This document shows positions 1 to 64,000 of a stretch of 64,000 nucleotides of DNA, piece by piece. The DNA comes from an uncultured Clostridia bacterium (GTDB lineage: Bacteria > Bacillota > Clostridia > Lachnospirales > Lachnospiraceae), in NCBI GenBank assembly GCA_947643415.1, contig CANRWA010000003.1, positions 1 through 64,000 of the forward strand, read 5' to 3'. The notes below the pieces were generated by a model. The model saw only the letters and a list, made by a program, of their open reading frames with translations, did not search any database and was not told where the DNA came from. The stretch's first letter is position 1. Each line of letters starts with the position of its first letter. The position numbers and the translations under genes were made by a program.

Positions 1-447
1 AGAAATGCAAGATTAGATGAATATAAAAGAGTAGAAACAATTATGAAACAGGTTCAACAAATGCATATTGACTGGCGGCCGGATATTTATAAATATAGCC
101 AAACAGTGTTACCTTTAGAAGTATATGAGCAAGCAATTAATGATAAAACATTTTTTGTTGCAGAATATCAAGAGGACATAGTTGGTATTTTATTAATTGT
201 ATTTCGTCACATAGAAAGCCCAAACCAGATGACAAGAAATATTATTTTTGTTGATTCGATGGCAGTAGACGAAAAATATCGTGGGAAAGGAATAGGACAC
301 GCAATTTTTGATTTTCTTAAAGATTTAAGAAATGAAAAAAGATATGATGGGATTGAATTACAGGTAAACGCAAGAAATAAAGCTGCCTATGAAATGTATT
401 TAAACTATGGATTCACTGATAAGTCCATTAATATGGAACTTCTATAA
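1..447 (+). CDS. GNAT family N-acetyltransferase, 5' end cut by window edge
   Basis: The reading frame is open from base 1, and the residues before the ATG at 43 (RNARLDEYKRVETI) read like a normal GNAT N-terminus, so the true start is probably just outside the window. The acetyl-CoA loop is visible as EKYRGKGIGHAIF (family pattern R/Q-x-x-G-x-G/A), preceded by the strand IIFVDSMAVD, and the C-terminus NKAAYEMYLNYGF is the usual GNAT closing helix and strand. It is probably a cytosolic acetyltransferase that uses acetyl-CoA; the substrate cannot be read from sequence. A second GNAT gene follows 43 bases later, so the two may be co-transcribed. Confidence 0.85.
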   Translation, partial: RNARLDEYKRVETIMKQVQQMHIDWRPDIYKYSQTVLPLEVYEQAINDKTFFVAEYQEDIVGILLIVFRHIESPNQMTRNIIFVDSMAVDEKYRGKGIGHAIFDFLKDLRNEKRYDGIELQVNARNKAAYEMYLNYGFTDKSINMELL

Positions 448-490
448 TTCTAGTGTTCCATATGGAATGAACAAAAGTTGGAGAAAAATA

Positions 491-988
491 ATGAACAACA
501 AAACAATAGATGTTAATTGTCTTTCTTTCGTAAGAGCAAAGAAAGAGAATATTGGTATAATGCTTGAAATAATTCATAGGTGTGTATTGGAAATCAATGC
601 TGTGGATTATACACAAACTCAGGTGGAACATTTAGTTAAAGGTTTTTCCGAAGACTGGTTGGAAGACCTTATAAACACAAGGCATTATTATGAGGTCTGG
701 TATCAAGGAATGCTCATCGCTTGTGGAGGTGTTAGTCGGGATTATAGTCAGGAAAGGCAAAGTTATTTAACTGCTGTCTTTGTTAATCCTGATTTCAATA
801 AGAAAGGGATCGGAAGAAAATTAGTGGAATTTCTTGAAACAGACGAATGGTGTCTGGATAGTAAATTGATTGAAGTTCCATCTTCAAAAAGTTCCCATAA
901 ATTCTATTACAAATGTGGCTACCATTATCAAGATGAAACACCTGTTTTTAGGAGTGACGGGACAACGATAATGTATAAAGAAAAGTAA
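491..988 (+). CDS. GNAT family N-acetyltransferase
   Basis: The start is placed at the ATG at 491 because GGAGAAAAATA lies directly upstream; the longer frame from 407 overlaps the previous gene and lacks a ribosome site. The 165-residue product carries the GNAT core: AVFVNPDFNKKGIGRKLVEF (acetyl-CoA loop with K-K-G-I-G) and the closing SHKFYYKCGYH. The substrate is unknown. It follows another GNAT gene closely, consistent with a small co-transcribed pair. The two GNATs are not close copies of each other. Confidence 0.85.
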   Translation: MNNKTIDVNCLSFVRAKKENIGIMLEIIHRCVLEINAVDYTQTQVEHLVKGFSEDWLEDLINTRHYYEVWYQGMLIACGGVSRDYSQERQSYLTAVFVNPDFNKKGIGRKLVEFLETDEWCLDSKLIEVPSSKSSHKFYYKCGYHYQDETPVFRSDGTTIMYKEK

Positions 989-1052
989 TATTTAATTTGA
1001 TAGAAAACTGAAGTAAGCAAAAAAATCAAGAGTTTAATGGGAGGCTGAGGCA

Positions 1053-1376
1053 TTGCAGGAACAGAGGTTTACAGAAAAAGACTGGAAATTATTTAGGAGA
1101 AAGATTGCTGATTGGCAGGAATCTTATATGAACAGGCTTAATAGAGAATACATAGCCATATTAAGTGAAGATGCTAGTCCATCAGACAAGTTTTGGAAGT
1201 TGGATAAAAGAATCAAGGAAGACAAAAAGAATGCAGGGGTTCAGTTGCGTATGAGCAGGACTAATCTTATTTATAATATTATTTCACTGCTCAATGAGGG
1301 CGCAATTAGTTTTGGAGATTTAGAAGATTTTAGTGACGGATTAAAGGAGACCGTAGGTGCCTTTCTTGATAGGTAG
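1053..1376 (+). CDS. small charged hypothetical protein, TTG start
   Basis: This is a 107-residue protein rich in Lys, Glu and Asp (RFTEKDWKLFRRKIADWQESYMNRL at the N-terminus), predicted mostly helical and cytosolic with no membrane segment. The start is a TTG at 1053, supported by a strong GGGAGGCTGAGG at 1039-1050. I do not recognise a named domain. Similar short helical proteins occur as single genes in Clostridia, but I cannot assign a role. The neighbours are acetyl- and methyltransferases, which gives no functional hint. Confidence 0.7.
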   Translation: MQEQRFTEKDWKLFRRKIADWQESYMNRLNREYIAILSEDASPSDKFWKLDKRIKEDKKNAGVQLRMSRTNLIYNIISLLNEGAISFGDLEDFSDGLKETVGAFLDR

Positions 1377-1445
1377 TTTGGAGTAAATGAGTTTTTGGAT
1401 TGGAATCCATTATGGTAAAATTTTTATATTTGGAGGGAATTGTTA

Positions 1446-2123
1446 ATGGCTTTTAAATTAGACAGCGTTGTGCCTTGGGGCAGGAATCTGGAAGAATACA
1501 AATTGATGTTTGGCTTAGACGACAGTGATATATCAAAGAAAATTGCAGGCTTTGGGGATGGCCCTGCCTGCTTTAATTGTGAGATGACAAATGCGGGTGG
1601 TCATGTTGTATCCTTTGATCCTATCTATCAGTTTTCCAAAGAGGAAATTGAAAAGCGTATCGAAGAAGTCCGGATAACAGTCATGCAGCAAATGAAAGAA
1701 AATATGGACAATTATGTTTGGGCGCATATAAAGGGTTTGGACGAGCTGGAGCATATCCGCATGTCGGCTATGAAGAAATTTTTGTCTGATTACAACCAGG
1801 GTAAGAAGGAGGGGAGATATGTTTATCATGAGCTGCCAGACCGATTGCCATATGAATCAGAAAGTTTTGATATTGGCTTGAGTTCTCATTTTCTGTTGAT
1901 GTATACATCTTTGGGGTATGATTTTCATATTCAATCCATAACAGAAATGTTGAGAGTATGCAAGGAGGTCAGAATATTTCCGATTGTCGATTTGGATGCG
2001 AATAAGACAGATTTAATCAAAGATGTGATAGATTATTTTCAGAAGGACTATGACGCTACGATAGTTACAACGGAGTATGAGTTCCAAAAGGGAGACAATA
2101 AATTGTTGATTATTAGAAAATAA
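1446..2123 (+). CDS. SAM-dependent methyltransferase-like protein
   Basis: The start is the ATG at 1446, 8 bases after GGAGGG at 1432-1437; an in-frame TTG at 1440 is too close to that site. The 225-residue product has a strand-helix layout and the segment LPYESESFDIGLSSHFLLMY, which matches motif IV and the surrounding strand of class I methyltransferases that handle small molecules. The following helix pair, ITEMLRVCKEVRIFPI, also fits. The classic glycine-rich motif I (D-x-G-x-G) is not obvious near FGDGPACFN, so SAM binding is probable but not proven. It precedes another methyltransferase gene. Confidence 0.7.
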   Translation: MAFKLDSVVPWGRNLEEYKLMFGLDDSDISKKIAGFGDGPACFNCEMTNAGGHVVSFDPIYQFSKEEIEKRIEEVRITVMQQMKENMDNYVWAHIKGLDELEHIRMSAMKKFLSDYNQGKKEGRYVYHELPDRLPYESESFDIGLSSHFLLMYTSLGYDFHIQSITEMLRVCKEVRIFPIVDLDANKTDLIKDVIDYFQKDYDATIVTTEYEFQKGDNKLLIIRK

Positions 2124-2148
2124 AAATGAGTTTTTGGAGTGTAGGTAT

Positions 2149-2892
2149 ATGGAATGGAATTCAACATTATATGATAACAAACATGATTTTGTAGCGGAAT
2201 ATGGAAAGGGATTATTAGAATTTGTTCCTCGGAATCCAAAACAGTCAATATTGGATTTGGGGTGTGGAACAGGGAAATTGACTGCTCAATTAGCCGAATT
2301 GTGCAATGAAATTGTAGGTGTTGATGCTTCACAGAACATGGTGGATAAAGCGAAAGAAGAATTTAACAATATGGAATTTAAAGTATGCGATGCACTTGCT
2401 CTGCCTTTTGAAAAGGAATTTGATGTGGTTTTTTCCAATGCCGTATTTCACTGGATTAGTGATCATGATGCTTTGCTCAAAAGCATACATAGGGCTTTGA
2501 AACCTCAGGGGGTATTGGTGTGTGAGTTTGGTGCAAGTGGAAATATCGCAACGATTGAAAATGCTTTTGCAAAGGCTTGTAACAGTCTAGGATATGGCTA
2601 TGAAGCTAAATTCAATTTCCCTGCGGCAGAGAATTTTGGTAAATTGCTAAAGAAGAATGGATTTGTTATTGACAGGATTTATGAATATGACCGACCAACT
2701 GTATTAAAGGATGGAGAACAGGGGTTGGAGAATTGGATGAAACAGTTCTTTGTCTCTGAATTTGAAGTGATGCCGGAATATATACAAGCTATGGTTTTTG
2801 AGAAAGTGGAAGGATTGACGAGAGATACTTTATGGAATGGGGCAGAATGGGTTGCGGATTATCGAAGATTAAGAGCAATCGCACATATATAG
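2149..2892 (+). CDS. class I SAM-dependent methyltransferase (trans-aconitate methyltransferase-like)
   Basis: The start is the ATG at 2149 (MEWNSTLYD), preceded by TTGGAG; upstream in-frame codons have no better site. Motif I is plain, ILDLGCGTGK at about residues 34-43. It is followed by VGVDASQNM (acidic ribose contact), then CDALALPF and FSNAVFHWISDHD, the arrangement seen in trans-aconitate 2-methyltransferase and related small-molecule methyltransferases. The substrate is not determinable. A same-length relative, about four fifths identical by eye, forms the C-terminal half of the protein at 26087-27337. The homology continues past the stop codon for about nine bases (agttgtttt), so the two are segmental relatives. 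Confidence 0.85.
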   Translation: MEWNSTLYDNKHDFVAEYGKGLLEFVPRNPKQSILDLGCGTGKLTAQLAELCNEIVGVDASQNMVDKAKEEFNNMEFKVCDALALPFEKEFDVVFSNAVFHWISDHDALLKSIHRALKPQGVLVCEFGASGNIATIENAFAKACNSLGYGYEAKFNFPAAENFGKLLKKNGFVIDRIYEYDRPTVLKDGEQGLENWMKQFFVSEFEVMPEYIQAMVFEKVEGLTRDTLWNGAEWVADYRRLRAIAHI

Positions 2893-2945
2893 TTGTTTTC
2901 GATTTTATTTCTGATGAAAAAGGTGTGTACAGGAGGAATGACAGA

Positions 2946-3764
2946 ATGGGCAGAATTGTTGTTTTAGTTGGCAGTATGCGGAAGGGTGGAAATACAGATT
3001 TACTTGCACAGGCGTTTGTAGAGGGAGCGAACAAAAATAATACAGTGGAGATAGTCTCTGTTGCTGATTACAAGGTAAATCCCTGCATTGGCTGTAATTC
3101 GTGTTTTACAAGGGAAGGAAACCAATGTTTTCAGAAAGACGATATGGCAGAAATTTATAAAAAGTTGAAGGTTGCGGATATGGTTGTAATTGCCTCCCCG
3201 GTTTATTTTTATGGAATCAGTGCAGAATTAAAGGCGATTATTGACCGATTACACACGCCTATGAGAAATGAATTTCGGGTGAAAAAGCTGGCATTGATGT
3301 TGGTGGGAGCAGCAACACTACCAGAATTATTTGACGCAATTAAATTGCAATATCAGCTTGTGCTTAATTTTTTTCATTTAGAGGATGCAGGCATGGTTCT
3401 TGTAAAAGGGGTTAAGGATATTGGAGATATTAAGAGAACAAAAGCATTGGAGGAGGCATATAATCTGGGAAATTCCATTAATTGCAAAATGCCTTGTTCT
3501 GTTAAGCAGGCAAAGGAGATAAATTCGGAACTGTTAAAGCATTTAGATAAATTACACACTACAGAGTTAGGTGTTGAACGGATAAAAAGGAATCTGTCTT
3601 TGGATACAGAGGATGTTGTTGTATGGTGTAAAGATAAAATTGGTTCAGCTCATGCCATTATTACAAGAAGAGGAAAAAACTGGTATATAACTGTAGATGA
3701 TATTGTTATTACAGTAAATGCACATAGTTATACTATCATAACGGCACATAGGGAAAAGAAATAA
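2946..3764 (+). CDS. flavodoxin/NADPH-dependent FMN reductase-like protein fused to a DUF3781 domain
   Basis: The start is the ATG at 2946, eight bases after AGGAGGA at 2931-2937. Residues 1-180 form a flavodoxin-like oxidoreductase: VVLVGSMRKGGNTDLLAQAF (phosphate loop for FMN), a C-x-x-C-x-x-C segment CIGCNSCFTREGNQC, and IASPVYFYGISAELKAIID (isoalloxazine loop). Residues from about 190 (LDKLHTTELGVERIKRNL to YTIITAHREKK) match the DUF3781 family, which is usually a free-standing small domain of unknown role. The join is a continuous frame with no stop, so it is a real two-domain protein or a fusion. It is probably a cytosolic iron-sulfur/flavin reductase; the DUF3781 contribution is unknown. 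Confidence 0.8.
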   Translation: MGRIVVLVGSMRKGGNTDLLAQAFVEGANKNNTVEIVSVADYKVNPCIGCNSCFTREGNQCFQKDDMAEIYKKLKVADMVVIASPVYFYGISAELKAIIDRLHTPMRNEFRVKKLALMLVGAATLPELFDAIKLQYQLVLNFFHLEDAGMVLVKGVKDIGDIKRTKALEEAYNLGNSINCKMPCSVKQAKEINSELLKHLDKLHTTELGVERIKRNLSLDTEDVVVWCKDKIGSAHAIITRRGKNWYITVDDIVITVNAHSYTIITAHREKK

Positions 3765-3943
3765 GATAGAGGAAGATGTAGCTAAACTGAAAAAGTCAGG
3801 GGTAAAACAGATATATAGACATATTAAAATAAAGATGTTTTTTGTTTTGGACGAAAAAAGTCAATTTTTGCTTTGTTACATAGAAAATATATGATAAAAT
3901 GAGCAAGAACCAATAAAAGAGAAAGCATTGGAGGAATGGATTT

Positions 3944-4594
3944 ATGGCAAACACATACAAAGTTATAGATGAAAAGACGTGGGAAAGAGCTATGCACTGT
4001 ATGATTTTTAGAAACAGTGTTGAGCCTGCATTTTGTGTGACTTTTGAAGTAGATATCACGAATTTCCTGCAGCAGATTAGGAAACAAAATTTTTCTTTTA
4101 CACTTGCGTTTGTCTATGCGGTATGCAAATGTGCAAATGAGATTGAAGCATTCCGGTATCGTTTTTTAGATGGCAATATTGTTTTGTTTGATAAAATTGA
4201 TACCGCTTTTACATACTTGAACAAAGATACAGAATTATTTAAAGTGGTTAATGTTCCGATGCAGGATACAATGAAAGAATATGTGGAATTGGCAACACAA
4301 ATCGCAGAAGAGCAAAAAGAATATTTTACTGGACCGCTTGGCAATGATGTATTTCAATGTTCGCCTATGCCATGGGTAACATATACCCATATTTCCCATA
4401 CCAATTCCGGCAAGAAGGATAATGCAACACCATTGTTTGACTGGGGGAAATATTACGTGAAGGACGGACGAGTTATGATGCCGGTGTCGGTTCAGGCACA
4501 TCATTCTTTTGTAGATGGCATACATATCGGGAAATTTGTTGATAAATTGCAGAAATATATGGATGATATTTTGATAGTTGGGAATAATTTGTAA
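3944..4594 (+). CDS. chloramphenicol acetyltransferase-like protein (CatA family)
   Basis: The product has 216 residues, the length of classical type A chloramphenicol acetyltransferases, with start ATG 3944 after TTGGAGGAATGG. It keeps the family order: an N-terminal W-E-R-A segment, FSFTLAFVYAVCKCANEIEAFRYR, DTAFTYLNKDTELF, PWVTYTHISHT, and the catalytic signature HHSFVDG at residues 186-192 (second His as general base, Asp structural). Known members move acetyl from acetyl-CoA to the 3-hydroxyl of chloramphenicol, but many chromosomal CatA-like proteins in Firmicutes do not confer resistance, so the drug specificity is an inference. A 104-base piece of a close relative survives at 24005-24108. 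Confidence 0.85.
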   Translation: MANTYKVIDEKTWERAMHCMIFRNSVEPAFCVTFEVDITNFLQQIRKQNFSFTLAFVYAVCKCANEIEAFRYRFLDGNIVLFDKIDTAFTYLNKDTELFKVVNVPMQDTMKEYVELATQIAEEQKEYFTGPLGNDVFQCSPMPWVTYTHISHTNSGKKDNATPLFDWGKYYVKDGRVMMPVSVQAHHSFVDGIHIGKFVDKLQKYMDDILIVGNNL

Positions 4595-4638
4595 TAATTA
4601 GTACCCGAATAAAATGATTTAAGAAAGGAATAAATTAT

Positions 4639-5907
4639 ATGTTCAATTTAGAAGAAGGATATGATTTGAATTATAATAAAATATGTGTCGATTCAAAGTG
4701 GAATGAAAGTGAAAAAAAAGAGTTGTTAATGCATACGATTCATGCATATCCAGCCAAATTTCCATCATTTATTGCATCAAAAGCATTTGAATATGCCATA
4801 AGCGAAGGAGTTAAGATAAACAAGGTTGCAGATATTTTTTGCGGCTGTGGAACGGTGGCACTTGAGGCTAAAATACATAATTATGATTTTTGGGGATGTG
4901 ATATAAATCCAGTGGCGACTTTGATTGCAAAAACAAAAAGCTGTGACTATAATCTTGATGAATTGGAGAAATATTTTAAGGATATTAAAAAGATTGTTGG
5001 TACAATGAAATTTGGACAACAAGAATATTACAATGCAAATAAAAGATTGCAATATTGGTTTACTCCTAATAATTATACAGAATTATTAAAGCTGCATTCT
5101 GCCATTGGGGTGGCAGTCGACAATGAAAAGTATAGAGAGGCCTTTGAATGTATTTTTTCTGCAATTTTGAAAGCATGTTCCAAATGGCTGACAAAATCAA
5201 TTAAGCCTCAGGTTGATCCGAATAAGAAAGAAATAAATGTTGAGCAATGCTTTGACAGGCAGTATAGAAAATTTTTGAAATCAATAAAAGAATTAGAACA
5301 TAGTAGTAGTACTATTGAAGTAAGATGTCAAAATTTTTTGACGTGCCAAAAGTTGCCAGAAGTTGATTTGTTAATAACCAGTCCACCATATGTTACTTCT
5401 TATGAGTATGCGGATTTGCACCAATTATCCTCGCTATGGTTAGGATATACAGATGACTATAGGAAACTGCGAAAGGGTTCAATAGGGAGTATATATTATA
5501 GTGATGAAATAGACATAGAATTATCAGAACTGAATGATACAGGAAAAGAAATTATTGCTTCATTGAAAAAGAGTCCTTGCCCAAATTCGAGAATTAAGTC
5601 TATTGCTAGATATTATCTTGATATGCAGAATGCTATTAAAAGAAGTTATTCAATGCTGAATAATGGGGGGATGATTTTTTTGGTTATAGGTGATACAGAG
5701 TATAAAGGAGTTAAAATATTAAATTCCAGACATCTGGTAGAAGCACTAAAAACGGAGGGATTTAAGGGAATAAAAATAGGGAAACGTACTATTTCTAGGG
5801 GATTGTGTGTGCCGTTTAGGGATAGTGAAGGTAAATTTTCAAAAGACAAGGATAAAAAGAAGATATATCATGAGGAATTTATTATTAGTGGGAGGTGTTG
5901 GAAGTGA
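4639..5907 (+). CDS. DNA methyltransferase (N4-cytosine/N6-adenine type, SPPY motif), modification subunit
   Basis: The start is ATG 4639 after AGAAAGGAATAAATT. Motif I is at residues 65-72, DIFCGCGT, followed by WGCDINPVAT (motif II); the catalytic motif IV is TSPPY at about 248-252. The order I then IV, with SPPY, is typical of amino-methyltransferases acting on cytosine N4 or adenine N6. The N-terminal HAYPAKFP segment is common in such enzymes. The gene ends in GTGA: its TGA overlaps the GTG start of the next gene, so the two are translationally coupled. Base composition is visibly more AT-rich than in neighbouring blocks, suggesting acquisition by transfer. It is the likely protective methylase of a two-gene restriction-modification system; the recognition sequence is unknown. 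Confidence 0.88.
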   Translation: MFNLEEGYDLNYNKICVDSKWNESEKKELLMHTIHAYPAKFPSFIASKAFEYAISEGVKINKVADIFCGCGTVALEAKIHNYDFWGCDINPVATLIAKTKSCDYNLDELEKYFKDIKKIVGTMKFGQQEYYNANKRLQYWFTPNNYTELLKLHSAIGVAVDNEKYREAFECIFSAILKACSKWLTKSIKPQVDPNKKEINVEQCFDRQYRKFLKSIKELEHSSSTIEVRCQNFLTCQKLPEVDLLITSPPYVTSYEYADLHQLSSLWLGYTDDYRKLRKGSIGSIYYSDEIDIELSELNDTGKEIIASLKKSPCPNSRIKSIARYYLDMQNAIKRSYSMLNNGGMIFLVIGDTEYKGVKILNSRHLVEALKTEGFKGIKIGKRTISRGLCVPFRDSEGKFSKDKDKKKIYHEEFIISGRCWK

Positions 5908-8366
5908 ATCTAGAATTAATGGGGAAAAAGGTTGATGATATTGAGGTAACGATTAGTAGTAGAATAATTGAACTTTTTTCTGCGGGTTTATATTCAAGTC
6001 CCAATAAAGCATTTGAGGAATTGATATGTAATTCTTATGATGCTTTTGCTAGTAAGGTGGCGGTATACAGTCCTGATGATCCAACGGTTTCTGATTCTTA
6101 TATTTGGATTTGTGATAATGGAGAGGGCTTAGATGCAAATGAATTAAAGCAATTATGGAAAATAGGTGATTCGTTAAAGCGAAAAAATAGTGACAGGGAT
6201 AAAAGGCGTTTGCAGATTGGACAATTTGGAATAGGGAAATTGTCAACATATATTCTAGCAAGAAAACTAACATACATATCAAAAAAAGATAATAGATATA
6301 TGTTAGCAACGATGGATTATAATTTGATAAATGATGATAACAATGGAATAAAAATTGATGAAAGGGAAGTTAGTGAGAAAGAAGCAAGACAGATAGCAGA
6401 TGAATTCATTAAATCTCGGTTATTGAATTTTGATCTGTTTGGCGCTGATGCATCAGAAACATGGACAATAAGTTTAATGACAGAGCTAAAACCGAAGGCA
6501 TCGGAAATTCAACAGGGAAGATTGAAATGGCTTTTAAGTACAGCATTACCATTAAATCCTGGGTTTGATTTAAAGTTTAACGGAGTTAATATTGAGTCTT
6601 CAAAAATCAAAAAACCAATAATTCAGAAATGGATTGTAGGAAAAGATGATGAAACTTTAGAGAAAATCAAGGGCTCATCTTATCGGGTGGAAGTAGACGA
6701 ATACGAGGGAGAAAAGTATTATGTCGATTTTGAAAATCTAAGGGGAGTTAATGGTGAATTTGTTTTATATGAAGATTCGTTGGTTGAGGGAAAGTCTTCA
6801 AAGTATGGAAGGAGTCATGGTATATTTTTAAATATTAGAGGTCGATTGATAAATTTAGATGATCCACTTTTAGGAATGGATGCCTTTTCGCATGGTGTTT
6901 TTAACCGGACTAGGATTATTATAAATGCAGATGAATTAGATAGTAATTTAACATCTACGAGAGAGGCTGTTAAGGATTCTATTCCATTAAAACAATTAAA
7001 GGAATATATAAAGAAAAAATTTAATAATGAAGTAAGAAAATATTATTTTGAACAAGAAAGGAAGGCGACACAAGAAAAGTCCATTTCATACAGATTATCC
7101 CAAACGGCATATACAACATCTAAGAGACCTATATATAATTTTATACATAAGTATTATGATGAAAAAATAATAAATCCTTTATTGATAGAAAAACCAGAAG
7201 ATAACCAAAGGGAGGAACTTTTAAAGTTATATGAGAGAAATTTAGAAACGGGGGAGCAAATTATTGAAAAGATTAAGTATGATTATAAAGCGATTGAAGA
7301 ACCAATTGCAAAATTAGACTTGGCATCGCAAACACTTTGGATAAATGAGTCGCATCCGTATGTGGCAAATTATAGAGATGGAAATAATAATCTAATTCCA
7401 TTAGAAAGCATGATTGTAACGGAGGTTTTGACGGAGGCTCATTTATATGAACTTTCCTTGGATGAAAGTGTGGTAAATGAGATAATTAGAAGAAGAGATA
7501 GTACTCTTCGACAGTTAGCTTTATCAGATAAGATGGGGATTCCAGCTGCGGCTATGTTTTTAAAAGATTCCTTAAGTAATGCTGATGGTTTAGAAGATGC
7601 TGTAGCACGAGTATTAACGGTTTTTGGATTTGAAGTAACAACTATTGGTGGCAAGGGTGAACCAGATGGAAAGGCTGAAGCTTGTTTAGGGTTTAGTAAT
7701 GAAGGAAAAAAGAGAAGTTATTCATTAACTTATGATGCGAAAAGTACATCAAAAAATAAAATTGCAGCAGTTACTGCACATTTATCTGGATTACGTAGAC
7801 ATAGGGAAAAATACAATGCCGATTTTAGCTTGGAAGTTGCAATTGATTATCAAGGTTCAGAGGATGAGATGAGTGCGATTTCTGTCGAGGCGAGAAATGA
7901 AAAAGTCACAATGATGACAGCCAAAGATTTGATAAAATTGCTTTTATTGATTACTCCTAAGCAAATTGGATTAGATAAGTTGCGTGAATTATTTGAAACT
8001 TGTTACACTCCTATGGAGGTTCATCAGTGGGTAGAGGGGATTGAAAAGGTGCAAGTAGAAAAACCGCCATATTTTGAATTGATAGATATAATATATGATT
8101 TGCAAAGAAATGACACCGAAGCCCCTGAAGTAAATCTTGTGAGATATCAATTAAAAAACAAAATGGGAATAAATTATTCTATACAACAAGTTCAGGAATG
8201 GCTGCTTTTGCTTTCAAATTTAGTTCCAGGTAGCGTGACACTTGATGGAAATCTTGTAGGTGTACAAGCTAGTGCACAGATTATAAAAGAACGGGTGCAT
8301 AAAGCTATAAGTGATATGCCGATTGGGATGCAACCTTTATATGATGAAATTTTTAAGTTAGGTTAG
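5904..8366 (+). CDS. GHKL (MORC/MutL-like) ATPase fused to a PD-(D/E)XK nuclease domain
   Basis: The start is the GTG at 5904, 7 bases after GGAGGT and overlapping the methyltransferase stop by four bases. The N-terminal third holds the Bergerat ATP-binding motifs in order: EELICNSYDAF (motif I, catalytic Glu and Mg-binding Asn), CDNGEGLD (motif II) and IGQFGIGKLS (motif III). An S5-like segment with RTRIIINADELDSNLTSTR follows. A long linker leads to a nuclease-like core at about residues 570-640: VFGFEVTTIGGKGEPDGKAE, then LTYDAKSTSKNK, giving the P-D...D-A-K signature of Mrr-type PD-(D/E)XK enzymes. The C-terminal ~170 residues are helical and may bind DNA. The literature on prokaryotic MORC/paraMORC ATPases places such proteins in restriction-modification operons, usually with separate helicase and nuclease genes; here ATPase and nuclease are one polypeptide and no helicase is present. 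The function is inferred. Confidence 0.85.
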   Translation: MNLELMGKKVDDIEVTISSRIIELFSAGLYSSPNKAFEELICNSYDAFASKVAVYSPDDPTVSDSYIWICDNGEGLDANELKQLWKIGDSLKRKNSDRDKRRLQIGQFGIGKLSTYILARKLTYISKKDNRYMLATMDYNLINDDNNGIKIDEREVSEKEARQIADEFIKSRLLNFDLFGADASETWTISLMTELKPKASEIQQGRLKWLLSTALPLNPGFDLKFNGVNIESSKIKKPIIQKWIVGKDDETLEKIKGSSYRVEVDEYEGEKYYVDFENLRGVNGEFVLYEDSLVEGKSSKYGRSHGIFLNIRGRLINLDDPLLGMDAFSHGVFNRTRIIINADELDSNLTSTREAVKDSIPLKQLKEYIKKKFNNEVRKYYFEQERKATQEKSISYRLSQTAYTTSKRPIYNFIHKYYDEKIINPLLIEKPEDNQREELLKLYERNLETGEQIIEKIKYDYKAIEEPIAKLDLASQTLWINESHPYVANYRDGNNNLIPLESMIVTEVLTEAHLYELSLDESVVNEIIRRRDSTLRQLALSDKMGIPAAAMFLKDSLSNADGLEDAVARVLTVFGFEVTTIGGKGEPDGKAEACLGFSNEGKKRSYSLTYDAKSTSKNKIAAVTAHLSGLRRHREKYNADFSLEVAIDYQGSEDEMSAISVEARNEKVTMMTAKDLIKLLLLITPKQIGLDKLRELFETCYTPMEVHQWVEGIEKVQVEKPPYFELIDIIYDLQRNDTEAPEVNLVRYQLKNKMGINYSIQQVQEWLLLLSNLVPGSVTLDGNLVGVQASAQIIKERVHKAISDMPIGMQPLYDEIFKLG

Positions 8367-8526
8367 TGGAATATGTTGACAAATTTATCAGTTCAAGAGC
8401 TAATATTGCTGATTGTGTTTGTTGAAGTGTTTTGATATAGTCATCAGGGGCATTTAATGCTTTTAGATATGAAATGATTTTATCTATATCTGCAAAAAGT
8501 TGGGAGTATGATATTTCATCATGCAT
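8353..8526 (-). CDS. small hypothetical ORF (57 aa), convergent with the ATPase-nuclease gene
   Basis: Reading MHDEISYSQLFADIDKI, this frame has a good upstream site (GAGGTGATC, about six bases before the ATG on the minus strand) and overlaps the end of the ATPase-nuclease gene by 14 bases tail to tail. The product is acidic and helical with no recognised domain. It could be a genuine small protein associated with the restriction locus, or chance. The ribosome site is the main reason to keep it. Confidence 0.35.
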   Translation of the reverse strand: MHDEISYSQLFADIDKIISYLKALNAPDDYIKTLQQTQSAILALELINLSTYSTNLT

Positions 8527-8605
8527 AAAGATCACCTCAAAAAGTATTTTGAGTTAGTATATTCAGTTTAGAAACATTTATGCAGGAAAATTTTAATAAA
8601 AAGCA

Positions 8606-8634
8606 TTGCATATACTATTCGATTTGGGTATCAT
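8606..8634 (+). promoter_or_regulatory. candidate sigma-70 promoter of the toxin-antitoxin pair
   Basis: TTGCAT (8606-8611), a 17-base spacer and TATCAT (8629-8634) lie about 65 bases upstream of the antitoxin start at 8702. There is no clear operator palindrome, although such modules usually autoregulate. Confidence 0.4.
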
Positions 8635-8701
8635 ATAAGTGTAAAAAGTAAGTTTTGTATTGATAGGAATATTGAAAACGTAAACAGAAAGGACTGATTC
8701 T

Positions 8702-8875
8702 ATGGCGGTAGCATTAAAAGAAGATTACCAGAAAGCTTTGGACGAACAGAAAAAGGAAGTCCGAGAACTTGTGATGGCTGGGTTAGAACAGATAAAAGAA
8801 GGAAAGACAAAAGACTTTAATACTGTATGTGACAGATTGGAGAAGAAATACAGAGATGAGGCAATATCAAATTAG
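8702..8875 (+). CDS. short antitoxin-like protein of a type II toxin-antitoxin module
   Basis: This is a 57-residue highly charged helical protein (MAVALKEDYQKALDEQKKEV) starting at ATG 8702 after AAAGGACTGATTCT. It overlaps the start of a RelE/ParE-fold toxin gene by 20 bases, the standard antitoxin-first arrangement. No DNA-binding motif such as ribbon-helix-helix is obvious, so it may act only by wrapping the toxin. The family assignment rests mostly on position and size; the middle segment GLEQIKEGKTKDFNTVCDRL resembles small antitoxins that pair with ParE-like toxins. Confidence 0.65.
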   Translation: MAVALKEDYQKALDEQKKEVRELVMAGLEQIKEGKTKDFNTVCDRLEKKYRDEAISN

Positions 8876-9188
8876 GATTACGGAGTTGGCAGAGGAAGAT
8901 TTGGAAAATGCTGGAGATTACATTGCCTATGAATTGAAAAATCCGTCTGTAGCTGAAAATACAGTAAGTGGGATTCGTGCAAAGATAAATTCTCTGGTAA
9001 ACTTTCCGGAGAGGAATGAATTGGACGAAGATGGGTTACTGGCTGGGTTGGGTGTCCGAAAAGATTATTATCGCAATTATAAGATTTATTATGTGATAGA
9101 GGAGAACACCATTTACATAGTTAGAATTTTGCGTATGTTGGTTGATAGTAAAGCGTGGTTGAATCGCACATTTGGAGTGTACAGTTAA
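8856..9188 (+). CDS. RelE/ParE family toxin
   Basis: The ATG at 8856 lies inside the end of the antitoxin frame, giving a 110-residue product, the usual length for this fold. It shows the family layout: N-terminal strand YQIRITELAEEDLENAGDYIAYEL, the segment VNFPERNELDEDGLLAGLGVRK, then YYRNYKIYYVIEENTIYIVRIL, with a conserved Arg and the terminal V-R-I-L-x-x-x strand seen in ParE/RelE toxins. Members either cleave mRNA on the ribosome (RelE) or poison gyrase (ParE); the sequence here, with Y-R-x-Y-x-I-Y-Y, cannot decide between the two. It sits directly after the restriction-modification genes. Confidence 0.8.
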   Translation: MRQYQIRITELAEEDLENAGDYIAYELKNPSVAENTVSGIRAKINSLVNFPERNELDEDGLLAGLGVRKDYYRNYKIYYVIEENTIYIVRILRMLVDSKAWLNRTFGVYS

Positions 9189-9341
9189 TTGATACCATGT
9201 GATACCCATATGATACCTGTTCACTGTGAAACTCAAAATAATATGGAAAATATGCGAAATAAACGGTATAAAATAGTAAGAAATACGCCTAAGGATGAAC
9301 AAATAAGTTAATTTTTAGGGAGTTCGAATAGCGGACATTTG

Positions 9342-9383
9342 GACTGGAAAGTGCGAAAAATCAGTACTTTTCAGTCTTTTTTT
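9342..9383 (+). terminator. rho-independent terminator
   Basis: GACTGGAAAGT and ACTTTTCAGTC form an 11-base stem with one mismatch, followed directly by a run of seven T. It lies about 155 bases beyond the toxin stop. Between the toxin and this site are three GATACC repeats (9191, 9201, 9212) of no known role. Confidence 0.7.
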
Positions 9384-9676
9384 CCTTTCGTGAGATTGTT
9401 TTGAGATTCATATTTGGACACTTTCTATATATTCCACGAAGCTGAATTTTAAAACTAAACCCGGTATGCAAAAGTAAATTCTACAACCCCCTTAAAAGTT
9501 TTGAATTTTTTAAAGTTTTTTGTGCACCATCATTTTTTATAATAAAATAAGATAAACTTCATAATCCAGGCATACAGACAGACCTCTAGAAACTGCCTTT
9601 TTTAAGACTAATTCCTATCGGTCTGTGGTACCGATGTAGAAGTTGTCCGGATATGGTGTCCATAAATTTGACTGTT

Positions 9677-10993
9677 TTAATGTTTCAGCAGCTTCGGTGT
9701 CAGCATTACATCATCTGATGCAATATACCGGAGCTGCAGTGCCATAATGGATTTTTCATCATATATTCTGCATACCTCAAGATAAGGCGTACTGCTATTT
9801 AATGCTTTTCTGGGTGCATTATTGATGTGGTCCACACATTTATGGATATCTCATTGCGTAAGTGTATCAAAAACGGCTCCTTTTGGAAGGATCATGCGGA
9901 GCATGGTATGTACGTTTTCAATGCCTCCTTTTAGATTGCTCCGCATGGGGTCACAGTAATAGATACTTGTTCTGGCAGTTCCATCCGATGCCATTTCCAA
10001 AGCATACGGATTTCCAAATTCAGCCCCTCTGTCCGTGAGAATCACAAGAAAGAGGCAGAAAAAATCAAAAGATCTGCCAAGCTTTGTCTGAAGGCAGTCG
10101 AAAACTGCCCTGACAGTTCCGGGGGTACAGCGGAAAAGCAGATGTGCAGGAAACAATTCTGTTTTCGGGAAATAAAATGTCAGGATGCACTTATTGGATC
10201 CCCTTGCTGATTTAACGGTATCCATTTCCACAAAATCTAGTTTATTCGAATGGCTTGTCCTGAAATCCGTATATGTCCGGCTAACGAACACGCTTCTGTC
10301 CTAGATCTGGGTGTTATGTACCTTATGGGACTTGAACTTTACTTTCCTTTTGAGGTCTATATTTCTTGCCAGCAGCACTCCCTTGTCGATGTAGTTGTAT
10401 AAGGTGCTGACAGAAATTCCTAGTTCAGGATGGTTTGTAAGAATCATATAGGGAGACTGTCCCTGAAGAATTAACGGCTTCACAACCGCATCGATGGCAT
10501 GAAGCTGCTTCCTTTGTAAGGGAAATATCTTCGCGGGAAGCAGAGAGGTGTTCCGTGTACATTCTGTGGGCAGCCCTAGCACTGTAATCATATTTGGTTG
10601 AAATGGGGGATTTATTCCTTGGCTTATCACAGCTTTCGCATACGAAAGGCGTCCTGCTGATATGCGGACAACGTTCCGGTTAAAAGTCATCACAGGCTTT
10701 ATTGCAGATACGGCACGAGCGACAGCTGATGTCACATAAAAGATTTTTTTGAAGGCATTTGTTTTGCGGCAGCGAAACTTATGGATGCAGAAGTTATGGG
10801 GATTGTTAAAGCTGCCTTTCTTCCAAGTCTTTGCAATCCTGTTACGAAAGCCCTCATCAGAAATGGTAGATGGATCCCTGCACAGGTATCTAGAAACAGC
10901 CCGGAAAGATTTATTTTCATCCAGTGGCTGTTCAATGTAGAGCCTGGCCTCCAAAGTAAGGTGTTTGTGGTTACCTGGTATTAATTTAGACAT
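9677..10993 (-). pseudogene. IS30-family transposase, decayed
   Basis: Read from ATG 10993 (MSKLIPGNHKHLTLEARLYIE) to the stop at 9677, this matches a complete IS30-type transposase of about 430 residues: N-terminal helix-turn-helix, the SPYMILTNHPELGISVSTLYNYID segment, then the DDE core with FVEMDTV, ILTDRGAEFGNP and YYCDPMRSNLKGGIEN. An in-frame TAG at 10301-10303 and another stop near 9850 interrupt it, and the C-terminus MALQLRYIASDDVMLTPK continues after the second stop. Part of the zinc-finger region looks scrambled. Similar short motifs (tatgcaa-agtaaat-ctac) flank it near 9465 and 11065 in the same orientation, so the exact element ends are uncertain. No intact transposase is made. 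Confidence 0.85.
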
Positions 10994-11238
10994 GGTGTGT
11001 ATCTCCTGTTTGTCATCACCACATTCGGACAACTAAAACACTATACGATCATTATCAAAGATATGCAACAGTAAATCCTACTTATTCAGAAGTAAATCCT
11101 ATATTAAATAATCAGAATAGGATCTTGAAAAATAATTCTGATATTTTGCAGAATGCCTATTTATTGATTGCGATTTACCATCAAAAATGTTACAGTATTT
11201 ATATCAAGATATGTGATAATCAGATGGAGGCGATGGAA

Positions 11239-11523
11239 ATGGGACAGTCTACAATTAGTGTATATTTGGATGATTCCATTAAAAAACAGTTTGACAGCTT
11301 GTGTGCAGAGTATGGTATGTCTGTATCCACAGCGTTTAATATTTATGCACGGACAGTTGTAAGGCAGAGAAAAATTCCTTTTGAGATTACGGCGGAAAAT
11401 GATCCCTTTTATAGTGAATCAAATGCGAGAATCCTAAAGGAATCCATAGAGCAGATGGAACAGCACCCGGAGCGAAATGTTGTAAAAGCACTGGAAGAAC
11501 TGGAGGAACTTGCGGATGGCTGA
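11239..11523 (+). CDS. RelB/DinJ family antitoxin
   Basis: The start is ATG 11239, eight bases after GGAGG; the in-frame ATG at 11233 is too close to the site. The 94-residue product MGQSTISVYLDDSIKKQFD begins with the ribbon-helix-helix DNA-binding segment typical of RelB/DinJ antitoxins (AEYGMSVSTAFNIYARTVV), followed by an acidic helical tail that would cover the toxin. Its stop overlaps the start of a broken YoeB gene. Since the toxin is inactivated, the antitoxin is an orphan that may still repress its promoter or neutralise related toxins. Confidence 0.85.
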   Translation: MGQSTISVYLDDSIKKQFDSLCAEYGMSVSTAFNIYARTVVRQRKIPFEITAENDPFYSESNARILKESIEQMEQHPERNVVKALEELEELADG

Positions 11524-11794
11524 TATTTTATTCTCAGAACGGGCATGGGAAGAATTCCAATATTGGATGGGGCAGGATAAAAAAACTGTTAAGAGTATTA
11601 CGGCACTATTAAAGGATATAAGCAGAAGTTCTTTTGAGGGGATTGGAAAGCTGGAGCCGCTGATTGGAGAAAAATGATGCCAGCATCATCGGAAGTGGAG
11701 CAGACTCATTAACGGAACAGAACGACTGGTGTATTCCGTGGATGACCGTGGTGTAAATGTATATTAGTGCAAGGGGCACTACGATGATAAGTAG
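11516..11794 (+). pseudogene. YoeB/Txe-like toxin, inactivated
   Basis: ATG 11516 overlaps the antitoxin stop. The frame gives MADILFSERAWEEFQYWMGQ and GIGKLEPL, the standard YoeB beginning, but stops at TGA 11675. Reading on in shifted frames gives DASIIG and then KWSRLINGTERLVYSVDD and CKGHYDDK, the catalytic C-terminus of the family. So a +1 and a compensating -1 change flank the DASIIG stretch, and a further TAG at 11764 replaces a serine codon in the usual YSCKGHY motif. The toxin is therefore dead by at least two lesions. Confidence 0.8.
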
Positions 11795-11938
11795 TTTTTA
11801 ATGGTAGGAGAGAATAGAAACAGGTAAGCCATTGTGGGTAATGAAAATCCATGATGACTAATTTTTTGAAAGAATAGGGTAGTCTGGCTGGAGTAAAAAT
11901 TTTCCGGCAGGCTGCTTTTTTATTTTTTGGAGGGCAAT

Positions 11939-12146
11939 ATGGCAGAAATCAAATTTATTTTTGCTTTTGAACAAGACAGAATCATACCAGATGGATTTCA
12001 CGAGGGATGGCAGACAGGGGGAATGGTGAGTTTTACAAGGATTGCGTTCAGCCTCTGGAACGGATATGTAGAACGGGGGGTGGAAGGTATGTCAGCACCC
12101 TATGAAATATTTGATTGTGTAACTACGCCCCGTATTTTTATGAAGC
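11939..12146 (+). pseudogene. small unknown gene, truncated and joined to IS256 sequence
   Basis: The start is ATG 11939 after GGAGGG. The frame reads MAEIKFIFAFEQDRIIPDGF and SFTRIAFSLWNGYVERG, which is conserved-looking but not a family I can name. A frameshift near 12117 is likely, because the neighbouring frame continues with a better-looking NYAPYFYEAIRLRYP. From about 12147 the frame runs into IS256 transposase residues (YVILDISQDGYKEVL), so the open frame ending at 12301 is a chimera, not one protein. Confidence 0.5.
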
Positions 12147-12754
12147 GATACGCTTACGTTATCCTGGACATCAGCCAGGACGGATACAAAGAAGTCCTGA
12201 TCATTGAAATCGGGGAAAATGAAAGTGCAAAATACCGGCTCTCCATTCTGAACGGATTAAAAAACAGAGGTGTATCGTCCGTCAGGTACGAAATACGATG
12301 AAATATGTGGCTGACAAAGACAGAAAACCCTTCATGGCAGACCTGAAAAGATCTATCAGTCACCGACAGAGGAAAAGGCCCTGGAAGCATTAGAACGGGT
12401 AATCGAAAAATGGAGTACAAAATATCCAAACTCCATGAAGAGCTGGAAACAGAACGTGGATGCCATATCCCCGTTCTTCAGATTTTCAAACAATATACGG
12501 AAGGTCATTTATATTACTAACGCGATCAAAAGCCTGAATGCAACTTAGCTCAACGGCGCCAATTTGAAACGGGTTCAAATTGGCGCCGTTGAGCTACCGT
12601 AAGTTAAACCGTCATTCCCAGCGATACAGCCTTGTTAAAAGCACTGTATCTGTCCACTTTTGAGGCGACAAAGAAATGGACCATGCCACTCAGAAACTGG
12701 GGACAAGTCTATGAGGCGTTAAGCATTATGTATGAAGGACGGCTGCCTGTATAA
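12147..12754 (+). pseudogene. IS256-family transposase remnant
   Basis: In successive frames one reads YVILDISQDGYKEVL, IGENESAKYRLSILNGLKNRG, then after a deletion EEKALEALERVIEKWSTKYP, WKQNVDAISPFFRFS, VIYITNAIKSLNAT and, beyond the inserted palindrome, the closing region ATKKWTMPLRNWGQVYEALS and IMYEGRLPV. These are the middle and C-terminal parts of IS256 mutator-type transposases; the N-terminal half is gone. Sequence near 12890-12926 (atttacagacttttc) resembles an IS256 terminal repeat. The gene is interrupted by the palindrome at 12546-12596. Confidence 0.8.
12546..12596. repeat. TA-flanked perfect palindrome (mini-element) inserted in IS256
   Basis: TAGCTCAACGGCGCC starts the left arm (12546-12568) and the right arm 12574-12596 is its exact reverse complement: a 23-base perfect stem with a 5-base loop (ACGGG). 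Removing the 49 bases between the outer TA copies restores the transposase codons ACT TAC CGT (LNATYRKL), so it was inserted into a TA dinucleotide that was duplicated. Related copies are at 51412-51471 (complete) and 18331-18344 (one arm). TA duplication is typical of Tc1/mariner/IS630 transposition; no such transposase is visible in the window. Confidence 0.85.
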
Positions 12755-12939
12755 ATTCTGAAAAAGCCTGATTCACAGGCGGAATTTTCCGCCTGCCCTT
12801 GACATGCTCCGGCATGTACTGGTATAAATAAAGCAGGTGCTGGAACCCTGGCAAAGAGATTTCAGCACCCAAATTATCATAGAAGATTAGTATTTACAGA
12901 CTTTTCTTCACACATTCACAAAAAGAGAGAGAATAAAAG

Positions 12940-13512
12940 TTATTTGTCAATGGTACTTTTTAAAACAGCAACGGAAGTATGGTAAATCAATTTTGAAATT
13001 TCCATTGGGGATTCTTTCATTTCGCTATTTATCCAGTTTTGGACAACACTGATGCATCCGGAAATCAGATATTGAAAACGATAATCCGACGTGTCATCCT
13101 CCTTGATGTTCAATGATTTTGCCGTGTTCCGCAGAAATTCTATGGTTTCCTGTATCATATCGGATGGGAAACTATCATCCACACTGTTATTTAATAGCAG
13201 TTTATAGATCTCACAATTGTTCTGCATATGGCAGAGCAGGCGGTATAGTGGTTCAATTTGGAAAGTCTCTTCACCAACTGCAATTTCCTGCATGCATTGT
13301 TTACTTCTTTGTAATGTTTCCTGTTCCAATTCAGTCAGGACATCTCTTACATTATTATAATATTTGTAAAATGTGGAACGGTTTAATTCAGCAGCCTCGC
13401 AAAGTTCCGTAACGGAAATCTGGTAAATCGTTTTTTTCTGGAGCAGGGCAATCAGCCCATCTTTAACCAGCATTTTTGTCAGGCGTGTTCGTTGGTTTTC
13501 TTTTTTATTCAT
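12940..13512 (-). CDS. TetR family transcriptional regulator
   Basis: The start is ATG 13512 (minus), after AAGGAGGAAGTAAG; 190 residues. The N-terminal helix-turn-helix is clear: ALLQKKTIYQISVTELCEAA and ELNRSTFYKYYNNVRDVL, the TetR DNA-recognition helix with T-F-Y-x-Y-Y. The C-terminal domain (IEPLYRLLCHMQNNCEIYKL onward) is of the TetR_C type found beside efflux genes in Firmicutes. It is divergent from the MMPL transporter, with a shared 187-base intergenic region that contains a palindrome between the promoter elements, so it is probably the local repressor of transporter and kinase-like gene. The ligand is unknown. Confidence 0.88.
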   Translation of the reverse strand: MNKKENQRTRLTKMLVKDGLIALLQKKTIYQISVTELCEAAELNRSTFYKYYNNVRDVLTELEQETLQRSKQCMQEIAVGEETFQIEPLYRLLCHMQNNCEIYKLLLNNSVDDSFPSDMIQETIEFLRNTAKSLNIKEDDTSDYRFQYLISGCISVVQNWINSEMKESPMEISKLIYHTSVAVLKSTIDK

Positions 13513-13620
13513 CTTACTTCCTCCTTGCCATGTCATATACAAAATTGTAGTATTCTTTATTTTCTGCAACAAAACAGAATAGAATTGTTGGTTTCAAATC
13601 GTTATATAAAAAACTGTTGA

Positions 13621-13649
13621 TTGTAAAAACAACATACTGTTGCTATAAT
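13621..13649 (+). promoter_or_regulatory. promoter of the MMPL operon with candidate TetR operator
   Basis: TTGTAA (13621-13626), 17 bases, TATAAT (13644-13649). The spacer contains CAACATACTGTTG (13630-13642), a perfect inverted repeat of 5-base arms placed between -35 and -10, which is where a repressor would block polymerase. Further CAAC/GTTG motifs occur nearby at about 13567 and 13586. Confidence 0.6.
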
Positions 13650-13699
13650 GACATTATATTTTATTCTGAAGTATTTGTCAAAAGGTAAGGAGACGGATT

Positions 13700-16600
13700 A
13701 TGAAAAAACTTGCAGACTGGATTGTGGATAAAAAAGGACTTATTTTTCTCTTTGTGGCGATACTTACTGTTGCTGCTGTGCTTGGGATTTTTAAGACCAA
13801 TATCAACTATGATATGTCAAAGTACCTGCCATCCGATTCTTCTGTTAAACAAGGAATGGAACTGATGGCAGAGGAATATGGTGATATGTCAGCGATCACA
13901 GTCATGTTTGACGATTTGTCGGAAAAGGAGCAGACAGAGCGGAAAACGGAACTGGAAAGTTTGGAACATGTGAAAAATGTAATCTATTTGCAGGATGATG
14001 AGGCATACCAGAAAAAGAATCATTCTAAATATATGATTAATGTGTCTGCGAATACATATTCGGAAGAAGCGAGAAAGGTACTGCAGAGTATCAAGGATAC
14101 CTATGGTGATTCGGCATATTTGTGCGGTGCTGTTGTTGACAATGATATGATGGTAAACACATTATTGGAAGAAATACCGGTGATTGCCGTGATTGCCGTT
14201 GTTATTATTTTTGCAATCTTGTTTTTGCTTTGTAATTCGTGGGTGGAACCGATTTTATATATGTGTTGTATTGGCATTGCAATTATACTGAATATGGGAA
14301 GTAACGTGTTTCTTCCTTCCGTGTCTTTTATGACTTTTGCGGTAGGGGCATTACTGCAAATGGGATTATCTATGGATTATTCCATTATGCTGATGAACCG
14401 CTATAATCAGGAAAAAAAGAAGCAGGCAGACTCTGTGCTATCTATGAAAAAAGCTTTGACTAATGCGTTTAGCGCTATTACCAGCAGCTCTGTGACAACG
14501 ATCGTGGGACTTTTAGTTTTGCTGTTTATGAGTTTTAAGATTGGACAGGATATGGGGATTGTGCTGGCAAAGGGGGTATTTATCAGCCTTCTCTGTATCT
14601 TTACTGTCCTGCCGGGACTGGTAGTAGTCTTTGATAAGGCAATGGCAAAGACACATAAAAAATCATTGGAATTTAATATGAAACCGCTGATGCGTTTTGC
14701 TGGGAAAATCCGTTTTGTGTCGGTACCATTGGTTATACTTGTAACAATAGCAGCGGTATTTTTAAAAAACGGCATGGAAATTATTTATGTTAAAACCTTT
14801 GACAATCCGGATCAGACGAAAATTGAGGAAGCCTTTGGGATGGATAACCAGACGGTATTATTGTATGACAGGAAAGAAAATCCGGAACATATAGCGGAGT
14901 ATATTGACTGGCTGGAGGAGAGGGAAGATGTCAATTCGGTACAGGATTATTCTAATACGATTGGGAAGTCCTATACATATAAGGAATTGACAAAAGACAT
15001 GGATATATCCTTGGAACAGGCAAAAATGTTATACCAGATGTACAGGGATAACCACAATTCATCAGATTATAAGAAGATTACCATGTATCAACTGATATGT
15101 TATATGGATAAGAATGTTGCAGGAAATCCGGCTTATGCGGAGTTTATGGATAAAGATCAGATCGAACAGATCCATGATGCCAGAAAAGAACTGGAAGATG
15201 GCAAAGATAAAATGAAAGATGGCAGGAAAGAGTTAAAAGATGCCAGAAAAGAACTGGAAGATGGAGAAGAAGAACTGTCTGAGGGGGAAAAAAAGATTGC
15301 AGATGGGAAAAAAGAGATTGCAAAAAATGAGAAAAAACTGAAGGACAGCGAGAGGACAATAACAAAAAATGAGAAAAAACTGGCAGATAGTGAAAAGCTT
15401 ATTATAAAAAATGAAAAGAAATTGAAAAAAAGCGAGAAAAAGCTTGCAGCAGGGGAAAAGCAGATTGTAAAGGCAGAAAAGGAAATGACAGCCAATGAGA
15501 AAAAATTGGCGGGGGGAGAGAAAAAATTAAGAGAAGCAGAAGAACAGATGCAGCTTGCCGGAATGACGGAGGAGATGATTGCAGCGCAGCTTGGCAGCCA
15601 GAAAACAGAACTCCAAACCGCAAGGCAGCAGTTGGAGGCAGGGAAGAAGCAGCTGCAGAAGGAAAAGACAAAATTGGTAAATGCCAGAAAACAGTTGGAG
15701 GGAGGGAAGAAAAAGCTGGCAAAAGGCAGAAAACAGTTAGAGGCAGGGAAGAAAAAGCTGGCGAAAGGCAGGAAACAACTGGAGAATGGCAAGAAAGAGC
15801 TGGGAAAGGCAAAAAAACAGTTAGAAGATGCAGAAGAAGAAATAAAAGATGGAAAAGAGGAACTGAAAGATGGTTGGAAAAAGTATAACGATGGAAAAAA
15901 AGAACTGGATGACAGCCTGAAAATTTATGAAACCCCGATGACAGCAGAGGAACTGGCAGATGAGATGGATGAAAATGTGGAAGATGTCAGGGATATGCTG
16001 AAAATACGCAGGATGTCTATGCTGGATGTGGAACAGGATACGATGACGCTGGAAGAGTTCCTTACGTTTATCACAGATGAAATTTTGCCCAATAAAACAT
16101 ATTCTGCAGCTATTGATGAGGATATGCGTTCGGAAATTGAAGATGGGGAAACGCAGATTCGGGAAAACCGTGAACTAATGCTCGGCAAAAAATATAACCG
16201 CATGATTATATCCACAAAGTATCCTTCTGAGGGGAATGCCACTTTTGCCTGTATGGGAGAACTTAAGAAAAAGGCAAAAGGATTTGACCAGAGGGCATAT
16301 TTTGTTGGAGATTCTGCTATGGGGTATGAGATGGATGAGGGATTTACGGATGAGCTGAATTTTGTGACGCTTCTGACGATAATTGCAATTCTGCTTGTTG
16401 TATTGGTTACATTTCGCTCTTTTGTCAGTTCTGCTGCATTAGTGGCGATTATTCAGGCGGCAGTATTTATTACAACGGCTATTGTGACCCTGCAAGGTTA
16501 CAGCACCAATTATGTTGCCCTGATTTTGGTGCAGTGTATTTTGATGGGGGCAACGATTGACTATGGGATTCTTTTATTTGATAATTATAGGGAAATGCGG

Positions 16601-16858
16601 TTAAAGCTGGACAAAGAAAAGGCATTGGGAGAAGCGATGAACCGGTCGATTAAAACGGTGCTGACATCTTCGTTGATTCTTATCAGTACCTTTTTGACTG
16701 TTAGTGTCATCATGACACAGGAGATTATTGCACAGACCTGCCTGATGATTGCATATGGGGCAATTTGTTCCGTGCTGATGGTAATGTTTATTCTTCCAGC
16801 GGTATTGTTATTGTTAGACCGTGTTATTATCCGGAAAAAGAAAGGAGAACAGCCATGA
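13700..16858 (+). CDS. MMPL/RND-family transporter with a large coiled-coil insert
   Basis: The product has 1052 residues, with start ATG 13700 after AAGGAGACGGATT. Layout: an N-terminal membrane segment (about 12-32), an outer domain with NYDMSKYLP, a first membrane bundle (about 155-335) with GLSMDYSIMLMNRY, a second outer domain, and a second bundle (about 895-1045) with MGATIDYGILLFDNYRE. The paired Asp-Tyr in these segments is the MMPL proton-relay signature. Residues about 490-745 are an uninterrupted highly charged coiled coil of K/E/D heptads (KELEDGKDKMKDGRKEL style repeats), far longer than in typical MmpL proteins and probably projecting outside the cell. Such proteins export lipids or hydrophobic compounds; the substrate here is unknown. 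It overlaps the next gene by four bases. Confidence 0.88.
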   Translation: MKKLADWIVDKKGLIFLFVAILTVAAVLGIFKTNINYDMSKYLPSDSSVKQGMELMAEEYGDMSAITVMFDDLSEKEQTERKTELESLEHVKNVIYLQDDEAYQKKNHSKYMINVSANTYSEEARKVLQSIKDTYGDSAYLCGAVVDNDMMVNTLLEEIPVIAVIAVVIIFAILFLLCNSWVEPILYMCCIGIAIILNMGSNVFLPSVSFMTFAVGALLQMGLSMDYSIMLMNRYNQEKKKQADSVLSMKKALTNAFSAITSSSVTTIVGLLVLLFMSFKIGQDMGIVLAKGVFISLLCIFTVLPGLVVVFDKAMAKTHKKSLEFNMKPLMRFAGKIRFVSVPLVILVTIAAVFLKNGMEIIYVKTFDNPDQTKIEEAFGMDNQTVLLYDRKENPEHIAEYIDWLEEREDVNSVQDYSNTIGKSYTYKELTKDMDISLEQAKMLYQMYRDNHNSSDYKKITMYQLICYMDKNVAGNPAYAEFMDKDQIEQIHDARKELEDGKDKMKDGRKELKDARKELEDGEEELSEGEKKIADGKKEIAKNEKKLKDSERTITKNEKKLADSEKLIIKNEKKLKKSEKKLAAGEKQIVKAEKEMTANEKKLAGGEKKLREAEEQMQLAGMTEEMIAAQLGSQKTELQTARQQLEAGKKQLQKEKTKLVNARKQLEGGKKKLAKGRKQLEAGKKKLAKGRKQLENGKKELGKAKKQLEDAEEEIKDGKEELKDGWKKYNDGKKELDDSLKIYETPMTAEELADEMDENVEDVRDMLKIRRMSMLDVEQDTMTLEEFLTFITDEILPNKTYSAAIDEDMRSEIEDGETQIRENRELMLGKKYNRMIISTKYPSEGNATFACMGELKKKAKGFDQRAYFVGDSAMGYEMDEGFTDELNFVTLLTIIAILLVVLVTFRSFVSSAALVAIIQAAVFITTAIVTLQGYSTNYVALILVQCILMGATIDYGILLFDNYREMRLKLDKEKALGEAMNRSIKTVLTSSLILISTFLTVSVIMTQEIIAQTCLMIAYGAICSVLMVMFILPAVLLLLDRVIIRKKKGEQP

Positions 16859-17460
16859 GAAAAATTATTTGTATTGGAAGGCAGTTTGGAAGCGGAGGGC
16901 ATAATATGGCACATGCTTTAGCAGAACGCCTTGCCATACCATATTATGATAAGAAAATTCTGGAAGATGCAGTACTAAAGAGCGGGATGAGAGAAGAGGT
17001 TATGAAAAAAGCCGAGGAACAACTGCCAAATGCATTGCTGCATTCCATCTATTATGAGGGAAACTCCACAGAATATTATGGAAAGAGTGCCAATGAAATA
17101 CTATATATGGCACAGAGGCAGGTTATTCTGGAATATGCAGAGAAAAGTGACTGTATTATTGTAGGAAGATGTGCAGATGTGATTTTGAAGGAATATCAGG
17201 AATATGCCGTAAAAAGTATCTTTGTGACAGCACCGATGGAGCATCGGATAGCAACGACAATGAAAAAGGATAATCTGGAAGAAAAGGCAGCAGCAGCTCT
17301 TATCAGAAAATCTGATAAAAAACGCAGTGCGTATTATGCTTATCATACCGGCAGGGATTGGGGGAAAGCTTCAGATTATGATTTCTGTGTCAATACAGCA
17401 ACAACCGGAATGCAAACATTAGTGGATTTGTGTGAAGAAATTTATCGGAGAATGGGATAG
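16855..17460 (+). CDS. cytidylate kinase-like family protein
   Basis: The ATG at 16855 overlaps the transporter stop (ATGA), so the two are translationally coupled. The product of 201 residues begins KIICIGRQFGSGGHNMAHAL, with the P-loop-like GRQFGSGG of the Cytidylate_kin2 family. It continues with ALAERLAIPYYDKKIL, IIVGRCADVIL, IFVTAPMEHRIATTM and a lid-like KSDKKRSAYYAYHTGRDW. The family binds nucleotides and resembles CMP kinase, but its true substrate is not established. Coupling to an MMPL transporter under a TetR regulator suggests a role in the same stress or export response. Confidence 0.82.
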   Translation: MRKIICIGRQFGSGGHNMAHALAERLAIPYYDKKILEDAVLKSGMREEVMKKAEEQLPNALLHSIYYEGNSTEYYGKSANEILYMAQRQVILEYAEKSDCIIVGRCADVILKEYQEYAVKSIFVTAPMEHRIATTMKKDNLEEKAAAALIRKSDKKRSAYYAYHTGRDWGKASDYDFCVNTATTGMQTLVDLCEEIYRRMG

Positions 17461-17665
17461 GAAAACAATAAAGCGGGAAAATAGGGAATGCGAAATTTCT
17501 TGTTCTCTTTTTTGATGTAGGTACTATAAAGGCTGAAAATTGGATAAGTTCTCTCCGCAACACTTTTTCGGGGGATATTCCCACATTTAACACACCGCCA
17601 ATGTGTACCTCTAACGGAGCGTTATAGCTTATGATGGCATTATCAAGAGAAGGAGGGCTGGCGAG

Positions 17666-18240
17666 GTGAGGACAGTAAAGGAAATTTCAAATATCACAGG
17701 TATCAGCGTGCGCACGCTTCACTATTATGATGAGATTGGTTTAACAGGACAGAGATGGAAGAAATGTTCCAGGCAATGGTAGGGCATATGCCGGAAGAAA
17801 TCAAAAAAACAGCCATAGATGAATTTGGTGGGATGGAACAGTGGAAGGAGCATTATATTAAAGCTGTTTCCAGTCAAGATATGCAGAAACGTTATCAGAA
17901 AATGGTGGAGTGTTTTGGCAGAAAGGAAGAGTATCTTGCTACTGTAAAAAATCCAATTAGTAAAGAGGTTGCGGGGAGCTACCAGAAACGCATGGATGCT
18001 ATTTAAGAGAAATTAGCCGATAAACGAGAATATCCTGCAGATTCTTTTGAAGTAAGAGAAGTTATTGGAGAATACGGTTTTATTATGAAACAGCTTTGCC
18101 AGATGAAAGATGAAAAGGAAATGCTGCTTTCACTTGCACAGACTTACCGTAATGAACAAATCAGAGCGAATATAGATGAAAAATATGGTGCTGGGGCAGC
18201 ACAATTCTTTATGCAGGCCATAGAAACATTTTACAGGTAA
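17666..18240 (+). pseudogene. MerR/TipAS-type regulator, broken
   Basis: GTG 17666 after AGGAGGG starts MRTVKEISNITGISVRTLHYY, a MerR helix-turn-helix, which then runs out of frame at about 17740 where the coiled linker has been deleted. The frame from 17755 gives the TipAS antibiotic-binding domain (EEMFQAMVGHMPEEIKKT, GGMEQWKEHYIKAV), is cut by TAA at 18004, and continues to FFMQAIETFYR at 18240. A second remnant of the same kind of gene lies at 27417-27531. No functional regulator is expected. Confidence 0.8.
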
Positions 18241-18270
18241 TGAATAACTTCGTGGGTTTCTAACTGTGTT

Positions 18271-18759
18271 TCATGAATGTCTTCCCCGATGCTGCAGTTC
18301 GGAGTGATTCGTACCAGATGGTAATGGTATGCGCCGTTGAGCTAACTCTGCGCCTGTAAAGTTTGGATGTTCCCTCCACGGAATGTTACTGGAGTCTTTT
18401 GTGGCAGCAGGGGTGACTAATTTCCCATTGTTAAAGGGTTCAAACGTATTCATACTGGCCTCGGTTACGGATTTGTTTGTAAACGGTAAAGTCTGTGCTT
18501 TGCGGATTCGGTTCTGGAGATGGAATTTATGGGGCGTCAAACCTAAGTTTCTTTTACATTTGCGGATAAGGTAATATTTGCTGACATATAAATCTCTGGC
18601 AAGACTGTCCAGTGGCAAAGAATCTGAAAAATAATTCATCAGTCTGTCACAGAGGGAAATGATGTAATGCTGTGCATGGTTGTGGGAAGAAAAATTTTTA
18701 TTTATGTGTTCGGACAGCACAAAATCAATTGGATATTGAGTGAAACGGAAGTATTTCAT
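18271..18759 (-). pseudogene. AraC-family regulator fragment
   Basis: The ATG at 18759 overlaps the HxlR stop by ATGA. The product shows one good AraC-type helix-turn-helix half (LPLDSLARDLYVSKYYLIRK and CKRNLGLTPHKFHLQNRIRKA) but the second half, which should read like an F-x-x-Q-S-x-F-x-x-x-F-K motif, is replaced by unrelated residues after SVTEAS. The tail frame even translates one arm of the palindromic repeat (18331-18344). The C-terminal part is decayed, so DNA binding is doubtful. Confidence 0.6.
18331..18344. repeat. single arm of the TA-palindrome element
   Basis: GCGCCGTTGAGCTA is identical to the right end of the palindrome at 12546-12596, including the terminal TA. No left arm is found in the preceding 100 bases, so it is a truncated copy or the scar of a deletion. 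It lies within the decayed AraC gene. Confidence 0.6.
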
Positions 18760-19103
18760 TGGCAGTTCTCCTTACAGTTTTGTGTTTCAGATAGATAGTT
18801 TTCGCCCCAGTCGCACAAGGCATCCAGTATGGGGGCAAGTGTTTTCCCATATTCTGTGAGGCTGTATTCCGTCTTTGGCGGTACGACAGGATAGACCACA
18901 CGGTTGATCAGGCCGTCCTTTTCCAGTTCTCTTAATTGCTGGGCAAGCATTTTATCCGTTGCCTTTGGCATTTTGCGGTGCAATTCGCTGTACCGCAGGG
19001 TATTGTTCATCAGATGCCATAATATGACTGCTTTGTATTTGCCTCCAATCAGGGAGATTGTTGCCTCCACAGGGCAGGTAAATCCGCTGCATGGTTTTGT
19101 CAT
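18756..19103 (-). CDS. HxlR-family winged-helix regulator
   Basis: The product has 115 residues and begins with TKPCSGFTCPVEATISLIGG, including the conserved N-terminal Cys of redox- and aldehyde-sensing HxlR/YodB-like proteins, then KYKAVILWHLMNNTLRYSEL and DKMLAQQLRELEKDGLINR (winged helix) and PPKTEYSLTEYGKTLAPIL. It is divergent from a nitroreductase gene, a classical pairing: many HxlR regulators control a neighbouring flavin reductase in response to quinones or reactive electrophiles. A downstream AraC remnant overlaps its stop. Confidence 0.88.
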   Translation of the reverse strand: MTKPCSGFTCPVEATISLIGGKYKAVILWHLMNNTLRYSELHRKMPKATDKMLAQQLRELEKDGLINRVVYPVVPPKTEYSLTEYGKTLAPILDALCDWGENYLSETQNCKENCQ

Positions 19104-19118
19104 GTTCTCGCTCTTTTC

Positions 19119-19196
19119 TTTTTGGGAAGTATATACCCAAAAAGTGCATTCTTGTCTATTTATCTGTTTCTGCTATCATTATACTATGACCGGTCA
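19119..19196. promoter_or_regulatory. HxlR/nitroreductase divergent control region
   Basis: TTTTTGGG...CCCAAAAA (19119-19143) is a perfect 8-base inverted repeat with the loop AAGTATATA. Further on, a candidate promoter for the nitroreductase has TTGTCT (19152-19157) and TATCAT (19174-19179) with a TG extension. TGACCGGTCA (19187-19196) is a perfect palindrome at the expected transcription start. Either palindrome could be the HxlR operator. Confidence 0.5.
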
Positions 19197-19227
19197 AATT
19201 TTCAAGAAGGAAAGGAAGGATACGAAA

Positions 19228-19740
19228 ATGTCAGTATTAGATACAGCAAAGGCACGTTCTTCTGTCCGTGCCTATACAGGGCAGGCAGTGGAGGAAGAAA
19301 AGCTGCAAAAGATTTTAGAGACTGCCCATGCAGCGCCAACAGCGGCAAACAGGCAGCCGGTACGGCTGGTGGTTGTGAGGAGCAGGGAGGGACTGTCGGC
19401 AGTTTCAGAATCGGCAAATATTTATGGCGCCCCGGTAGCGGTTGTGGTATGTGCAGATAAAAGTAAGGCATGGAAACGCCCATTTGACGGCATGGTAACC
19501 ACAGATATTGATGCCTCCATTCTGACTGACCACATGATGCTTATGGCGACGGAGCTGGGACTTGGCAGCGTATGGATCTGCTATTTTAAGCCAGATGTAT
19601 TGAAACAGGGGTTAGATCTGCCGGAAAATCTGGAGCCGGTAAATATCCTTGCATTAGGATATTCAGCAGAACCGGGGGCAGACAAAGACAGGCACAGCCA
19701 GACGAGAATACCGATGGATGAGTTAGTGCAGTACAAATAA
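19228..19740 (+). CDS. nitroreductase family protein
   Basis: The start is ATG 19228 after GGAAAGGAAGGATACGAAA; the longer frame from 18904 crosses the regulator gene and is not real. The product of 170 residues starts VLDTAKARSSVRAYTGQAV, with the R-R/S-S-x-R FMN phosphate contact of nitroreductases, then APTAANRQPVRLVVV, IDASILTDHMMLMATELGLG and VWICYF, and ends with ILALGYSAEP. Family members use FMN and NAD(P)H to reduce nitro-compounds or quinones in the cytosol. The divergent HxlR gene is its likely regulator. Confidence 0.9.
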   Translation: MSVLDTAKARSSVRAYTGQAVEEEKLQKILETAHAAPTAANRQPVRLVVVRSREGLSAVSESANIYGAPVAVVVCADKSKAWKRPFDGMVTTDIDASILTDHMMLMATELGLGSVWICYFKPDVLKQGLDLPENLEPVNILALGYSAEPGADKDRHSQTRIPMDELVQYK

Positions 19741-19763
19741 GATAAAACGAAAAAAATATGAAC

Positions 19764-19816
19764 AGGCTGAAATTATTCTAAGGAAAGGACATACCTTGAG
19801 AATAAAGTTTCAGCCT
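19764..19816. terminator. bidirectional terminator-like hairpin
   Basis: AGGCTGAAA (19764-19772) pairs with TTTCAGCCT (19808-19816); inside it TTATTCT pairs with AGAATAA and AAGG with CCTT, making a long stem. It lies between the convergent nitroreductase and HxlR genes, with an A-run upstream (TTTT on the minus strand), so it can end transcripts from both sides. Confidence 0.7.
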
Positions 19817-19838
19817 ATTCTTGTAGGGCTGATGTTTC

Positions 19839-20210
19839 TTAGTCAGCCCTTTTATATGGATTTACATAATCCGGGCAGAGGTATTTTTCGCTCCACTCAA
19901 ACATGGTTTCCAGTACAGGAAGGAAACTATGACCTAACTTCGTTAGGGTATATTCCACTTTAGGCGGTATTTCTTCATATATTTTTCTATGGATAAATCC
20001 GTCCTGTTCCAGTTCACGGAGCTGTTTTGTCAGGGTGGATTGTGTAATGCCGTCTAAACGTCTCATAAGTTCCCCAAACCGTTGTACTTTGTAAAAAGAT
20101 ATATACCATAAAATCAGGATTTTCCATTTTCCCGCAATATAGGACTGGAGCCTGCTCATTGGCTCACAACGGGCAAGCTGTTTTTCTTCACTGAATTTGT
20201 TGTCTGCCAT
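19839..20210 (-). CDS. HxlR-family winged-helix regulator
   Basis: The start is ATG 20210 (MADNKFSEEKQLARCEPM), preceded by TGAGGTGA; the upstream in-frame ATG lacks spacing. It shows the family core SYIAGKWKILILWYISF, QRFGELMRRLDGITQSTL and KQLRELEQDGFIHRKIYEEI, with PPKVEYTLTKLGHSFLPVL. It contains one N-terminal Cys (RCEPM), the usual sensing position. The divergent target is now a truncated radical SAM gene, so its original partner may be lost. An AGTAC...GTACT inverted repeat lies in its promoter region. Confidence 0.88.
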   Translation of the reverse strand: MADNKFSEEKQLARCEPMSRLQSYIAGKWKILILWYISFYKVQRFGELMRRLDGITQSTLTKQLRELEQDGFIHRKIYEEIPPKVEYTLTKLGHSFLPVLETMFEWSEKYLCPDYVNPYKRAD

Positions 20211-20278
20211 TCTTCTCACCTCACCATTAGTATAGGATACACCGTATAAAAAAACAAGAACTGACTTTTTTGCTACTA

Positions 20279-20296
20279 AGTACGAAAAAAGGTACT
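20279..20296. promoter_or_regulatory. candidate HxlR operator
   Basis: AGTAC-GAAAAAAG-GTACT is a perfect inverted repeat about 70 bases upstream of the HxlR start. The third HxlR gene has the closely similar GTTAC-GAAAAG-GTAAC at 27975-27990, supporting a shared operator type. Confidence 0.45.
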
Positions 20297-20319
20297 ATCA
20301 CTAAGAAAAGACAGGACTT

Positions 20320-20970
20320 GTGGAGCCCTCCCCAGTTTGTGTAACCTTATATGTAGAGCGGTATTTACCATCTTGTGAAAGCATTGGCTCTTTTGCAAGG
20401 ATTACAGATATTGGGCCAAAATCCGATGAAGAATTGCAGCGGTTAAAAAGTGCAGGGTTTGACGGACTGACGATAGGCATGGAAACGGCTGATGAGGAGG
20501 CACTGCAGTTTATGAATAAGGGCTATGGGAAAAAAGACATTCTGGTGCAGTGCGGGCGTCTGGAACAGGCAGGCATATCCTATCAATTTTTCTATCTGGT
20601 TGGCATATCAGGGAAAGGCAGGGGAGCAGAGGGGGCAAAGGCTACCGCAGAGGTCTGTAACCAGCTGCACCCAAAACTGGTTGGCGCCAATATGCTGACA
20701 ATCTATCCGGACTCTGAATTATATCAGGAGATCAGGAAAGGAAACTGGCAGCGGTCGGGCGAAAAAGAAAAGTACATGGAAATGAAAACTCTGGTTGAAC
20801 ACCTTGCCATAGAGACGGAATTTGCAGCAATGGGAGCCTCCAATGCGGTACAGTTGTATGGGGTTCTTCCAAGGGATAAAACAAAGCTGCTGGCTGTTCT
20901 GGATGAGATTACGGGCAGTGTGGATGAGAAAGAGCTGGAGCATTACCGCAAAAATCTCCGGCATTTGTAA
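20320..20970 (+). pseudogene. radical SAM protein, N-terminally truncated
   Basis: The frame reads ARITDIGPKSDEELQRLKSA, GFDGLTIGMETADEEALQFM, GYGKKDILVQCGRLEQAGIS and ANMLTIYPDSELYQEIRKG. These are the middle and C-terminal parts of Elp3/HemN-like radical SAM enzymes that act through GxE and N-x-L-T-x-Y-P motifs. The N-terminal third, with the C-x-x-x-C-x-x-C cluster ligands, is absent, and there is no ribosome site at the GTG 20320. The break falls exactly in the HxlR intergenic region, suggesting a deletion or insertion junction. It cannot bind the catalytic iron-sulfur cluster. Confidence 0.75.
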
Positions 20971-21097
20971 AGGGGAAAATTTGATTAAGGAGTAACTTTG
21001 TGGAATAAGTTGCTCCTTATTATTTGTTTTATTCTTTCTTTATGCCCAAAAATATGTTATAATACAATAAAATATATGAAAGCATACAGGAGGATTC

Positions 21098-21664
21098 ATG
21101 GAGAAAAATTCATTGCAAATAGGTGAACGCCTGAAAGAGATACGGAAAACAAAGGGGTTGACTTTGGATGCCGTATCGGAGATGACAGATGTAAGCAAAC
21201 CCATGTTAGGACAGATTGAGCGGGGGCAGTCTTCCCCTACGATCAATACCCTGTGGAAGATTTCAAACGGATTAAAGATACCATTATCATTTTTCTGCAA
21301 ACAGAGGGAAACGGAGTACATGGTTGCAGGGCTTACGGATCAGGAACTGGTTACGGAGGAAAATGGAAGTATGAGGGCATATGCGCTGTTCCCTTTTGAT
21401 CCGATAAGGAATGTGGAAGTGTTTTATATTGAGTTCGACGCAGGAGTGCAGCATGATTCCGTGCCTCATGTGGAGGGCGTGGAAGAATACATTTTTTTAG
21501 TGCAGGGGGCATTGAAAATGATAATCGGGGGAAAGGAAGTTGCCTTGCAGGAAAAGCAGTCTATCCGGTTTCTTGCAGATGTTCCCCACGCATACCACAA
21601 TGTTTCTGATGAGATGTGTACTGTTTACAATGTAATCTTTTATCCGGCTAATGAAAGGAGGTAA
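21098..21664 (+). CDS. XRE-family regulator with C-terminal cupin domain
   Basis: The product has 188 residues, starting at ATG 21098 after AGGAGGATTC. Residues 8-65 are a helix-turn-helix of the Cro/CI type (LKEIRKTKGLTLDAVSEMT, SKPMLGQIERGQSSPTINTL). Residues 110-185 form a single cupin barrel (HVEGVEEYIFLVQGALKMII, FLADVPHAYHNVSDE). This architecture regulates small-molecule catabolism or detoxification genes, with the cupin sensing a ligand. It lies 6 bases before a metallo-hydrolase gene, its probable partner. Confidence 0.88.
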   Translation: MEKNSLQIGERLKEIRKTKGLTLDAVSEMTDVSKPMLGQIERGQSSPTINTLWKISNGLKIPLSFFCKQRETEYMVAGLTDQELVTEENGSMRAYALFPFDPIRNVEVFYIEFDAGVQHDSVPHVEGVEEYIFLVQGALKMIIGGKEVALQEKQSIRFLADVPHAYHNVSDEMCTVYNVIFYPANERR

Positions 21665-21670
21665 CATAAT

Positions 21671-22549
21671 ATGTATGAGTTGAAACAGATTAGTGAGAAA
21701 TGCTATTATATAAACTGCCCGGCAAAGATAGGCGTTTACGTCAGGGACAAGGATCATGTCTATCTGGTTGACAGTGGGAATGACAAGGATGCAGGGAGGA
21801 AGGTCCGACAGATTTTTGATAAGAATGGATGGCATTTGGCCGCCATACTGAATACCCATTCCAATGCAGACCATATTGGTGGCAACCGTTACCTGCAGGG
21901 ACAGACAGGATGTAAGATTTATTCCGGGGGCATTGAGGCGGCATTTACAAAATATCCGGTGCTGGAGCCATCTTTCCTTTATGGCGGTTATCCATGTAAA
22001 GACTTGCGCCATAAGTTCCTGATGGCACAGGAAAGTGATGTGGCGGATTTTTCCGATGGGGGATTCCCAAAGGAGATTGAAGTGATACCGCTGCCAGGGC
22101 ATTTTTTCGACATGGTTGGCTTCCGTATGCCGGATGGGGTGGTATTTCTTGCGGACTGTATCAGTAGCCGGGAAACGCTGGAAAAATATGCAGTATCTTT
22201 TATTTATGATGTGGGCGCTTATTTGGAAACACTGGATATGGTGGAGGGAATGGAGGCAGTGGTGTTTGTTCCGGCTCATGCAGAGGTGGCTTCCGATATT
22301 AAGGAACTTGTTCAGTATAACAGGGATAAGGTACATAGCATAGCAGAACGAATTTTGTCTATCTGCAAAAAGCCTGTGTGTTTTGAGGGGATTTTGCAGG
22401 AAGTGTTCAAAGGATATGGGCTTGCTATGAATTTTGAACAGTATGTGTTAGTGGGCAGTACAGTACGTTCTTACCTCTCATGGCTGAAAGATGCCGGGAA
22501 GGCAGATGCGATGTTTCAAGATAGTATGCTGCTGTGGCAGGGGATATAG
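21671..22549 (+). CDS. MBL-fold metallo-hydrolase
   Basis: The product has 292 residues. The zinc signature is NTHSNADHIGG (H-x-H/N-x-D-H variant in which the second ligand is Asn), followed later by PLPGHFFDMVGF and FLADCIS, the third and fourth metal-binding positions. The fold is that of glyoxalase II/beta-lactamase-like hydrolases. The replacement of the second His by Asn is worth noting but also occurs in this subgroup. It is downstream of the XRE-cupin regulator and probably in one operon. The substrate is unknown. Confidence 0.82.
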   Translation: MYELKQISEKCYYINCPAKIGVYVRDKDHVYLVDSGNDKDAGRKVRQIFDKNGWHLAAILNTHSNADHIGGNRYLQGQTGCKIYSGGIEAAFTKYPVLEPSFLYGGYPCKDLRHKFLMAQESDVADFSDGGFPKEIEVIPLPGHFFDMVGFRMPDGVVFLADCISSRETLEKYAVSFIYDVGAYLETLDMVEGMEAVVFVPAHAEVASDIKELVQYNRDKVHSIAERILSICKKPVCFEGILQEVFKGYGLAMNFEQYVLVGSTVRSYLSWLKDAGKADAMFQDSMLLWQGI

Positions 22550-22562
22550 AAGGAGGAAAGCA

Positions 22563-22640
22563 ATGGCAATCGATAAGGTAAAGGCATATTTCAGGGAATA
22601 TGGGATGGAGGAAAGAATTGGAGATAAAATAAGTGGATGA
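22563..22640 (+). pseudogene. YbaK/EbsC-type prolyl-tRNA editing gene, N-terminal remnant
   Basis: After GAAGGAGGAAAGCA, ATG 22563 begins MAIDKVKAYFREYGMEERIG, the normal N-terminus of YbaK-domain proteins, which should go on with about 130 residues containing S-S-A-T-V-E-x-A. Here it stops after 25 codons and the rest is missing. It is a truncated remnant in the same direction as the preceding operon. Confidence 0.55.
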
Positions 22641-22700
22641 AGGTTATTTATGGTTTGCTGCATTTTGTGGATGCCTTTATAGAATTTGAGGTGATAAATT

Positions 22701-23114
22701 TTGAACATAGCAGTTGTAGGTGATGAAAAAGTGATAATGGAGCAGATTAGCGAGCTGGTCAGAAAGCAGATGACAGACTGTTATCCTTTTAGCAAAATGG
22801 GAGACAGTGCGGTTGATATATGGAACTGTTGTTGTGAGAGGGTTATCCTGAAAAACCAGGTAAAAAACATGCAGGAATATCTGGCTGATTTGAACCGGGC
22901 CTTTGACCGGCTGAATATGCGTTTTTGTACAGGAAGTACAGTAGTGGATACTTTGCTTAATATGAAATCACCTGGTAGGATATATTTAAAATTATTTGTA
23001 GAGGCACGCAAAGCAAGAGAAGCAAAGCACTGGCAGCAGCTACCAGACAGGCTTCCAACCAAAAGAGAAGCCAGAGTGGACTTCCGTTATGGTAAGGCGC
23101 ATTTTGACAAATGA
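22701..23114 (+). pseudogene. chimeric ORF from an Agr-type two-component system
   Basis: The open frame starts TTG 22701 after GAGGTGATAAAT with MNIAVVGDEKVIMEQISELV, the beginning of an AgrA/LytTR-type response regulator. From about residue 50 it changes to KNMQEYLADLNRAFDRLNMR and CTGSTVVDTLLNMK, which looks like the dimerisation/N-box region of an AgrC-like GHKL sensor kinase. The last 40 residues (LFVEARKAREAKHWQQLPDR) are unrelated. I read it as a recombination product of decayed two-component genes. It could still be expressed. Confidence 0.45.
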
Positions 23115-23349
23115 AGTCTAGATTGGGAATCTGGTGCAGGGAAAGGAGACAGCGCCGGCACATGACAGGGTATACCCATTGTCGGGGCTGGCGGTCTGTG
23201 GGGAACTGCTCCGCATCTTGATTTTCGGAAACTGTGGAATTATATGCAGTGACATGATATACTACTTATAATGATGAGAGTAATTGACAGGAATTTGGAG
23301 GACAATTAAGGTCTATGGAGGAAATTGCTAAAGATGATTATTTGCATTT
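23115..23349. other. gene-free stretch
   Basis: I see no ORF with a ribosome site and no clear repeat here; short fragments such as the frame around 23160-23230 are not recognisable. It is probably degraded coding sequence. Confidence 0.4.
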
Positions 23350-23493
23350 ATGAATGGGAAAACAGGTATGGTATTAAATGTATATACGAAACCACAATGC
23401 AGGCATCATGGATATGCAAAAGAACTGATTTTCATTGCCAAATATCATCAAATGGAGTGGCGTAATGAGAGTGCGGAGAAAAACATGTCGTAG
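23350..23493 (+). pseudogene. GNAT acetyltransferase remnant
   Basis: The frame reads MNGKTGMVLNVYTKPQCRHH and GYAKELIFIAKYHQMEW, matching the acetyl-CoA-binding strand and loop of a GNAT protein (L-N-V-Y-T-x-P-x-x-R-x-x-G-x-A) with the rest missing. No N-terminal part is found upstream. Confidence 0.55.
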
Positions 23494-23520
23494 TAGTCAA
23501 AACAGTAAGGAGTTGTTAAC

Positions 23521-23904
23521 ATGAAGATAGATCATATTGCTATGTACGTGAATGATTTAGAGGGGACAAGGAAGTTTTTTGAACAGTATATGGGTGCTAT
23601 ATCGAATAATCTTTATCATAACGAAAAAACAGGTTTCAAATCGTATTTTCTAACATTTGAGGACGGTGCAAGATTAGAGATTATGAATAAACCAGTAATG
23701 GATGATGCAAGTAAATCGCTTCAAAGAACAGGCTTTATACATATTGCATTTAGTGTTGGCAGCAGGGAAAAAGTCGATTTGTTGACAGCACAGATGAAGA
23801 AAGATGGATATCATGTTATTAGCGGACCAAGAGTCACTGGTGATGGATATTATGAGAGTTGTATCGTAGATATTGAGGGAAATCAGATAGAGATTACTGC
23901 TTAG
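23521..23904 (+). CDS. VOC-superfamily (glyoxalase/bleomycin resistance-like) protein
   Basis: The product has 127 residues, starting at ATG 23521 after AAGGAGTTGTTAAC. It shows the VOC paired beta-alpha-beta-beta-beta pattern: [29 protein letters not shown] (Glu metal ligand), [19 protein letters not shown] (His metal ligand) and [17 protein letters not shown] (closing Glu). Metal-binding residues His, Glu, His and Glu appear to be kept. The substrate (glyoxalase, antibiotic, dioxygenase) is undecided. Confidence 0.85.
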
Positions 23905-24004
23905 AAAGTCAGAGGGTTTTTGCAGGAGGTAAAGTATGGCAGATGGAACATTTATTTCGTGCTGGCTGTGGATGGAGATTAAATTGAAATGTGGATAACC
24001 GATT

Positions 24005-24108
24005 ATATTGTTTTGTTTGATAAAATTGATACTGCTTTTACATATTTGAATAAAGATACAGAATTATTTAAGGTAGTTAATGTTCCTATGCAGGATACGA
24101 TGAAAGAA
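24005..24108 (+). pseudogene. chloramphenicol acetyltransferase fragment
   Basis: These 104 bases align without gaps to 4176-4279 of the intact CAT-like gene; by eye seven bases differ and all seven are synonymous (encoding IDTAFTYLNKDTELFKVVNV). Both flanks diverge abruptly. The synonymous-only pattern means the source gene was under selection until recently. On the right it joins, in frame, to peptidase S51 sequence. Confidence 0.8.
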
Positions 24109-24489
24109 TCTTTTCAGATGAGTGGATTGTTTTTTTCGTTTTTTGAATTGTGTGATTCCAGAACAGAAGAACTTGCTGGATAATTAAGAGAAATGGATGT
24201 CATATTGCTTGGTGGCGGACATGTTCCGACGCAGAATGCATTTATGGAGCGCATCGGATTAAAAGAAAGATTGCGCAAATATGAAGGCCTTATCATCGGG
24301 TGGAGTGCAGGTTCGATGAATTGCGCGGAGATTGTGTACGCTGCTCCGAAGTTGGAAGGGGAAGCAATCTGGCATGAATTATATGAGACGGCAAAGCGGG
24401 TGCGCCTTGTGGTGCATGTAGGGAGTTAATGGCGCAGCTTATGCCGAAAACTTATCAGGGTATTGAGATCATGAGACAGGAAAAGTAGT
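24109..24489 (+). pseudogene. peptidase S51 (dipeptidase E-like) fragment
   Basis: Starting right after the CAT fragment one reads SFQMSGLFFSFFELCDSRTE, a TAA at 24181, then REMDVILLGGGHVPTQNAFM and GLIIGWSAGSMNCAEIVYAA, the nucleophile elbow (G-x-S-A-G) and surrounding core of peptidase E. The N-terminal part is missing and the C-terminus ends in unrelated residues after AKRVRL. Members cleave Asp-X dipeptides; this one is broken. Confidence 0.75.
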
Positions 24490-24533
24490 AGCAGGATAGC
24501 TGGTATAAGATTGGACAGGCGGGTGATAATGTT

Positions 24534-25202
24534 ATGAAACAAAATTCTACACCCTTTGTTGTAGCGGAATATGACAGACAGATAAAGAAGGCATTGCCAT
24601 TTTATGAGGAAATATTCCAGCAAATTGTGGATATTGTGGCATTGTTGGATTTGAAATCGTTTAAGTGGCTTGACGTAGGATGCGGAACAGGGAAAATGGC
24701 AAGAACAGCACTTGGCATTTTTGAGATAGAAAAAATGTTGTGTATTGACGTGGAGCAGGAAATGATTAACAGGGCAGAAAGCTTTTGTGATAATGAAAAA
24801 GTAGAATTTCTTCAGTGTGATATTAGAGAATTGCCGTATCAGAAGATATTTGATGTCGTGACTGCCATACAGGTGAATCATTATTTTAAGAAAGCCGAGC
24901 GGATGGCGGCAATCAAAAAATGTTATAGTGCCCTCAAGGATGATGGAATATATATTTCCTTTGAAAATTTTGCACCAGACAGTGAAGAAGGTGTAGGATT
25001 ATATTTAGAGCGTTGGAGGCAGTTTCAGATTGCGAATGGGAAAACCAAGGAAGAAGCGGATTCATATATTGAAAGATATGGGAGAGATTATTTTCCAGTT
25101 ACGATTTCAGAATCCACCAGGCTTTTGAAAGATTGTGGCTTTCGTGTGGTGGATATTTTTTGGGTGTCTTATATGCAGGTGGGGATATTGGCGAGGAAAT
25201 AG
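24534..25202 (+). CDS. class I SAM-dependent methyltransferase
   Basis: The product has 222 residues from ATG 24534. It carries motif I WLDVGCGTGKMA, the acidic post-I LCIDVEQEMIN, CDIRELPYQKIFDVVTAIQV (motif IV) and ALKDDGIYISFENF (post-motif). This is a standard small-molecule or tRNA-type methyltransferase, and the substrate cannot be deduced. It is followed by a GNAT remnant and GNAT genes on the same strand. Confidence 0.85.
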   Translation: MKQNSTPFVVAEYDRQIKKALPFYEEIFQQIVDIVALLDLKSFKWLDVGCGTGKMARTALGIFEIEKMLCIDVEQEMINRAESFCDNEKVEFLQCDIRELPYQKIFDVVTAIQVNHYFKKAERMAAIKKCYSALKDDGIYISFENFAPDSEEGVGLYLERWRQFQIANGKTKEEADSYIERYGRDYFPVTISESTRLLKDCGFRVVDIFWVSYMQVGILARK

Positions 25203-25215
25203 AGGAGCAATACAT

Positions 25216-25548
25216 ATCAAGCTGAAATATAAAAAAGCGACAATAGAAGATATCAATGTGCTGGTCAAATCAAGGATTGAAGTATTAAGAGTGGCAAATA
25301 AGATAGCAGATGATGTTGATATGGCAGCGTTAGAAGCACAGTCGCAGGATTATTACAAGAAAGCATTATCTGACGGAACCCATACCGCTTATCTTGTGTT
25401 TGACGGCGACAGGTTTATCGGGGCAGGTGGAATCAGTTATTACAGGGTGATGCCAACCTATCACAATCCCAGCGGAAATAAGGAATACATTATGAATATG
25501 TATATGAATCCCGATTACCAGATAAGGGAAATAAGGCAAGGAGGATGA
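25216..25548 (+). pseudogene. GNAT acetyltransferase, start codon lost and C-terminus truncated
   Basis: AGAGGAG (25201-25207) is well placed for a start at 25216, but the codon there is ATC where ATG would be expected (catATCaag). From there one reads KLKYKKATIEDINVLVKSRI, AYLVFDGDRFIGAGGISYYR and YIMNMYMNPDY, the first two thirds of a GNAT protein. Then it breaks at QIREIRQGG, a sequence resembling the start of the next gene (EYQIRKIRQEE), so a recombination between the two may have removed the acetyl-CoA loop. Confidence 0.6.
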
Positions 25549-25549
25549 T

Positions 25550-26020
25550 ATGGAGTATCAGATAAGGAAAATCAGACAAGAGGAATATGTACTCTTGGAT
25601 GAATTTTTGTATGAAGCGATTTTTATTCCGGATGGGGTAGAAGCACCTTCCAAGTCGATTATCAAGCAGCCAGAGCTTCAGGTCTATGTCTCTGATTTTG
25701 GTAAGAAAGACGATTGCTGCCTTGTTGCTGAGGTTGATGGGGGAATCGTTGGTGCTGTCTGGACTAGAATTATGGATGATTATGGGCATATTGATGATGC
25801 TACCCCGTCTTTTGCCATTTCCTTGTATAAGGATTTTCGTGGACAGGGAATCGGAACAGCGTTGATGGAAGAAATGCTTGCGTTGCTTAGGGAAAGCGGA
25901 TATAAAAAGGCATCTTTATCTGTACAGAAAGAAAATTATGCCTATAGATTGTATCTGAAAGTTGGTTTTACTATTGTAGATGAAAATGGGGAGGAGTATA
26001 TTATGGTCTGCAATTTGTAA
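25550..26020 (+). CDS. GNAT family N-acetyltransferase
   Basis: The product has 156 residues, starting at ATG 25550 after AAGGAGGATGAT. The GNAT core is complete: FAISLYKDFRGQGIGTALME (acetyl-CoA loop R-G-Q-G-I-G) and KKASLSVQKENYAYRLYLKV for the C-terminal strands. The segment AEVDGGIVGAVWTRIMDDYG fits strand 4. The substrate is unknown. Confidence 0.88.
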   Translation: MEYQIRKIRQEEYVLLDEFLYEAIFIPDGVEAPSKSIIKQPELQVYVSDFGKKDDCCLVAEVDGGIVGAVWTRIMDDYGHIDDATPSFAISLYKDFRGQGIGTALMEEMLALLRESGYKKASLSVQKENYAYRLYLKVGFTIVDENGEEYIMVCNL

Positions 26021-26086
26021 AAAGCAAATACGGACAGCAATGCCATGAAGATAATACTGAATTTTGTTATAGATTGGAGAGAGTGG

Positions 26087-27337
26087 ATGATACGACTTGC
26101 AGAAATACCAGATCTGGAATCTGTTTTACAGATTACCCATGACACCATATCGGAAATATATTCTCATTACTATGCAGAGGGTGTGGTTGGATTTTTCCTG
26201 GGACATCACAGCAGAGAACATATTTTATCGGATATCAAAAATGGGATTGTATGGCTGTTGGAGGAAGATGGAAATGTTGTAGGGACTGTGACAATCAAAG
26301 GGAATGCGGTAAACCGACTTTTTGTTTTGCCGGAGTGGCAATCCCATGGATATGGCAGTCAGCTCATGGACTTTGCAGAGAATAAAATTGCGGAGCAGTT
26401 TACGCTTGTTCATATAGATTCTTCATTAGCGGCAAAGGAAATGTATTTGAAACGTGGATATAAGGAAAGGAAAACCTGTAGGATTCAGGCAGATAATGGC
26501 GATGTCCTTATCTACGATGAAATGGAGAAACGGCTTGCTAAGCAGTGGGGCAGAATAAATTATAACGGTAAGATTTTTATTCCTCGAAGTAATATGGAAT
26601 GGAATTCAACATTATACGATAAAAAACATGGTTTTGTAGCAGAATATGGAAAGGCCTTATTAGAGTTTGTTCCTCAAAATGCGAAACAGACTATCTTGGA
26701 TTTGGGATGTGGAACAGGTACCTTGACTGCTCAATTAGCCGAATTGTGTAATAAAGTTGTAGGTGTTGATGCTTCGCAGAGCATGATAGATAAAGCGAAG
26801 GAAGAATTTGGCAATATAGAATTTAAGGTATGTGATGCACTTGTTTTGCCCTTTGAAAACGAATTTGATATTATTTTTTCCAATGCCGTATTTCATTGGA
26901 TCAGTGATCACGATGCTTTGCTGAAAAACATACATAAAGCGTTGAAACCACAGGGAATATTGGTGTGTGAGTTTGGTGCAAGTGGAAATATTGCAACGAT
27001 TGAAAATGCTTTTTTAGAGGTTTGCAGCAGTCGGGGTTATAGCTATGAATCAAAATTCAATTTTCCTACAGTAGAGGTTTTTGATAAACTGTTAGAGAAG
27101 AATGGATACATTATCGACAGGATTTATGATTATGACAGGCCAACTGTATTAAAGGACGGAGAACAGGGATTGGTGAATTGGCTGAAACAGTTCTTTGCCG
27201 CTGAATTAGAAATGATGCCGGAACATGAACAAGTTATGGTTTTTGAGAAAGTGGAAGAATTGACGAGGGAAAATTTATGGAATGGGACTGAATGGGTTGC
27301 TGATTATCGAAGATTAAGAGCAGTTGCGCATATATAG
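26087..27337 (+). CDS. GNAT acetyltransferase fused to a class I methyltransferase
   Basis: The start is ATG 26087 (MIRLAEIPDLES) after GGAGAGAG. Residues 1-150 are a GNAT domain (NRLFVLPEWQSHGYGSQLMD with H-G-Y-G-S, then AKEMYLKRGYKERKT). From residue 170 (MEWNSTLYDKKH, base 26594) an uninterrupted methyltransferase follows, with LDLGCGTGTL and FSNAVFHWISDHD, equal in length and about four fifths identical to the separate gene at 2149-2892. The linker (EKRLAKQWGRINYNGKIFIP) is short and no stop or ribosome site separates the two, so one fused protein is expected. An internal start at 26594 cannot be excluded. The fusion may be a by-product of segmental recombination. Confidence 0.82.
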   Translation: MIRLAEIPDLESVLQITHDTISEIYSHYYAEGVVGFFLGHHSREHILSDIKNGIVWLLEEDGNVVGTVTIKGNAVNRLFVLPEWQSHGYGSQLMDFAENKIAEQFTLVHIDSSLAAKEMYLKRGYKERKTCRIQADNGDVLIYDEMEKRLAKQWGRINYNGKIFIPRSNMEWNSTLYDKKHGFVAEYGKALLEFVPQNAKQTILDLGCGTGTLTAQLAELCNKVVGVDASQSMIDKAKEEFGNIEFKVCDALVLPFENEFDIIFSNAVFHWISDHDALLKNIHKALKPQGILVCEFGASGNIATIENAFLEVCSSRGYSYESKFNFPTVEVFDKLLEKNGYIIDRIYDYDRPTVLKDGEQGLVNWLKQFFAAELEMMPEHEQVMVFEKVEELTRENLWNGTEWVADYRRLRAVAHI

Positions 27338-27416
27338 TTGTTTTATTCGCGCGAAGGCAAAGTGAGGATAGTGCAAATAAATTTGCACCATCTGAGCGTG
27401 CCCGCAGGGTCAAATT

Positions 27417-27531
27417 ATGAAAGCAGTTTCCAGTGAGGGGTATGCAGAAACGTTACCGTAAAATGGTGGAAGGGTTTGGTGGAAAGGGGCAGTATCTTGA
27501 TACAGTAAATTCTAAACAGTATATATTTTAC
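27417..27531 (+). pseudogene. second MerR/TipAS remnant
   Basis: The bases align with 17859-17961 of the other MerR/TipAS remnant (KAVSSQDMQKRYQKMVECF region) with a few differences and a frame break; neither end of the gene is present. Just before it, at 27371-27388, GTGCAAAT-AA-ATTTGCAC is a perfect palindrome. Confidence 0.65.
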
Positions 27532-27866
27532 TGAGTCTTATCAGTAAGTATCATTGTTTGATAAGATTTTCCCCATGCCTCCATAGAATCCAAGATAGGG
27601 CGCATGGATTCTCCCAAATCACTTAAAGAATATTCCACATGGGGTGGCACTTCCGCATATACTGTGCGGATAATGATACCATCTTTTTCCATAGCCCGCA
27701 GGCTGTCAGTCAATACTTTCTGGCTGATACCTTCCAGACTGTTTCTTAGTTCATTAAAACGCCACGGGCGGGTAAGTAAATTTCTCATAATCAACAGCTT
27801 CCATTTACTGCCAATGAGCTGAACAGTTGTTGCTACAGGGCAGTCAGGTATTTCTTCTTTCGTCAT
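27528..27866 (-). CDS. HxlR-family winged-helix regulator of the RiPP locus
   Basis: The product has 112 residues and begins MTKEEIPDCPVATTVQLIGS with the conserved N-terminal Cys, then KWKLLIMRNLLTRPWRFNEL, GISQKVLTDSLRAMEKDGII and PPHVEYSLSDLGESMRPIL. It is divergent from the ACGX precursor gene, and the 226-base gap holds a palindromic GTTAC/GTAAC cluster, so it is a good candidate for the regulator of the cluster. HxlR proteins often respond to electrophiles or oxidants, which could be the inducing signal. Confidence 0.88.
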   Translation of the reverse strand: MTKEEIPDCPVATTVQLIGSKWKLLIMRNLLTRPWRFNELRNSLEGISQKVLTDSLRAMEKDGIIIRTVYAEVPPHVEYSLSDLGESMRPILDSMEAWGKSYQTMILTDKTQ

Positions 27867-27974
27867 AGCATAAAATCCTCCCTTTTCTTTTTATTACTTC
27901 AAAATAGAATATTATATTCAATTATAATGTAAGACGCTCTGTTTATCAATAAAAAATCCCTAGAATCCACAAAA

Positions 27975-28041
27975 GTTACGAAAAGGTAACCTAAGTTACC
28001 CAAAAGTGCGTACTTGCGGGAACGGAAATAATTTGTAAAAT
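27975..28041. promoter_or_regulatory. palindromic operator cluster and promoter of the RiPP locus
   Basis: GTTAC-GAAAAG-GTAAC (27975-27990) and GGTAAC-CTAA-GTTACC (27985-28000) are overlapping perfect inverted repeats. A weak promoter TTGCGG (28014-28019) with TAAAAT (28036-28041) follows, about 50 bases before the precursor start. HxlR binding here is an inference. Confidence 0.5.
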
Positions 28042-28092
28042 GATAAGTACAGGGAGCAAAAAGCTCACTGAATACATTTTTGGAGGTAAACT

Positions 28093-28320
28093 ATGGCACT
28101 ATCAAATCTTTCTGGATGGAATGAGAAGGCAGAGACGGTTTCTTCTGCATGTGGTACCGCTTGTGGAGCAGGCGATCATAATGCTTCCGAGGGAAGCACG
28201 GAAGAAAAACCGACGGCATGTGGTACCGCCTGTGGAGCAGGCGATCATGATGCTTCTGGGGGAAGCACAGAAGAAAAACCGACAGCATGTGGTTCTGCCT
28301 GTGGAGCAGGCGATAAATAA
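28093..28320 (+). CDS. ACGX-repeat RiPP precursor peptide
   Basis: The product has 75 residues, starting at ATG 28093 after GGAGGT. A short leader (MALSNLSGWNEKAETVSS) is followed by tandem units: ACGTACGAGDHNASEGSTEE, ACGTACGAGDHDASGGSTEE and a last partial ACGSACGAGDK, a 23-residue repeat unit also visible at DNA level. The A-C-G-x-A-C-G-x pattern is that of the ACGX-repeat peptides that travel with a dedicated radical SAM/SPASM enzyme; such enzymes usually form sactionine, ranthipeptide or other thioether links at Cys. Six cysteines are present. The mature product and activity are unknown. Confidence 0.9.
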   Translation: MALSNLSGWNEKAETVSSACGTACGAGDHNASEGSTEEKPTACGTACGAGDHDASGGSTEEKPTACGSACGAGDK

Positions 28321-28337
28321 TCGTCCTGTTATCCATT

Positions 28338-28374
28338 TAGTTCCGCGGCGGGTTTAAATAGCGTCGTGGAGCTA
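28338..28374. repeat. possible degenerate copy of the TA-palindrome element
   Basis: GCGGCGGGTTTAAATAGCG then TCGTGGAGCTA resembles the right half of the element at 51412-51471 (cggcgggttcaaat...gagcta), with TA at both ends (28338, 28373). It lies between the precursor stop and the terminator. Similarity is partial. Confidence 0.35.
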
Positions 28375-28381
28375 TGTTGTG

Positions 28382-28423
28382 CCCCGGCAATTTCTAATAT
28401 TTATATACCAGTGATTGCCGGGG
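28382..28423 (+). terminator. hairpin between precursor and maturase genes
   Basis: CCCCGGCAAT (28382-28391) and ATTGCCGGGG (28414-28423) form a perfect 10-base stem with a 22-base loop. No long T run follows, so it is probably a partial terminator or an RNA-stabilising hairpin, which would let the precursor be made in excess over the enzyme, as is usual in RiPP operons. Confidence 0.6.
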
Positions 28424-28496
28424 ATTTATATACGAGTTGGTTATCAGATTGGATAAGAATATAGATGAAAAATTAGTGAATAGGGAGGTTTTTATA

Positions 28497-29573
28497 ATGG
28501 ACAAATGCAAAAAGACAGCGAAACAATACTTCGCGTTCCAGTGGCATATTACGGATGATTGTGACCAGAGGTGTAAGCATTGTTATATTTTTTCTGAAAA
28601 TAACTGCAAGCAGCTAGATTCCATGTCATGGAGGCAGATGGAGGAAGTTGTGGCAAACTGTGAAGATTTCTGCGAGGTATATCACCGTATTCCATATTTT
28701 TATATCACAGGGGGTGACCCGATTCTACACCCGGATTTCTGGAAATTGCTTGCTTTGTTAAAGAGCAGGAAAATTCCTTTTACAATTATGGGGAATCCCT
28801 TTCACTTAAATGATGAAGTGTGTAAACGGCTGCGGTATTATGGCTGCCAGAAGTATCAGCTCTCCATTGATGGCTTGAAGGAAACCCATGACTGGTTCCG
28901 CAAGCCTGGCTGCTTTGACATTACACTCACGAAGATAGGCTGTCTGAAAAAGGCGGGTATCCGTGCCGTGGTCATGACTACGGTTTCAGGGACGAATATC
29001 AAGGAAATACCGGATATTATTGATACGGTGGTTGCCCATAAAGCGGACGTTTTTGCTTTTGCCAGATACTGTCCTACCAGTGAAGAAAAAGATACGGGCA
29101 TGACACCGTTAGAATACAGGGAACTGCTTGCTGTCTGTGATAAGAAATTTAAGGAGTATGAGGCGGCTGGCTGTGAAACATATTTCAATAAAAAGGACCA
29201 TCTCTGGACGCTGTATGAGTACGAGACAGGAGCGTTTACTATACCCGAGGATGCAGAAGAAGGCATGATTTATGGGGGCTGTAACTGTGGAAACTGCCAT
29301 ATGACGATTCTGCCAACAGGAGATGTCTATGCCTGTCGGCGTGTCCGGAACAGCAGGGTGGCAAATGTGTTTAAGGATCGCTTGGCAGATGTGTGGGTTT
29401 GTGAAATGGAAAAGTACCGTGAGTATGATAAATTCAAGAAATGTGCCAAATGTGAATTGCAGGCATGGTGCAGGGGATGCCCTGCTGTGGCAAGTGGGAG
29501 AGGTGGAGATTTTTACGATGTCGATCCTCAGTGCTGGAAGGAGGTAGAGGGATATGAAAGCAGTCCTGCTTAA
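28497..29573 (+). CDS. radical SAM/SPASM maturase of the ACGX system
   Basis: The start is ATG 28497 after GGGAGG; 358 residues. N-terminal ITDDCDQRCKHCYIFSE carries the C-x-x-x-C-x-x-C cluster motif with Y-I after it. YFYITGGDPILHPDF (GGD/GGE), YQLSIDGLKETHDW (GxE-like strand) and VFAFARYCPTSE follow. The SPASM tail GGCNCGNCHMTILPTGDVYA to KCAKCELQAWCRGCPAVASG holds the cysteines for auxiliary iron-sulfur clusters. Together with the ACGX peptide this is the core modifying enzyme, cleaving SAM to a 5'-deoxyadenosyl radical to form crosslinks at the repeats. It overlaps the next gene by 20 bases. Confidence 0.9.
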   Translation: MDKCKKTAKQYFAFQWHITDDCDQRCKHCYIFSENNCKQLDSMSWRQMEEVVANCEDFCEVYHRIPYFYITGGDPILHPDFWKLLALLKSRKIPFTIMGNPFHLNDEVCKRLRYYGCQKYQLSIDGLKETHDWFRKPGCFDITLTKIGCLKKAGIRAVVMTTVSGTNIKEIPDIIDTVVAHKADVFAFARYCPTSEEKDTGMTPLEYRELLAVCDKKFKEYEAAGCETYFNKKDHLWTLYEYETGAFTIPEDAEEGMIYGGCNCGNCHMTILPTGDVYACRRVRNSRVANVFKDRLADVWVCEMEKYREYDKFKKCAKCELQAWCRGCPAVASGRGGDFYDVDPQCWKEVEGYESSPA

Positions 29574-30504
29574 CGGTGTTACACCAGCCGAAAAGATTAC
29601 GTTATCAGAAGTCGGGATTCCAGAAGTAAGGCCAGGATGGGTTCTTGTTAAGGTAAAGGCATTTGGAATGAATCATTCCGAGAAGATTTTACGCCTGCAG
29701 GAGATAGAGAATGCGTATATTCAGAAACCTATTATCCCTGGAATTGAATGTGTGGGAGAAATCGTCCATGCTTCTGACAGTCATTTTCATAAAGGGCAGA
29801 AAGTGGTGGCATTGATGGGAGGCATGGGACGTGAATTTCATGGCAGTTATGCAGAATATGCCATGCTCCCTGTGAATCTGGTTTTTGGGGTGGATACTAG
29901 TCTTTCCTGGAAAGAGATAGCAGCGGTTCCGGAAACTTATTTTACTGCGTGGGGTTCACTGTTTGAATGCCTAAATCTGGCAAAGGAAGATGTCTTGTTA
30001 ATCCGTGGGGCTACCTGTGCGCTTGGATATGCGGCAATGCAGATGGCAAAGGCAATAGGAAGTAAGGTGATAGCCACTACTCATAAAGAAGACAAGCTGC
30101 CTTTGATAAAGCAAGCAGATGAGGCGATATTAGATACGGGAAAGCTGCAAGGCCACCTTTCCCATGTGACAAAGGCGCTGGAACTGGTGGGGGCGAAAAC
30201 GCTTCATGATACGCTTCTTTGTATGGAAAAGGGAGGGATTGTCTGCCATACTGGTATTCTTGGCGGTGTCTATGCTTTCAATAGGTTTGATCCGATAAAA
30301 TTTATACCGAATGGTGTTTATCTCACCGGATTTTATAGCAATGCTCCGACGCAGGAGATTATGGAGAGTATTTTTTCTTTTATCAGTGAACATAATTTAC
30401 ACCCCTGTGTGGGAGCAGAATTTGATTTTTCTAATATAAAAGAGGCATGTATGGCTCTGGATTGTGGGAAAGTGAATGGGAAAATTGTAGTAAGTGTGAT
30501 ATGA
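29554..30504 (+). CDS. zinc-type alcohol dehydrogenase/quinone oxidoreductase-like protein
   Basis: The start is ATG 29554 inside the previous stop region, after GGAGGTAGAGGGAT; 316 residues. MDR-superfamily pattern: N-terminal GroES-like domain (GVTPAEKITLSEVGIPEVRP, FGMNHSEKILRLQ), then the nucleotide fold with LIRGATCALGYAAMQMAKAI (G-x-x-x-x-G-x-x-A-x-Q-x-A), STTHKEDKLPLIKQADE-like and GGIVCHTGILGGVY. The catalytic zinc Cys and His are not obvious, matching quinone-reductase-type members without zinc. Coupled with the maturase, it may reduce a side chain or cofactor of the peptide, which is an inference. Confidence 0.82.
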   Translation: MKAVLLNGVTPAEKITLSEVGIPEVRPGWVLVKVKAFGMNHSEKILRLQEIENAYIQKPIIPGIECVGEIVHASDSHFHKGQKVVALMGGMGREFHGSYAEYAMLPVNLVFGVDTSLSWKEIAAVPETYFTAWGSLFECLNLAKEDVLLIRGATCALGYAAMQMAKAIGSKVIATTHKEDKLPLIKQADEAILDTGKLQGHLSHVTKALELVGAKTLHDTLLCMEKGGIVCHTGILGGVYAFNRFDPIKFIPNGVYLTGFYSNAPTQEIMESIFSFISEHNLHPCVGAEFDFSNIKEACMALDCGKVNGKIVVSVI

Positions 30505-30543
30505 TTAAATAATGCGGCGGAAAGTTTGGATGGAGGGATTACA

Positions 30544-31161
30544 ATGGACGCAGAAACATGTTTACAAAAACTTCAGTATGTAGGTGTGCTGGCTTTTGCT
30601 ACGGTAGATGAATATGGGAATCCACAGATTCGGAATATCAGTGCGATACACTATGAGCCGGACGCCATGTATTTTTTTACAGCCAGAGGCAAGAACTTTT
30701 GCAGGGAACTGCTGGCAGATGGGCGTGTACAGATAATTGGCTACACGAAATATAAGGAAATGATACGTCTTTCAGCCAAGGCAGTACCTGTTACAGAGGA
30801 AAAGCAGGAGTACTGGATCGATACCATATTTGATGAGCAGCCGTATCTTATCAACGTATATCCGGAGGATACCCGAAAATTAGCCGGGATCGTTTTTCAG
30901 ATTACCGATGCGGAAATAGAGTATTTTCATCTGGGTGTTAATCCCATTTTCAGGGAAAGTTATACGATTGGTAAAGGACATATTTCATTTAAAGGCTATC
31001 AGATTACGGATGCCTGCATTGGGTGCGGAAACTGTATGAAGAATTGCCCGCAGCGCTGCATTGAGAGAGGGAATCCATATAAAATAGAACAGGAGCATTG
31101 CCTTCATTGTGGCAACTGCTATGAGGTATGCCCGGTAAAGGCGGTAGAAAGGATGGGATGA
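30544..31161 (+). CDS. flavin-binding (PNPOx-like) protein with C-terminal 2[4Fe-4S] ferredoxin domain
   Basis: The start is ATG 30544 after GGAGGGATTACA. The N-terminal half is a split-barrel FMN-binding domain (VLAFATVDEYGNPQIRNISA, YFFTARGKNFCRELLAD, RVQIIGYTK). The C-terminal 60 residues carry two clusters: CIGCGNCMKNCPQRC and CLHCGNCYEVCPVKA, each C-x-x-C-x-x-C-x-x-x-C. It probably shuttles electrons between ferredoxin-like clusters and FMN, a fit for supplying reducing power to the radical SAM enzyme or the oxidoreductase. It is packed tightly in the same operon. Confidence 0.85.
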   Translation: MDAETCLQKLQYVGVLAFATVDEYGNPQIRNISAIHYEPDAMYFFTARGKNFCRELLADGRVQIIGYTKYKEMIRLSAKAVPVTEEKQEYWIDTIFDEQPYLINVYPEDTRKLAGIVFQITDAEIEYFHLGVNPIFRESYTIGKGHISFKGYQITDACIGCGNCMKNCPQRCIERGNPYKIEQEHCLHCGNCYEVCPVKAVERMG

Positions 31162-31162
31162 T

Positions 31163-32047
31163 ATGACGCAGATAGAATGTCTGAAAGATAAACTGGAAAC
31201 ATCTGATACGATTGTAATAGGGGCTGGTGCTGGACTTTCTGCCTCCGCAGGATTCACATACAGCGGGGAACGGTTCAGAAAGTATTTTTCGGATTTTGAG
31301 GAGAAATATGGTTTCCATGATATGTATGCAGGAGGGTTCTACCCATACAGCACATGGGAGGAATATTGGGCTTACTGGAGCCGGTATATTTATATCAACC
31401 GATATATGGATGCCCCGAAGCCAGTCTATCATAAACTATATGACCTGGTAAAAGGCAAAGACTATTTCGTGTTGACAACGAATGTAGACCACTGCTTTCA
31501 AAAGGCCGGCTTTGATAAACACCGGCTTTTCTATACACAGGGGGATTATGGATTGTTCCAGTGCAGCAGGCCATGTTGTCAGAATACTTATAGCAATGAG
31601 GCTGTTATTCGGAAAATGGTGGAAGCCCAGGGCTATGTTATTGATACAGATGGCACATTGATTCTGCCGGAAGGCACATCACTTAAAATGGCGGTTTCGT
31701 CAGACCTTGTTCCGTATTGCCCAAGGTGTGGGGAGCCCATGAGCATGAACCTTCGGGCAGATCATACCTTTGTAGAGGATGAAGGATGGCATAGGGCTTC
31801 AGAGCGGTATGCAGAATTCTTACGCAGACATCAGAATGAGAAAGTGCTGTTTTTAGAGGCAGCAGTTGGATTCAATACGCCAACAATAGTAAAATACAGC
31901 TTTTGGCACATGACTCACGAATGGAAGGATGCTGTTTATGTTTGCCTGAACTATGGAGAGGCATATGCGCCTGATGATATAAAAACCAAATCTATATGTA
32001 TCAATGGAGATATTGGAGAAATTTTGTATCAGCTTAAAACCGCCTGA
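31163..32047 (+). CDS. sirtuin-family NAD-dependent enzyme, SirTM-like
   Basis: The product has 294 residues, one base after the preceding stop. NAD site: VIGAGAGLSASAGF at about residue 18-31, then YSGERFRKYFSDF, GGFYPYSTWEEYWAYWSRYI and TTNVDHCFQKAGFDK. The canonical catalytic H-G is replaced by TQGDYGLFQC (Q-G), a feature of the macrodomain-linked SirTM class, which transfers ADP-ribose rather than deacylating. A four-Cys zinc site (CSRPCC and CPRCGEP) is present. In known systems the SirTM gene sits with a macrodomain and a lipoylated GcvH-L; neither is here. Its place in the RiPP operon suggests a modifying or regulatory role. Confidence 0.82.
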   Translation: MTQIECLKDKLETSDTIVIGAGAGLSASAGFTYSGERFRKYFSDFEEKYGFHDMYAGGFYPYSTWEEYWAYWSRYIYINRYMDAPKPVYHKLYDLVKGKDYFVLTTNVDHCFQKAGFDKHRLFYTQGDYGLFQCSRPCCQNTYSNEAVIRKMVEAQGYVIDTDGTLILPEGTSLKMAVSSDLVPYCPRCGEPMSMNLRADHTFVEDEGWHRASERYAEFLRRHQNEKVLFLEAAVGFNTPTIVKYSFWHMTHEWKDAVYVCLNYGEAYAPDDIKTKSICINGDIGEILYQLKTA

Positions 32048-32256
32048 TGCACGGCTGGTATTATCCGCTGAGTGCCTATAATACAACGGAAAATATATAA
32101 GATTTGTTGTAAATGGATGTCTATTTTAACCATTTGTTGACAAGTATGGTTAGTATGGTTAGAATTATGTAGGTAAAGATAAAATGGTAAAGATGCTAAA
32201 TCATGCCTCGTAGCTTGCTGCGGGGTATTTGACTGGCCAGGGAAAGGAGGAAAAAA

Positions 32257-32772
32257 ATGAGTCACTGTATCAAGGAAATGACACTGGATCTGAAAGATTA
32301 CATAGAAGGGGGCACTGTTTTCAGGAGGAATGCGGTGAGGGGAATTGTCAGGCGTAAAGACAGATATCTTGTGATCTATGGAAAATATGGAGATTATAAC
32401 TTCCCTGGCGGAGGCATGAAAGAAGGAGAGGAATTGCTGGACACGCTGATTCGGGAGGTTCAGGAAGAAACCGGATATAAGGTTATTCCTGAAAGTGTAA
32501 CTGACTATTTTTTAGTTCATGAGAGGCGCAAGGGAACAATAGATGACTTGTTTGAGATGGATTCATGGTACTTTTTCTGCCAGGTAGAGGAAACTATGTA
32601 TGAACGGGCTTTGGAGGATTATGAAGTAGAGTATGATTATCAGACGGCATGGATGCCATTAGGGGATGTGATCCAAAAAAATGAGGCAGTAAAAGACCAT
32701 GAAAAGATTCCCTGGATTTTGCGGGAAATTATGATAATGCGGGAGTTGTATGCATTGGGAGATAATACATGA
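32257..32772 (+). CDS. NUDIX hydrolase
   Basis: The start is ATG 32257 after GGAAAGGAGGAAAAA; 171 residues. The Nudix box is complete: GGGMKEGEELLDTLIREVQE then ETGY, matching G-x5-E-x7-R-E-U-x-E-E-x-G-U. It hydrolyses nucleoside diphosphate-linked compounds; the sequence does not fix the substrate. After a 209-base gap it follows the sirtuin gene, and its end overlaps the next gene by four bases (ATGA), so it may be co-transcribed with the response regulator. Confidence 0.88.
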   Translation: MSHCIKEMTLDLKDYIEGGTVFRRNAVRGIVRRKDRYLVIYGKYGDYNFPGGGMKEGEELLDTLIREVQEETGYKVIPESVTDYFLVHERRKGTIDDLFEMDSWYFFCQVEETMYERALEDYEVEYDYQTAWMPLGDVIQKNEAVKDHEKIPWILREIMIMRELYALGDNT

Positions 32773-33452
32773 GCAAGAAAATTTTAATCATAGAGGATGA
32801 TGCAGAGATCAACAATATGCTGCAGATCCTGTTGCGGCAGAATGGATACCAGACAATCAGTGCCTATTCTGGCACAGAGGGGATGCTTGTTCATAGCAGG
32901 GAAGTAGATCTGATCCTGCTGGATCTTATGCTGCCAGGGCGTAGTGGCGAGGAGATCATCCAGGAATTACAACAGAAGCAGAATGTTCCTGTGATTGTTA
33001 TGAGTGCGGTTCATGATGTGGAGAAAAAGGTGGATTTGTTTTCTCTTGGTGCGGATGATTATGTTACAAAGCCTTTTCATAATGAAGAATTGCTTGCCCG
33101 GATCAAAGCAAGGCTCAAGGCAGGTACCAATGTTAGTTCTGTAGAAATTCTGACTCATAAAGATATTGTTTTAAATAAGGCAGATTATTATGTTCAGTGC
33201 AATGGGAGGGCGGTGGAACTTTCCAGACACGAATTTGCGCTTTTGCAGTTATTGATGGAGAATCCAAAACGGACTTGTACAAAGAGCATGATTTATGACA
33301 CGGTGTGGGATTATGAAAACTCCGCTGATGATAACACATTAAATGTTCATGTAAGTAAACTCCGAAAAAAATTGAAGGAGTGTAATTCGGATGAGGAATA
33401 TATCGAGACGGTATGGGGGATTGGTTACCGCCTGAAAAATGATCTGCATTAA
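32769..33452 (+). CDS. OmpR/PhoB-family response regulator (orphan)
   Basis: The ATG at 32769 overlaps the NUDIX stop. The receiver domain has the acidic pair IIEDDAEI, phosphoacceptor Asp in DLILLDLMLPG, and K-P-F in VTKPFHNEELLARIK. The C-terminal winged helix is ELSRHEFALLQLLMENPKRT and DDNTLNVHVSKLRKKLK, ending ETVWGIGYRL. The partner kinase survives only as a C-terminal remnant at 34338-34500, so phosphorylation must come from elsewhere. The neighbouring ABC gene was probably its target. Confidence 0.9.
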   Translation: MSKKILIIEDDAEINNMLQILLRQNGYQTISAYSGTEGMLVHSREVDLILLDLMLPGRSGEEIIQELQQKQNVPVIVMSAVHDVEKKVDLFSLGADDYVTKPFHNEELLARIKARLKAGTNVSSVEILTHKDIVLNKADYYVQCNGRAVELSRHEFALLQLLMENPKRTCTKSMIYDTVWDYENSADDNTLNVHVSKLRKKLKECNSDEEYIETVWGIGYRLKNDLH

Positions 33453-33545
33453 GACTTTTTTAAGAGTTGGTTTAAGTGTTTTTTCATGATTTCATGTTAC
33501 GATAGATCTATCAGTTGAGAATGAATAAGATAGGGGGATCGTGTT

Positions 33546-34385
33546 ATGCATGAGATTGTGCTACAGACAAAACAGCTTTCCAAAAGGTATAAAGATTTTA
33601 TAGCTCTTGACAATGCAGATATGACAGTGTGCCGTGAAGATATCTATGGACTGATCGGACGAAACGGTGCAGGCAAGACTACCATTATGAAAATTGTTAC
33701 TGGCCTGGCGGAGAAGTCTGCGGGTGAGTATGAGATCTTTGGCAAGAAAGGGGCGGCAGCAGACAAAGAGAAACGGCGTATTGGCTGCTTAATTGAAAAT
33801 CCGGCATTTTTTGGCGGGATGACTGCCTATCAGAATCTGAGATACTATGCCCTGCAAAAAGGAATTACGGATAAAGGGCAGATTGATGAGACACTTGCCT
33901 TGGTTAATCTGACAGAAGTCAGTGACAAGAAATACCGCAAGTTTTCCCTTGGCATGAAACAGCGGCTGGGGATCGCACTTGCGGTTATGGATAATCCAGA
34001 TCTGGTCATTCTGGACGAGCCCATCAACGGTCTTGATCCTATTGGCATCAGCGAACTGCGCGATACATTTAAAAAACTTAGTAGGGACATGGGTGTTACT
34101 TTTATTATTTCCAGCCATATTTTATCTGAACTATATATGGTGGCAAACCGTTTTCTCTTTATCGAGAAGGGAAGGGTTTTGAAGGAGATCACAAAAGAGG
34201 AACTTGATATGGAATGTATGCGCTGTCATGCAGTGAAGACAGATGACTTGAAATGTACTGCTGCCCTGATGGAGCAGAAACTTGGAATCAAAGATTATAA
34301 GGTGGTCAACAGTGAAGAGATCCGCATATACGACGGATATTTCTCGTACAAAAGGAAATACGGGACTGGGCCTTGCTATAGTTAA
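33546..34385 (+). pseudogene. ABC transporter ATP-binding protein (lantibiotic-protection-like), C-terminally replaced
   Basis: The start is ATG 33546. Residues 1-260 are an intact ATPase: Walker A GLIGRNGAGKTTIMKIV, signature FSLGMKQRLGIALAVM, Walker B LVILDEPINGLDPIG and the H-loop SSHILSEL. Similarity is to the ATPases of bacitracin/lantibiotic resistance exporters. From about 34340 the frame runs into histidine kinase sequence read out of frame (GYFSYKRKYGTGPCYS), so the normal C-terminus, the permease genes and most of the kinase were removed by one deletion. The ATPase may fold but has no permease nearby. Confidence 0.75.
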
Positions 34386-34500
34386 GCAGTTCACGGAAAT
34401 ACTGGGCGGTTCTGTTTCAGCACAGATCCGGACTGGTGTATTTTCGATGGCTGTAGTGTTGCCGATAAAAGTTTTACCTTGTAAAGACCTGGAAGTCTGA
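34338..34500 (+). pseudogene. histidine kinase, C-terminal remnant
   Basis: In a frame different from the ABC gene, DISRTKGNTGLGLAIVKQFT and EILGGSVSAQ give the G2 box and end of a HATPase_c domain, ending at the TGA 34498-34500. It marks the right edge of the deletion described for the ABC gene. The original order was probably response regulator, ATPase, permease(s), kinase. Confidence 0.75.
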
Positions 34501-34562
34501 TATAATGAGGATAAATAGGCAATTTGAAGTGTAGTGGTATGGAGATAAGGAGGGTTGATGAA

Positions 34563-34982
34563 ATGAATCAACAGAAGGATATAGAGATCAGAGAAGCGAT
34601 TGAGGCAGGCAGGAATGCACTGCGCAGCCTGCAGGCTGTGGAGCAAAATCTGGGGAGTGCCGGGAATTGGGGAATTGCAGATATGCTGGGCGGCGGATTT
34701 ATCACCACCATGATGAAACATTCTAAAATAGATGATGCTTCCGCATATATGGAACGGGCAAGAAGCGATCTTCGGAGATTTCAGAAGGAATTACGCGATT
34801 TACAGGTAAATACTGATTTTAATCTGGATATCGGGGATTTTTTGAAATTTGCCGACTTTTTCTTTGATGGGTTTATAGCGGATTATATGGTACAGAGCAA
34901 GATCAGGGATGCCGAGAGGCAAATACAGGAAGCGAAATTGAGGGTGGAGAATATTCTAACACAATTAAGAACATATCAGTAA
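34563..34982 (+). CDS. hypothetical helical protein
   Basis: The start is ATG 34563 (MNQQKDIEIREAIEAGRN), preceded by AAGGAGGGTTGATGA; 139 residues. Three long amphipathic helices are likely, with a glycine-rich turn IADMLGGGFITTMMKHSK and a C-terminal coiled-coil stretch (IRDAERQIQEAKLRVENIL). No signal peptide. It resembles short conserved helical proteins of Firmicutes without known role. It follows the deletion and may belong to the old two-component locus. Confidence 0.65.
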   Translation: MNQQKDIEIREAIEAGRNALRSLQAVEQNLGSAGNWGIADMLGGGFITTMMKHSKIDDASAYMERARSDLRRFQKELRDLQVNTDFNLDIGDFLKFADFFFDGFIADYMVQSKIRDAERQIQEAKLRVENILTQLRTYQ

Positions 34983-34992
34983 AACAAATGTC

Positions 34993-35022
34993 TTGACAAA
35001 AGCATCAGGTGAATGATATACT
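34993..35022 (+). promoter_or_regulatory. strong promoter of the ABC-F gene
   Basis: TTGACA (34993-34998), an 18-base spacer and TATACT (35017-35022) with a TG extension. The start of transcription should be near 35029, about 300 bases before the coding start, leaving a long 5' leader. Confidence 0.75.
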
Positions 35023-35028
35023 GTCTGT

Positions 35029-35329
35029 AATTTATTCCTGCGGGGCATTTGACTGATGTTGCCAAATCCTTATAATAACAAGTAAATAATTTAAGAATAA
35101 GAGGTTGAGAAATGAAATGATCATTAACAGATAGAAAGACATGATAAAACAGAACAGTTGAGATTTTTGAGGCGTCGGAATTTTATGGCGTTTTGTCTCT
35201 TTGTCCGCTTATTGCGGAGCATTCGGCTGTTCTTTGTTACAAGTGTCTTTTTTTGTTTGATCCATTATGGCTCAGGCTCTTTTTTGTTATGGAAAGAGCG
35301 GACAAGGTTCACATTAGGAGGATGATCGT
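35029..35329 (+). promoter_or_regulatory. structured leader of the ABC-F gene with upstream micro-ORF
   Basis: GAGGTTGAG (35101-35109) precedes ATG 35112 (two codons then stop) and ATG 35117 (MIINR then stop). TTGTCCGCT (35201-35209) can pair with AGCGGACAA (35297-35305), and alternatively TCCGC (35204) with GCGGA (35214), so two exclusive folds exist just before the ribosome site. T-runs follow at 35250 and 35280. This is the layout of ribosome-mediated attenuation known for antibiotic resistance ABC-F and erm genes; its operation here is an inference. Confidence 0.55.
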
Positions 35330-36874
35330 ATGTTACAGTTAAAAGATGTGAGTATTACTTATAAAAAAGATTTGCGGGTATTGATATCTAAGTTGTCTCT
35401 TGTACTGAATCCAGGAGATAAAGCAGCACTGATCGGGGAGGAGGGCAATGGTAAATCCACATTGATGAAGCTGATCTATGATGAGAAGCTGGTGGAGGAT
35501 TATATTGAATTTTCTGGCGAAATCATACGAAATGGCAGTGTTCTTGGGTATTTGAAGCAGGAGCTGGATGACCGGGATAAAGCATTGTCTGTCTATGAAT
35601 TCCTGACGCAGGAGCCAGATTTCTATGAAATGGATGGAAAGGAACTGGCGAAGCTGGCAAACAAGATAGGGCTGCCAGTGGGATTATTATATTCTGATCA
35701 GAGGGTGGAAACGCTGTCTGGCGGGGAAAAAGTAAAACTGCAGATGGTGCGTATCCTATGCAGGAGACCAGACATTTTACTTTTGGATGAGCCTTCCAAT
35801 GATATTGATCTGGAGACGCTGGAATGGCTGGAGAGGTTTGTGGATCAGTGGAAGGGAGCAGTACTGTTTATTTCCCATGATGAGACATTTCTTGAGAGGA
35901 CAGCTAACCGGGTGATCCATCTGGAGATGTTGAAGAAAAAGAAAGAATCCAGGCACACTATCAGTAATACGAGGTATGCGGAGTATGTTGAGGAACGTCA
36001 GCACCAGATGGCGAAACAGGAACAGATTGCCAAGATGGAACGGCGTGATTTTCAGGCACAGCAGGAACGGCTGCGACGGATCGAACAGAAGGTGGAGAGC
36101 CAACAGAACAAGATCTCCAGGCAGGATCCCCATGGCGGGAGACTGCTCAAAAAGAAGATGAAGGCGGTGAAGTCATTTGAACATCGTTTTGAACGGGAAT
36201 CTGCTGATATGACAGAGATACCAGAGATAGAAGAGGCAATGTTCCTCCGCTTTCATGGAAGCCACAAAATCCCACAGGGAAAGATCGTGCTGGAGCTGGA
36301 AGAAGAGAAACTGTGGGCGGGGGAAGAACGCCTGTTGGCAGAGCATATAAATCTGCAGGTGAGAGGCCCGGAAAAGGTGTGTATCATTGGGAAAAACGGC
36401 GTAGGGAAAACAACATTGCTGAAAATGATAGCAGAAAGGCTTCTGGCAAGGGAGGATATTCAGGCGGCCTATATGCCACAGGACTACAAGGATAGGATGG
36501 ATTTTGGCAGTACACCAGTAGCGTTTTTGTCCAGGACGGGAGATAAGGAGGAATTGACGAAGATACGTACTTTTTTGGGGAGCCTGAAATATACAAAAGA
36601 GGAAATGGATCATCCGGTCCGGGAGTTGTCTGGCGGGCAGAAGGCAAAGCTGTTTTTGCTATATCTTAGTATGAGTGGGGCGGATGTACTGGTTCTGGAC
36701 GAACCTACAAGGAATTTTTCTCCACTCTCAAACCCTGTGATCCGTCAGTTATTAAAGGATTTTGATGGTGCTGTCATCAGTGTGTCCCATGACCGAAAAT
36801 ATATATCGGAGGTCTGTAATGCCATATACGAACTGACAGAAGAGGGATTTAAGAAGGTGGAATGGAACTCGTAA
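35330..36874 (+). CDS. ABC-F family ATPase (ribosome-protection type)
   Basis: The product has 514 residues, starting at ATG 35330 after AGGAGGATGATCGT. It has two ABC domains in one chain and no membrane segment: Walker A GEEGNGKSTLMKLI with signature TLSGGEKVKLQM and Walker B ILLLDEPSNDIDLE in the first; GKNGVGKTTLLKMI, ELSGGQKAKLFLLY and VLVLDEPTRNFSPL in the second. The linker between them (about 230-300, rich in Q/E/R) is the P-site tRNA interaction motif. Such proteins release antibiotics from the ribosome (Lsa/Vga/VmlR-like) or aid translation. The inducible-looking leader supports a resistance role, though the drug class is unknown. Confidence 0.88.
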   Translation: MLQLKDVSITYKKDLRVLISKLSLVLNPGDKAALIGEEGNGKSTLMKLIYDEKLVEDYIEFSGEIIRNGSVLGYLKQELDDRDKALSVYEFLTQEPDFYEMDGKELAKLANKIGLPVGLLYSDQRVETLSGGEKVKLQMVRILCRRPDILLLDEPSNDIDLETLEWLERFVDQWKGAVLFISHDETFLERTANRVIHLEMLKKKKESRHTISNTRYAEYVEERQHQMAKQEQIAKMERRDFQAQQERLRRIEQKVESQQNKISRQDPHGGRLLKKKMKAVKSFEHRFERESADMTEIPEIEEAMFLRFHGSHKIPQGKIVLELEEEKLWAGEERLLAEHINLQVRGPEKVCIIGKNGVGKTTLLKMIAERLLAREDIQAAYMPQDYKDRMDFGSTPVAFLSRTGDKEELTKIRTFLGSLKYTKEEMDHPVRELSGGQKAKLFLLYLSMSGADVLVLDEPTRNFSPLSNPVIRQLLKDFDGAVISVSHDRKYISEVCNAIYELTEEGFKKVEWNS

Positions 36875-36894
36875 CTGCCTGTTTTTTCTGGCGA

Positions 36895-36935
36895 AAATAG
36901 CACAGATTTCAGAATATCAGAAATCTGTGCTATTT
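36895..36935. terminator. bidirectional terminator between ABC-F and metG
   Basis: AAATAGCACAGATTTC (36895-36910) and GAAATCTGTGCTATTT (36920-36935) form a perfect 16-base stem with a 9-base loop, between two convergent genes. Confidence 0.8.
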
Positions 36936-36947
36936 GTAAAGCAGAGT

Positions 36948-38573
36948 TTACTCCTTCGCTGGCAGCCTGCTCCGTTCTTCTTCTATTATTTTCTTATCCA
37001 GCCGCTCAAACAGGATGCCGGTAGGGGGAAGTTGTGTCCCGCTTTTTATTGTCTGCCTTTCCCAGTGTGGCTTCAGGTCCAGCCATTGGCACACGGTCTG
37101 GGAGGAAAATGGCAGAATGGGAGAGAGCAGGACTGCCAGGTTTGCGATAAGCTGAATGCAGTTATATATCGTGTTCCGGCAGGAAAGAATATCGTTGTTC
37201 CGTGTCTTCCATGGTTTGTTTGTATCAAAATATTTATTGCCATACCGCACCAGTTCAAAGATCTCCCCCAGTGCTTCCTTCAGAGCACCCTTTTCGATTC
37301 GGGACCCCGTGCTGGCAAAGATATCTTCGGTTCTTACCGTCAGGTATTCATCCGGTGTTCCATCTGGAATGAGGCCGTCAAAATATTTCTGGACAAAGGA
37401 AAGGTTACGGTTTACAAAATTTCCATAAGCCCCAAGGAGTTCGCCGTTGTGATGGTGATAGAATTCTTCCCAGGAAAAATCGGCATCCCTCTTTTCCGGA
37501 CCACTGGCGGTGAGATAATACCGAAGGGAGTCCGGATGATACCGGTCAACGATGTCCTTTAACCAGATAGCATAGTTCCTGCTGGTGGATATTTTGTTTC
37601 CTTCCAAAGTTAGGTATTCACTGGAAATGATCTCATCCGGCAGGTGATACCCGGAACCATTGGCGAGAAGGAGGGCAGGGAGGATAATGATGTGAAAGGG
37701 AATATTATCCTTGCCATGCACATAATAATGTTTGGCATCCGTTCCCCACAATTTCTGAAAATCGGTTCCGCGCTCCTGACAGACAGCATGGCTCTGGGAC
37801 AGATAGCCGAGGACATTTTCTGCCCATATATAGATTTTTTTATCTTCATATCCTGTTTTGGGTACATCGATGCCCCAGGAAAGATCTCTGGTGATGGCGC
37901 GGTCCCGCAGTCCCTCATCAATATAGCGGTTGCCGAAAGCGATGGCATTTTTGCGCCATTTAGGATGGGAGTTGATATAGTCCCTCAGTTCCTTTTCCAG
38001 TTTGCTGATCTCGATAAATAAATGTGTGCTCTCACGGAATACAGGGGTATTGCCACAGAGTGAACAGACCGGATCAATCAGGGATTCTGGTTCCAGGACA
38101 CGGCCGCAGGCGTCACATTGGTCGCCCCGTGCCGAATTACCACAATTCGGGCAGATGCCATGGACAAATCGGTCAGCCAGCCAGGTGCCGCAGGTTTCAC
38201 AGTAAGCCTGGGGAACTGTCCGCTCTGTTACATAAGGGCTTTGATATAATTTTTTGTGGAAATCCTGTACGAAGGATATGTGTGTCTCATCTGTTGTCTT
38301 TCCATATCGGTCAAAGCTGAACCCAAGTTTTTCAAAACAATCACAGAATTCTCTGTGATAACCATTACTGATCTCTTCTGGTGTCCGGTTTTCTGTCTTT
38401 GCCCGGATGGCAACCGGAGTTCCATAACAATCACTGCCGGACACAAAGTAGACATCATCCCCCTTTAGTCGGTGATAACGGGCGATGATATCCGCCGGCA
38501 GCAGACCAGCAAGATGACCGATGTGCAGGGATCCGTTGGCATAAGGCCATGCTCCTCCAATTAATATTTTCAT
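36948..38573 (-). CDS. metG: methionyl-tRNA synthetase
   Basis: The start is ATG 38573 (MKILIGGAWPYANG), with GGAG nine bases upstream; the ATGs at 38588 and 38582 overlap that site. 541 residues. It charges tRNA-Met with methionine. Catalytic core: PYANGSLHIGHLAGLLPADI (HIGH) and GNKISTSRNYAIW (KMSKS in the form KISTS). A zinc region with several C-x-x-C pairs (YCETCG, CPNCG, CDACG, CSLCG) identifies the two-knuckle type. The C-terminal tRNA-binding (Trbp111-like) domain of common Gram-positive MetRS is absent. It is controlled by the upstream T-box. It may be a second, inhibitor-tolerant synthetase, since it lies beside a ribosome-protection gene. Confidence 0.92.
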   Translation of the reverse strand: MKILIGGAWPYANGSLHIGHLAGLLPADIIARYHRLKGDDVYFVSGSDCYGTPVAIRAKTENRTPEEISNGYHREFCDCFEKLGFSFDRYGKTTDETHISFVQDFHKKLYQSPYVTERTVPQAYCETCGTWLADRFVHGICPNCGNSARGDQCDACGRVLEPESLIDPVCSLCGNTPVFRESTHLFIEISKLEKELRDYINSHPKWRKNAIAFGNRYIDEGLRDRAITRDLSWGIDVPKTGYEDKKIYIWAENVLGYLSQSHAVCQERGTDFQKLWGTDAKHYYVHGKDNIPFHIIILPALLLANGSGYHLPDEIISSEYLTLEGNKISTSRNYAIWLKDIVDRYHPDSLRYYLTASGPEKRDADFSWEEFYHHHNGELLGAYGNFVNRNLSFVQKYFDGLIPDGTPDEYLTVRTEDIFASTGSRIEKGALKEALGEIFELVRYGNKYFDTNKPWKTRNNDILSCRNTIYNCIQLIANLAVLLSPILPFSSQTVCQWLDLKPHWERQTIKSGTQLPPTGILFERLDKKIIEEERSRLPAKE

Positions 38574-38624
38574 TTCTTTCATCTCCATTCTTGAATTTGG
38601 TTTAATAACTTCTTTGCAGTAGAA

Positions 38625-38916
38625 TAAAAAAATACCCCCTCTCCGAAAAATTTCTTTTTCGGGGACGAGAGTATATGACTTCGTGTTACCACCCCAAATT
38701 CATCCATACCTCACGATATGGACCTCATCCACTACGGGCAAGAAATGATTTGCCGATAGCGTAGCACAATAACGGGTGCACCCGTCGCAGCCTGTAAGGG
38801 AGTCTTAGTCGGTGCGCAGCTCCAGGACCATGTTCAGCAAGTTCTGCTTTTCCCATTCTCAGCTTCAGGGATCTCTGTGAAAGCATCCATTGCTTACTCT
38901 TCCTTTCATTGCCTTT
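38625..38916 (-). promoter_or_regulatory. T-box riboswitch (Met) upstream of metG, with promoter
   Basis: On the minus strand the leader contains the T-box GGGGTGGTAACACG (38695-38682), a Stem I with an AGAGA-like element and a specifier ATG at 38831-38829 within GAACATGG, and a terminator: CTCCGAAAAA pairs with TTTTTCGGGG (38641-38664), followed by a T run (38632-38626). The promoter TTGACT (38951-38946), 17 bases, TAAATA (38928-38923) lies upstream. Uncharged tRNA-Met should pair with the specifier and the T-box, prevent the terminator and raise metG expression. Confidence 0.85.
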
Positions 38917-39048
38917 CTTAAATATTTAACATATTATGGCTGGGAAGTCAACTATGGTTTTGGGGATAATTTGAATTTATGCTGAAGTTATGGTATATTA
39001 CAAGCTGTTACATGGTATTATTCAGGCAAAATGAAAGGGTGAAAGAAA

Positions 39049-39492
39049 ATGGCAGTTAATTTCTATGAAGAGGTAGAGGATAAATTTTTGCGGTTCGCTG
39101 TGATCATAGCAGAGGTAGATGGGGAGTATGTATTTTGCAGGCACAGGGAAAGAGACACATGGGAGATTCCAGGCGGGCACAGAGAGCCCGGAGAGAAAAT
39201 ACTGGATACGGCAAAGCGGGAATTATACGAGGAAACGGGTGCAGTTGATTTTGAGATCAGGCCGGTCTGTGTTTACTCTGTGATTGCAAAGGATAATTTT
39301 GACGGGCGGGAAAGTTTTGGAATGTTGTATTATGCTGACATCCGATCCTTTGAAGGGGAATTACATAGTGAGATAGAAGAGATCATCGTTACGGATAAGC
39401 TGCCAGAGAGATGGACTTACCCACAGATACAGCCAAAGCTTATGGAGGAGGCAGAGAGAAGGGGATTTGTGGCAGATAATGTGATGAGATAG
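39049..39492 (+). CDS. NUDIX hydrolase (MutT-like)
   Basis: The product has 147 residues from ATG 39049. The Nudix box is GGHREPGEKILDTAKRELYE then ETGA. EIPGGHREP is the standard lead-in, and VIIAEVDGEYVFCRHRERDT suggests a small-molecule nucleotide pyrophosphatase. It is followed by the AraC-like gene after 82 bases. The substrate is not known. Confidence 0.85.
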   Translation: MAVNFYEEVEDKFLRFAVIIAEVDGEYVFCRHRERDTWEIPGGHREPGEKILDTAKRELYEETGAVDFEIRPVCVYSVIAKDNFDGRESFGMLYYADIRSFEGELHSEIEEIIVTDKLPERWTYPQIQPKLMEEAERRGFVADNVMR

Positions 39493-39574
39493 GAATTACC
39501 ATAAAAAAGTCAAGTTTTTTCATTTGTATCCTGTTATACTACCAATACATCGCGATGGAAAAGAGGTAAATGAA

Positions 39575-41035
39575 ATGAGCTACTCAACTATGGCACATGC
39601 CCTCATCAGTTATGTGGAATGTCATCTGGAAAGTTTTGATCTGAAAAAAATGTCAGACAGCTTTGGGTTTTCAGAGATCTATCTGAGGGAACTTTTTTTG
39701 AAGAATGTCAATATGCCCATCAAGCAATATTGTAGAAGGCGGCGTCTTATTATATCCGCTTTTAAGATATTACATTCCGATAAAAAAATCATTGATATTG
39801 CCCTGGAATGTGGTTTCTCCAATCATGAATCGTATACTAGGGCCTTTCAGAAAGTCTTTGGTATGTCCCCAAGTAAGTTCAGGACCGACAGGCCTTTGAT
39901 GGGAAGGAAGCAACTGGATGTGGGGGTGTTTGGGTTAGAGCAGCTCACCATTAAAGAGAAAAGGAGCGATGCTGTAATGAGACAGGACAAAGACAATACA
40001 ATTTTATATGGTATTCAGAAAATCGGATGGGGAGCATATGACAGCCACACTGTGTTTCCGATCTGTGTTAAAGCAGTATCTGAATATCTGGGAGAGGATG
40101 TCTCTTATGCTTATATTATGGCGGCGACGGGGGCTGCCTTCCGCTTGGTGTGGAACAGGGCATCATGGGATTTAAGTAATATTGATATGTTCCATACGTT
40201 GGGGGAGTCTAATGAAATTTACCAGTATGGGGCAAAGGCACTGGGACGGGAATTTTCATTTCTGGGAAGGGATGAGAAGACAACGAAGGAAGAGTTTACT
40301 GACTATATGAAATCAAATATAGCGAAAGGTTATCCGGTTATTGCACTGGGGATCATCGGACCACCGGAACCATGTATCGTCGCCGGATATGAATCTGCCG
40401 GGGATATTCTTGTGGGCTGGAATTTTTTTCAGAATGATTCGGAATTTGCATCGACAGTGGACTTTATGGATAACGGTTATTTCCGGTGTGATGCATGGTG
40501 GGAAAATGCAGATACCCAGGCAGCTATGTGCATTGGTTCTGTGACAGAAGAACCTTACGGGGATAAAGAGATCATTAAGATGGCAGCCGCTATCATGGAA
40601 GCAAGAGAGGAAGGCTCATATGCGAAAGGGATCCGGGCATATGGTGCATGGAAGGATATGCTGCTGGATGAGAAGTGGTTTGAAAATGGCACAGGTTTTG
40701 ATGAGATGTTTTCAAAGCTGCTGGTTCAGAATGACGCTATGGTATGTATTGGCGATGGCAGGAAGTGGGGAGCGGGATTCTTTGAAGAGTTATCCGAAAA
40801 AAAAGGCAGTGAGGAGAAGAAGATATGTCTGAAAATAGCAGAACATTTTAAAAATGTTAGTAATCTTTCGGGGGAAATGATGTCTCTCGTTGGCGACTGG
40901 AGCAATACAGAGAATATGCTTCAGAATCTGGCAAACCGTTCTGTCAGAGAGCAGCTCAGTAAGCTGATTGAATCAGCAGAGTATGAGGATACCAAAGCAT
41001 ATGAACAGATAAAAATGCTTTTGGAAAGGATATAA
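39575..41035 (+). CDS. AraC-family regulator with C-terminal cysteine-peptidase-like (BtrH_N-type) domain
   Basis: The start is ATG 39575 (MSYSTMAHALIS), preceded by AAAGAGGTAAATGA. Residues 1-110 are a complete AraC DNA-binding domain: FDLKKMSDSFGFSEIYLREL, YCRRRRLIISAFKILHSDKK, IALECGFSNHESYTRAFQKV and GMSPSKF. The remaining 370 residues resemble bacterial papain/C39-like domains (FPICVKAVSEYLG, GYPVIALGII, VGWNFFQND) with a possible Cys in FPICV and a helical tail. This order, DNA-binding domain first, is unusual for AraC proteins. The ligand and any peptidase activity are unknown. Confidence 0.75.
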   Translation: MSYSTMAHALISYVECHLESFDLKKMSDSFGFSEIYLRELFLKNVNMPIKQYCRRRRLIISAFKILHSDKKIIDIALECGFSNHESYTRAFQKVFGMSPSKFRTDRPLMGRKQLDVGVFGLEQLTIKEKRSDAVMRQDKDNTILYGIQKIGWGAYDSHTVFPICVKAVSEYLGEDVSYAYIMAATGAAFRLVWNRASWDLSNIDMFHTLGESNEIYQYGAKALGREFSFLGRDEKTTKEEFTDYMKSNIAKGYPVIALGIIGPPEPCIVAGYESAGDILVGWNFFQNDSEFASTVDFMDNGYFRCDAWWENADTQAAMCIGSVTEEPYGDKEIIKMAAAIMEAREEGSYAKGIRAYGAWKDMLLDEKWFENGTGFDEMFSKLLVQNDAMVCIGDGRKWGAGFFEELSEKKGSEEKKICLKIAEHFKNVSNLSGEMMSLVGDWSNTENMLQNLANRSVREQLSKLIESAEYEDTKAYEQIKMLLERI

Positions 41036-41043
41036 AAATATGA

Positions 41044-41071
41044 GGAGGTGGCCCTGTCCGGTGCCGCCTCC
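41044..41071. terminator. convergent-gene hairpin
   Basis: GGAGGTGGC (41044-41052) and GCCGCCTCC (41063-41071) form a 9-base stem with one G-U pair between the AraC gene and the minus-strand membrane gene. Confidence 0.55.
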
Positions 41072-41106
41072 ATATTAAATAATACTTTCTTTATCTGGCA
41101 GAGATT

Positions 41107-41628
41107 TTATTCACATTTTCTTCTGAATATAGCTTTAAAGATCACCCGCACGGCAGGCTGGATAAAAAACAATTGTGTGAAGAAAGCAAATGGAAAATTA
41201 AAACATACTAACTTCAGCCAGTTTGCCAGCAAGGTAAAGATATTGAACCCCATATAATAGGGGTAGTAAAGAAAGGCAGCGATCAGGCTCGTGGCGGGAC
41301 ACATAATTCCCACCGTTGCACAGATTATTGCCGTTTCAAACATCATAGGATGATTTTTGGCTGGGTCAAATACACGACAAGCTAATTTAAACGACACCGG
41401 ACTGCCTGCCAGATTTTCTAATGCATAGGCAAGGCTGAATTCAATGAGTATGCATGCCCATATTGGTAAATAGGTTCCAACCATATAGACCCCGCCCTGG
41501 TTGTTGAGTGCTGAAATAACACTTGTCGTCCGATTGAGCTGCATCAGGGTATTTCCATTTACCACATAAAGGCTGTAAAATACATAAGCATGTACTGTGA
41601 TCACGACTGTGATAAAAGCAAATACCAT
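41107..41628 (-). CDS. membrane protein, DUF2798-like, N-terminus uncertain
   Basis: The 173-residue frame holds four hydrophobic segments (VFAFITVVITVHAYVFY, LPIWACILIEFSLAYAL, TAIICATVGIMCPATSLI, WLKLVCFNFPFAFFTQLFFI), so it is an integral membrane protein similar in layout to DUF2798 proteins. The preceding bases read KKATCFFYEN into this frame without a start. The nearest upstream ATG (41677) is one base out of frame, across a run of six A at about 41657, so either the ATG used is at 41628 or an A-run frameshift has split the gene. Confidence 0.55.
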   Translation of the reverse strand: MVFAFITVVITVHAYVFYSLYVVNGNTLMQLNRTTSVISALNNQGGVYMVGTYLPIWACILIEFSLAYALENLAGSPVSFKLACRVFDPAKNHPMMFETAIICATVGIMCPATSLIAAFLYYPYYMGFNIFTLLANWLKLVCFNFPFAFFTQLFFIQPAVRVIFKAIFRRKCE

Positions 41629-41687
41629 ATTTTCATAAAAAAAGCAAGTAGCCTTTTTTAAAAGAATTCAGTATCATATACCTCTAA

Positions 41688-42320
41688 TTAATTACTGACA
41701 GCGCAGATACCTACTGGGACTTCCCTGCCGCTCCGGTTAACCCATATTGTGTTGATTCCCACTGCGGAGGCCCCGTTTACATCGCTGCTCAGTGAATCTC
41801 CGATATGGACAACCTGTTCAGCGCAGAAACCTGTACTTTTTAATGCTAATTCGAATAATTCTCTTCTTGGTTTATAGGATCTTGCATCTTCGCTTGTGAA
41901 CACTCCCATAGGGTTTAAACCGTGGTAGCTGATCGCTTTTAATATATCATCCCGGTCAATGTTAGATACTATATAGAAAGGCAGCGGACAAAGCGCAAAG
42001 AATTGTTGAGATTCCTCAAAAATAGGTGGTTTGACCCAGTGTTCAAACATGAGGTCACTTAATTGCCCGGCATCAGCAGATGAGTGAAAGTGTTGTATCG
42101 TCTTGCTCAATGACTGATATTCCAATTTCCGCTGTGTTTGAAAATTAGAACCATAAGCGGACATAAATGATGTTTGAAACTCATTCCACCAGTATGTGCT
42201 GATCTCTGAGATCTCCTGTGCCTCTCCGGTATCGAAGATCTTCTGCCTCACTTTTCGGATCACTTCCCCATCTTCGTGTACAATTGTTCCGTAAAAATCT
42301 ATGAAAACAGCCTTAGTCAT
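41688..42320 (-). CDS. HAD-superfamily hydrolase
   Basis: The product has 210 residues. The motifs are complete: motif I DFYGTIVHEDG (D-x-x-G-T, nucleophile Asp9), motif II FYIVSNIDRDDIL (Ser/Asn), motif III Lys in SYKPRRELFELAL, and motif IV HIGDSLSSDVNGA. The cap is helical, of the haloacid dehalogenase/phosphoglycolate phosphatase type (C1). It is probably a small phosphatase acting on a metabolite in the cytosol; the substrate is unknown. It is followed on the same strand by the DUF2798-like gene after 60 bases. Confidence 0.87.
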   Translation of the reverse strand: MTKAVFIDFYGTIVHEDGEVIRKVRQKIFDTGEAQEISEISTYWWNEFQTSFMSAYGSNFQTQRKLEYQSLSKTIQHFHSSADAGQLSDLMFEHWVKPPIFEESQQFFALCPLPFYIVSNIDRDDILKAISYHGLNPMGVFTSEDARSYKPRRELFELALKSTGFCAEQVVHIGDSLSSDVNGASAVGINTIWVNRSGREVPVGICAVSN

Positions 42321-42361
42321 TTTCTCACTCCCTGATCTTTGGTTTTTATCCTATGGAAATA

Positions 42362-43054
42362 TCAGGATCTCCAGGGGCGTTTTTTTCCTGTCCATCCTTT
42401 ATTTTTCCAGTAATTCACATCTGCTTCATTCCAACCGTGCTTCATCATCTGGCGCATGATGGAGAAAAACATTTTTGTCTTAACGGATGGTTTAATGTGT
42501 CCTTGCTTTTTTGAAATCTTTTTTGCCAGACGATCCGTCCTCTTTTCTATCTTTTGTTTCTTTTTGGAACTTACTCTTTCCCATGAGGTCTCCATTACGG
42601 CAATGCCATATTTATAAGTTTTTGCTATCCCCCAGAAGAATGTGCTGTGGGCCATATCCTGATTCGTACTCTTCATTCCGGCACCAGCGGCTGTAGAGAT
42701 GCAGACAGCTTGTTTTGAAAACATCCGCTCATCGGGCCGGTGTACCATCCAGCGCCAGCCATAGTGGTCAAGGAATGCTTTCATGGAACCAGTGGAATGA
42801 TATACATAGACAGGACTTGCCAGTATGATCACATCAGCATTGTCCATTGCCTGTGTAAGGGGGGATAACTTTTCAAAATGGGGGCAATTTGTTTCGGATA
42901 CTCCAAAACAGGCAGTACAGCCGGTACAAAATTCCCCGAAATCCTGTGGCAGGAAAAATTCTGTCAGATCGCCGTTTAATCTCTCTGCCAGCGATCTTGC
43001 AATATGGCACGTAGAACCTTGATGGTTCTGTCCATGTATTATAGTTATCTTCAT
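42362..43054 (-). CDS. flavodoxin-family NAD(P)H-dependent oxidoreductase
   Basis: The start is ATG 43054 (MKITIIHGQNHQGSTCHIAR), after GGAGGCAAAA. An N-terminal FMN phosphate loop (HGQNHQGSTCHIARSL), then FCTGCTACFGVSETNCPHF with several cysteines, and VIILASPVYVYHSTGSMKAF (isoalloxazine loop). The C-terminal 60 residues are basic (KKKQKIEKRTDRLAKKISKK), suggesting membrane or nucleic acid contact or simply a charged tail. It probably reduces quinones or iron-sulfur partners. The Cys pattern differs from that of the gene at 2946. Confidence 0.83.
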   Translation of the reverse strand: MKITIIHGQNHQGSTCHIARSLAERLNGDLTEFFLPQDFGEFCTGCTACFGVSETNCPHFEKLSPLTQAMDNADVIILASPVYVYHSTGSMKAFLDHYGWRWMVHRPDERMFSKQAVCISTAAGAGMKSTNQDMAHSTFFWGIAKTYKYGIAVMETSWERVSSKKKQKIEKRTDRLAKKISKKQGHIKPSVKTKMFFSIMRQMMKHGWNEADVNYWKNKGWTGKKRPWRS

Positions 43055-43230
43055 TTTTGCCTCCATTCAAATAGCAGCAATTATTAGGTTCATCATACCA
43101 CAGTTTTTGTTGGCAGACAAGGAGACAGGGGAAAATGTGAAGTATAATACAAGATTATTGTGTTTTCCGGGTTCTGGTGCTATAATTTATAAAAACCAGA
43201 GAAGAGAGATCAGATTAGGGGGGGAGAATT

Positions 43231-43890
43231 ATGGCATCTTGGATGGTTCATCTGCGGATCGCAGATTTATTGCTGGAAGAATATGATACGGTTGAGCAGA
43301 CAGAGTTTATCATGGGAAATATTGCGCCAGACAGTGGTGTACCCAGTGAGGACTGGAAATATTACACGCCATCGAAAGAGGAATCACATTTCTGGGATGA
43401 ACACAAACATATTCAGTTTGACCAATACATAGAGAAATATTTTACAAGAGAAATGAGAGAAAACTATAACCGAAAGCAATATTCATTTTTTCTGGGGTAT
43501 CTTACCCATCTTGTGGCGGATTATCTGTGGGTGGAAAAGGTCTCAGATCCATGCAGGGAGATGCATAAAGAAGAAGCTGCCCGGGATAGATGGGGATTTT
43601 CATGGAAAATGAAAGCAGACTGGTATGACCTGGATTTCCTCTATCTTTCTAAAAATCCAGATTTCAGGGCGTATCACATTTTTAGAAATGCGGTGGGTTT
43701 TCAAAATATATATATGGATGTATTTGCGAAAGATGCTTTTGATGACCGCCGGAAATATATCGTAGGTTTTTATAGTGAGAAAAGAGAACATCTGGACAGG
43801 GAATATCCCTATCTGGATGAGAGCCATATGGATCAGTTTGTGAAGGATGCTGTGAAAATAATTATTGACAAAGTACCATATGGGTGTTAG
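43231..43890 (+). CDS. zinc-dependent phospholipase C-family-like protein
   Basis: The product has 219 residues, starting at ATG 43231 after a G-rich tract (GGGGGGGAGAATT). The N-terminal WMVHLRIADLLLEEYDTVEQ (H and D), NIAPDSGVP (D), ESHFWDEHKH and FFLGYLTHLVADYLW (H and D) match the metal-binding pattern of the Zn_dep_PLPC family found widely in Firmicutes. No signal peptide is present, so it acts inside the cell or has lost secretion; members' true substrates are unclear. It is followed by a hairpin and a tiny ORF. Confidence 0.8.
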   Translation: MASWMVHLRIADLLLEEYDTVEQTEFIMGNIAPDSGVPSEDWKYYTPSKEESHFWDEHKHIQFDQYIEKYFTREMRENYNRKQYSFFLGYLTHLVADYLWVEKVSDPCREMHKEEAARDRWGFSWKMKADWYDLDFLYLSKNPDFRAYHIFRNAVGFQNIYMDVFAKDAFDDRRKYIVGFYSEKREHLDREYPYLDESHMDQFVKDAVKIIIDKVPYGC

Positions 43891-43897
43891 CATTGTA

Positions 43898-43924
43898 TAC
43901 AGGCGTCGGCAGATGACGCCTGTA
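43898..43924. terminator. hairpin after the PLC-like gene
   Basis: TACAGGCGTC (43898-43907) and GACGCCTGTA (43915-43924) form a perfect 10-base stem with the loop GGCAGAT. There is no T run after it on either strand, so it may be an attenuating or processing hairpin. Confidence 0.5.
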
Positions 43925-43946
43925 AAGATTAAGGAGAATATAAAAA

Positions 43947-44003
43947 ATGGATCAGATCTTACATTCAAGACGTTATATGTACTATAGACGTATCTGCTTA
44001 TAG
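43947..44003 (+). CDS. possible 18-residue micro-ORF
   Basis: AAGGAGAATATAAAA lies directly before ATG 43947, which reads MDQILHSRRYMYYRRICL and stops. The ribosome site is good, but the peptide matches nothing I know. It could be a leader peptide for the phosphodiesterase gene at 44165 or a chance frame. Confidence 0.3.
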   Translation: MDQILHSRRYMYYRRICL

Positions 44004-44164
44004 CTGAGCATGTGGTGTGCACAGTGATAAGCTGGTAGGTCTTATATGTCTGTGCATAAATGAGAATGTAAGTTGTAATTTTTATAGATCACATCTTGGA
44101 TCATCATGATGCACCGGACATATAGGGGTTTGGTGCTTTTTGTATTGTAGAAAGGATGGTTAAG

Positions 44165-45268
44165 ATGAAATTGTATTTTCCTGATTATGAAAACTGTATC
44201 GCCAATCTGGCGAACTCCATACTGGAGGAATTTGGGGGTTATGAGAATCGGCATAAGTTGGAGATGCTGGGGCCATTTTTGGAAAAGCACTATAAAAATG
44301 TGGTGGTTATTTTGTTGGATGGGATGGGAAAATGTATCATTCAGAATAATCTGGAGAGGGATGGTTTTTTCAATTCGCATCTGGCAGGGACCTATAGTTC
44401 TGTGTTTCCGCCAACAACAGTAGCAGCAACTACAACTATGGCAAATGGGCTGATGCCATGTGAACATAGCTGGCTGGGCTGGGACTGTTATTTTCCGCAG
44501 ATTGATAAGAATGTTTGTGTCTTTCTCAATCAGGAGAGTGAGACAGGACAGCCGGCAGCAGAGTATAATGTTGCCTGGGCTTATTGTGGATATGAGAGTG
44601 TGGTGTCGAAGATCAGGGCCAATGGCGGCAGTGCCTATGAAGTGACGCCATTTATAGAACCATTTCCGGATTCTTTTGATGGGATATGCCGCCAGATACG
44701 GAATTTATGCGGACAGCCGGGAAGGAAATATATTTATGGTTACTGGAATGAACCAGATCATATTATGCATCAGCAGGGTTGTTACGGAGAAGCTGCCAAA
44801 GAGACAGTCCAGGATTTGGAAGAGCAGGTATACGAGTTATGTGAGGAATTGGAAGATACCCTTGTGATCGTTACGGCTGACCATGGACATATGGATTCAG
44901 AAGGGGTGGCATTGGTGGACTATCCTAAGATCATGGAGTGTCTGGTACGTATGCCGTCCATCGAGCCGAGAGCTTTGAATCTGTTTGTGAAGGAAGGGAA
45001 AAGGGGGCAGTTGGAACAGGAATTCAAGAAAGAATTTGGAGATAAATTTTTGCTTCTGACGAAAGAACAGGTGCTGGAACGGAAACTATTTGGAATGGGA
45101 AAGGAACATCCGGATTTTCAGAAAATGTTGGGAGATTATCTGGCGGTTGCCACCAGTGATCTGTCGGTTTATAATACAAGGGAAGAAGCGGACAGTTTTG
45201 TTGGCGTGCATGCAGGACTGACGGAGGATGAGATGCAGATTCCCCTGATCATAATAGAGAGAGGATAA
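44165..45268 (+). CDS. alkaline phosphatase-superfamily nucleotide pyrophosphatase/phosphodiesterase
   Basis: The start is ATG 44165 (MKLYFPDYENCIA) after GAAAGG; the frame also has an ATG at 44156 on top of that site. 367 residues. The core has VVVILLDGMGKCI (metal Asp), YSSVFPPTTVAATTTMANGL (Thr nucleophile in P-P-T-T), WNEPDHIMHQQG (D-x-x-x-H) and VIVTADHGHMD (D-H-G-H). These are the metal-binding motifs of the NPP/AP superfamily. It may hydrolyse nucleotides, phosphodiesters or sulfated substrates; no signal peptide is seen. It is followed by a NUDIX gene that might act on related nucleotides. Confidence 0.85.
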   Translation: MKLYFPDYENCIANLANSILEEFGGYENRHKLEMLGPFLEKHYKNVVVILLDGMGKCIIQNNLERDGFFNSHLAGTYSSVFPPTTVAATTTMANGLMPCEHSWLGWDCYFPQIDKNVCVFLNQESETGQPAAEYNVAWAYCGYESVVSKIRANGGSAYEVTPFIEPFPDSFDGICRQIRNLCGQPGRKYIYGYWNEPDHIMHQQGCYGEAAKETVQDLEEQVYELCEELEDTLVIVTADHGHMDSEGVALVDYPKIMECLVRMPSIEPRALNLFVKEGKRGQLEQEFKKEFGDKFLLLTKEQVLERKLFGMGKEHPDFQKMLGDYLAVATSDLSVYNTREEADSFVGVHAGLTEDEMQIPLIIIERG

Positions 45269-45334
45269 ACATATGGGATTTCAGACATAACGAAGAGATC
45301 TGGAAATGATATTGTGAGAAGAATGGAGGTTACT

Positions 45335-45991
45335 ATGAATAGACCGAATATAACAAAGGAATGTGTAAAAACCTTATATGAAACGAAGATCATAAATATT
45401 TATGACCTTCAGTATGAGGAGGGAAAGCACTATTATAACGCCACCAGGCGGGCAAAGGAAGATATCGTGGCGATAAAATCGGTGGAGGATCATAAAGTGA
45501 TGCTGCCGGATGCCGTGAGCTGTGTTCTTGTACTCCGTCAGAAGGGAGAGGAACCAAAACTCCTTCTCAGCCGTGAATACCGATATCCGGCAGGCCAGTT
45601 TCTGTTGAGTGTACCAGCAGGGCTTATTGATGAGAAAGAGATGGGAAGGGAAGAGGCAGTGAAAAGCACTGCCATACGGGAGATCAGGGAAGAGACAGGT
45701 CTGACGGTCAGGGAAACGGACAGAGTGGAGATTCTCAGTCCATTTCTCTTCAGCTCTCCTGGCATGACAGATGAGAGCAATGCCTTTGTCCTGGTGGAGA
45801 CGGAGGTGGATGACCTGAATGTTTTGAACCAGGATGGTGCTGTAGGATCGGAGCGTTTTGACGGATTTGTTCTGCTGACGAAAGAGGAGGCAGAGCGGGT
45901 GTTGCGGCAGGGTTGTGATGATGAGGGCATATCCTATCCGATGATCACCTGGATGGCGTTGATTTGTTTTGTGTCAGGGCTGTGGGAGTGA
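45335..45991 (+). CDS. NUDIX hydrolase (ADP-ribose pyrophosphatase-like)
   Basis: The start is ATG 45335 (MNRPNITKECVKTLY), with GGAGG upstream; 218 residues. The Nudix region is VPAGLIDEKEMGREEAVKST followed by AIREIREETGL (R-E-I-R-E-E-T-G), with a four-residue expansion in the box. REYRYPAGQFLLSVPAGLID is the ADP-ribose pyrophosphatase pattern (E-x-R-x-P). It is preceded by the phosphodiesterase gene and is probably co-transcribed. The substrate is likely a nucleoside diphosphate sugar. Confidence 0.87.
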   Translation: MNRPNITKECVKTLYETKIINIYDLQYEEGKHYYNATRRAKEDIVAIKSVEDHKVMLPDAVSCVLVLRQKGEEPKLLLSREYRYPAGQFLLSVPAGLIDEKEMGREEAVKSTAIREIREETGLTVRETDRVEILSPFLFSSPGMTDESNAFVLVETEVDDLNVLNQDGAVGSERFDGFVLLTKEEAERVLRQGCDDEGISYPMITWMALICFVSGLWE

Positions 45992-46026
45992 TGGATTTTC
46001 TTCTTTTCCAAACTGGCATATATCCG

Positions 46027-46057
46027 AGGCTGCGTTTATGCAAGCATGCCGCAGCCT
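46027..46057. terminator. convergent-gene terminator hairpin
   Basis: AGGCTGCG (46027-46034) and CGCAGCCT (46050-46057) form a perfect 8-base stem between the NUDIX and lipoprotein genes. Confidence 0.65.
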
Positions 46058-46070
46058 TATTCATTCGGAA

Positions 46071-47252
46071 CTACTTTATATTAAAACGTAACCATGCCTG
46101 GCGCAGATTGTATTCGATCAAGTCGTAGCTCATTTCTTTTAACTCAGAGACAGTACATGTCTGCCATAGGATGGATGGGTTATCTTTTGTATAATCAGTT
46201 AATTTCTTACCTTCAGTCTGCCATTTCTTAGGTCCAAGTCCAGATTCTTCATAGATGCCCCAAGTCTGTTTTGTTACATTTTCAATGATTAATTCAATTT
46301 TATTGTTATTGTCCAGATCTGTGGATGTATAGCGGATCTTATCTGTCTGCCTGTCATCACCCAAGTCAGTGACATATTCATCCATAGAGATGCTGAGAGA
46401 AACAAACTGATGACGGAGTTCATCTGTCAGTTCTTTCTCTTTTTCTGAGCGGAAATCATCACGCAGGGTAAATTTTTGCCACATGGTGTGCTCCATACTG
46501 CTTTTAATTACATCATCCTTTTCTTTAATCGCAATCGGTGTATCGGAAAAAAACATTGTTTTTTTGGTCATATTTGAGTAAACATTTGTAATATCACGTT
46601 CTTCACATTCTTCTCCCTTTGCGTTGAAAAAATGATATTCATTGTCTGTGCTGGCATCAAAAGTATATCTGCCGATTTTTTTGAAGGTGATGCCAGAACC
46701 ATTTGGCATCATATCCAGATAGATAACATCGGCGGAATCCTGGCATAATGCCAGTTTGTCATTGATGATATAATGATACTGTTTATGGGCTGCGTCATAA
46801 TAACAATCTGCTTTGCTTGTGGTGTCAAAAATACTGATTTCGGAAACCGACTGGGGAAGATCCCCTTCCATAGCCCACTTTTTCAGTGTTCCCTCTTCTG
46901 TCACTTCATAGAAAGAGGGGCAGCTCTGCCCTGTCTCGTCAGTTACTACTATCTCCAGGTAACCGTCCTGATCCAGATCCATTAGGGAATAAAAGGGTCC
47001 CTCAATATAACTGTCCTCTCCTGATCCTAAAATCCGACTGTCTTCCTTAAGCCATATATCTTTCTGTTTGATAAGGGTACTTATCTGATCATGGATAGAA
47101 GGAGCTGCTTTCTGCGGATTTATGGCTGTATTGCTGACGCTTTCCGTCACTGGTGCTGGCTCATTTTTGCCGGAGTTACAGGCTGAGAGCAGTGATATTA
47201 TGATAAACAATAACAATGATATTTTTAATCTGTTCAAATTTGGAAAATTCAT
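46071..47252 (-). CDS. predicted lipoprotein
   Basis: The start is ATG 47252 (MNFPNLNRLKISLLLFIIIS), after AGGGTGGATAAA. A lipobox LLSAC ends the signal (lipidated Cys at about residue 25), followed by a low-complexity linker. The rest has repeated EF-hand-like or FG-GAP-like segments (MDLDQDGYLEIVVTDE; TSTDLDNNNKIELIIEN), which are calcium-binding-style D-x-D-x-D/N loops. It is probably anchored on the outer face of the membrane. The function is unknown. Confidence 0.75.
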   Translation of the reverse strand: MNFPNLNRLKISLLLFIIISLLSACNSGKNEPAPVTESVSNTAINPQKAAPSIHDQISTLIKQKDIWLKEDSRILGSGEDSYIEGPFYSLMDLDQDGYLEIVVTDETGQSCPSFYEVTEEGTLKKWAMEGDLPQSVSEISIFDTTSKADCYYDAAHKQYHYIINDKLALCQDSADVIYLDMMPNGSGITFKKIGRYTFDASTDNEYHFFNAKGEECEERDITNVYSNMTKKTMFFSDTPIAIKEKDDVIKSSMEHTMWQKFTLRDDFRSEKEKELTDELRHQFVSLSISMDEYVTDLGDDRQTDKIRYTSTDLDNNNKIELIIENVTKQTWGIYEESGLGPKKWQTEGKKLTDYTKDNPSILWQTCTVSELKEMSYDLIEYNLRQAWLRFNIK

Positions 47253-47506
47253 TTTATCCACCCTGTTTTTTAATAATACTTTTTCTTGTTTCAGATAAAA
47301 AGTATATCATGAATCTGCTGATAATACAATGAAATCTGGTTTTTGGGTGTTGGTCTCACAGAATTGCTAAGTTTGTTCGGTCATATTATCTGATTGAAGC
47401 AAGTTCAAATAGTAGTATAGTAAAATAAAAATCCGGGAACCTTTTACGTCTCTAAAGTATCTTTATATATAGAGATGAATAGTGATGGCATATAGAAGGA
47501 GGTCTT

Positions 47507-50500
47507 ATGAGGAAAGATAATTTGAGAAAGAAAGTAATTGTAGTATTATGGAAATGTTTTTTTATGCTGCTGTGTTGTGTTTGTATTGTCCTGGAGGGCG
47601 GACGCTATGTCAGGGCATTAGACGAGAAACCGCAGCCATCAGAGGCGGAGTATGAGGCACAGTACGATAATGCGGTTGGATTGGCAGACCTGTTGAGAAA
47701 CACAGCTGATATACACAATAAGCTGTATACGGCAGAGCAGGAGGTAGAGCTGCAGGCACTGGTGGACTCTGCCTGCGGCAGTGCTAAGACTGACCGGGCA
47801 AAGGTCGGAAACCTCCTTGCCCGTATCTTTCAAAGATTGGAGCCAGGCAGATGTTATGGATTGAATGGCTGGGATACGCTCTGTGACGGGGACACCGATT
47901 TGATCGATGCTGCAGGCAAAACAGTGGGACCGAAAAAAGCAGTCGATGAGTTAGCGTATTGTTATACGTTTTACGACGTGTGCCGGCTGGCAGGTATCCC
48001 ATGTTTTATCCTGGAAGACGATTTTACAGATGCATCCAAGGACCAGTATATTGCGATGGTTTATATTGAGACCGCTTCCGGTACCGGGAAGGAATGGCAT
48101 TTTGTCGATGTGGCAGAAGAAAAAATGCTGCTTAGCAGCAGGGAACAGGTCTATAACGATTTTGGAACGAGTTTTTATCCCAAAAGTCTGGTACTGAATT
48201 ATGATAATGCACTGTTTTTCAGAAATGTTATTTTATTGAAAAAGGAAACTCAAGCCGGGGGGAAAGACGCACCATTGCTGGCATATGACAGAGCCACGAA
48301 TACCGTAAAGACCTATTTTACTAACGGATTACTGGCGACTGAGGAACAGTACCAGATGATGACGGTGTATACAGGAAAAGACGGGGAAGCGCCATCGGGG
48401 TGGATGGAGACGAAACAGTATTCATCCGGTACGGCAACAACCTATCGCAGCTATGCCGTATGCGGCGTGTTCCTGCAGGGAAGAGTAACGATAGATGGAA
48501 AAGAGTATGAACTGCAAAGAGCAGGTGGAGACAAGGGTTTTTACAGTTTGCTTCCATATTATGATCATCAGGCAGTGGGAAGTGAGACGGAGAGTGACAA
48601 GCATAAAGCCGATGCACTTGCGTATAAGAAAGAATTGGAGGATAAGGCAATCTCATATGCAAATGCTATGCTGGCAGATAAAAACTACATCTGGGATGAC
48701 ACATACTTTGAGAATGAAGAGGATGAACAACTTCTGAAAGATGCAGTCAATACCGCATTGGACTGGGATTACATTCAGGGGAATGCAGCAAGCGAGACTG
48801 CTTTTGAGACAGCGGGCATACCTTTTAAGCCTTTGGCAGAGCAGGAGCCGGGGGAGATGTTCGATAAGGCAAAGGCACAGGCAGTTCTTCTATATATCAA
48901 AAAGAATGTGAAAACCGTTGATCACGGTGCTAACTTTGTAAATAGTGCGACTGTGTTAAGGCAGGGAGAGGGAACCTGTGAAGGTCATTCTCGTTTATAC
49001 CGGGATATGTGCGTGATGGCGGGAGTTCCCTGTTTTCAGCTGCACAGTTCTCCTGGCATATGGTTGGGAGATGCCCTGTATGGAGACCATGGGCATAATA
49101 TGATCCGGGTGGGGGATGAGTGGCTGTTCTGTGACCTGATGGCTTCCGGCATCATCGGGATGAATAACTGTTATCCGCTTGGTATTTTTGAGGGATATGA
49201 CACTATGAATAGTACCGAGATCAGGATTGACCGTGACGCAGTGCGAAAGGATAACTACGGTAAGTGGGGGGCCTGGGGAGGCTGTACGCTGAATTATTTT
49301 GAGATTGACAGTGAGGGAAAACTGGGAATCTACCAGAGAAACTGGTATGGTAATCCGGTTGTTAGTGCCGAAACCGATGAAAATGGTAAATATGTCATAG
49401 AGAATGGTATTCATACTGTGGATGTTCCGGAAATGAATGAAGACCGTTCGGCAGAAATTGTGACACGTTATGCGTATTATCGTCAGAATCTCAGAACCTT
49501 ACAGGGAAAGAAAATCATCAATGGCAAAGAGTATTTTTTTGATACGAGTGTGAGTAAAGTGGGTGCCATGTGCCACAGGATGCAGGAGGTGTCACGGAGA
49601 TATGTGATTTCCAAACTTACTTTTCAGCCGTTAGAAGACCAGCCTTATGAGGAGGGCGGAGCCTGTCCTGTGCCAGAGATTTATGACGGTGAGAAAAAAC
49701 TGGAATGCGGGAAGGATTTTGAAATAATAGAGTACAGACATAATAACGAAATCACGACCTATACGGATGCCTGTTATAAAGTAGAGGGAATCGGCGATTA
49801 TATGGGCCAGGCGACCCGATATTTTAAGGTTGTACAGGCCGATATTTCAGATCGGGAGGTGACGTTGTCCCAGACAAGCTTTACATGGAGGCCAGATACG
49901 CAGTATTACAGACCACAGGTGGATCTTGGCCTGAACCAGCGGGATTATAGTGTAGCTTATTATGATTTTAATAAGATTGGCAGGGCGAAGTTAGTCATAA
50001 CAGGCAAAGGAAACTATAAAGGCTCTATAACAAAAGAGTATGATATCAAACCGGGTGTGTGGAATGAGGATGAATATACTATCATGGATAAAAATGGGAA
50101 GCCGCTCCAGTCTCAGAAATTTGCATTCAATTTTTCTCCCATCACGGCTGAGGCGAGGGTATACTGGCAGAATGAAGCGGGGAGGATGTATATTCTTTCC
50201 GAGGCACTGGAGTATGATATCTCATACAGTAGTACGGAACACCCAGGGACTGTTACTGTTACAGCCACCGCTAAAGGGAAATATCAGGGAACCCTGACTT
50301 GTACCTATGAGATCATGCCCTATTTTCTGCAGGAAGATTCCATAAAAGCGGCATATACCCAGACCATATATAATGGGTCAGTGCAGAAACCGACGGTTAC
50401 GGTCGGGTGGCTGACAGAAGGAAAGGACTACTTTATCTCATATGAGAGAAACGTGAATGGGGTGTATCAGGAGGCAGAGCCGAAGGAAATCGGTGAGTAC

Positions 50501-51127
50501 CGGATTGTCGTCCGTGTATCAGAGGATATGGCGATCATGAAAGATGGCATATCCGAAGAGGATGCGTCGGATATCTGTTATATCCGCTATATCATTCAGG
50601 CAGATGGAAGCAGTGGTGGTGAAACAGGAGATGGCGGCTCTGGTATCGGGAACTTGGGAAATAGTAATGGTACAGGAAGCAGTGGTTCGGGTACCGGGAA
50701 TTCTGGAAATAGTAATGGTACAGGAGGCAGTGGTTCAAGTACCGACGGCTCTGGAAACAGGAATGATACAGATATCACGGATGGCGGTGGTGAAGGTGGA
50801 ATTACTGGTAGTTCTGAAACTTTAAATAATGGAAATGATACGATTAAGAAGCTAAAACTCACGGCAAAGAAAAAGGCCATTAGCATCAATTGGAGTAAAG
50901 TCAAAGAGGCAAAGGGCTATCAGATACAGATCAGCCGATATAAGAGTTTCAAGAAAGCAAAGACGGTCTATGTTAAAAAGTCTAAAAAGTCTTATACGAT
51001 CAAAAAGCTGAAAAAGAAGACCAAATATTATATTCGTATCCGGGCTTATATGGGAACCGGGGGAAAGGGAAAAAATAAAAAGAAGATTTACGGAAAATGG
51101 AAGAAGGCGTCCCGAAAAACGAAGTGA
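47507..51127 (+). CDS. large secreted transglutaminase-like surface protein
   Basis: The product has 1206 residues, starting at ATG 47507 after GAAGGAGGTCTT. The signal peptide is KKVIVVLWKCFFMLLCCVCI. Two transglutaminase-core-like regions occur: one at about 105-210 lacking the catalytic Cys, and one at about 475-560 with RQGEGTCEGHSRLYRDMCVM (Cys), DHGHNMIRVGDEW (His) and LFCDLMA (Asp), the full triad. Beta-sandwich repeats (residues ~700-1030) follow, then a Gly/Ser/Asn linker (GNSNGTGSSGSGTGNSGNSN) and a Lys-rich fibronectin type III-like domain at the C-terminus (LTAKKKAISINWSKVKEAKG). There is no LPXTG motif. It is probably secreted and bound to the wall by the basic end; it could process peptides or crosslink. 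Confidence 0.8.
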   Translation: MRKDNLRKKVIVVLWKCFFMLLCCVCIVLEGGRYVRALDEKPQPSEAEYEAQYDNAVGLADLLRNTADIHNKLYTAEQEVELQALVDSACGSAKTDRAKVGNLLARIFQRLEPGRCYGLNGWDTLCDGDTDLIDAAGKTVGPKKAVDELAYCYTFYDVCRLAGIPCFILEDDFTDASKDQYIAMVYIETASGTGKEWHFVDVAEEKMLLSSREQVYNDFGTSFYPKSLVLNYDNALFFRNVILLKKETQAGGKDAPLLAYDRATNTVKTYFTNGLLATEEQYQMMTVYTGKDGEAPSGWMETKQYSSGTATTYRSYAVCGVFLQGRVTIDGKEYELQRAGGDKGFYSLLPYYDHQAVGSETESDKHKADALAYKKELEDKAISYANAMLADKNYIWDDTYFENEEDEQLLKDAVNTALDWDYIQGNAASETAFETAGIPFKPLAEQEPGEMFDKAKAQAVLLYIKKNVKTVDHGANFVNSATVLRQGEGTCEGHSRLYRDMCVMAGVPCFQLHSSPGIWLGDALYGDHGHNMIRVGDEWLFCDLMASGIIGMNNCYPLGIFEGYDTMNSTEIRIDRDAVRKDNYGKWGAWGGCTLNYFEIDSEGKLGIYQRNWYGNPVVSAETDENGKYVIENGIHTVDVPEMNEDRSAEIVTRYAYYRQNLRTLQGKKIINGKEYFFDTSVSKVGAMCHRMQEVSRRYVISKLTFQPLEDQPYEEGGACPVPEIYDGEKKLECGKDFEIIEYRHNNEITTYTDACYKVEGIGDYMGQATRYFKVVQADISDREVTLSQTSFTWRPDTQYYRPQVDLGLNQRDYSVAYYDFNKIGRAKLVITGKGNYKGSITKEYDIKPGVWNEDEYTIMDKNGKPLQSQKFAFNFSPITAEARVYWQNEAGRMYILSEALEYDISYSSTEHPGTVTVTATAKGKYQGTLTCTYEIMPYFLQEDSIKAAYTQTIYNGSVQKPTVTVGWLTEGKDYFISYERNVNGVYQEAEPKEIGEYRIVVRVSEDMAIMKDGISEEDASDICYIRYIIQADGSSGGETGDGGSGIGNLGNSNGTGSSGSGTGNSGNSNGTGGSGSSTDGSGNRNDTDITDGGGEGGITGSSETLNNGNDTIKKLKLTAKKKAISINWSKVKEAKGYQIQISRYKSFKKAKTVYVKKSKKSYTIKKLKKKTKYYIRIRAYMGTGGKGKNKKKIYGKWKKASRKTK

Positions 51128-51228
51128 AAAACAATTTAAGACAATCGAACAATATCAGGAATTGACCCAAAAGTATGAGGTTCTATGTAATGATGATAGA
51201 TCATGATTAATGGTACAATAACAGTAAA

Positions 51229-51276
51229 CACAAGGTGCAAGGCTTAGGAATTGATTGATAAGTTTTGCACCTTGTG
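51229..51276. terminator. inverted repeat after the surface protein gene
   Basis: CACAAGGTGCAA (51229-51240) and TTGCACCTTGTG (51265-51276) form a perfect 12-base stem with a 24-base loop. There is no T run, so termination strength is uncertain. The 350-base gap up to blaI otherwise holds a G run (51305-51313) and the palindromic element. Confidence 0.5.
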
Positions 51277-51411
51277 AGGTTATATAGGGAGAAGAGCGCA
51301 CTGAGGGGGGGGGTTAAATGTATAAAAGATAAACGCGTGTTAACGATTAACAAATATTATCCGATATATCATATGTGAGGAATTGTAAAATAACTTACTT
51401 ACAGTTCGTTC

Positions 51412-51471
51412 TAGCTCAACGGCGCCCAAATATGCCGTCCACGGCGGGTTCAAATTGACGCCGTTGAGCTA
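51412..51471. repeat. TA-flanked palindrome element, copy before blaI-like gene
   Basis: TAGCTCAACGGCG (51412-51424) and CGCCGTTGAGCTA (51459-51471) are exact inverted repeats ending in TA on both sides, with an inner part (cggcgggttcaaattg) nearly identical to the right half of the copy at 12546-12596. It sits immediately upstream of the ribosome site (GAAGAAGGAGAG) of the BlaI-like gene and so within its leader. Confidence 0.8.
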
Positions 51472-51491
51472 GAAGAAGGAGAGTGATATCT

Positions 51492-51923
51492 ATGAGTAAA
51501 GAGGAACAGACACCAAGTGAAAGTGAGTGGAAGATCATGGAAGTCCTCTGGGAGAGTGGCAGGCCGCTTACCTCTGCAGAGGTGATCCAGCGTATGAGGG
51601 GGGACAGCCACATGACACAGAAGATGATCCGGGTGCTGATGAACCGGCTGGTCCAGAAGGGATTGCTTGGGTATGAAGTGGATGCGGATGATTCACGGGT
51701 GTATCACTACACACCCCTCCGGAGCAGGGAAGATTGCCTGAAGGAGAAGAGCCAGAGGTTTGCAGACAGTTACTTTTCAGGAAACAAGCCGTTAGCTGCC
51801 ACAAATGCCATGGCAGCATTATTGCAGAGCTTTGACCTGACAGATGAACAACTGGAAGAATTGGAAGAAATCCTGCGAAAAAAGAGGCTGGCATCCCCGT
51901 CATCAAAAAATAAGAAAGGGTGA
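51492..51923 (+). CDS. BlaI/MecI-family repressor
   Basis: The start is ATG 51492, with GAAGGAGAGTGATATCT upstream; 143 residues. Helix-turn-helix: PSESEWKIMEVLWESGRPLT, SAEVIQRMRGDSHMTQKMIR, VLMNRLVQKGLLGYEVD, the winged helix of BlaI/MecI/CopY regulators, and the C-terminal dimerisation helices (LTDEQLEELEEILRKKR). It normally represses its own operon with an M56 sensor protease and a target gene. It is directly followed by that protease. Confidence 0.88.
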   Translation: MSKEEQTPSESEWKIMEVLWESGRPLTSAEVIQRMRGDSHMTQKMIRVLMNRLVQKGLLGYEVDADDSRVYHYTPLRSREDCLKEKSQRFADSYFSGNKPLAATNAMAALLQSFDLTDEQLEELEEILRKKRLASPSSKNKKG

Positions 51924-51928
51924 CAGTT

Positions 51929-53179
51929 ATGTCTGGCTGGTCACAATTAGTTAATTTTATAGATTTCTGTGCCATGTATCTTACTTTACAGCTTGAGCGC
52001 TGTGCTGTTTTCTCGCTTGTATGGATTGGGATTGTCCTGCTTCTGCGGAAGACTTTTTTTGCGAGAGGGATCTTCACAAGAGGGATACTGTGGTCAGTGT
52101 TCCTTATCATTCCATGCCTGGGGAGAATGAAGATATTCTATGAAGATCCTTTTGTTTTTGGGCTGACATGGAGACTGACGGGGATCACCATGCATCATTT
52201 ATGGATTGGGCGCATTTATATGGCAGGTGTTTTTCTCTCTTTTTTCTACATCTTTGGAAAGCGGATGCGTCTGCGGCGGATTGTTTCCAGGATGGACAGA
52301 AGAATTGTTGCGGAGAGGGAGATCCGCGTCACAGCTATGAATGTGACGCCATTTACCATTGGCCTCATAAGACCAGAGGTTGTACTGCCAGAGATTATGA
52401 TCTGCAATTATGAGGATGATGAACTGGAGGGCATTGTGCAGCATGAGCTGACACACAGCCGCCTGGGACATCTTTGGTGTTATTTTGCCTGGGATATCCT
52501 GCGCTGCCTGTTGTGGGTCAATCCGTTGCTATCCGTCTGCCAGAAATATTTCCGGGCAGATCTGGAGGATATGTGTGACCGGGTGTGCATACAAAAGAGA
52601 GGGAGACAGGCGTGTGAATATGGTGAGATGCTGATAAAGAGCCTGAGACTGCTTCGCTCCCAGAGGGATAATATATCTTCTGTAGTTACCTATGCCGGGG
52701 AAAAAGAGTTTGAGGAAATAAAGAGACGCATCGGAAATATTGCTTCTTTCCGTCCTTACCGGAAAAGACTCTGCATCTGTGCTGCAGCAGGGACAATGGC
52801 AGTGATAGCAGGCCTGTTCTGGGGGATACATAGCGCTTCCTATGCCAGGTATCAGGAACTGGACAGCATGCTGGTTTATGAGTATGAAGGGGGAAGGGGT
52901 ACATTACTGTCGGCAGACAGTGATGTTCTGCATAAGATGATCTGTTATGATGAAGGTTTTGCTTATGTGGACAGAGTGTCATTTGAGGAATTTCTTTATG
53001 AAAAGGGTGCTGAGGGTGAGATCTTTATCGTATTTGGCGGATTTCAGAAGCTGCCTGGCCTGGGGGCAGGCGGCGGGTATTCCTGTCAGTATGATAGAGA
53101 TTCAGAGGGCAAGGTTGTCCAGATTCCCTATGAAAAGCCAGAGGAGAATTGGATGACGGTTCTTATAAAATTAATATGA
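51929..53179 (+). CDS. M56-family (BlaR1-like) membrane metallopeptidase
   Basis: The ATG at 51929 has GAAAGGG upstream; a GTG at 51920 overlaps the previous stop and could be used. 416 residues. N-terminal membrane segments (about 15-110), zinc motif HELTHSRLGH at about 171-180 with the E-D-x-C-D region LEDMCDRVCI, then a single membrane segment near 290 (LCICAAAGTMAVIAGLFWGI) and a 110-residue C-terminal part outside the cell. Classical BlaR1 carries a penicillin-binding sensor of about 250 residues there; this tail is too short and has no S-x-x-K motif. It probably cleaves the BlaI-like repressor upon an unknown signal. Confidence 0.83.
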   Translation: MSGWSQLVNFIDFCAMYLTLQLERCAVFSLVWIGIVLLLRKTFFARGIFTRGILWSVFLIIPCLGRMKIFYEDPFVFGLTWRLTGITMHHLWIGRIYMAGVFLSFFYIFGKRMRLRRIVSRMDRRIVAEREIRVTAMNVTPFTIGLIRPEVVLPEIMICNYEDDELEGIVQHELTHSRLGHLWCYFAWDILRCLLWVNPLLSVCQKYFRADLEDMCDRVCIQKRGRQACEYGEMLIKSLRLLRSQRDNISSVVTYAGEKEFEEIKRRIGNIASFRPYRKRLCICAAAGTMAVIAGLFWGIHSASYARYQELDSMLVYEYEGGRGTLLSADSDVLHKMICYDEGFAYVDRVSFEEFLYEKGAEGEIFIVFGGFQKLPGLGAGGGYSCQYDRDSEGKVVQIPYEKPEENWMTVLIKLI

Positions 53180-53197
53180 GTCAGGGAGGTTGAAAAT

Positions 53198-53953
53198 ATG
53201 GCAATGGAGATTACAAACAATTACAGTAACTATGCAGCAGGCAGCATAGCAGGAACCGATGCTGCAAATAGTACACAGAAGAGGGAAACAGAAAAAACAT
53301 CAGGGACAGCAGACAGTAAATCCAAAAGTACAGCCGCATATATGAGTGAACTGGCAAAACTTGCCCCCAGCGTGGAATTCAGGATGGGAAATGGCCACGC
53401 ATCGGCGAAAACAGGCCAGACACTTACCATAAATCCTAAACTTTTGGAAAAAATGCAGAGTGACCCGGAGAAGGAAAAAGAAATGAAGGAACTGATCCGG
53501 GGTGTTGAGACAATGACAAAGCTGTCAGACAGTATCAATAATGCCAGTGGCTGGAAGACTGTATTCCGGCACAGTTATATAGATGAAAATGGGAAATATT
53601 GTCATATTGCCCTTATCCGAAATGAGCATGGTTATAAAATGAGTGAAAAACTTCGGAAAGAGAGACGAAAGAACTCAGAAAAGCTGATTGAGAAATCGAA
53701 GGAGAAGGCAGCGAAGAAGACGGAGGAACTGCAGGAAGCATTAGAAGAAAAGAGAACGGATAAGGGGGAGAAAAAAACTGGCAGGGCAGAGGAGATTATA
53801 AAGGAAAAGATGGATGCTGCCAGGGATGGCGTGGCCTATATGGACGACTCAGATTTTAAGACTATTATGGAAGCTATCCGGGAGGATAAGGACAATAAAA
53901 CGGATAACCAGAAGCAGACACAGCATGGAACAGTTTTGGATCTGTGGATATAG
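53198..53953 (+). CDS. DUF6033-like protein
   Basis: The product has 251 residues, starting at ATG 53198 after GGGAGGTTGAAAAT. An N-terminal low-complexity stretch (NNYSNYAAGSIAGTDAANS) is followed by a conserved core (YMSELAKLAPSVEFRMGNGH, LTINPKLLEKMQSDPEKEKE, VFRHSYIDENGKYCHIALIR) and a long charged coiled coil (LRKERRKNSEKLIEKSKEKA). It lacks a signal peptide. The architecture is that of the DUF6033 proteins of Firmicutes, whose role is unknown. It follows the M56 gene on the same strand. Confidence 0.7.
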   Translation: MAMEITNNYSNYAAGSIAGTDAANSTQKRETEKTSGTADSKSKSTAAYMSELAKLAPSVEFRMGNGHASAKTGQTLTINPKLLEKMQSDPEKEKEMKELIRGVETMTKLSDSINNASGWKTVFRHSYIDENGKYCHIALIRNEHGYKMSEKLRKERRKNSEKLIEKSKEKAAKKTEELQEALEEKRTDKGEKKTGRAEEIIKEKMDAARDGVAYMDDSDFKTIMEAIREDKDNKTDNQKQTQHGTVLDLWI

Positions 53954-53989
53954 CTGGCAAATATTCGAGCATATCTGGCGTAATCTGTT

Positions 53990-55354
53990 TCATGTTCTAT
54001 CAGCCTTATGCTGTGTATTTACCTGTATCGTCAGTCTCCGGTATTCTTTTTGGTAAAAGAAAATGGACAGTACTGTTGCTATACTCCAGCCAATCGGCCA
54101 GGAGCACCAAATGCCGATGGAAGAATGTGTCCAGTTGGAGAGGAGAAAGGATAAGACGACACGCAGGATCAGGTCAGTGAAGGTGGCTGCCATAAACTGC
54201 TTCATGGCACCTTCACCGCGAAGGATACCGTCTGCCACAAGTTTGGCGGCAATGACAAAATAAAATGGAGACAGGATCCATAAGAACTGTCTGCCTGTCA
54301 TAAGTGCTGTGGCAGAATTCTGATCCATAAAAAGAAGCAGAAGGTATTTGCCAAACCCAAGATACAGAGCGCAGAATGGGATACACAGGCACCATACCAG
54401 TTTCAGCCCGGCATGGAGTCCGGCCTTGATCCGTTCATATTTACCTGCTCCGAGATTCTGGGCGGCGAAGTTAGACATCCCGTTTCCGATGGTAGTGAAT
54501 GATGTGATCACCAGGTTATTTAATTTTACGGCAGCCGAATATCCGGCAGCGACACTTACGCCAAAATCGTTGATACAACCTTGGATCATCATATTTCCCA
54601 CAGAGATAAAGGACTGCTGCAAAATGCTGGGGATAGCAATGGCGGCCGTTTTCTTCAGCAGGTGCCAGGAAAAGACTGGGACCATATCACCAGCCTCTAT
54701 TTTCCGCAGGCGCTTTAGTACCAGAACGATGGAGAAAATGCAGCTGACACCCTGACAGAGAAAGGTAGCCCATGCCACACCGGAAATTCCCATTGAGAAA
54801 GCCTTCACGAAGAGAATGTCAATGAGGATATTAGCGCTTGAAGAAATGGCGAGAAAAATAAATGGTGTTTTGGAGTCTCCCAGTGCTGAGAAAATACCAG
54901 TTGCGATATTATAGAAAAACAAAAAGGGCAGTCCCCAGATATAGATCGTTAAGTACAGGGCGGAGTCAGCGAGGATCTCCGGCTGTGTTTTCATGAGGCC
55001 AAGCAGCACATCACAGGACAGCAGGCCGCCGATCATCAGAGCACTGCACAGAACGCCACTGGCAATGAGGGCTGTATAGACAGAAGTTTTCAGGGCACGG
55101 TAATCCTTTGCCCCAAATAACTGTGATACGATGACCGAACAGCCGATGTTGCAGCCAAAGGCAAAAGCGATGAAGATCAGGGTGATATTATAACTGTTGC
55201 CTACTGCGGCCAGGGCATTTTCTCCAATGAATTTGCCGGCAACCAGTGAATCGGCGATATTATAAAGCTGCTGGAATACAATACTGCCAAACATGGGCAG
55301 GCAGAACGCCCACAAGATTTTTCGGGGATTTCCCTGTGTCAGGTCTTTGTTCAT
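53990..55354 (-). CDS. MATE-family efflux transporter
   Basis: The start is ATG 55354 (MNKDLTQGNPRKILWAFCLP), with GGAAGGGAAG upstream; 454 residues. It has twelve hydrophobic segments in two halves. MATE signatures: NIADSLVAGKFIGENALAAV, FGCNIGCSVIVSQLFGAKDY and the second half with AAGYSAAVKLNNLVITSFTT and GNGMSNFAAQNLGAGKYER. It exports drugs or metabolites using a Na+ or H+ gradient. It is divergent from the LysR gene at 55458, which probably controls it. The 103-base gap is AT-rich. Confidence 0.9.
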   Translation of the reverse strand: MNKDLTQGNPRKILWAFCLPMFGSIVFQQLYNIADSLVAGKFIGENALAAVGNSYNITLIFIAFAFGCNIGCSVIVSQLFGAKDYRALKTSVYTALIASGVLCSALMIGGLLSCDVLLGLMKTQPEILADSALYLTIYIWGLPFLFFYNIATGIFSALGDSKTPFIFLAISSSANILIDILFVKAFSMGISGVAWATFLCQGVSCIFSIVLVLKRLRKIEAGDMVPVFSWHLLKKTAAIAIPSILQQSFISVGNMMIQGCINDFGVSVAAGYSAAVKLNNLVITSFTTIGNGMSNFAAQNLGAGKYERIKAGLHAGLKLVWCLCIPFCALYLGFGKYLLLLFMDQNSATALMTGRQFLWILSPFYFVIAAKLVADGILRGEGAMKQFMAATFTDLILRVVLSFLLSNWTHSSIGIWCSWPIGWSIATVLSIFFYQKEYRRLTIQVNTQHKADRT

Positions 55355-55457
55355 AAAGATAACTTCCCTTCCTTTACATTTCATCGAATATGCATTATAC
55401 TACGAAATGACAGATATTAAAAATATATATATGATATAAGAGAGATATAAAAAATAT

Positions 55458-56372
55458 ATGGATATCAATTTCGAATATTTCAAAATTTTTTACTATGTGG
55501 CGCGGTATAAGAATATGACAAAGGCTGCTGCTGCGCTGGGGAGTAACCAGCCCAATGTGACACGGATCATGAAGCTGCTGGAATCGCAGTTGAATTGCCG
55601 TTTATTTATCCGTGAAGCACGGGGGATCAGCCTGACACAGGAGGGAGAACTGCTTTATTCTCACGTGGAGGCAGCATACAGGCATTTGCTGAATGCACAG
55701 GAGGAGATCGGACGGCAGGATTCACAGAAAGGAGGTACTGTGGATATAGGCGCAACGGAAACGGCACTCTATCTTTTTCTGCTGGATGCACTGCATGATT
55801 TTAGGCAGGAATATCCTGCTATTCGGATCAAGATCCATAACCATTCCACGCCAGAAACAGTAAAGCAGCTTATTCGTGGCAGTCTGGATTTTGCAGTGGT
55901 CACAGGACCTTTTGAGGTGCCGGGAGTGGTTCATTGTGAGGATGTACTGGACTTTCAGGAGATACTGGTGGGAGGTACACAATATAAAGATCTTTGCAGA
56001 GAACCGATGGATTTAAGTGATATCAGATACTATCCCTGGATTGGACTGGGGAGGGGGAGTGTCACCTATGATCTGTACAAAGACTTTTTCTTAAAACAGA
56101 AAATAGATCTGGAGCCGGATATGGAGGTGGCGACGTCAAATCTGATGCTGCCGCTGATCGAACACAATTTTGGGATTGGCTTTGTGCCGGAAAAGCTGGC
56201 CTTTCCGGCGTTAAAGGAAGAAAGGCTGGTGCAGATATGCCTGAAAACTACACTTCCCAGGCGGTCTATACAGATTATTTCCGATAAGGGACGGGGGAAA
56301 AGCATAGCTGCTGATACCTTTTACAAATATTTGAAGAGGTATAGTAGTAAGCAAAATCCAATTAAATTATGA
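55458..56372 (+). CDS. LysR-family transcriptional regulator
   Basis: The product has 304 residues from ATG 55458. The N-terminal winged helix is FEYFKIFYYVARYKNMTKAA and AALGSNQPNVTRIMKLLESQ, with CRLFIREARGISLTQEGELL. The remainder is the periplasmic-binding-like effector domain (DIGATETALYLFLLDALHDF, AVVTGPFEVPGVV, IGFVPEKLA). It is divergent from the MATE gene and probably regulates it. The inducing ligand is unknown. Confidence 0.9.
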   Translation: MDINFEYFKIFYYVARYKNMTKAAAALGSNQPNVTRIMKLLESQLNCRLFIREARGISLTQEGELLYSHVEAAYRHLLNAQEEIGRQDSQKGGTVDIGATETALYLFLLDALHDFRQEYPAIRIKIHNHSTPETVKQLIRGSLDFAVVTGPFEVPGVVHCEDVLDFQEILVGGTQYKDLCREPMDLSDIRYYPWIGLGRGSVTYDLYKDFFLKQKIDLEPDMEVATSNLMLPLIEHNFGIGFVPEKLAFPALKEERLVQICLKTTLPRRSIQIISDKGRGKSIAADTFYKYLKRYSSKQNPIKL

Positions 56373-56469
56373 TTGTCTTTGCCCCTGCCCTATGATAGGA
56401 TACTCCACAAGGACAACCGTGTTGCAGGGTGGGCTGACCTCTCATTTTTACAGAATGGGGGTGATGCCT

Positions 56470-56559
56470 ATGAAAAATCATTTTGATTTTAAGGATTTAA
56501 TGACCTTTGGTCTTTTCCTTTTGGCATTACTTACATTTGTTTTTACGTTTTGTAAGTAA
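56470..56559 (+). CDS. type I-like hydrophobic toxin peptide (holin-like toxin family)
   Basis: The product has 29 residues: MKNHFDFKDLMTFGLFLLAL followed by LTFVFTFCK, one membrane helix with a short charged head. GGGG (56457-56460) lies about nine bases before the ATG; another ATG at 56464 is too close. The family, sometimes called holin-like toxins, belongs to type I toxin-antitoxin systems in which an antisense RNA blocks translation. Here the downstream inverted repeat (aaaaccaccc / gggtggtttt) can terminate both the toxin mRNA and a convergent antisense RNA. Confidence 0.65.
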   Translation: MKNHFDFKDLMTFGLFLLALLTFVFTFCK

Positions 56560-56917
56560 CCATACATAGAAAAACCACCCCAAAACTTTGACCGAGTGGA
56601 AGGGTGGTTTTCTATCTAATTAATTCGGTCAACCCACCTTGTGGGCGGTTGTTCCTTCTATATGTCTAATATAACATGCTTCTCCTATTTTTTCAAGAAG
56701 AAATTCTTTCCCATCAGGGCAATCGCTTAAAAATTTGTTTCAAAGCGGGCGGATCCCATACTGACTCCTGTCCTTATATCACAGCCCGAAAAATGATTGT
56801 TTCTTCCGGCAGCAAAATACGCCGCCCGGGCATTGTCTGAGGTGTCTGCTGTCTTTTGGCATGGACTTTAAGCCTTTTTACGTATCGAGGCTCTTCATCT
56901 GTATAAACAGAAAAACG
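56560..56917. other. intergenic stretch with probable antitoxin RNA
   Basis: Apart from the terminator at 56571-56611 and a second inverted repeat (caaccc / gggcggttg, 56629-56651), no coding frame is convincing. A minus-strand RNA starting near 56690 and running to the terminator would overlap the 3' end of the toxin mRNA; this is an inference from comparable loci. Confidence 0.35.
56571..56611. terminator. bidirectional terminator of the toxin peptide gene
   Basis: AAAACCACCC (56571-56580) and GGGTGGTTTT (56602-56611) form a 10-base stem around CCAAAACTTTGACC-like sequence. It could end both the toxin mRNA and a convergent antisense transcript starting further right, near 56650. Confidence 0.65.
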
Positions 56918-57523
56918 TCATTTTGTCAAAACATGTCTACAGTATTGATTCGAACCGCATTTTGGACAATGTAATTTACGTTTTGTAAGGGTATGGGGCG
57001 CCATAATATATGTCCGCATTTCAGGCACAAAACGTTCATGGCATTCAGGGCATTCAAAGGCTCCTGCATCTCTGTCCAAGATACAGGCAATGGCGATACC
57101 AAAAATGATTATGAATATCCCAATACCGATCAAGATAAACCGCATCCATGTTTCCATAACCAAAGCACCGCTTATTATAAACATGGGGGTTGCTGCGATG
57201 ATCATAAGTCCTGCAACCATGGCAGACAATATAATTTTCTTTTTGCTTTCCTGAGCTTCTCTTACTAAATTCATCATATTCTCCTCCGCTTTCTTCTGGT
57301 AGTCATCCTCAGATACTCTTTTTCCCGTCAGAAGTTCATTTACTGATATTTCTAATTCTTTACATAAGGGAAGTAATAGTGAGATCTCTGGAAAACCATT
57401 TCCGCGTTCCCATTTTGAGATCGTCTTATCACTGATACCAAGAATATCTGCCAACTGTCTTTGGGTATAACCCTTGTTTTTACGTTCTTCGGCAATAAAC
57501 CTGCCGATTTTGATCTGATCCAT
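56918..57523 (-). CDS. XRE-family regulator with membrane segments and zinc ribbon
   Basis: The product has 201 residues, with start ATG 57523 preceded by GGAGGCTTC. N-terminal helix-turn-helix: KIGRFIAEERKNKGYTQRQL, GISDKTISKWERGNGFPEIS. Two adjacent hydrophobic segments follow (IILSAMVAGLMIIAATPMFI, FILIGIGIFIIIFGIAIACI), and the C-terminus has two zinc knuckles (CPECHE... and CPKCGSNQYC). This architecture is common in Firmicutes as a membrane-tethered transcription factor of unknown signal. It stands alone, with intergenic sequence on both sides. Confidence 0.85.
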   Translation of the reverse strand: MDQIKIGRFIAEERKNKGYTQRQLADILGISDKTISKWERGNGFPEISLLLPLCKELEISVNELLTGKRVSEDDYQKKAEENMMNLVREAQESKKKIILSAMVAGLMIIAATPMFIISGALVMETWMRFILIGIGIFIIIFGIAIACILDRDAGAFECPECHERFVPEMRTYIMAPHTLTKRKLHCPKCGSNQYCRHVLTK

Positions 57524-57812
57524 AGAAGCCTCCTTTCCTGTTGGGGATCTGGCAGTCCACAGGGCATATTGCCTGATCCACTGTATTCATTATAAACCTT
57601 TTTATATTTGTTTCATACCCATGGATCGCAGAGTATGGTGGATTTATGCTGATTCTACGCTCCGTAGAGTGTGGGGGATTCCATTCATCGTTTTTTCAGT
57701 TTTATCTTGTTTTTTATCTTATTATGTTCCATAATGTTTTATAAGAAGATATCGTATCCAATATTTCCCTATATATTAGATGCATCAAACTATAATTGAA
57801 AGGACAGATTAT

Positions 57813-58742
57813 ATGAATGATATTTGGTCAAAATATGTGCAGGGTGCGAAGACATTATACTATTCCCGCAAACTGCGGTTTGATGATATGTTTGCAGAAC
57901 AGTATAAGACATTATTTGGTCTGGATGAAAACAAAAACCTGAAGATTCTGGAGATTGGCTGTGGTCCCGGTGCCCTTGCGGGGGCGCTTCACCGCTGGTA
58001 TCCGAATGCTGGGATTGTAGCAGTTGACCGCGACAGTGAATTTATCCGCTTTGCCAGGGAACACGAGGAGGGAATCATGTTTTCTGAGGGTGATATTACG
58101 GCACTCTCTTTGGAGGATCGCAGTTTTGATGTTGTAATATCGAATACCGTCTGTGAGCATATTGAACCCTCCCGGTTTTATGGAGAGCAGTACCGAATAC
58201 TGAAGCCAGGTGGAATTTGTCTGGTGCTGTCTTCCCGAAAGGGTATCACTATCCTGTCGGACTGTGTAACGCCAAGTGAGAAGGAACAGCTTTTCTGGAA
58301 AAGAGTTCAGCAATATGATGATACATTTGATAGATATGGCATACATAAATACCCAATGAATGAAGCAGAATTGCCCAGGGCAATGGAGCAACATGGATTC
58401 AGGAATATCCAAACCGGTTTTATGACGGTCGATCTGACACCAGACAATCCTAAGTTTTCGGCCGATCTGGCACACAATATGATTGATGCAGGCAGATATT
58501 CAGATATAGAGGCGATTGATTCGGTATTATACTCTATACCAGAACATTTTACTGGGGAAGAGATAAGGGAAATGAAAGATCTTGCCAATGCAAAATATGA
58601 TGCCAGAATTGCCGAGTATGACCGCGGTGAAAGGCAGTGGGATACCAGTGTGTCAATTATTATGGTGGTTCGCGGGGTGCGGCAGGTCTCATTGGAAACC
58701 GTTTATCATAACGGAAGCACTCCTATTATATATTCCTCTTGA
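57813..58742 (+). CDS. class I SAM-dependent methyltransferase (UbiE/COQ5-like)
   Basis: The start is ATG 57813 (MNDIWSKYVQGAKT), after AAAGGACAG; 309 residues. Motif I LEIGCGPGALAGALH, post-I VAVDRDSEFIRFA, motif IV SFDVVISNTVCEHI and motif VI RILKPGGICLVLSSR are all present. It resembles quinone or small-molecule methyltransferases. The C-terminal part (YDARIAEYDRGERQWDTSVS) is a family-typical extension. It is followed by a GNAT gene after 68 bases. The substrate is unknown. Confidence 0.86.
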   Translation: MNDIWSKYVQGAKTLYYSRKLRFDDMFAEQYKTLFGLDENKNLKILEIGCGPGALAGALHRWYPNAGIVAVDRDSEFIRFAREHEEGIMFSEGDITALSLEDRSFDVVISNTVCEHIEPSRFYGEQYRILKPGGICLVLSSRKGITILSDCVTPSEKEQLFWKRVQQYDDTFDRYGIHKYPMNEAELPRAMEQHGFRNIQTGFMTVDLTPDNPKFSADLAHNMIDAGRYSDIEAIDSVLYSIPEHFTGEEIREMKDLANAKYDARIAEYDRGERQWDTSVSIIMVVRGVRQVSLETVYHNGSTPIIYSS

Positions 58743-58810
58743 GTTTTTCTTTATTACTTGATATAATATTTTTCACAATATATTAAGAAAATTTCTACAA
58801 GGAGATAATT

Positions 58811-59416
58811 ATGGACAGGAAGAATAAAATTTGGGAGAGGGAATTAACACATAAAGGAACCGTTTATCTTGAGACGGAACGGCTTATATTAAGGCGGTTT
58901 CGGAGAGAGGATCTTGAACCGGCCTATTATAATTGCTGGAGTGATGAGGAGGTATGGAAATGGACAAACTATGCGCCGATGAACTGTATTGCAGATGTAA
59001 TAACGAAAGCGAACATGTTTACAGATAACTGGCTGAATGCCTATGATAATATGAACCGCTATAGTTGGGCAGTCCAGGTAAAGGATTCCGGCGAATTGAT
59101 CGGACGATATTTCGGGATGCACCCAGATGATGAGCTGCGTCAGGTTGAGCTGGCATGTGAGATTGGACAGAAGTGGTGGAATCAAGGTTTTATGACAGAG
59201 GCAACGCGGAGGATCATAGAATTTTTCTTTAAAGAGGTGGGGATGAACCGGATATTTGCATATCATGCAAGTGATAATCCTGCTTCTGGAAAGATGCAGG
59301 TTAAGGCTGGTTTGAGATGGGAAGGGACATTGAGGCAGGCCTGTAAATGTAATAATGGAATATTTGACAAGGTAATGTATGCAATACTGGCAGAGGATTA
59401 TTTTAGTGAAGAATAA
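58811..59416 (+). CDS. GNAT family acetyltransferase (RimJ/RimL-like)
   Basis: The product has 201 residues, starting at ATG 58811 after AAGGAGATAATT. The N-terminal ETERLILRRFRREDLEPAYY and VELACEIGQKWWNQGFMTEA (acetyl-CoA loop) followed by IIEFFFKEVGMNRIFAYHAS are typical of the RimJ/RimL group that modify ribosomal proteins or aminoglycosides. SDNPASGKMQVKAGLRWEGT is the closing strand. The substrate is unresolved. Confidence 0.87.
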   Translation: MDRKNKIWERELTHKGTVYLETERLILRRFRREDLEPAYYNCWSDEEVWKWTNYAPMNCIADVITKANMFTDNWLNAYDNMNRYSWAVQVKDSGELIGRYFGMHPDDELRQVELACEIGQKWWNQGFMTEATRRIIEFFFKEVGMNRIFAYHASDNPASGKMQVKAGLRWEGTLRQACKCNNGIFDKVMYAILAEDYFSEE

Positions 59417-59544
59417 TGAGGACTCTTATTTAGTGAGAGTTTGCGCGCAGAATAGGACATAGAATATTTATATCTATCTGTTATAATATTTTTGTAGAAG
59501 CTTCTTTCTCTTCGAAAGGTACACAAAAAGGGGAAACTATAATT

Positions 59545-60408
59545 ATGAACGAATATAGGAGAAAATACATTGAATTAAAAAAAGAATTTGAGCAGTCGGA
59601 GGGAGATACGGAATGCATACAGAACCTCTATGAGTATAAGGATTATCTGGAAGAGCAGGATGCGGTAGAAGCCAGATGGGTACTGGTGGATGTATGTGAG
59701 ACACTGGAACTCTATAAGACTGCTTACGAGACCCTTCGTCCACTGGCCACACGTGCAGATAAAAAGGTTTTGAAACGGCTGGGTAAGCTGCAGGATCTCA
59801 AGGGGCTGGGAGACAGGTTTGCCCTGCCGCGCCCCAGGGGAGGAAAGGAGCGGGGGCGTCAGGCAGCCCTGCTGAAGACACTGCCATATTTTCGGTATCA
59901 TCCAAATCCACTGGCAACAGAAGCTTTTCTGGTGTCAGATCCACCTGTGGCCTGTGATTGTTGCGGAAAGTCTGTCCCAATCTATTATGAAGGGCCGTTC
60001 TATTCGGTGGAATCCATTAGTTATCTTTGCCCGGAGTGTATCTCCAGTGGCAGGGCTGCAGAGAAATTTGACGGAGAATTTCAGGATGAGTGTTCTCTGG
60101 AAGAGGGGGTGGACAGTCCGGATAAGCTGGATGAGCTGATCCACCGCACTCCGGGCTATCATGGCTGGCAGCAGGAATATTGGCGGACACACTGTGGAGA
60201 TTTCTGTGCTTTTATAGGTTATGTGGGATACCGGGAATTAAAGCAGATGGACATTGTGGATGATATCTTGGATGATTCTGTCTGGGATGAGTGGGGAGAA
60301 GAACGGGAAGATATGATCCAATATATGGTTAATGGCGGCGGTGTTCAGGGGTATCTGTTCCAGTGCCTGCACTGTGGAAAATACCGTCTTTGGATTGATT
60401 GTGACTGA
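59545..60408 (+). CDS. CbrC/UPF0167-like protein
   Basis: The product has 287 residues from ATG 59545. The N-terminal 100 residues are helical and TPR-like, and the C-terminal 190 match the CbrC family (FRYHPNPLATEAFLVSDPPV, CDCCGKSVPIYYEGPFYSVE, YLCPECISSGRAAEKFDGEF, ending in CLHCGKYRLWID). Several C-x-x-C pairs suggest zinc binding. Relatives have been linked to tolerance of colicin E2 in Escherichia coli, but no mechanism is established; the name does not transfer function here. Confidence 0.83.
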   Translation: MNEYRRKYIELKKEFEQSEGDTECIQNLYEYKDYLEEQDAVEARWVLVDVCETLELYKTAYETLRPLATRADKKVLKRLGKLQDLKGLGDRFALPRPRGGKERGRQAALLKTLPYFRYHPNPLATEAFLVSDPPVACDCCGKSVPIYYEGPFYSVESISYLCPECISSGRAAEKFDGEFQDECSLEEGVDSPDKLDELIHRTPGYHGWQQEYWRTHCGDFCAFIGYVGYRELKQMDIVDDILDDSVWDEWGEEREDMIQYMVNGGGVQGYLFQCLHCGKYRLWIDCD

Positions 60409-60457
60409 GTTATTTACAATAATTACAGACATTGACATTTGAAGGGAGATATGTGGT

Positions 60458-60928
60458 ATGACAAGTTGCTATTTTCCAGAAGAAGAGATTACAGAAAATG
60501 ATTTGTATTTTGTATGTTATATGATCGAACGTGTTGCGAGAAAACTTCATCAGAGAAATCGGTATGTAGTAAATCATATCTCCCAGGAAGAATGGGAGCT
60601 GGTTATTCGTCTTGCCAATGTGTTTCATTCGGAAAATCCATTAAAGATAGAAAGCGAATGGATCAAAGAGTATCATTTGGATCAAGGGAATTTTGATATC
60701 GCAGATGTAGATGCTGAATTGGTGGAAGTGATACCTTCAGAGACTCAGATGGGAAAAGTTTATATGCGGCTGATCCTGTCAACACAAAAACCAGGAGAGG
60801 ATTTTGTGGAAGGAATGATACGGGTTTACAACGATGAAATATGTGATGTGATCGACAATTATAACTGTAGTGCATATTATGAACCATCTTATGCGATCAC
60901 AAGGGCATATAATGAGGGAGGGTTTTGA
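60458..60928 (+). CDS. hypothetical protein (156 aa)
   Basis: The start is ATG 60458, with GAAGGGAGATATGTGGT upstream. The product begins MTSCYFPEEEITENDLYFVC and contains IERVARKLHQRNRYVVNHIS, a helical, acidic protein with no membrane segment or recognised motif. Its end is followed almost at once by a NUDIX gene on the same strand, so it belongs to a small operon with CbrC-like and NUDIX genes. No function can be given. Confidence 0.6.
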   Translation: MTSCYFPEEEITENDLYFVCYMIERVARKLHQRNRYVVNHISQEEWELVIRLANVFHSENPLKIESEWIKEYHLDQGNFDIADVDAELVEVIPSETQMGKVYMRLILSTQKPGEDFVEGMIRVYNDEICDVIDNYNCSAYYEPSYAITRAYNEGGF

Positions 60929-60933
60929 TTAAT

Positions 60934-61389
60934 ATGGCAAGATCAGAACTTGTGACACTTACTAACATGTGTATGGTATATGACAGGAAGGGAAATGTCC
61001 TGGTGCAGGACAAAGTGGACAAGGAATGGGGTGGATTTACTTTCCCTGGCGGGCATATTGAGAAAGGAGAGTCGTTTGTAGATTCTGTTATTCGCGAGGT
61101 GTATGAAGAGACGGGACTTACAATAACGAATCCAAGGATCTGTGGTACGAAGGATTGGCTGAATGAGGATGGATCAAGATATCTGGTGGTATTTTATAAA
61201 ACAGATCGGTTCATAGGTGAGTTGAGATCTTCAACAGAGGGAGAAGTGAAATGGATGTCGCTGGAGGAAATGAAACGGGGGAAACTGGCAGAGGGCATGG
61301 CAGACATGCTGAGAGTTTTTCTGGAGGATGATATCAGCGAATTTCACTATACAAGAGAAAAGGATGAATGGAAATATGAATTGAAGTAG
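60934..61389 (+). CDS. NUDIX hydrolase (8-oxo-dGTP diphosphatase/MutT-like)
   Basis: The start is ATG 60934 (MARSELVTLTNMCMVYDRKG), 9 bases after GAGGGAGGG; 151 residues. The Nudix box is complete, GGHIEKGESFVDSVIREVYE then ETGL. FPGGHIEKGES and VLVQDKVDKEWGGFTFPGGH place it in the MutT/YtkD-like group that clears oxidised nucleotides. It follows the hypothetical gene closely, and the GNAT gene downstream is 13 bases away. Confidence 0.88.
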   Translation: MARSELVTLTNMCMVYDRKGNVLVQDKVDKEWGGFTFPGGHIEKGESFVDSVIREVYEETGLTITNPRICGTKDWLNEDGSRYLVVFYKTDRFIGELRSSTEGEVKWMSLEEMKRGKLAEGMADMLRVFLEDDISEFHYTREKDEWKYELK

Positions 61390-61402
61390 AGTGGAGGCTT
61401 TT

Positions 61403-61912
61403 ATGGATAAATATATATTCAGAACAATCCGACAGGAGGAGACAGAACAGGCTATCCTTATTGAAAAGATCTGTTTTCCGCCGAATGAGGCATGTACGGA
61501 AGATATGATGCGGTCGCGCATTGTAAAAGTGTCAGATCTGTTTCTGGTAGCAGAGGATACAGATATGGGTAAGATAGCAGGTTTTCTAACCGGATTATCT
61601 ACCAATGAGACCTCTTTCCGTGATGAATTTTTCTGGGATGCTGACTTGTATGATCCGGACGGCAGAAATCTTATGGTGCTGGGGCTGAATGTACTTCCCG
61701 AGTACCGTGGACAGGGGCTGGCGAGGGAACTGGTACAGCGGTATCTTCGCCGGGAGGGCGAGAGGGGCAGACAGGTCGTCCTGCTGACCTGTCTGCCTGA
61801 TAAGATAAAGATGTATGAAAAGATGGGATTTCATGATCAGGGTCTGTCAAAATCCATATGGGGCGGCGAGCGGTGGCATGAGATGAGTTATCCTATTACA
61901 AATAATGGATAG
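61403..61912 (+). CDS. GNAT family N-acetyltransferase (AANAT-like)
   Basis: The start is ATG 61403 (MDKYIFRTIRQEETEQAILI), after GTGGAGGCTTTT; 169 residues. The acetyl-CoA loop is VLPEYRGQGLARELVQRYL (R-G-Q-G-L-A) and the closing part is KIKMYEKMGFHDQGLSKSIW. The N-terminal EKICFPPNEACTEDMM resembles arylalkylamine acetyltransferases. The substrate is unknown. It is convergent with hisD, with 8 bases between the stop codons. Confidence 0.86.
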   Translation: MDKYIFRTIRQEETEQAILIEKICFPPNEACTEDMMRSRIVKVSDLFLVAEDTDMGKIAGFLTGLSTNETSFRDEFFWDADLYDPDGRNLMVLGLNVLPEYRGQGLARELVQRYLRREGERGRQVVLLTCLPDKIKMYEKMGFHDQGLSKSIWGGERWHEMSYPITNNG

Positions 61913-61920
61913 GTGGACGC

Positions 61921-63210
61921 TCATGCTTTCCGAACTGTTACTGCCAGGGCATGTGCCATCATGCCTTCCGCTCTGGCAAGCTGGGTGATATGGCCGGCGT
62001 TTTTCTCCAGAGCCTTTTTCGTATACCGGATCACGCTGTAGCCCCTCATAAATTCCTGGACTGACATGCCAGAGGAAAATCTGGCAGTTCCACAGGTGGG
62101 GAGGATATGGTTCGTTCCACAAAAATAATCTCCTACCGGCTCTGTGCTGTACTCTCCCACGAATACGGCCCCGGCATTGGTCAGTCGGGCCAGGGCATCT
62201 TCATAATCTGTCAATAGCAGCTCTGCATGCTCTGGTGCGATTTCATTTACCGCATCCACTGCTTCCTGAATGGAATCCACGATAAAGATATCACCATAAT
62301 TTTCAAAGGATTGTCTGGTGGCATTTACCAGATTATGTTCCTGGCACAGCCGGAGGATCTCATCCCTGATCTGTTCTGCCTGTTTTTCTGACAGGCAGAA
62401 AGCGGTGCTGGCTTCAAATCCGGTTCCATGTTCCGCCTGCGACATGAGATCGGCAGCGATAAAGGTTGGATTTGCCTTTTCATCGGCGATGATCGCGATT
62501 TCAGATGGTCCGGCGATGGAATCAATCTTTACCTCACCAAAAAGAAGGCGCTTTGCCATCTGGGTGAAATTGTTTCCAGGCCCGGTGATGGCGTCAACTT
62601 TCTGCACGGTTTCTGTCCCATAGGCAACGGCAGCTAATCCCTGGGAACCAGATATTTTGTAATAATTTCTTACGTTTAAGTAATCTGCCACATAGAGCAG
62701 GTGCTCATCAATCTTTCCGTCTTTTCCTGGTTTGGTAAGGATATAGATATCGGGTACTCCGGCGACGATGGCAGGAACCAGATTCATACATAGAGTGGAA
62801 ACAAGGGGCGCCATATTTCCCGGCACCGTGACTGCAACACGGTTCAGTGGCGTGTACCGTCGTTCAAGGATAACGCCATCTTCGTATTTTTCAGAAAAAC
62901 CAGAAGGCACCTGCTTTCTGTGGAACTGGAACAGATTATCACATGCCTTTTTTACTGCTGCCTTAAATTCATTGGATACGGTTTCTTTTGCCTGGGCAAA
63001 TTCATCATCTGATACAAATAATCCGATCTTTTGGATATCCACATCATCAAATTGTTTCATATAAGCATGAAGTGCCAGATCCCCCTTGGCCTTTACCTGT
63101 TTTAGGACTTCTTTCACTGTGTCCTCGACCTCAGATGGGATACTTCCCCTTCGGTTGAGAAGACTGATAAATCTTGGGTTTTTGTGGCTGAATCTGCTGA
63201 TTGATACCAT
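61921..63210 (-). CDS. hisD: histidinol dehydrogenase
   Basis: The start is ATG 63210 (MVSISRFSHKNPRF), after AAGGAGGATGAAAAA; the longer frame from 63306 starts in the leader. 429 residues, the normal HisD length. It oxidises histidinol to histidine with two NAD+ in the last two steps of histidine synthesis. Motifs: KVDAITGPGNNFTQMAKRLL, IDSIAGPSEIAIIADEKANP, DLMSQAEHGTGFEAS and EIAPEHAELL, with zinc and catalytic His, Gln and Glu present. No other his gene is visible in the window. It has its own promoter and attenuator-like hairpin upstream. Confidence 0.93.
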   Translation of the reverse strand: MVSISRFSHKNPRFISLLNRRGSIPSEVEDTVKEVLKQVKAKGDLALHAYMKQFDDVDIQKIGLFVSDDEFAQAKETVSNEFKAAVKKACDNLFQFHRKQVPSGFSEKYEDGVILERRYTPLNRVAVTVPGNMAPLVSTLCMNLVPAIVAGVPDIYILTKPGKDGKIDEHLLYVADYLNVRNYYKISGSQGLAAVAYGTETVQKVDAITGPGNNFTQMAKRLLFGEVKIDSIAGPSEIAIIADEKANPTFIAADLMSQAEHGTGFEASTAFCLSEKQAEQIRDEILRLCQEHNLVNATRQSFENYGDIFIVDSIQEAVDAVNEIAPEHAELLLTDYEDALARLTNAGAVFVGEYSTEPVGDYFCGTNHILPTCGTARFSSGMSVQEFMRGYSVIRYTKKALEKNAGHITQLARAEGMMAHALAVTVRKA

Positions 63211-63248
63211 TTTTTCATCCTCCTTATTAAAGATATAAAAATAAAAAA

Positions 63249-63339
63249 CGCCTGTCAGAAAGATTTTCCCTGACAAGCGTGGATCAGGCATTGCGCCTAA
63301 TATCATTTAAAAGATAACAATTTTTGAAAGGCTTGTCAA
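63249..63339 (-). promoter_or_regulatory. promoter and attenuator-like leader of hisD
   Basis: The minus-strand promoter is TTGACA (63339-63334), 17 bases, TATCTT (63316-63311), so RNA starts near 63304. The leader contains CGCTTGTCAG pairing with CTGACAGGCG (63279-63249, one mismatch), followed by a T-rich tract (TTTTTTATTTTTAT), a complete terminator 40-50 bases before the hisD start. CCTGA...TCAGG and AGGC...GCCT pairings could compete. A conditional terminator is likely. There are no His codons in a leader peptide and no T-box, so the sensor is unknown. Confidence 0.65.
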
Positions 63340-63428
63340 TATTTTGTTATAAAAATTGCTTATTCTATCAGAAAGGAGTATAATATAAAAACACGCAAAG
63401 GAAGGAATCTAAAAGGAGGTCTTAAAGG

Positions 63429-63986
63429 ATGTCTCATCAAGGAAGCCATATCTGGTACAAAGGCTTATGTGAAAATGAGATAAACAGAGAATTGTTCCGG
63501 CATTTTATCCGGCGACAGGAGGTTACGGACTGCTGGCGCAGAGAGGACGGAAAATGGGTGGTCAAAAGTGATCCCTTTATAGACGACTGGTCAGAAGAAG
63601 ACTATGGTATCCTTGTGGACTGCCTTCGGAATACAGTAACTACAGGTGGTTTTGTACAGGGGGCTTTTTGTGGTGGGTATCTAAAAGGATTTGTCTCGGT
63701 GGAAGCGGAGCTGTTCGGCGGGGAGAACAGATATCTGGATCTTTCCAGCATCCATGTATCGGAGGATATGCGGGGGAGAGGCATTGGAGGTACTCTTTTT
63801 GCCATGGCAAGAGAATGGGCAGGTAAAAAAGGGGCTGGAAAGCTGTATATCTCTGCCCATTCGGCAGTCGAGAGCCAGGCATTTTATAAGGCGATGGGCT
63901 GTGTGGAGGCAAAGGTTTATAACAGGGAACATACAGAAAAGGAGCCTTATGACTGTCAATTAGAGTGCGGGGTGTCCAGATCATGA
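63429..63986 (+). CDS. GNAT family N-acetyltransferase
   Basis: The product has 185 residues, starting at ATG 63429 after AAAAGGAGGTCTTAAAGG. The core is YLDLSSIHVSEDMRGRGIGG (acetyl-CoA loop R-G-R-G-I-G), LFAMAREWAGKKGAGKLYIS and ESQAFYKAMGCVEA. The N-terminal part is unusually long, with a C-W-R-R-E-D segment. The stop overlaps the ATG of the next gene (63983), which leaves the window. Substrate unknown. Confidence 0.85.
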   Translation: MSHQGSHIWYKGLCENEINRELFRHFIRRQEVTDCWRREDGKWVVKSDPFIDDWSEEDYGILVDCLRNTVTTGGFVQGAFCGGYLKGFVSVEAELFGGENRYLDLSSIHVSEDMRGRGIGGTLFAMAREWAGKKGAGKLYISAHSAVESQAFYKAMGCVEAKVYNREHTEKEPYDCQLECGVSRS

Positions 63987-64000
63987 CTGCATTAAAAGAG
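63983..64000 (+). CDS. start of a gene continuing past the window
   Basis: The ATG at 63983 overlaps the GNAT stop (ATGA) and reads MTALKE before the edge. The coupling suggests it is co-transcribed with the GNAT gene. Nothing more can be said. Confidence 0.5.

Follow-up and report, generated by a model that had tools for sequence, protein, structure and literature searches.

A methyltransferase-linked GHKL ATPase carrying a FokI-type nuclease domain: a predicted mobile restriction-modification system in a Lachnospiraceae genome

Organization of the locus

The locus lies on a 64,000-nucleotide stretch of contig CANRWA010000003.1 (hereafter the window) from an uncultured member of the Lachnospiraceae. 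Two forward-strand genes encode a DNA methyltransferase of 422 amino acids (4639..5907), in which motif I (DIFCGCGT) precedes the SPPY motif, and a predicted restriction enzyme of 820 amino acids (5904..8366) composed of a GHKL ATPase, a FokI-type nuclease and a winged helix. Both open reading frames are intact and overlap by GTGA, as the initial annotation had described. The mechanical open reading frame of the ATPase-nuclease opens at GTG 5895; in five close relatives (L001-L004, L007) the corresponding mechanical frames open at the equivalent of GTG 5904, which makes this the likely start codon and gives a protein of 820 residues with the GTGA overlap at 5904-5907. Open frames and dN/dS ratios ruled out a decayed locus: the ratios were 0.05-0.12 for the ATPase-nuclease gene and 0.09-0.19 for the methyltransferase gene (five pairs each), rough values because most dS were near saturation, and both genes look to be under constraint. 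No Rfam family or tRNA was detected in the window.

DNA homology to the unit of the nearest relative, L052, spans 4626..8596 (blastn, 77%). It continues beyond the nuclease gene for some 200 bases and covers a small convergent open reading frame of 57 codons on the minus strand (8353..8526, SD sequence GAGGTGAT), which is conserved among the close relatives as a third gene. An equivalent minus-strand frame of 53-57 codons is present in all six close loci, each with GAGG ahead of ATG. In 14 of 15 pairwise comparisons codon position 2 varied least; L002 and L003, which show five differences altogether, form the remaining pair. The dN/dS values of 0.06-0.74 (13 computable pairs) point to weaker constraint than on the two large genes. 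A profile of the small gene detected none in 15 other loci scanned, including L008, L010, L011 and L024. Among 299 sampled genomes of the family the window's own copy was the sole clear match, two weak matches lying inside reading frames 786 and 795 codons long; G341, the genome carrying the L052 copy, is missing from the matches and was presumably not drawn in this sample. Pfam gave no match for the window's small protein, and single matches of other members to PHP_C (0.004) and TIP120 (0.069) were taken as chance. The small convergent gene may encode an accessory or regulatory part.

ATPase and nuclease domains

The GHKL ATPase proposed in the initial annotation was recovered by Pfam as HATPase_c_3 (E 3.5e-19) over residues 31-155 (5994..6368, forward strand as for all domains of this protein), with residues E39, N43, D71, G73, G106, G109, G111 and K112 invariant in the ten aligned members of the family. 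Using hhalign, residues 13-406 aligned with three BbrUII/HgiDII-type proteins at a probability of 99.1 and the alignment ended there; within it, an S5/transducer-like region probably occupies about residues 185-350 (6456..6953), its boundaries being approximate. The earlier label "MORC-like" proved loose. The signature GhXhhpXXRhl of the S5 domain, as given in PMC2292703, was missing by pattern in all ten members, and MORC proper was therefore excluded; a looser G-x7-RhI-like string is present.

Behind the ATPase half follow a poorly conserved middle region (about residues 406-550; 7119..7553), in which 3 of 145 positions are invariant, the nuclease domain (about residues 555-700; 7566..8003) and a C-terminal winged-helix domain (about residues 720-803; 8061..8312). 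The PD-(D/E)XK core read earlier from the sequence held up, its catalytic residues being kept and the region being modelled as a PD-(D/E)XK domain. E564 and K613 are invariant in the ten members, D588 is replaced by E in one and D611 by E in one, so that the putative catalytic D...(D/E)xK set (D/E588, D/E611, K613) is present in every member. In the predicted model the domain takes the fold of the FokI cleavage domain, at 11-18% sequence identity to the cleavage domains of FokI, N.BspD6I and the R.BspD6I small subunit in the structural match, which was obtained through VIA re-alignment of the best 1000 PDB chains from Foldseek, to which the comparison with other families is confined. Sequence comparison counts against this reading: Pfam FokI_cleav_dom recognised a single nuclease piece out of seven (E 0.11), below the gathering score, Mrr_cat matched two of seven (best 4.5e-4), the window's piece being among neither, and an hhalign comparison with a FokI_cleav_dom protein reached a probability of 76 with the DxK residues out of register. 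When the nuclease profile was searched against PDB sequences, HindIII was the sole match (E 0.24), and PADLOC gave no match on the nuclease pieces. The nuclease and subsequent winged helix are homologous (E 2.7e-22) to a group of multi-HTH, Mrr_cat-like proteins from the same bacterial family (L032-L040), which carry N-terminal winged helices in place of the GHKL ATPase. The ATPase-nuclease can be read as a chimera that joins a known restriction-ATPase half to a FokI/Mrr-type cutting half.

Methyltransferase linkage and mobility

The window's methyltransferase matched Pfam MethyltransfD12 (4.6e-9) and N6_N4_Mtase (1.8e-8) as well as PADLOC MTase_II (4.3e-35). The SPPY motif marks the N4-cytosine type of methyltransferase, to which the window's enzyme would belong. 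The family compared here has ten members (the window, L001-L004, L007, L008, L010, L011 and L024), and at nine of these a methyltransferase immediately adjoins the ATPase-nuclease, as in Type II restriction-modification (R-M) systems. At seven of the ten loci the adjacent enzyme is an upstream homolog of the window's, 63-74% identical to it in the five close relatives. L010 and L011 have a different methyltransferase downstream, that of L011 being 25% identical to the window's. At the archaeal locus L024, the most divergent member (20% identical), four genes separate the methyltransferase from the ATPase-nuclease, which counts against an R-M function. At L022 and L023, by contrast, homologs of the window's methyltransferase sit next to a gene for a two-ATPase protein and a further, third gene. 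This layout resembles that of the HEF_HK/Response_reg_2 systems of PMC8011034; the likeness rests on layout, because the two-ATPase and third proteins gave no Pfam match to PF19191 or PF19192 at E up to 0.01.

The AT-richness ascribed to the pair was borne out: its GC content is 0.329, the remaining sequence of the first 16 kb has 0.419, and across the six close loci the pair lies at 0.319-0.329 and the flanks at 0.363-0.481. Homology between loci is mostly limited to the unit, with the exceptions of L002/L003 and of pieces near uvrB-like sequence; the sequences of these two loci around the pair are 94% alike, so the loci are not independent. Judged from these comparisons, the unit is transferred as a whole and is probably a mobile module. 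It is also rare, with matches in 2 of 397 genomes of the bacterial family, in 1 of 398 genomes of a phylum sample (the window's own) and in 2 of 391 genomes of a class sample, one of which (G902) matched only over ATPase residues 13-136. A known phage gene was rejected as its identity, with no match among 50,697 phage records, and so were close plasmid-borne copies, since none of 72,556 plasmid records covered 80% of the query; the 20% identical archaeal L024 does sit on a plasmid. Three IMG/VR contigs (L008, L010, L011) carry relatives, and further IMG/VR scans gave one new match (L025, ATPase part only) and otherwise known contigs or none.

Relation to known systems

The initial annotation had considered a GHKL ATPase and nuclease on one chain without a helicase to be unusual. 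No helicase beside the pair was noticed by eye in the open reading frame lists, but paraMORC3, VcSduA and the BbrUII/HgiDII enzymes contradict that view of its novelty. According to PMC2292703, paraMORC3 has a C-terminal RE-fold nuclease domain, prokaryotic MORC/paraMORC R-M operons link a GHKL+S5-type ATPase to a methyltransferase and a nuclease, as here, and an SFII helicase is found in about 70% of MORC neighbourhoods, a minority being without helicase genes. VcSduA, a GHKL Shedu protein (type I-D; paraMORC3) and the nearest architecture that has been put to experiment, likewise combines an N-terminal GHKL ATPase and a C-terminal PD-(D/E)XK nuclease in one chain, and E27A and K557A each abolish its anti-phage activity (PMC12137116). 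Its nuclease is of the DUF4263/SduA_C type, whereas the window's modelled fold is FokI-type; with the E limit set at 1, Pfam found no SduA_C either in the window's protein or in the ten members, and a Shedu nuclease was excluded on this ground.

Also close in layout are the BbrUII/HgiDII restriction enzymes (NCBIfam NF050001), whose ATPase half aligns with that of the window's protein. We compared three such loci, two above the model cut-off and one below. They encode single-chain ATPase-nucleases with a homologous GHKL+S5-type N-terminal half, and at all three a methyltransferase gene lies just upstream in the same two-gene layout as in the window. Beyond residue 406, however, the nuclease halves cannot be aligned (nuclease profile probability 0.1 across the three proteins), and the window's protein scores 57.1 bits against a cut-off of 550; the score and the non-aligning C-terminus exclude membership of BbrUII proper. 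One of the three BbrUII-type proteins is weakly Shedu-like in its nuclease (SduA_C, E 0.0068). The partners differ as well: the BbrUII-type enzyme is a C5-cytosine methyltransferase at all three loci (motif and BLAST), the window's is of the D12/N6_N4 type. M.HgiDII is described in PMC5867850 as forming m5C at GTCGAC; PMC4618763 mentions BbrUIII, not BbrUII.

A single-chain GHKL-nuclease adjoining a methyltransferase is thus an already known architecture. FokI itself carries its cleavage domain on its own recognition domains, and in the window's protein the corresponding domain is joined to a GHKL ATPase instead. Known parts thus appear to be combined in a new way; neither a FokI-type version nor the small gene was found in the open-licence literature searched, in which few subscription journals are covered. 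Of the original interpretation, the linkage of a GHKL-nuclease to a methyltransferase stands, the protein most probably serving a transferred R-M system as its restriction enzyme, and what falls is the novelty of its architecture.

Predicted function and alternatives

Because a methyltransferase is adjacent at nine of the ten loci and the GC content of the pair is offset, we consider it probable that the locus is a mobile Type II-like R-M system, in which the ATPase would pair two FokI-type domains. The strongest competitor, which we regard as unlikely, is a Shedu-like autonomous phage nuclease, whose GHKL domain would sense a phage structure (e.g. DNA ends or replication intermediates) and license the nuclease, the methyltransferase being a passenger or tempering self-damage. 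VcSduA shares the order of ATPase and nuclease and needs both active sites; that it acts without a linked methyltransferase, as described in one section of PMC12137116, counts against the R-M reading. The kind of methyltransferase varies between loci, and the related multi-HTH nucleases had no methyltransferase nearby at any of nine loci (8.7-14 kb stretches; BLAST against five methyltransferases plus motif, a limited test that may miss some). In the family itself, however, the methyltransferase is swapped rather than lost, and the absence of SduA_C speaks against a Shedu relationship.

Less probable still is a toxin-antitoxin-like or self-guarding module, in which the ATPase-nuclease would be toxic except when the small convergent protein, together with the methyltransferase, restrains it. 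The small conserved gene adjoins the nuclease at 6/6 close loci, but antitoxin genes do not usually lie in convergent orientation, and L008, L010, L011 and L024 keep the nuclease where the small gene was not found, so the family can do without it. MutL/Vsr-like repair, in which the methyl mark would guide the choice of strand or site, is very improbable: the combination of GHKL ATPase and nuclease resembles MutL, and PMC2292703 considers that isolated paraMORC3 members may act outside R-M, yet the unit is rare (2/397 genomes in the family, 1/398 in the phylum sample and 1/391 in the class sample beyond the ATPase part), AT-rich, transferred whole and methyltransferase-linked.

Proposed mechanism and implications

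Two FokI-type domains have to come together for a double-strand break, as is known for FokI, and it is through the ATP-bound N-domain that Hsp90, MutL, gyrase and similar GHKL ATPases dimerise; therefore an ATP-closed clamp is the most likely mechanism for the predicted R-M system. In such a scheme the methyltransferase would mark host sites, the C-terminal winged helix and the poorly conserved middle region would read DNA, and the FokI-type domain of the 820-residue enzyme would cut. ATP binding would shut the N-terminal clamp and join two cleavage domains on unmethylated DNA, and ATP hydrolysis would reset the clamp. Gating of cleavage by ATP hydrolysis, as suggested in the initial annotation, is a hypothesis, and the dimer and the clamp geometry stay hypothetical too, because AlphaFold2 prediction of the whole protein with six close sequences (pLDDT 37) gave no usable full-length model. 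We propose only tentatively the complete scheme of an ATP-driven GHKL clamp that licenses methyl-sensitive, FokI-type cutting of unmethylated DNA with a dedicated 57-residue third part.

One GHKL+S5 half appears fused to different cutters, weakly Shedu-like in a BbrUII-type enzyme and FokI-type here, and is accompanied by unlike methyltransferases; this variety of nuclease and methyltransferase partners argues for the ATPase as a general gate for DNA cleavage and against its belonging to one enzyme alone. The FokI nuclease domain is widely used in genome engineering, and if clamp closure by ATP does pair the FokI-type domains here, the protein would represent a natural ATP-switchable version of this nuclease domain. 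The conserved small gene, moreover, may provide a new handle on the control of such systems.

Genomic neighbourhood of the methyltransferase and ATPase-nuclease genes

The nuclease and winged-helix module of the window protein also occurs in a family of multi-HTH nucleases (L032-L040) of 486-779 residues with winged-helix N-termini, near whose genes a limited test detected no methyltransferase. Homologs of the window methyltransferase with 40% and 47% identity were identified in L022 and L023, respectively, each followed by a histidine-kinase-like two-ATPase protein and by a third protein without Pfam matches (L022 5953-10738; L023 764-5620). In addition, L015 encodes on the minus strand (793-2889) a GHKL protein with a C-terminal domain that by eye is TIR-like (FISHSREDK), resembling paraMORC4 as described in PMC2292703.

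Downstream of the ATPase-nuclease relative on the IMG/VR contig L008, a second restriction-modification-like cluster (8856-11939) combines a C5-methyltransferase with a Vsr protein and with a protein that matches FokI_cleav_dom at E 6.4e-17. Directly downstream of the nearest relative's unit (L052), a 650-codon ORF (13202-15154) with a start that looks SIR2-like (FAGAGLSV) is perhaps another defence gene.

In the window, a gene for an enzyme resembling chloramphenicol acetyltransferase by eye (HHSFVDG; 3944-4594) lies 45 bases upstream of the methyltransferase gene. Downstream of the unit (8703-9188 and 9851-11032) are genes that, again by eye, may form a RelE/ParE-type pair, together with ORFs resembling broken transposases, which suggests that the region is mobile. 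Close to the unit in three close-relative loci we noted, by eye, partial copies of a uvrB-like 5' end, accompanied by recombinase-like fragments: in L004, where uvrB-like 5'-end copies lie at 6045-6286 and 11515-11756 and the partial copy matches the locus's own full-length copy at 83% over 242 bases, and in L002 (about 3996-4241) and L003 (about 5220-5467), which are 94% alike around the pair and hence not independent. It looks as if an element were integrating at uvrB.
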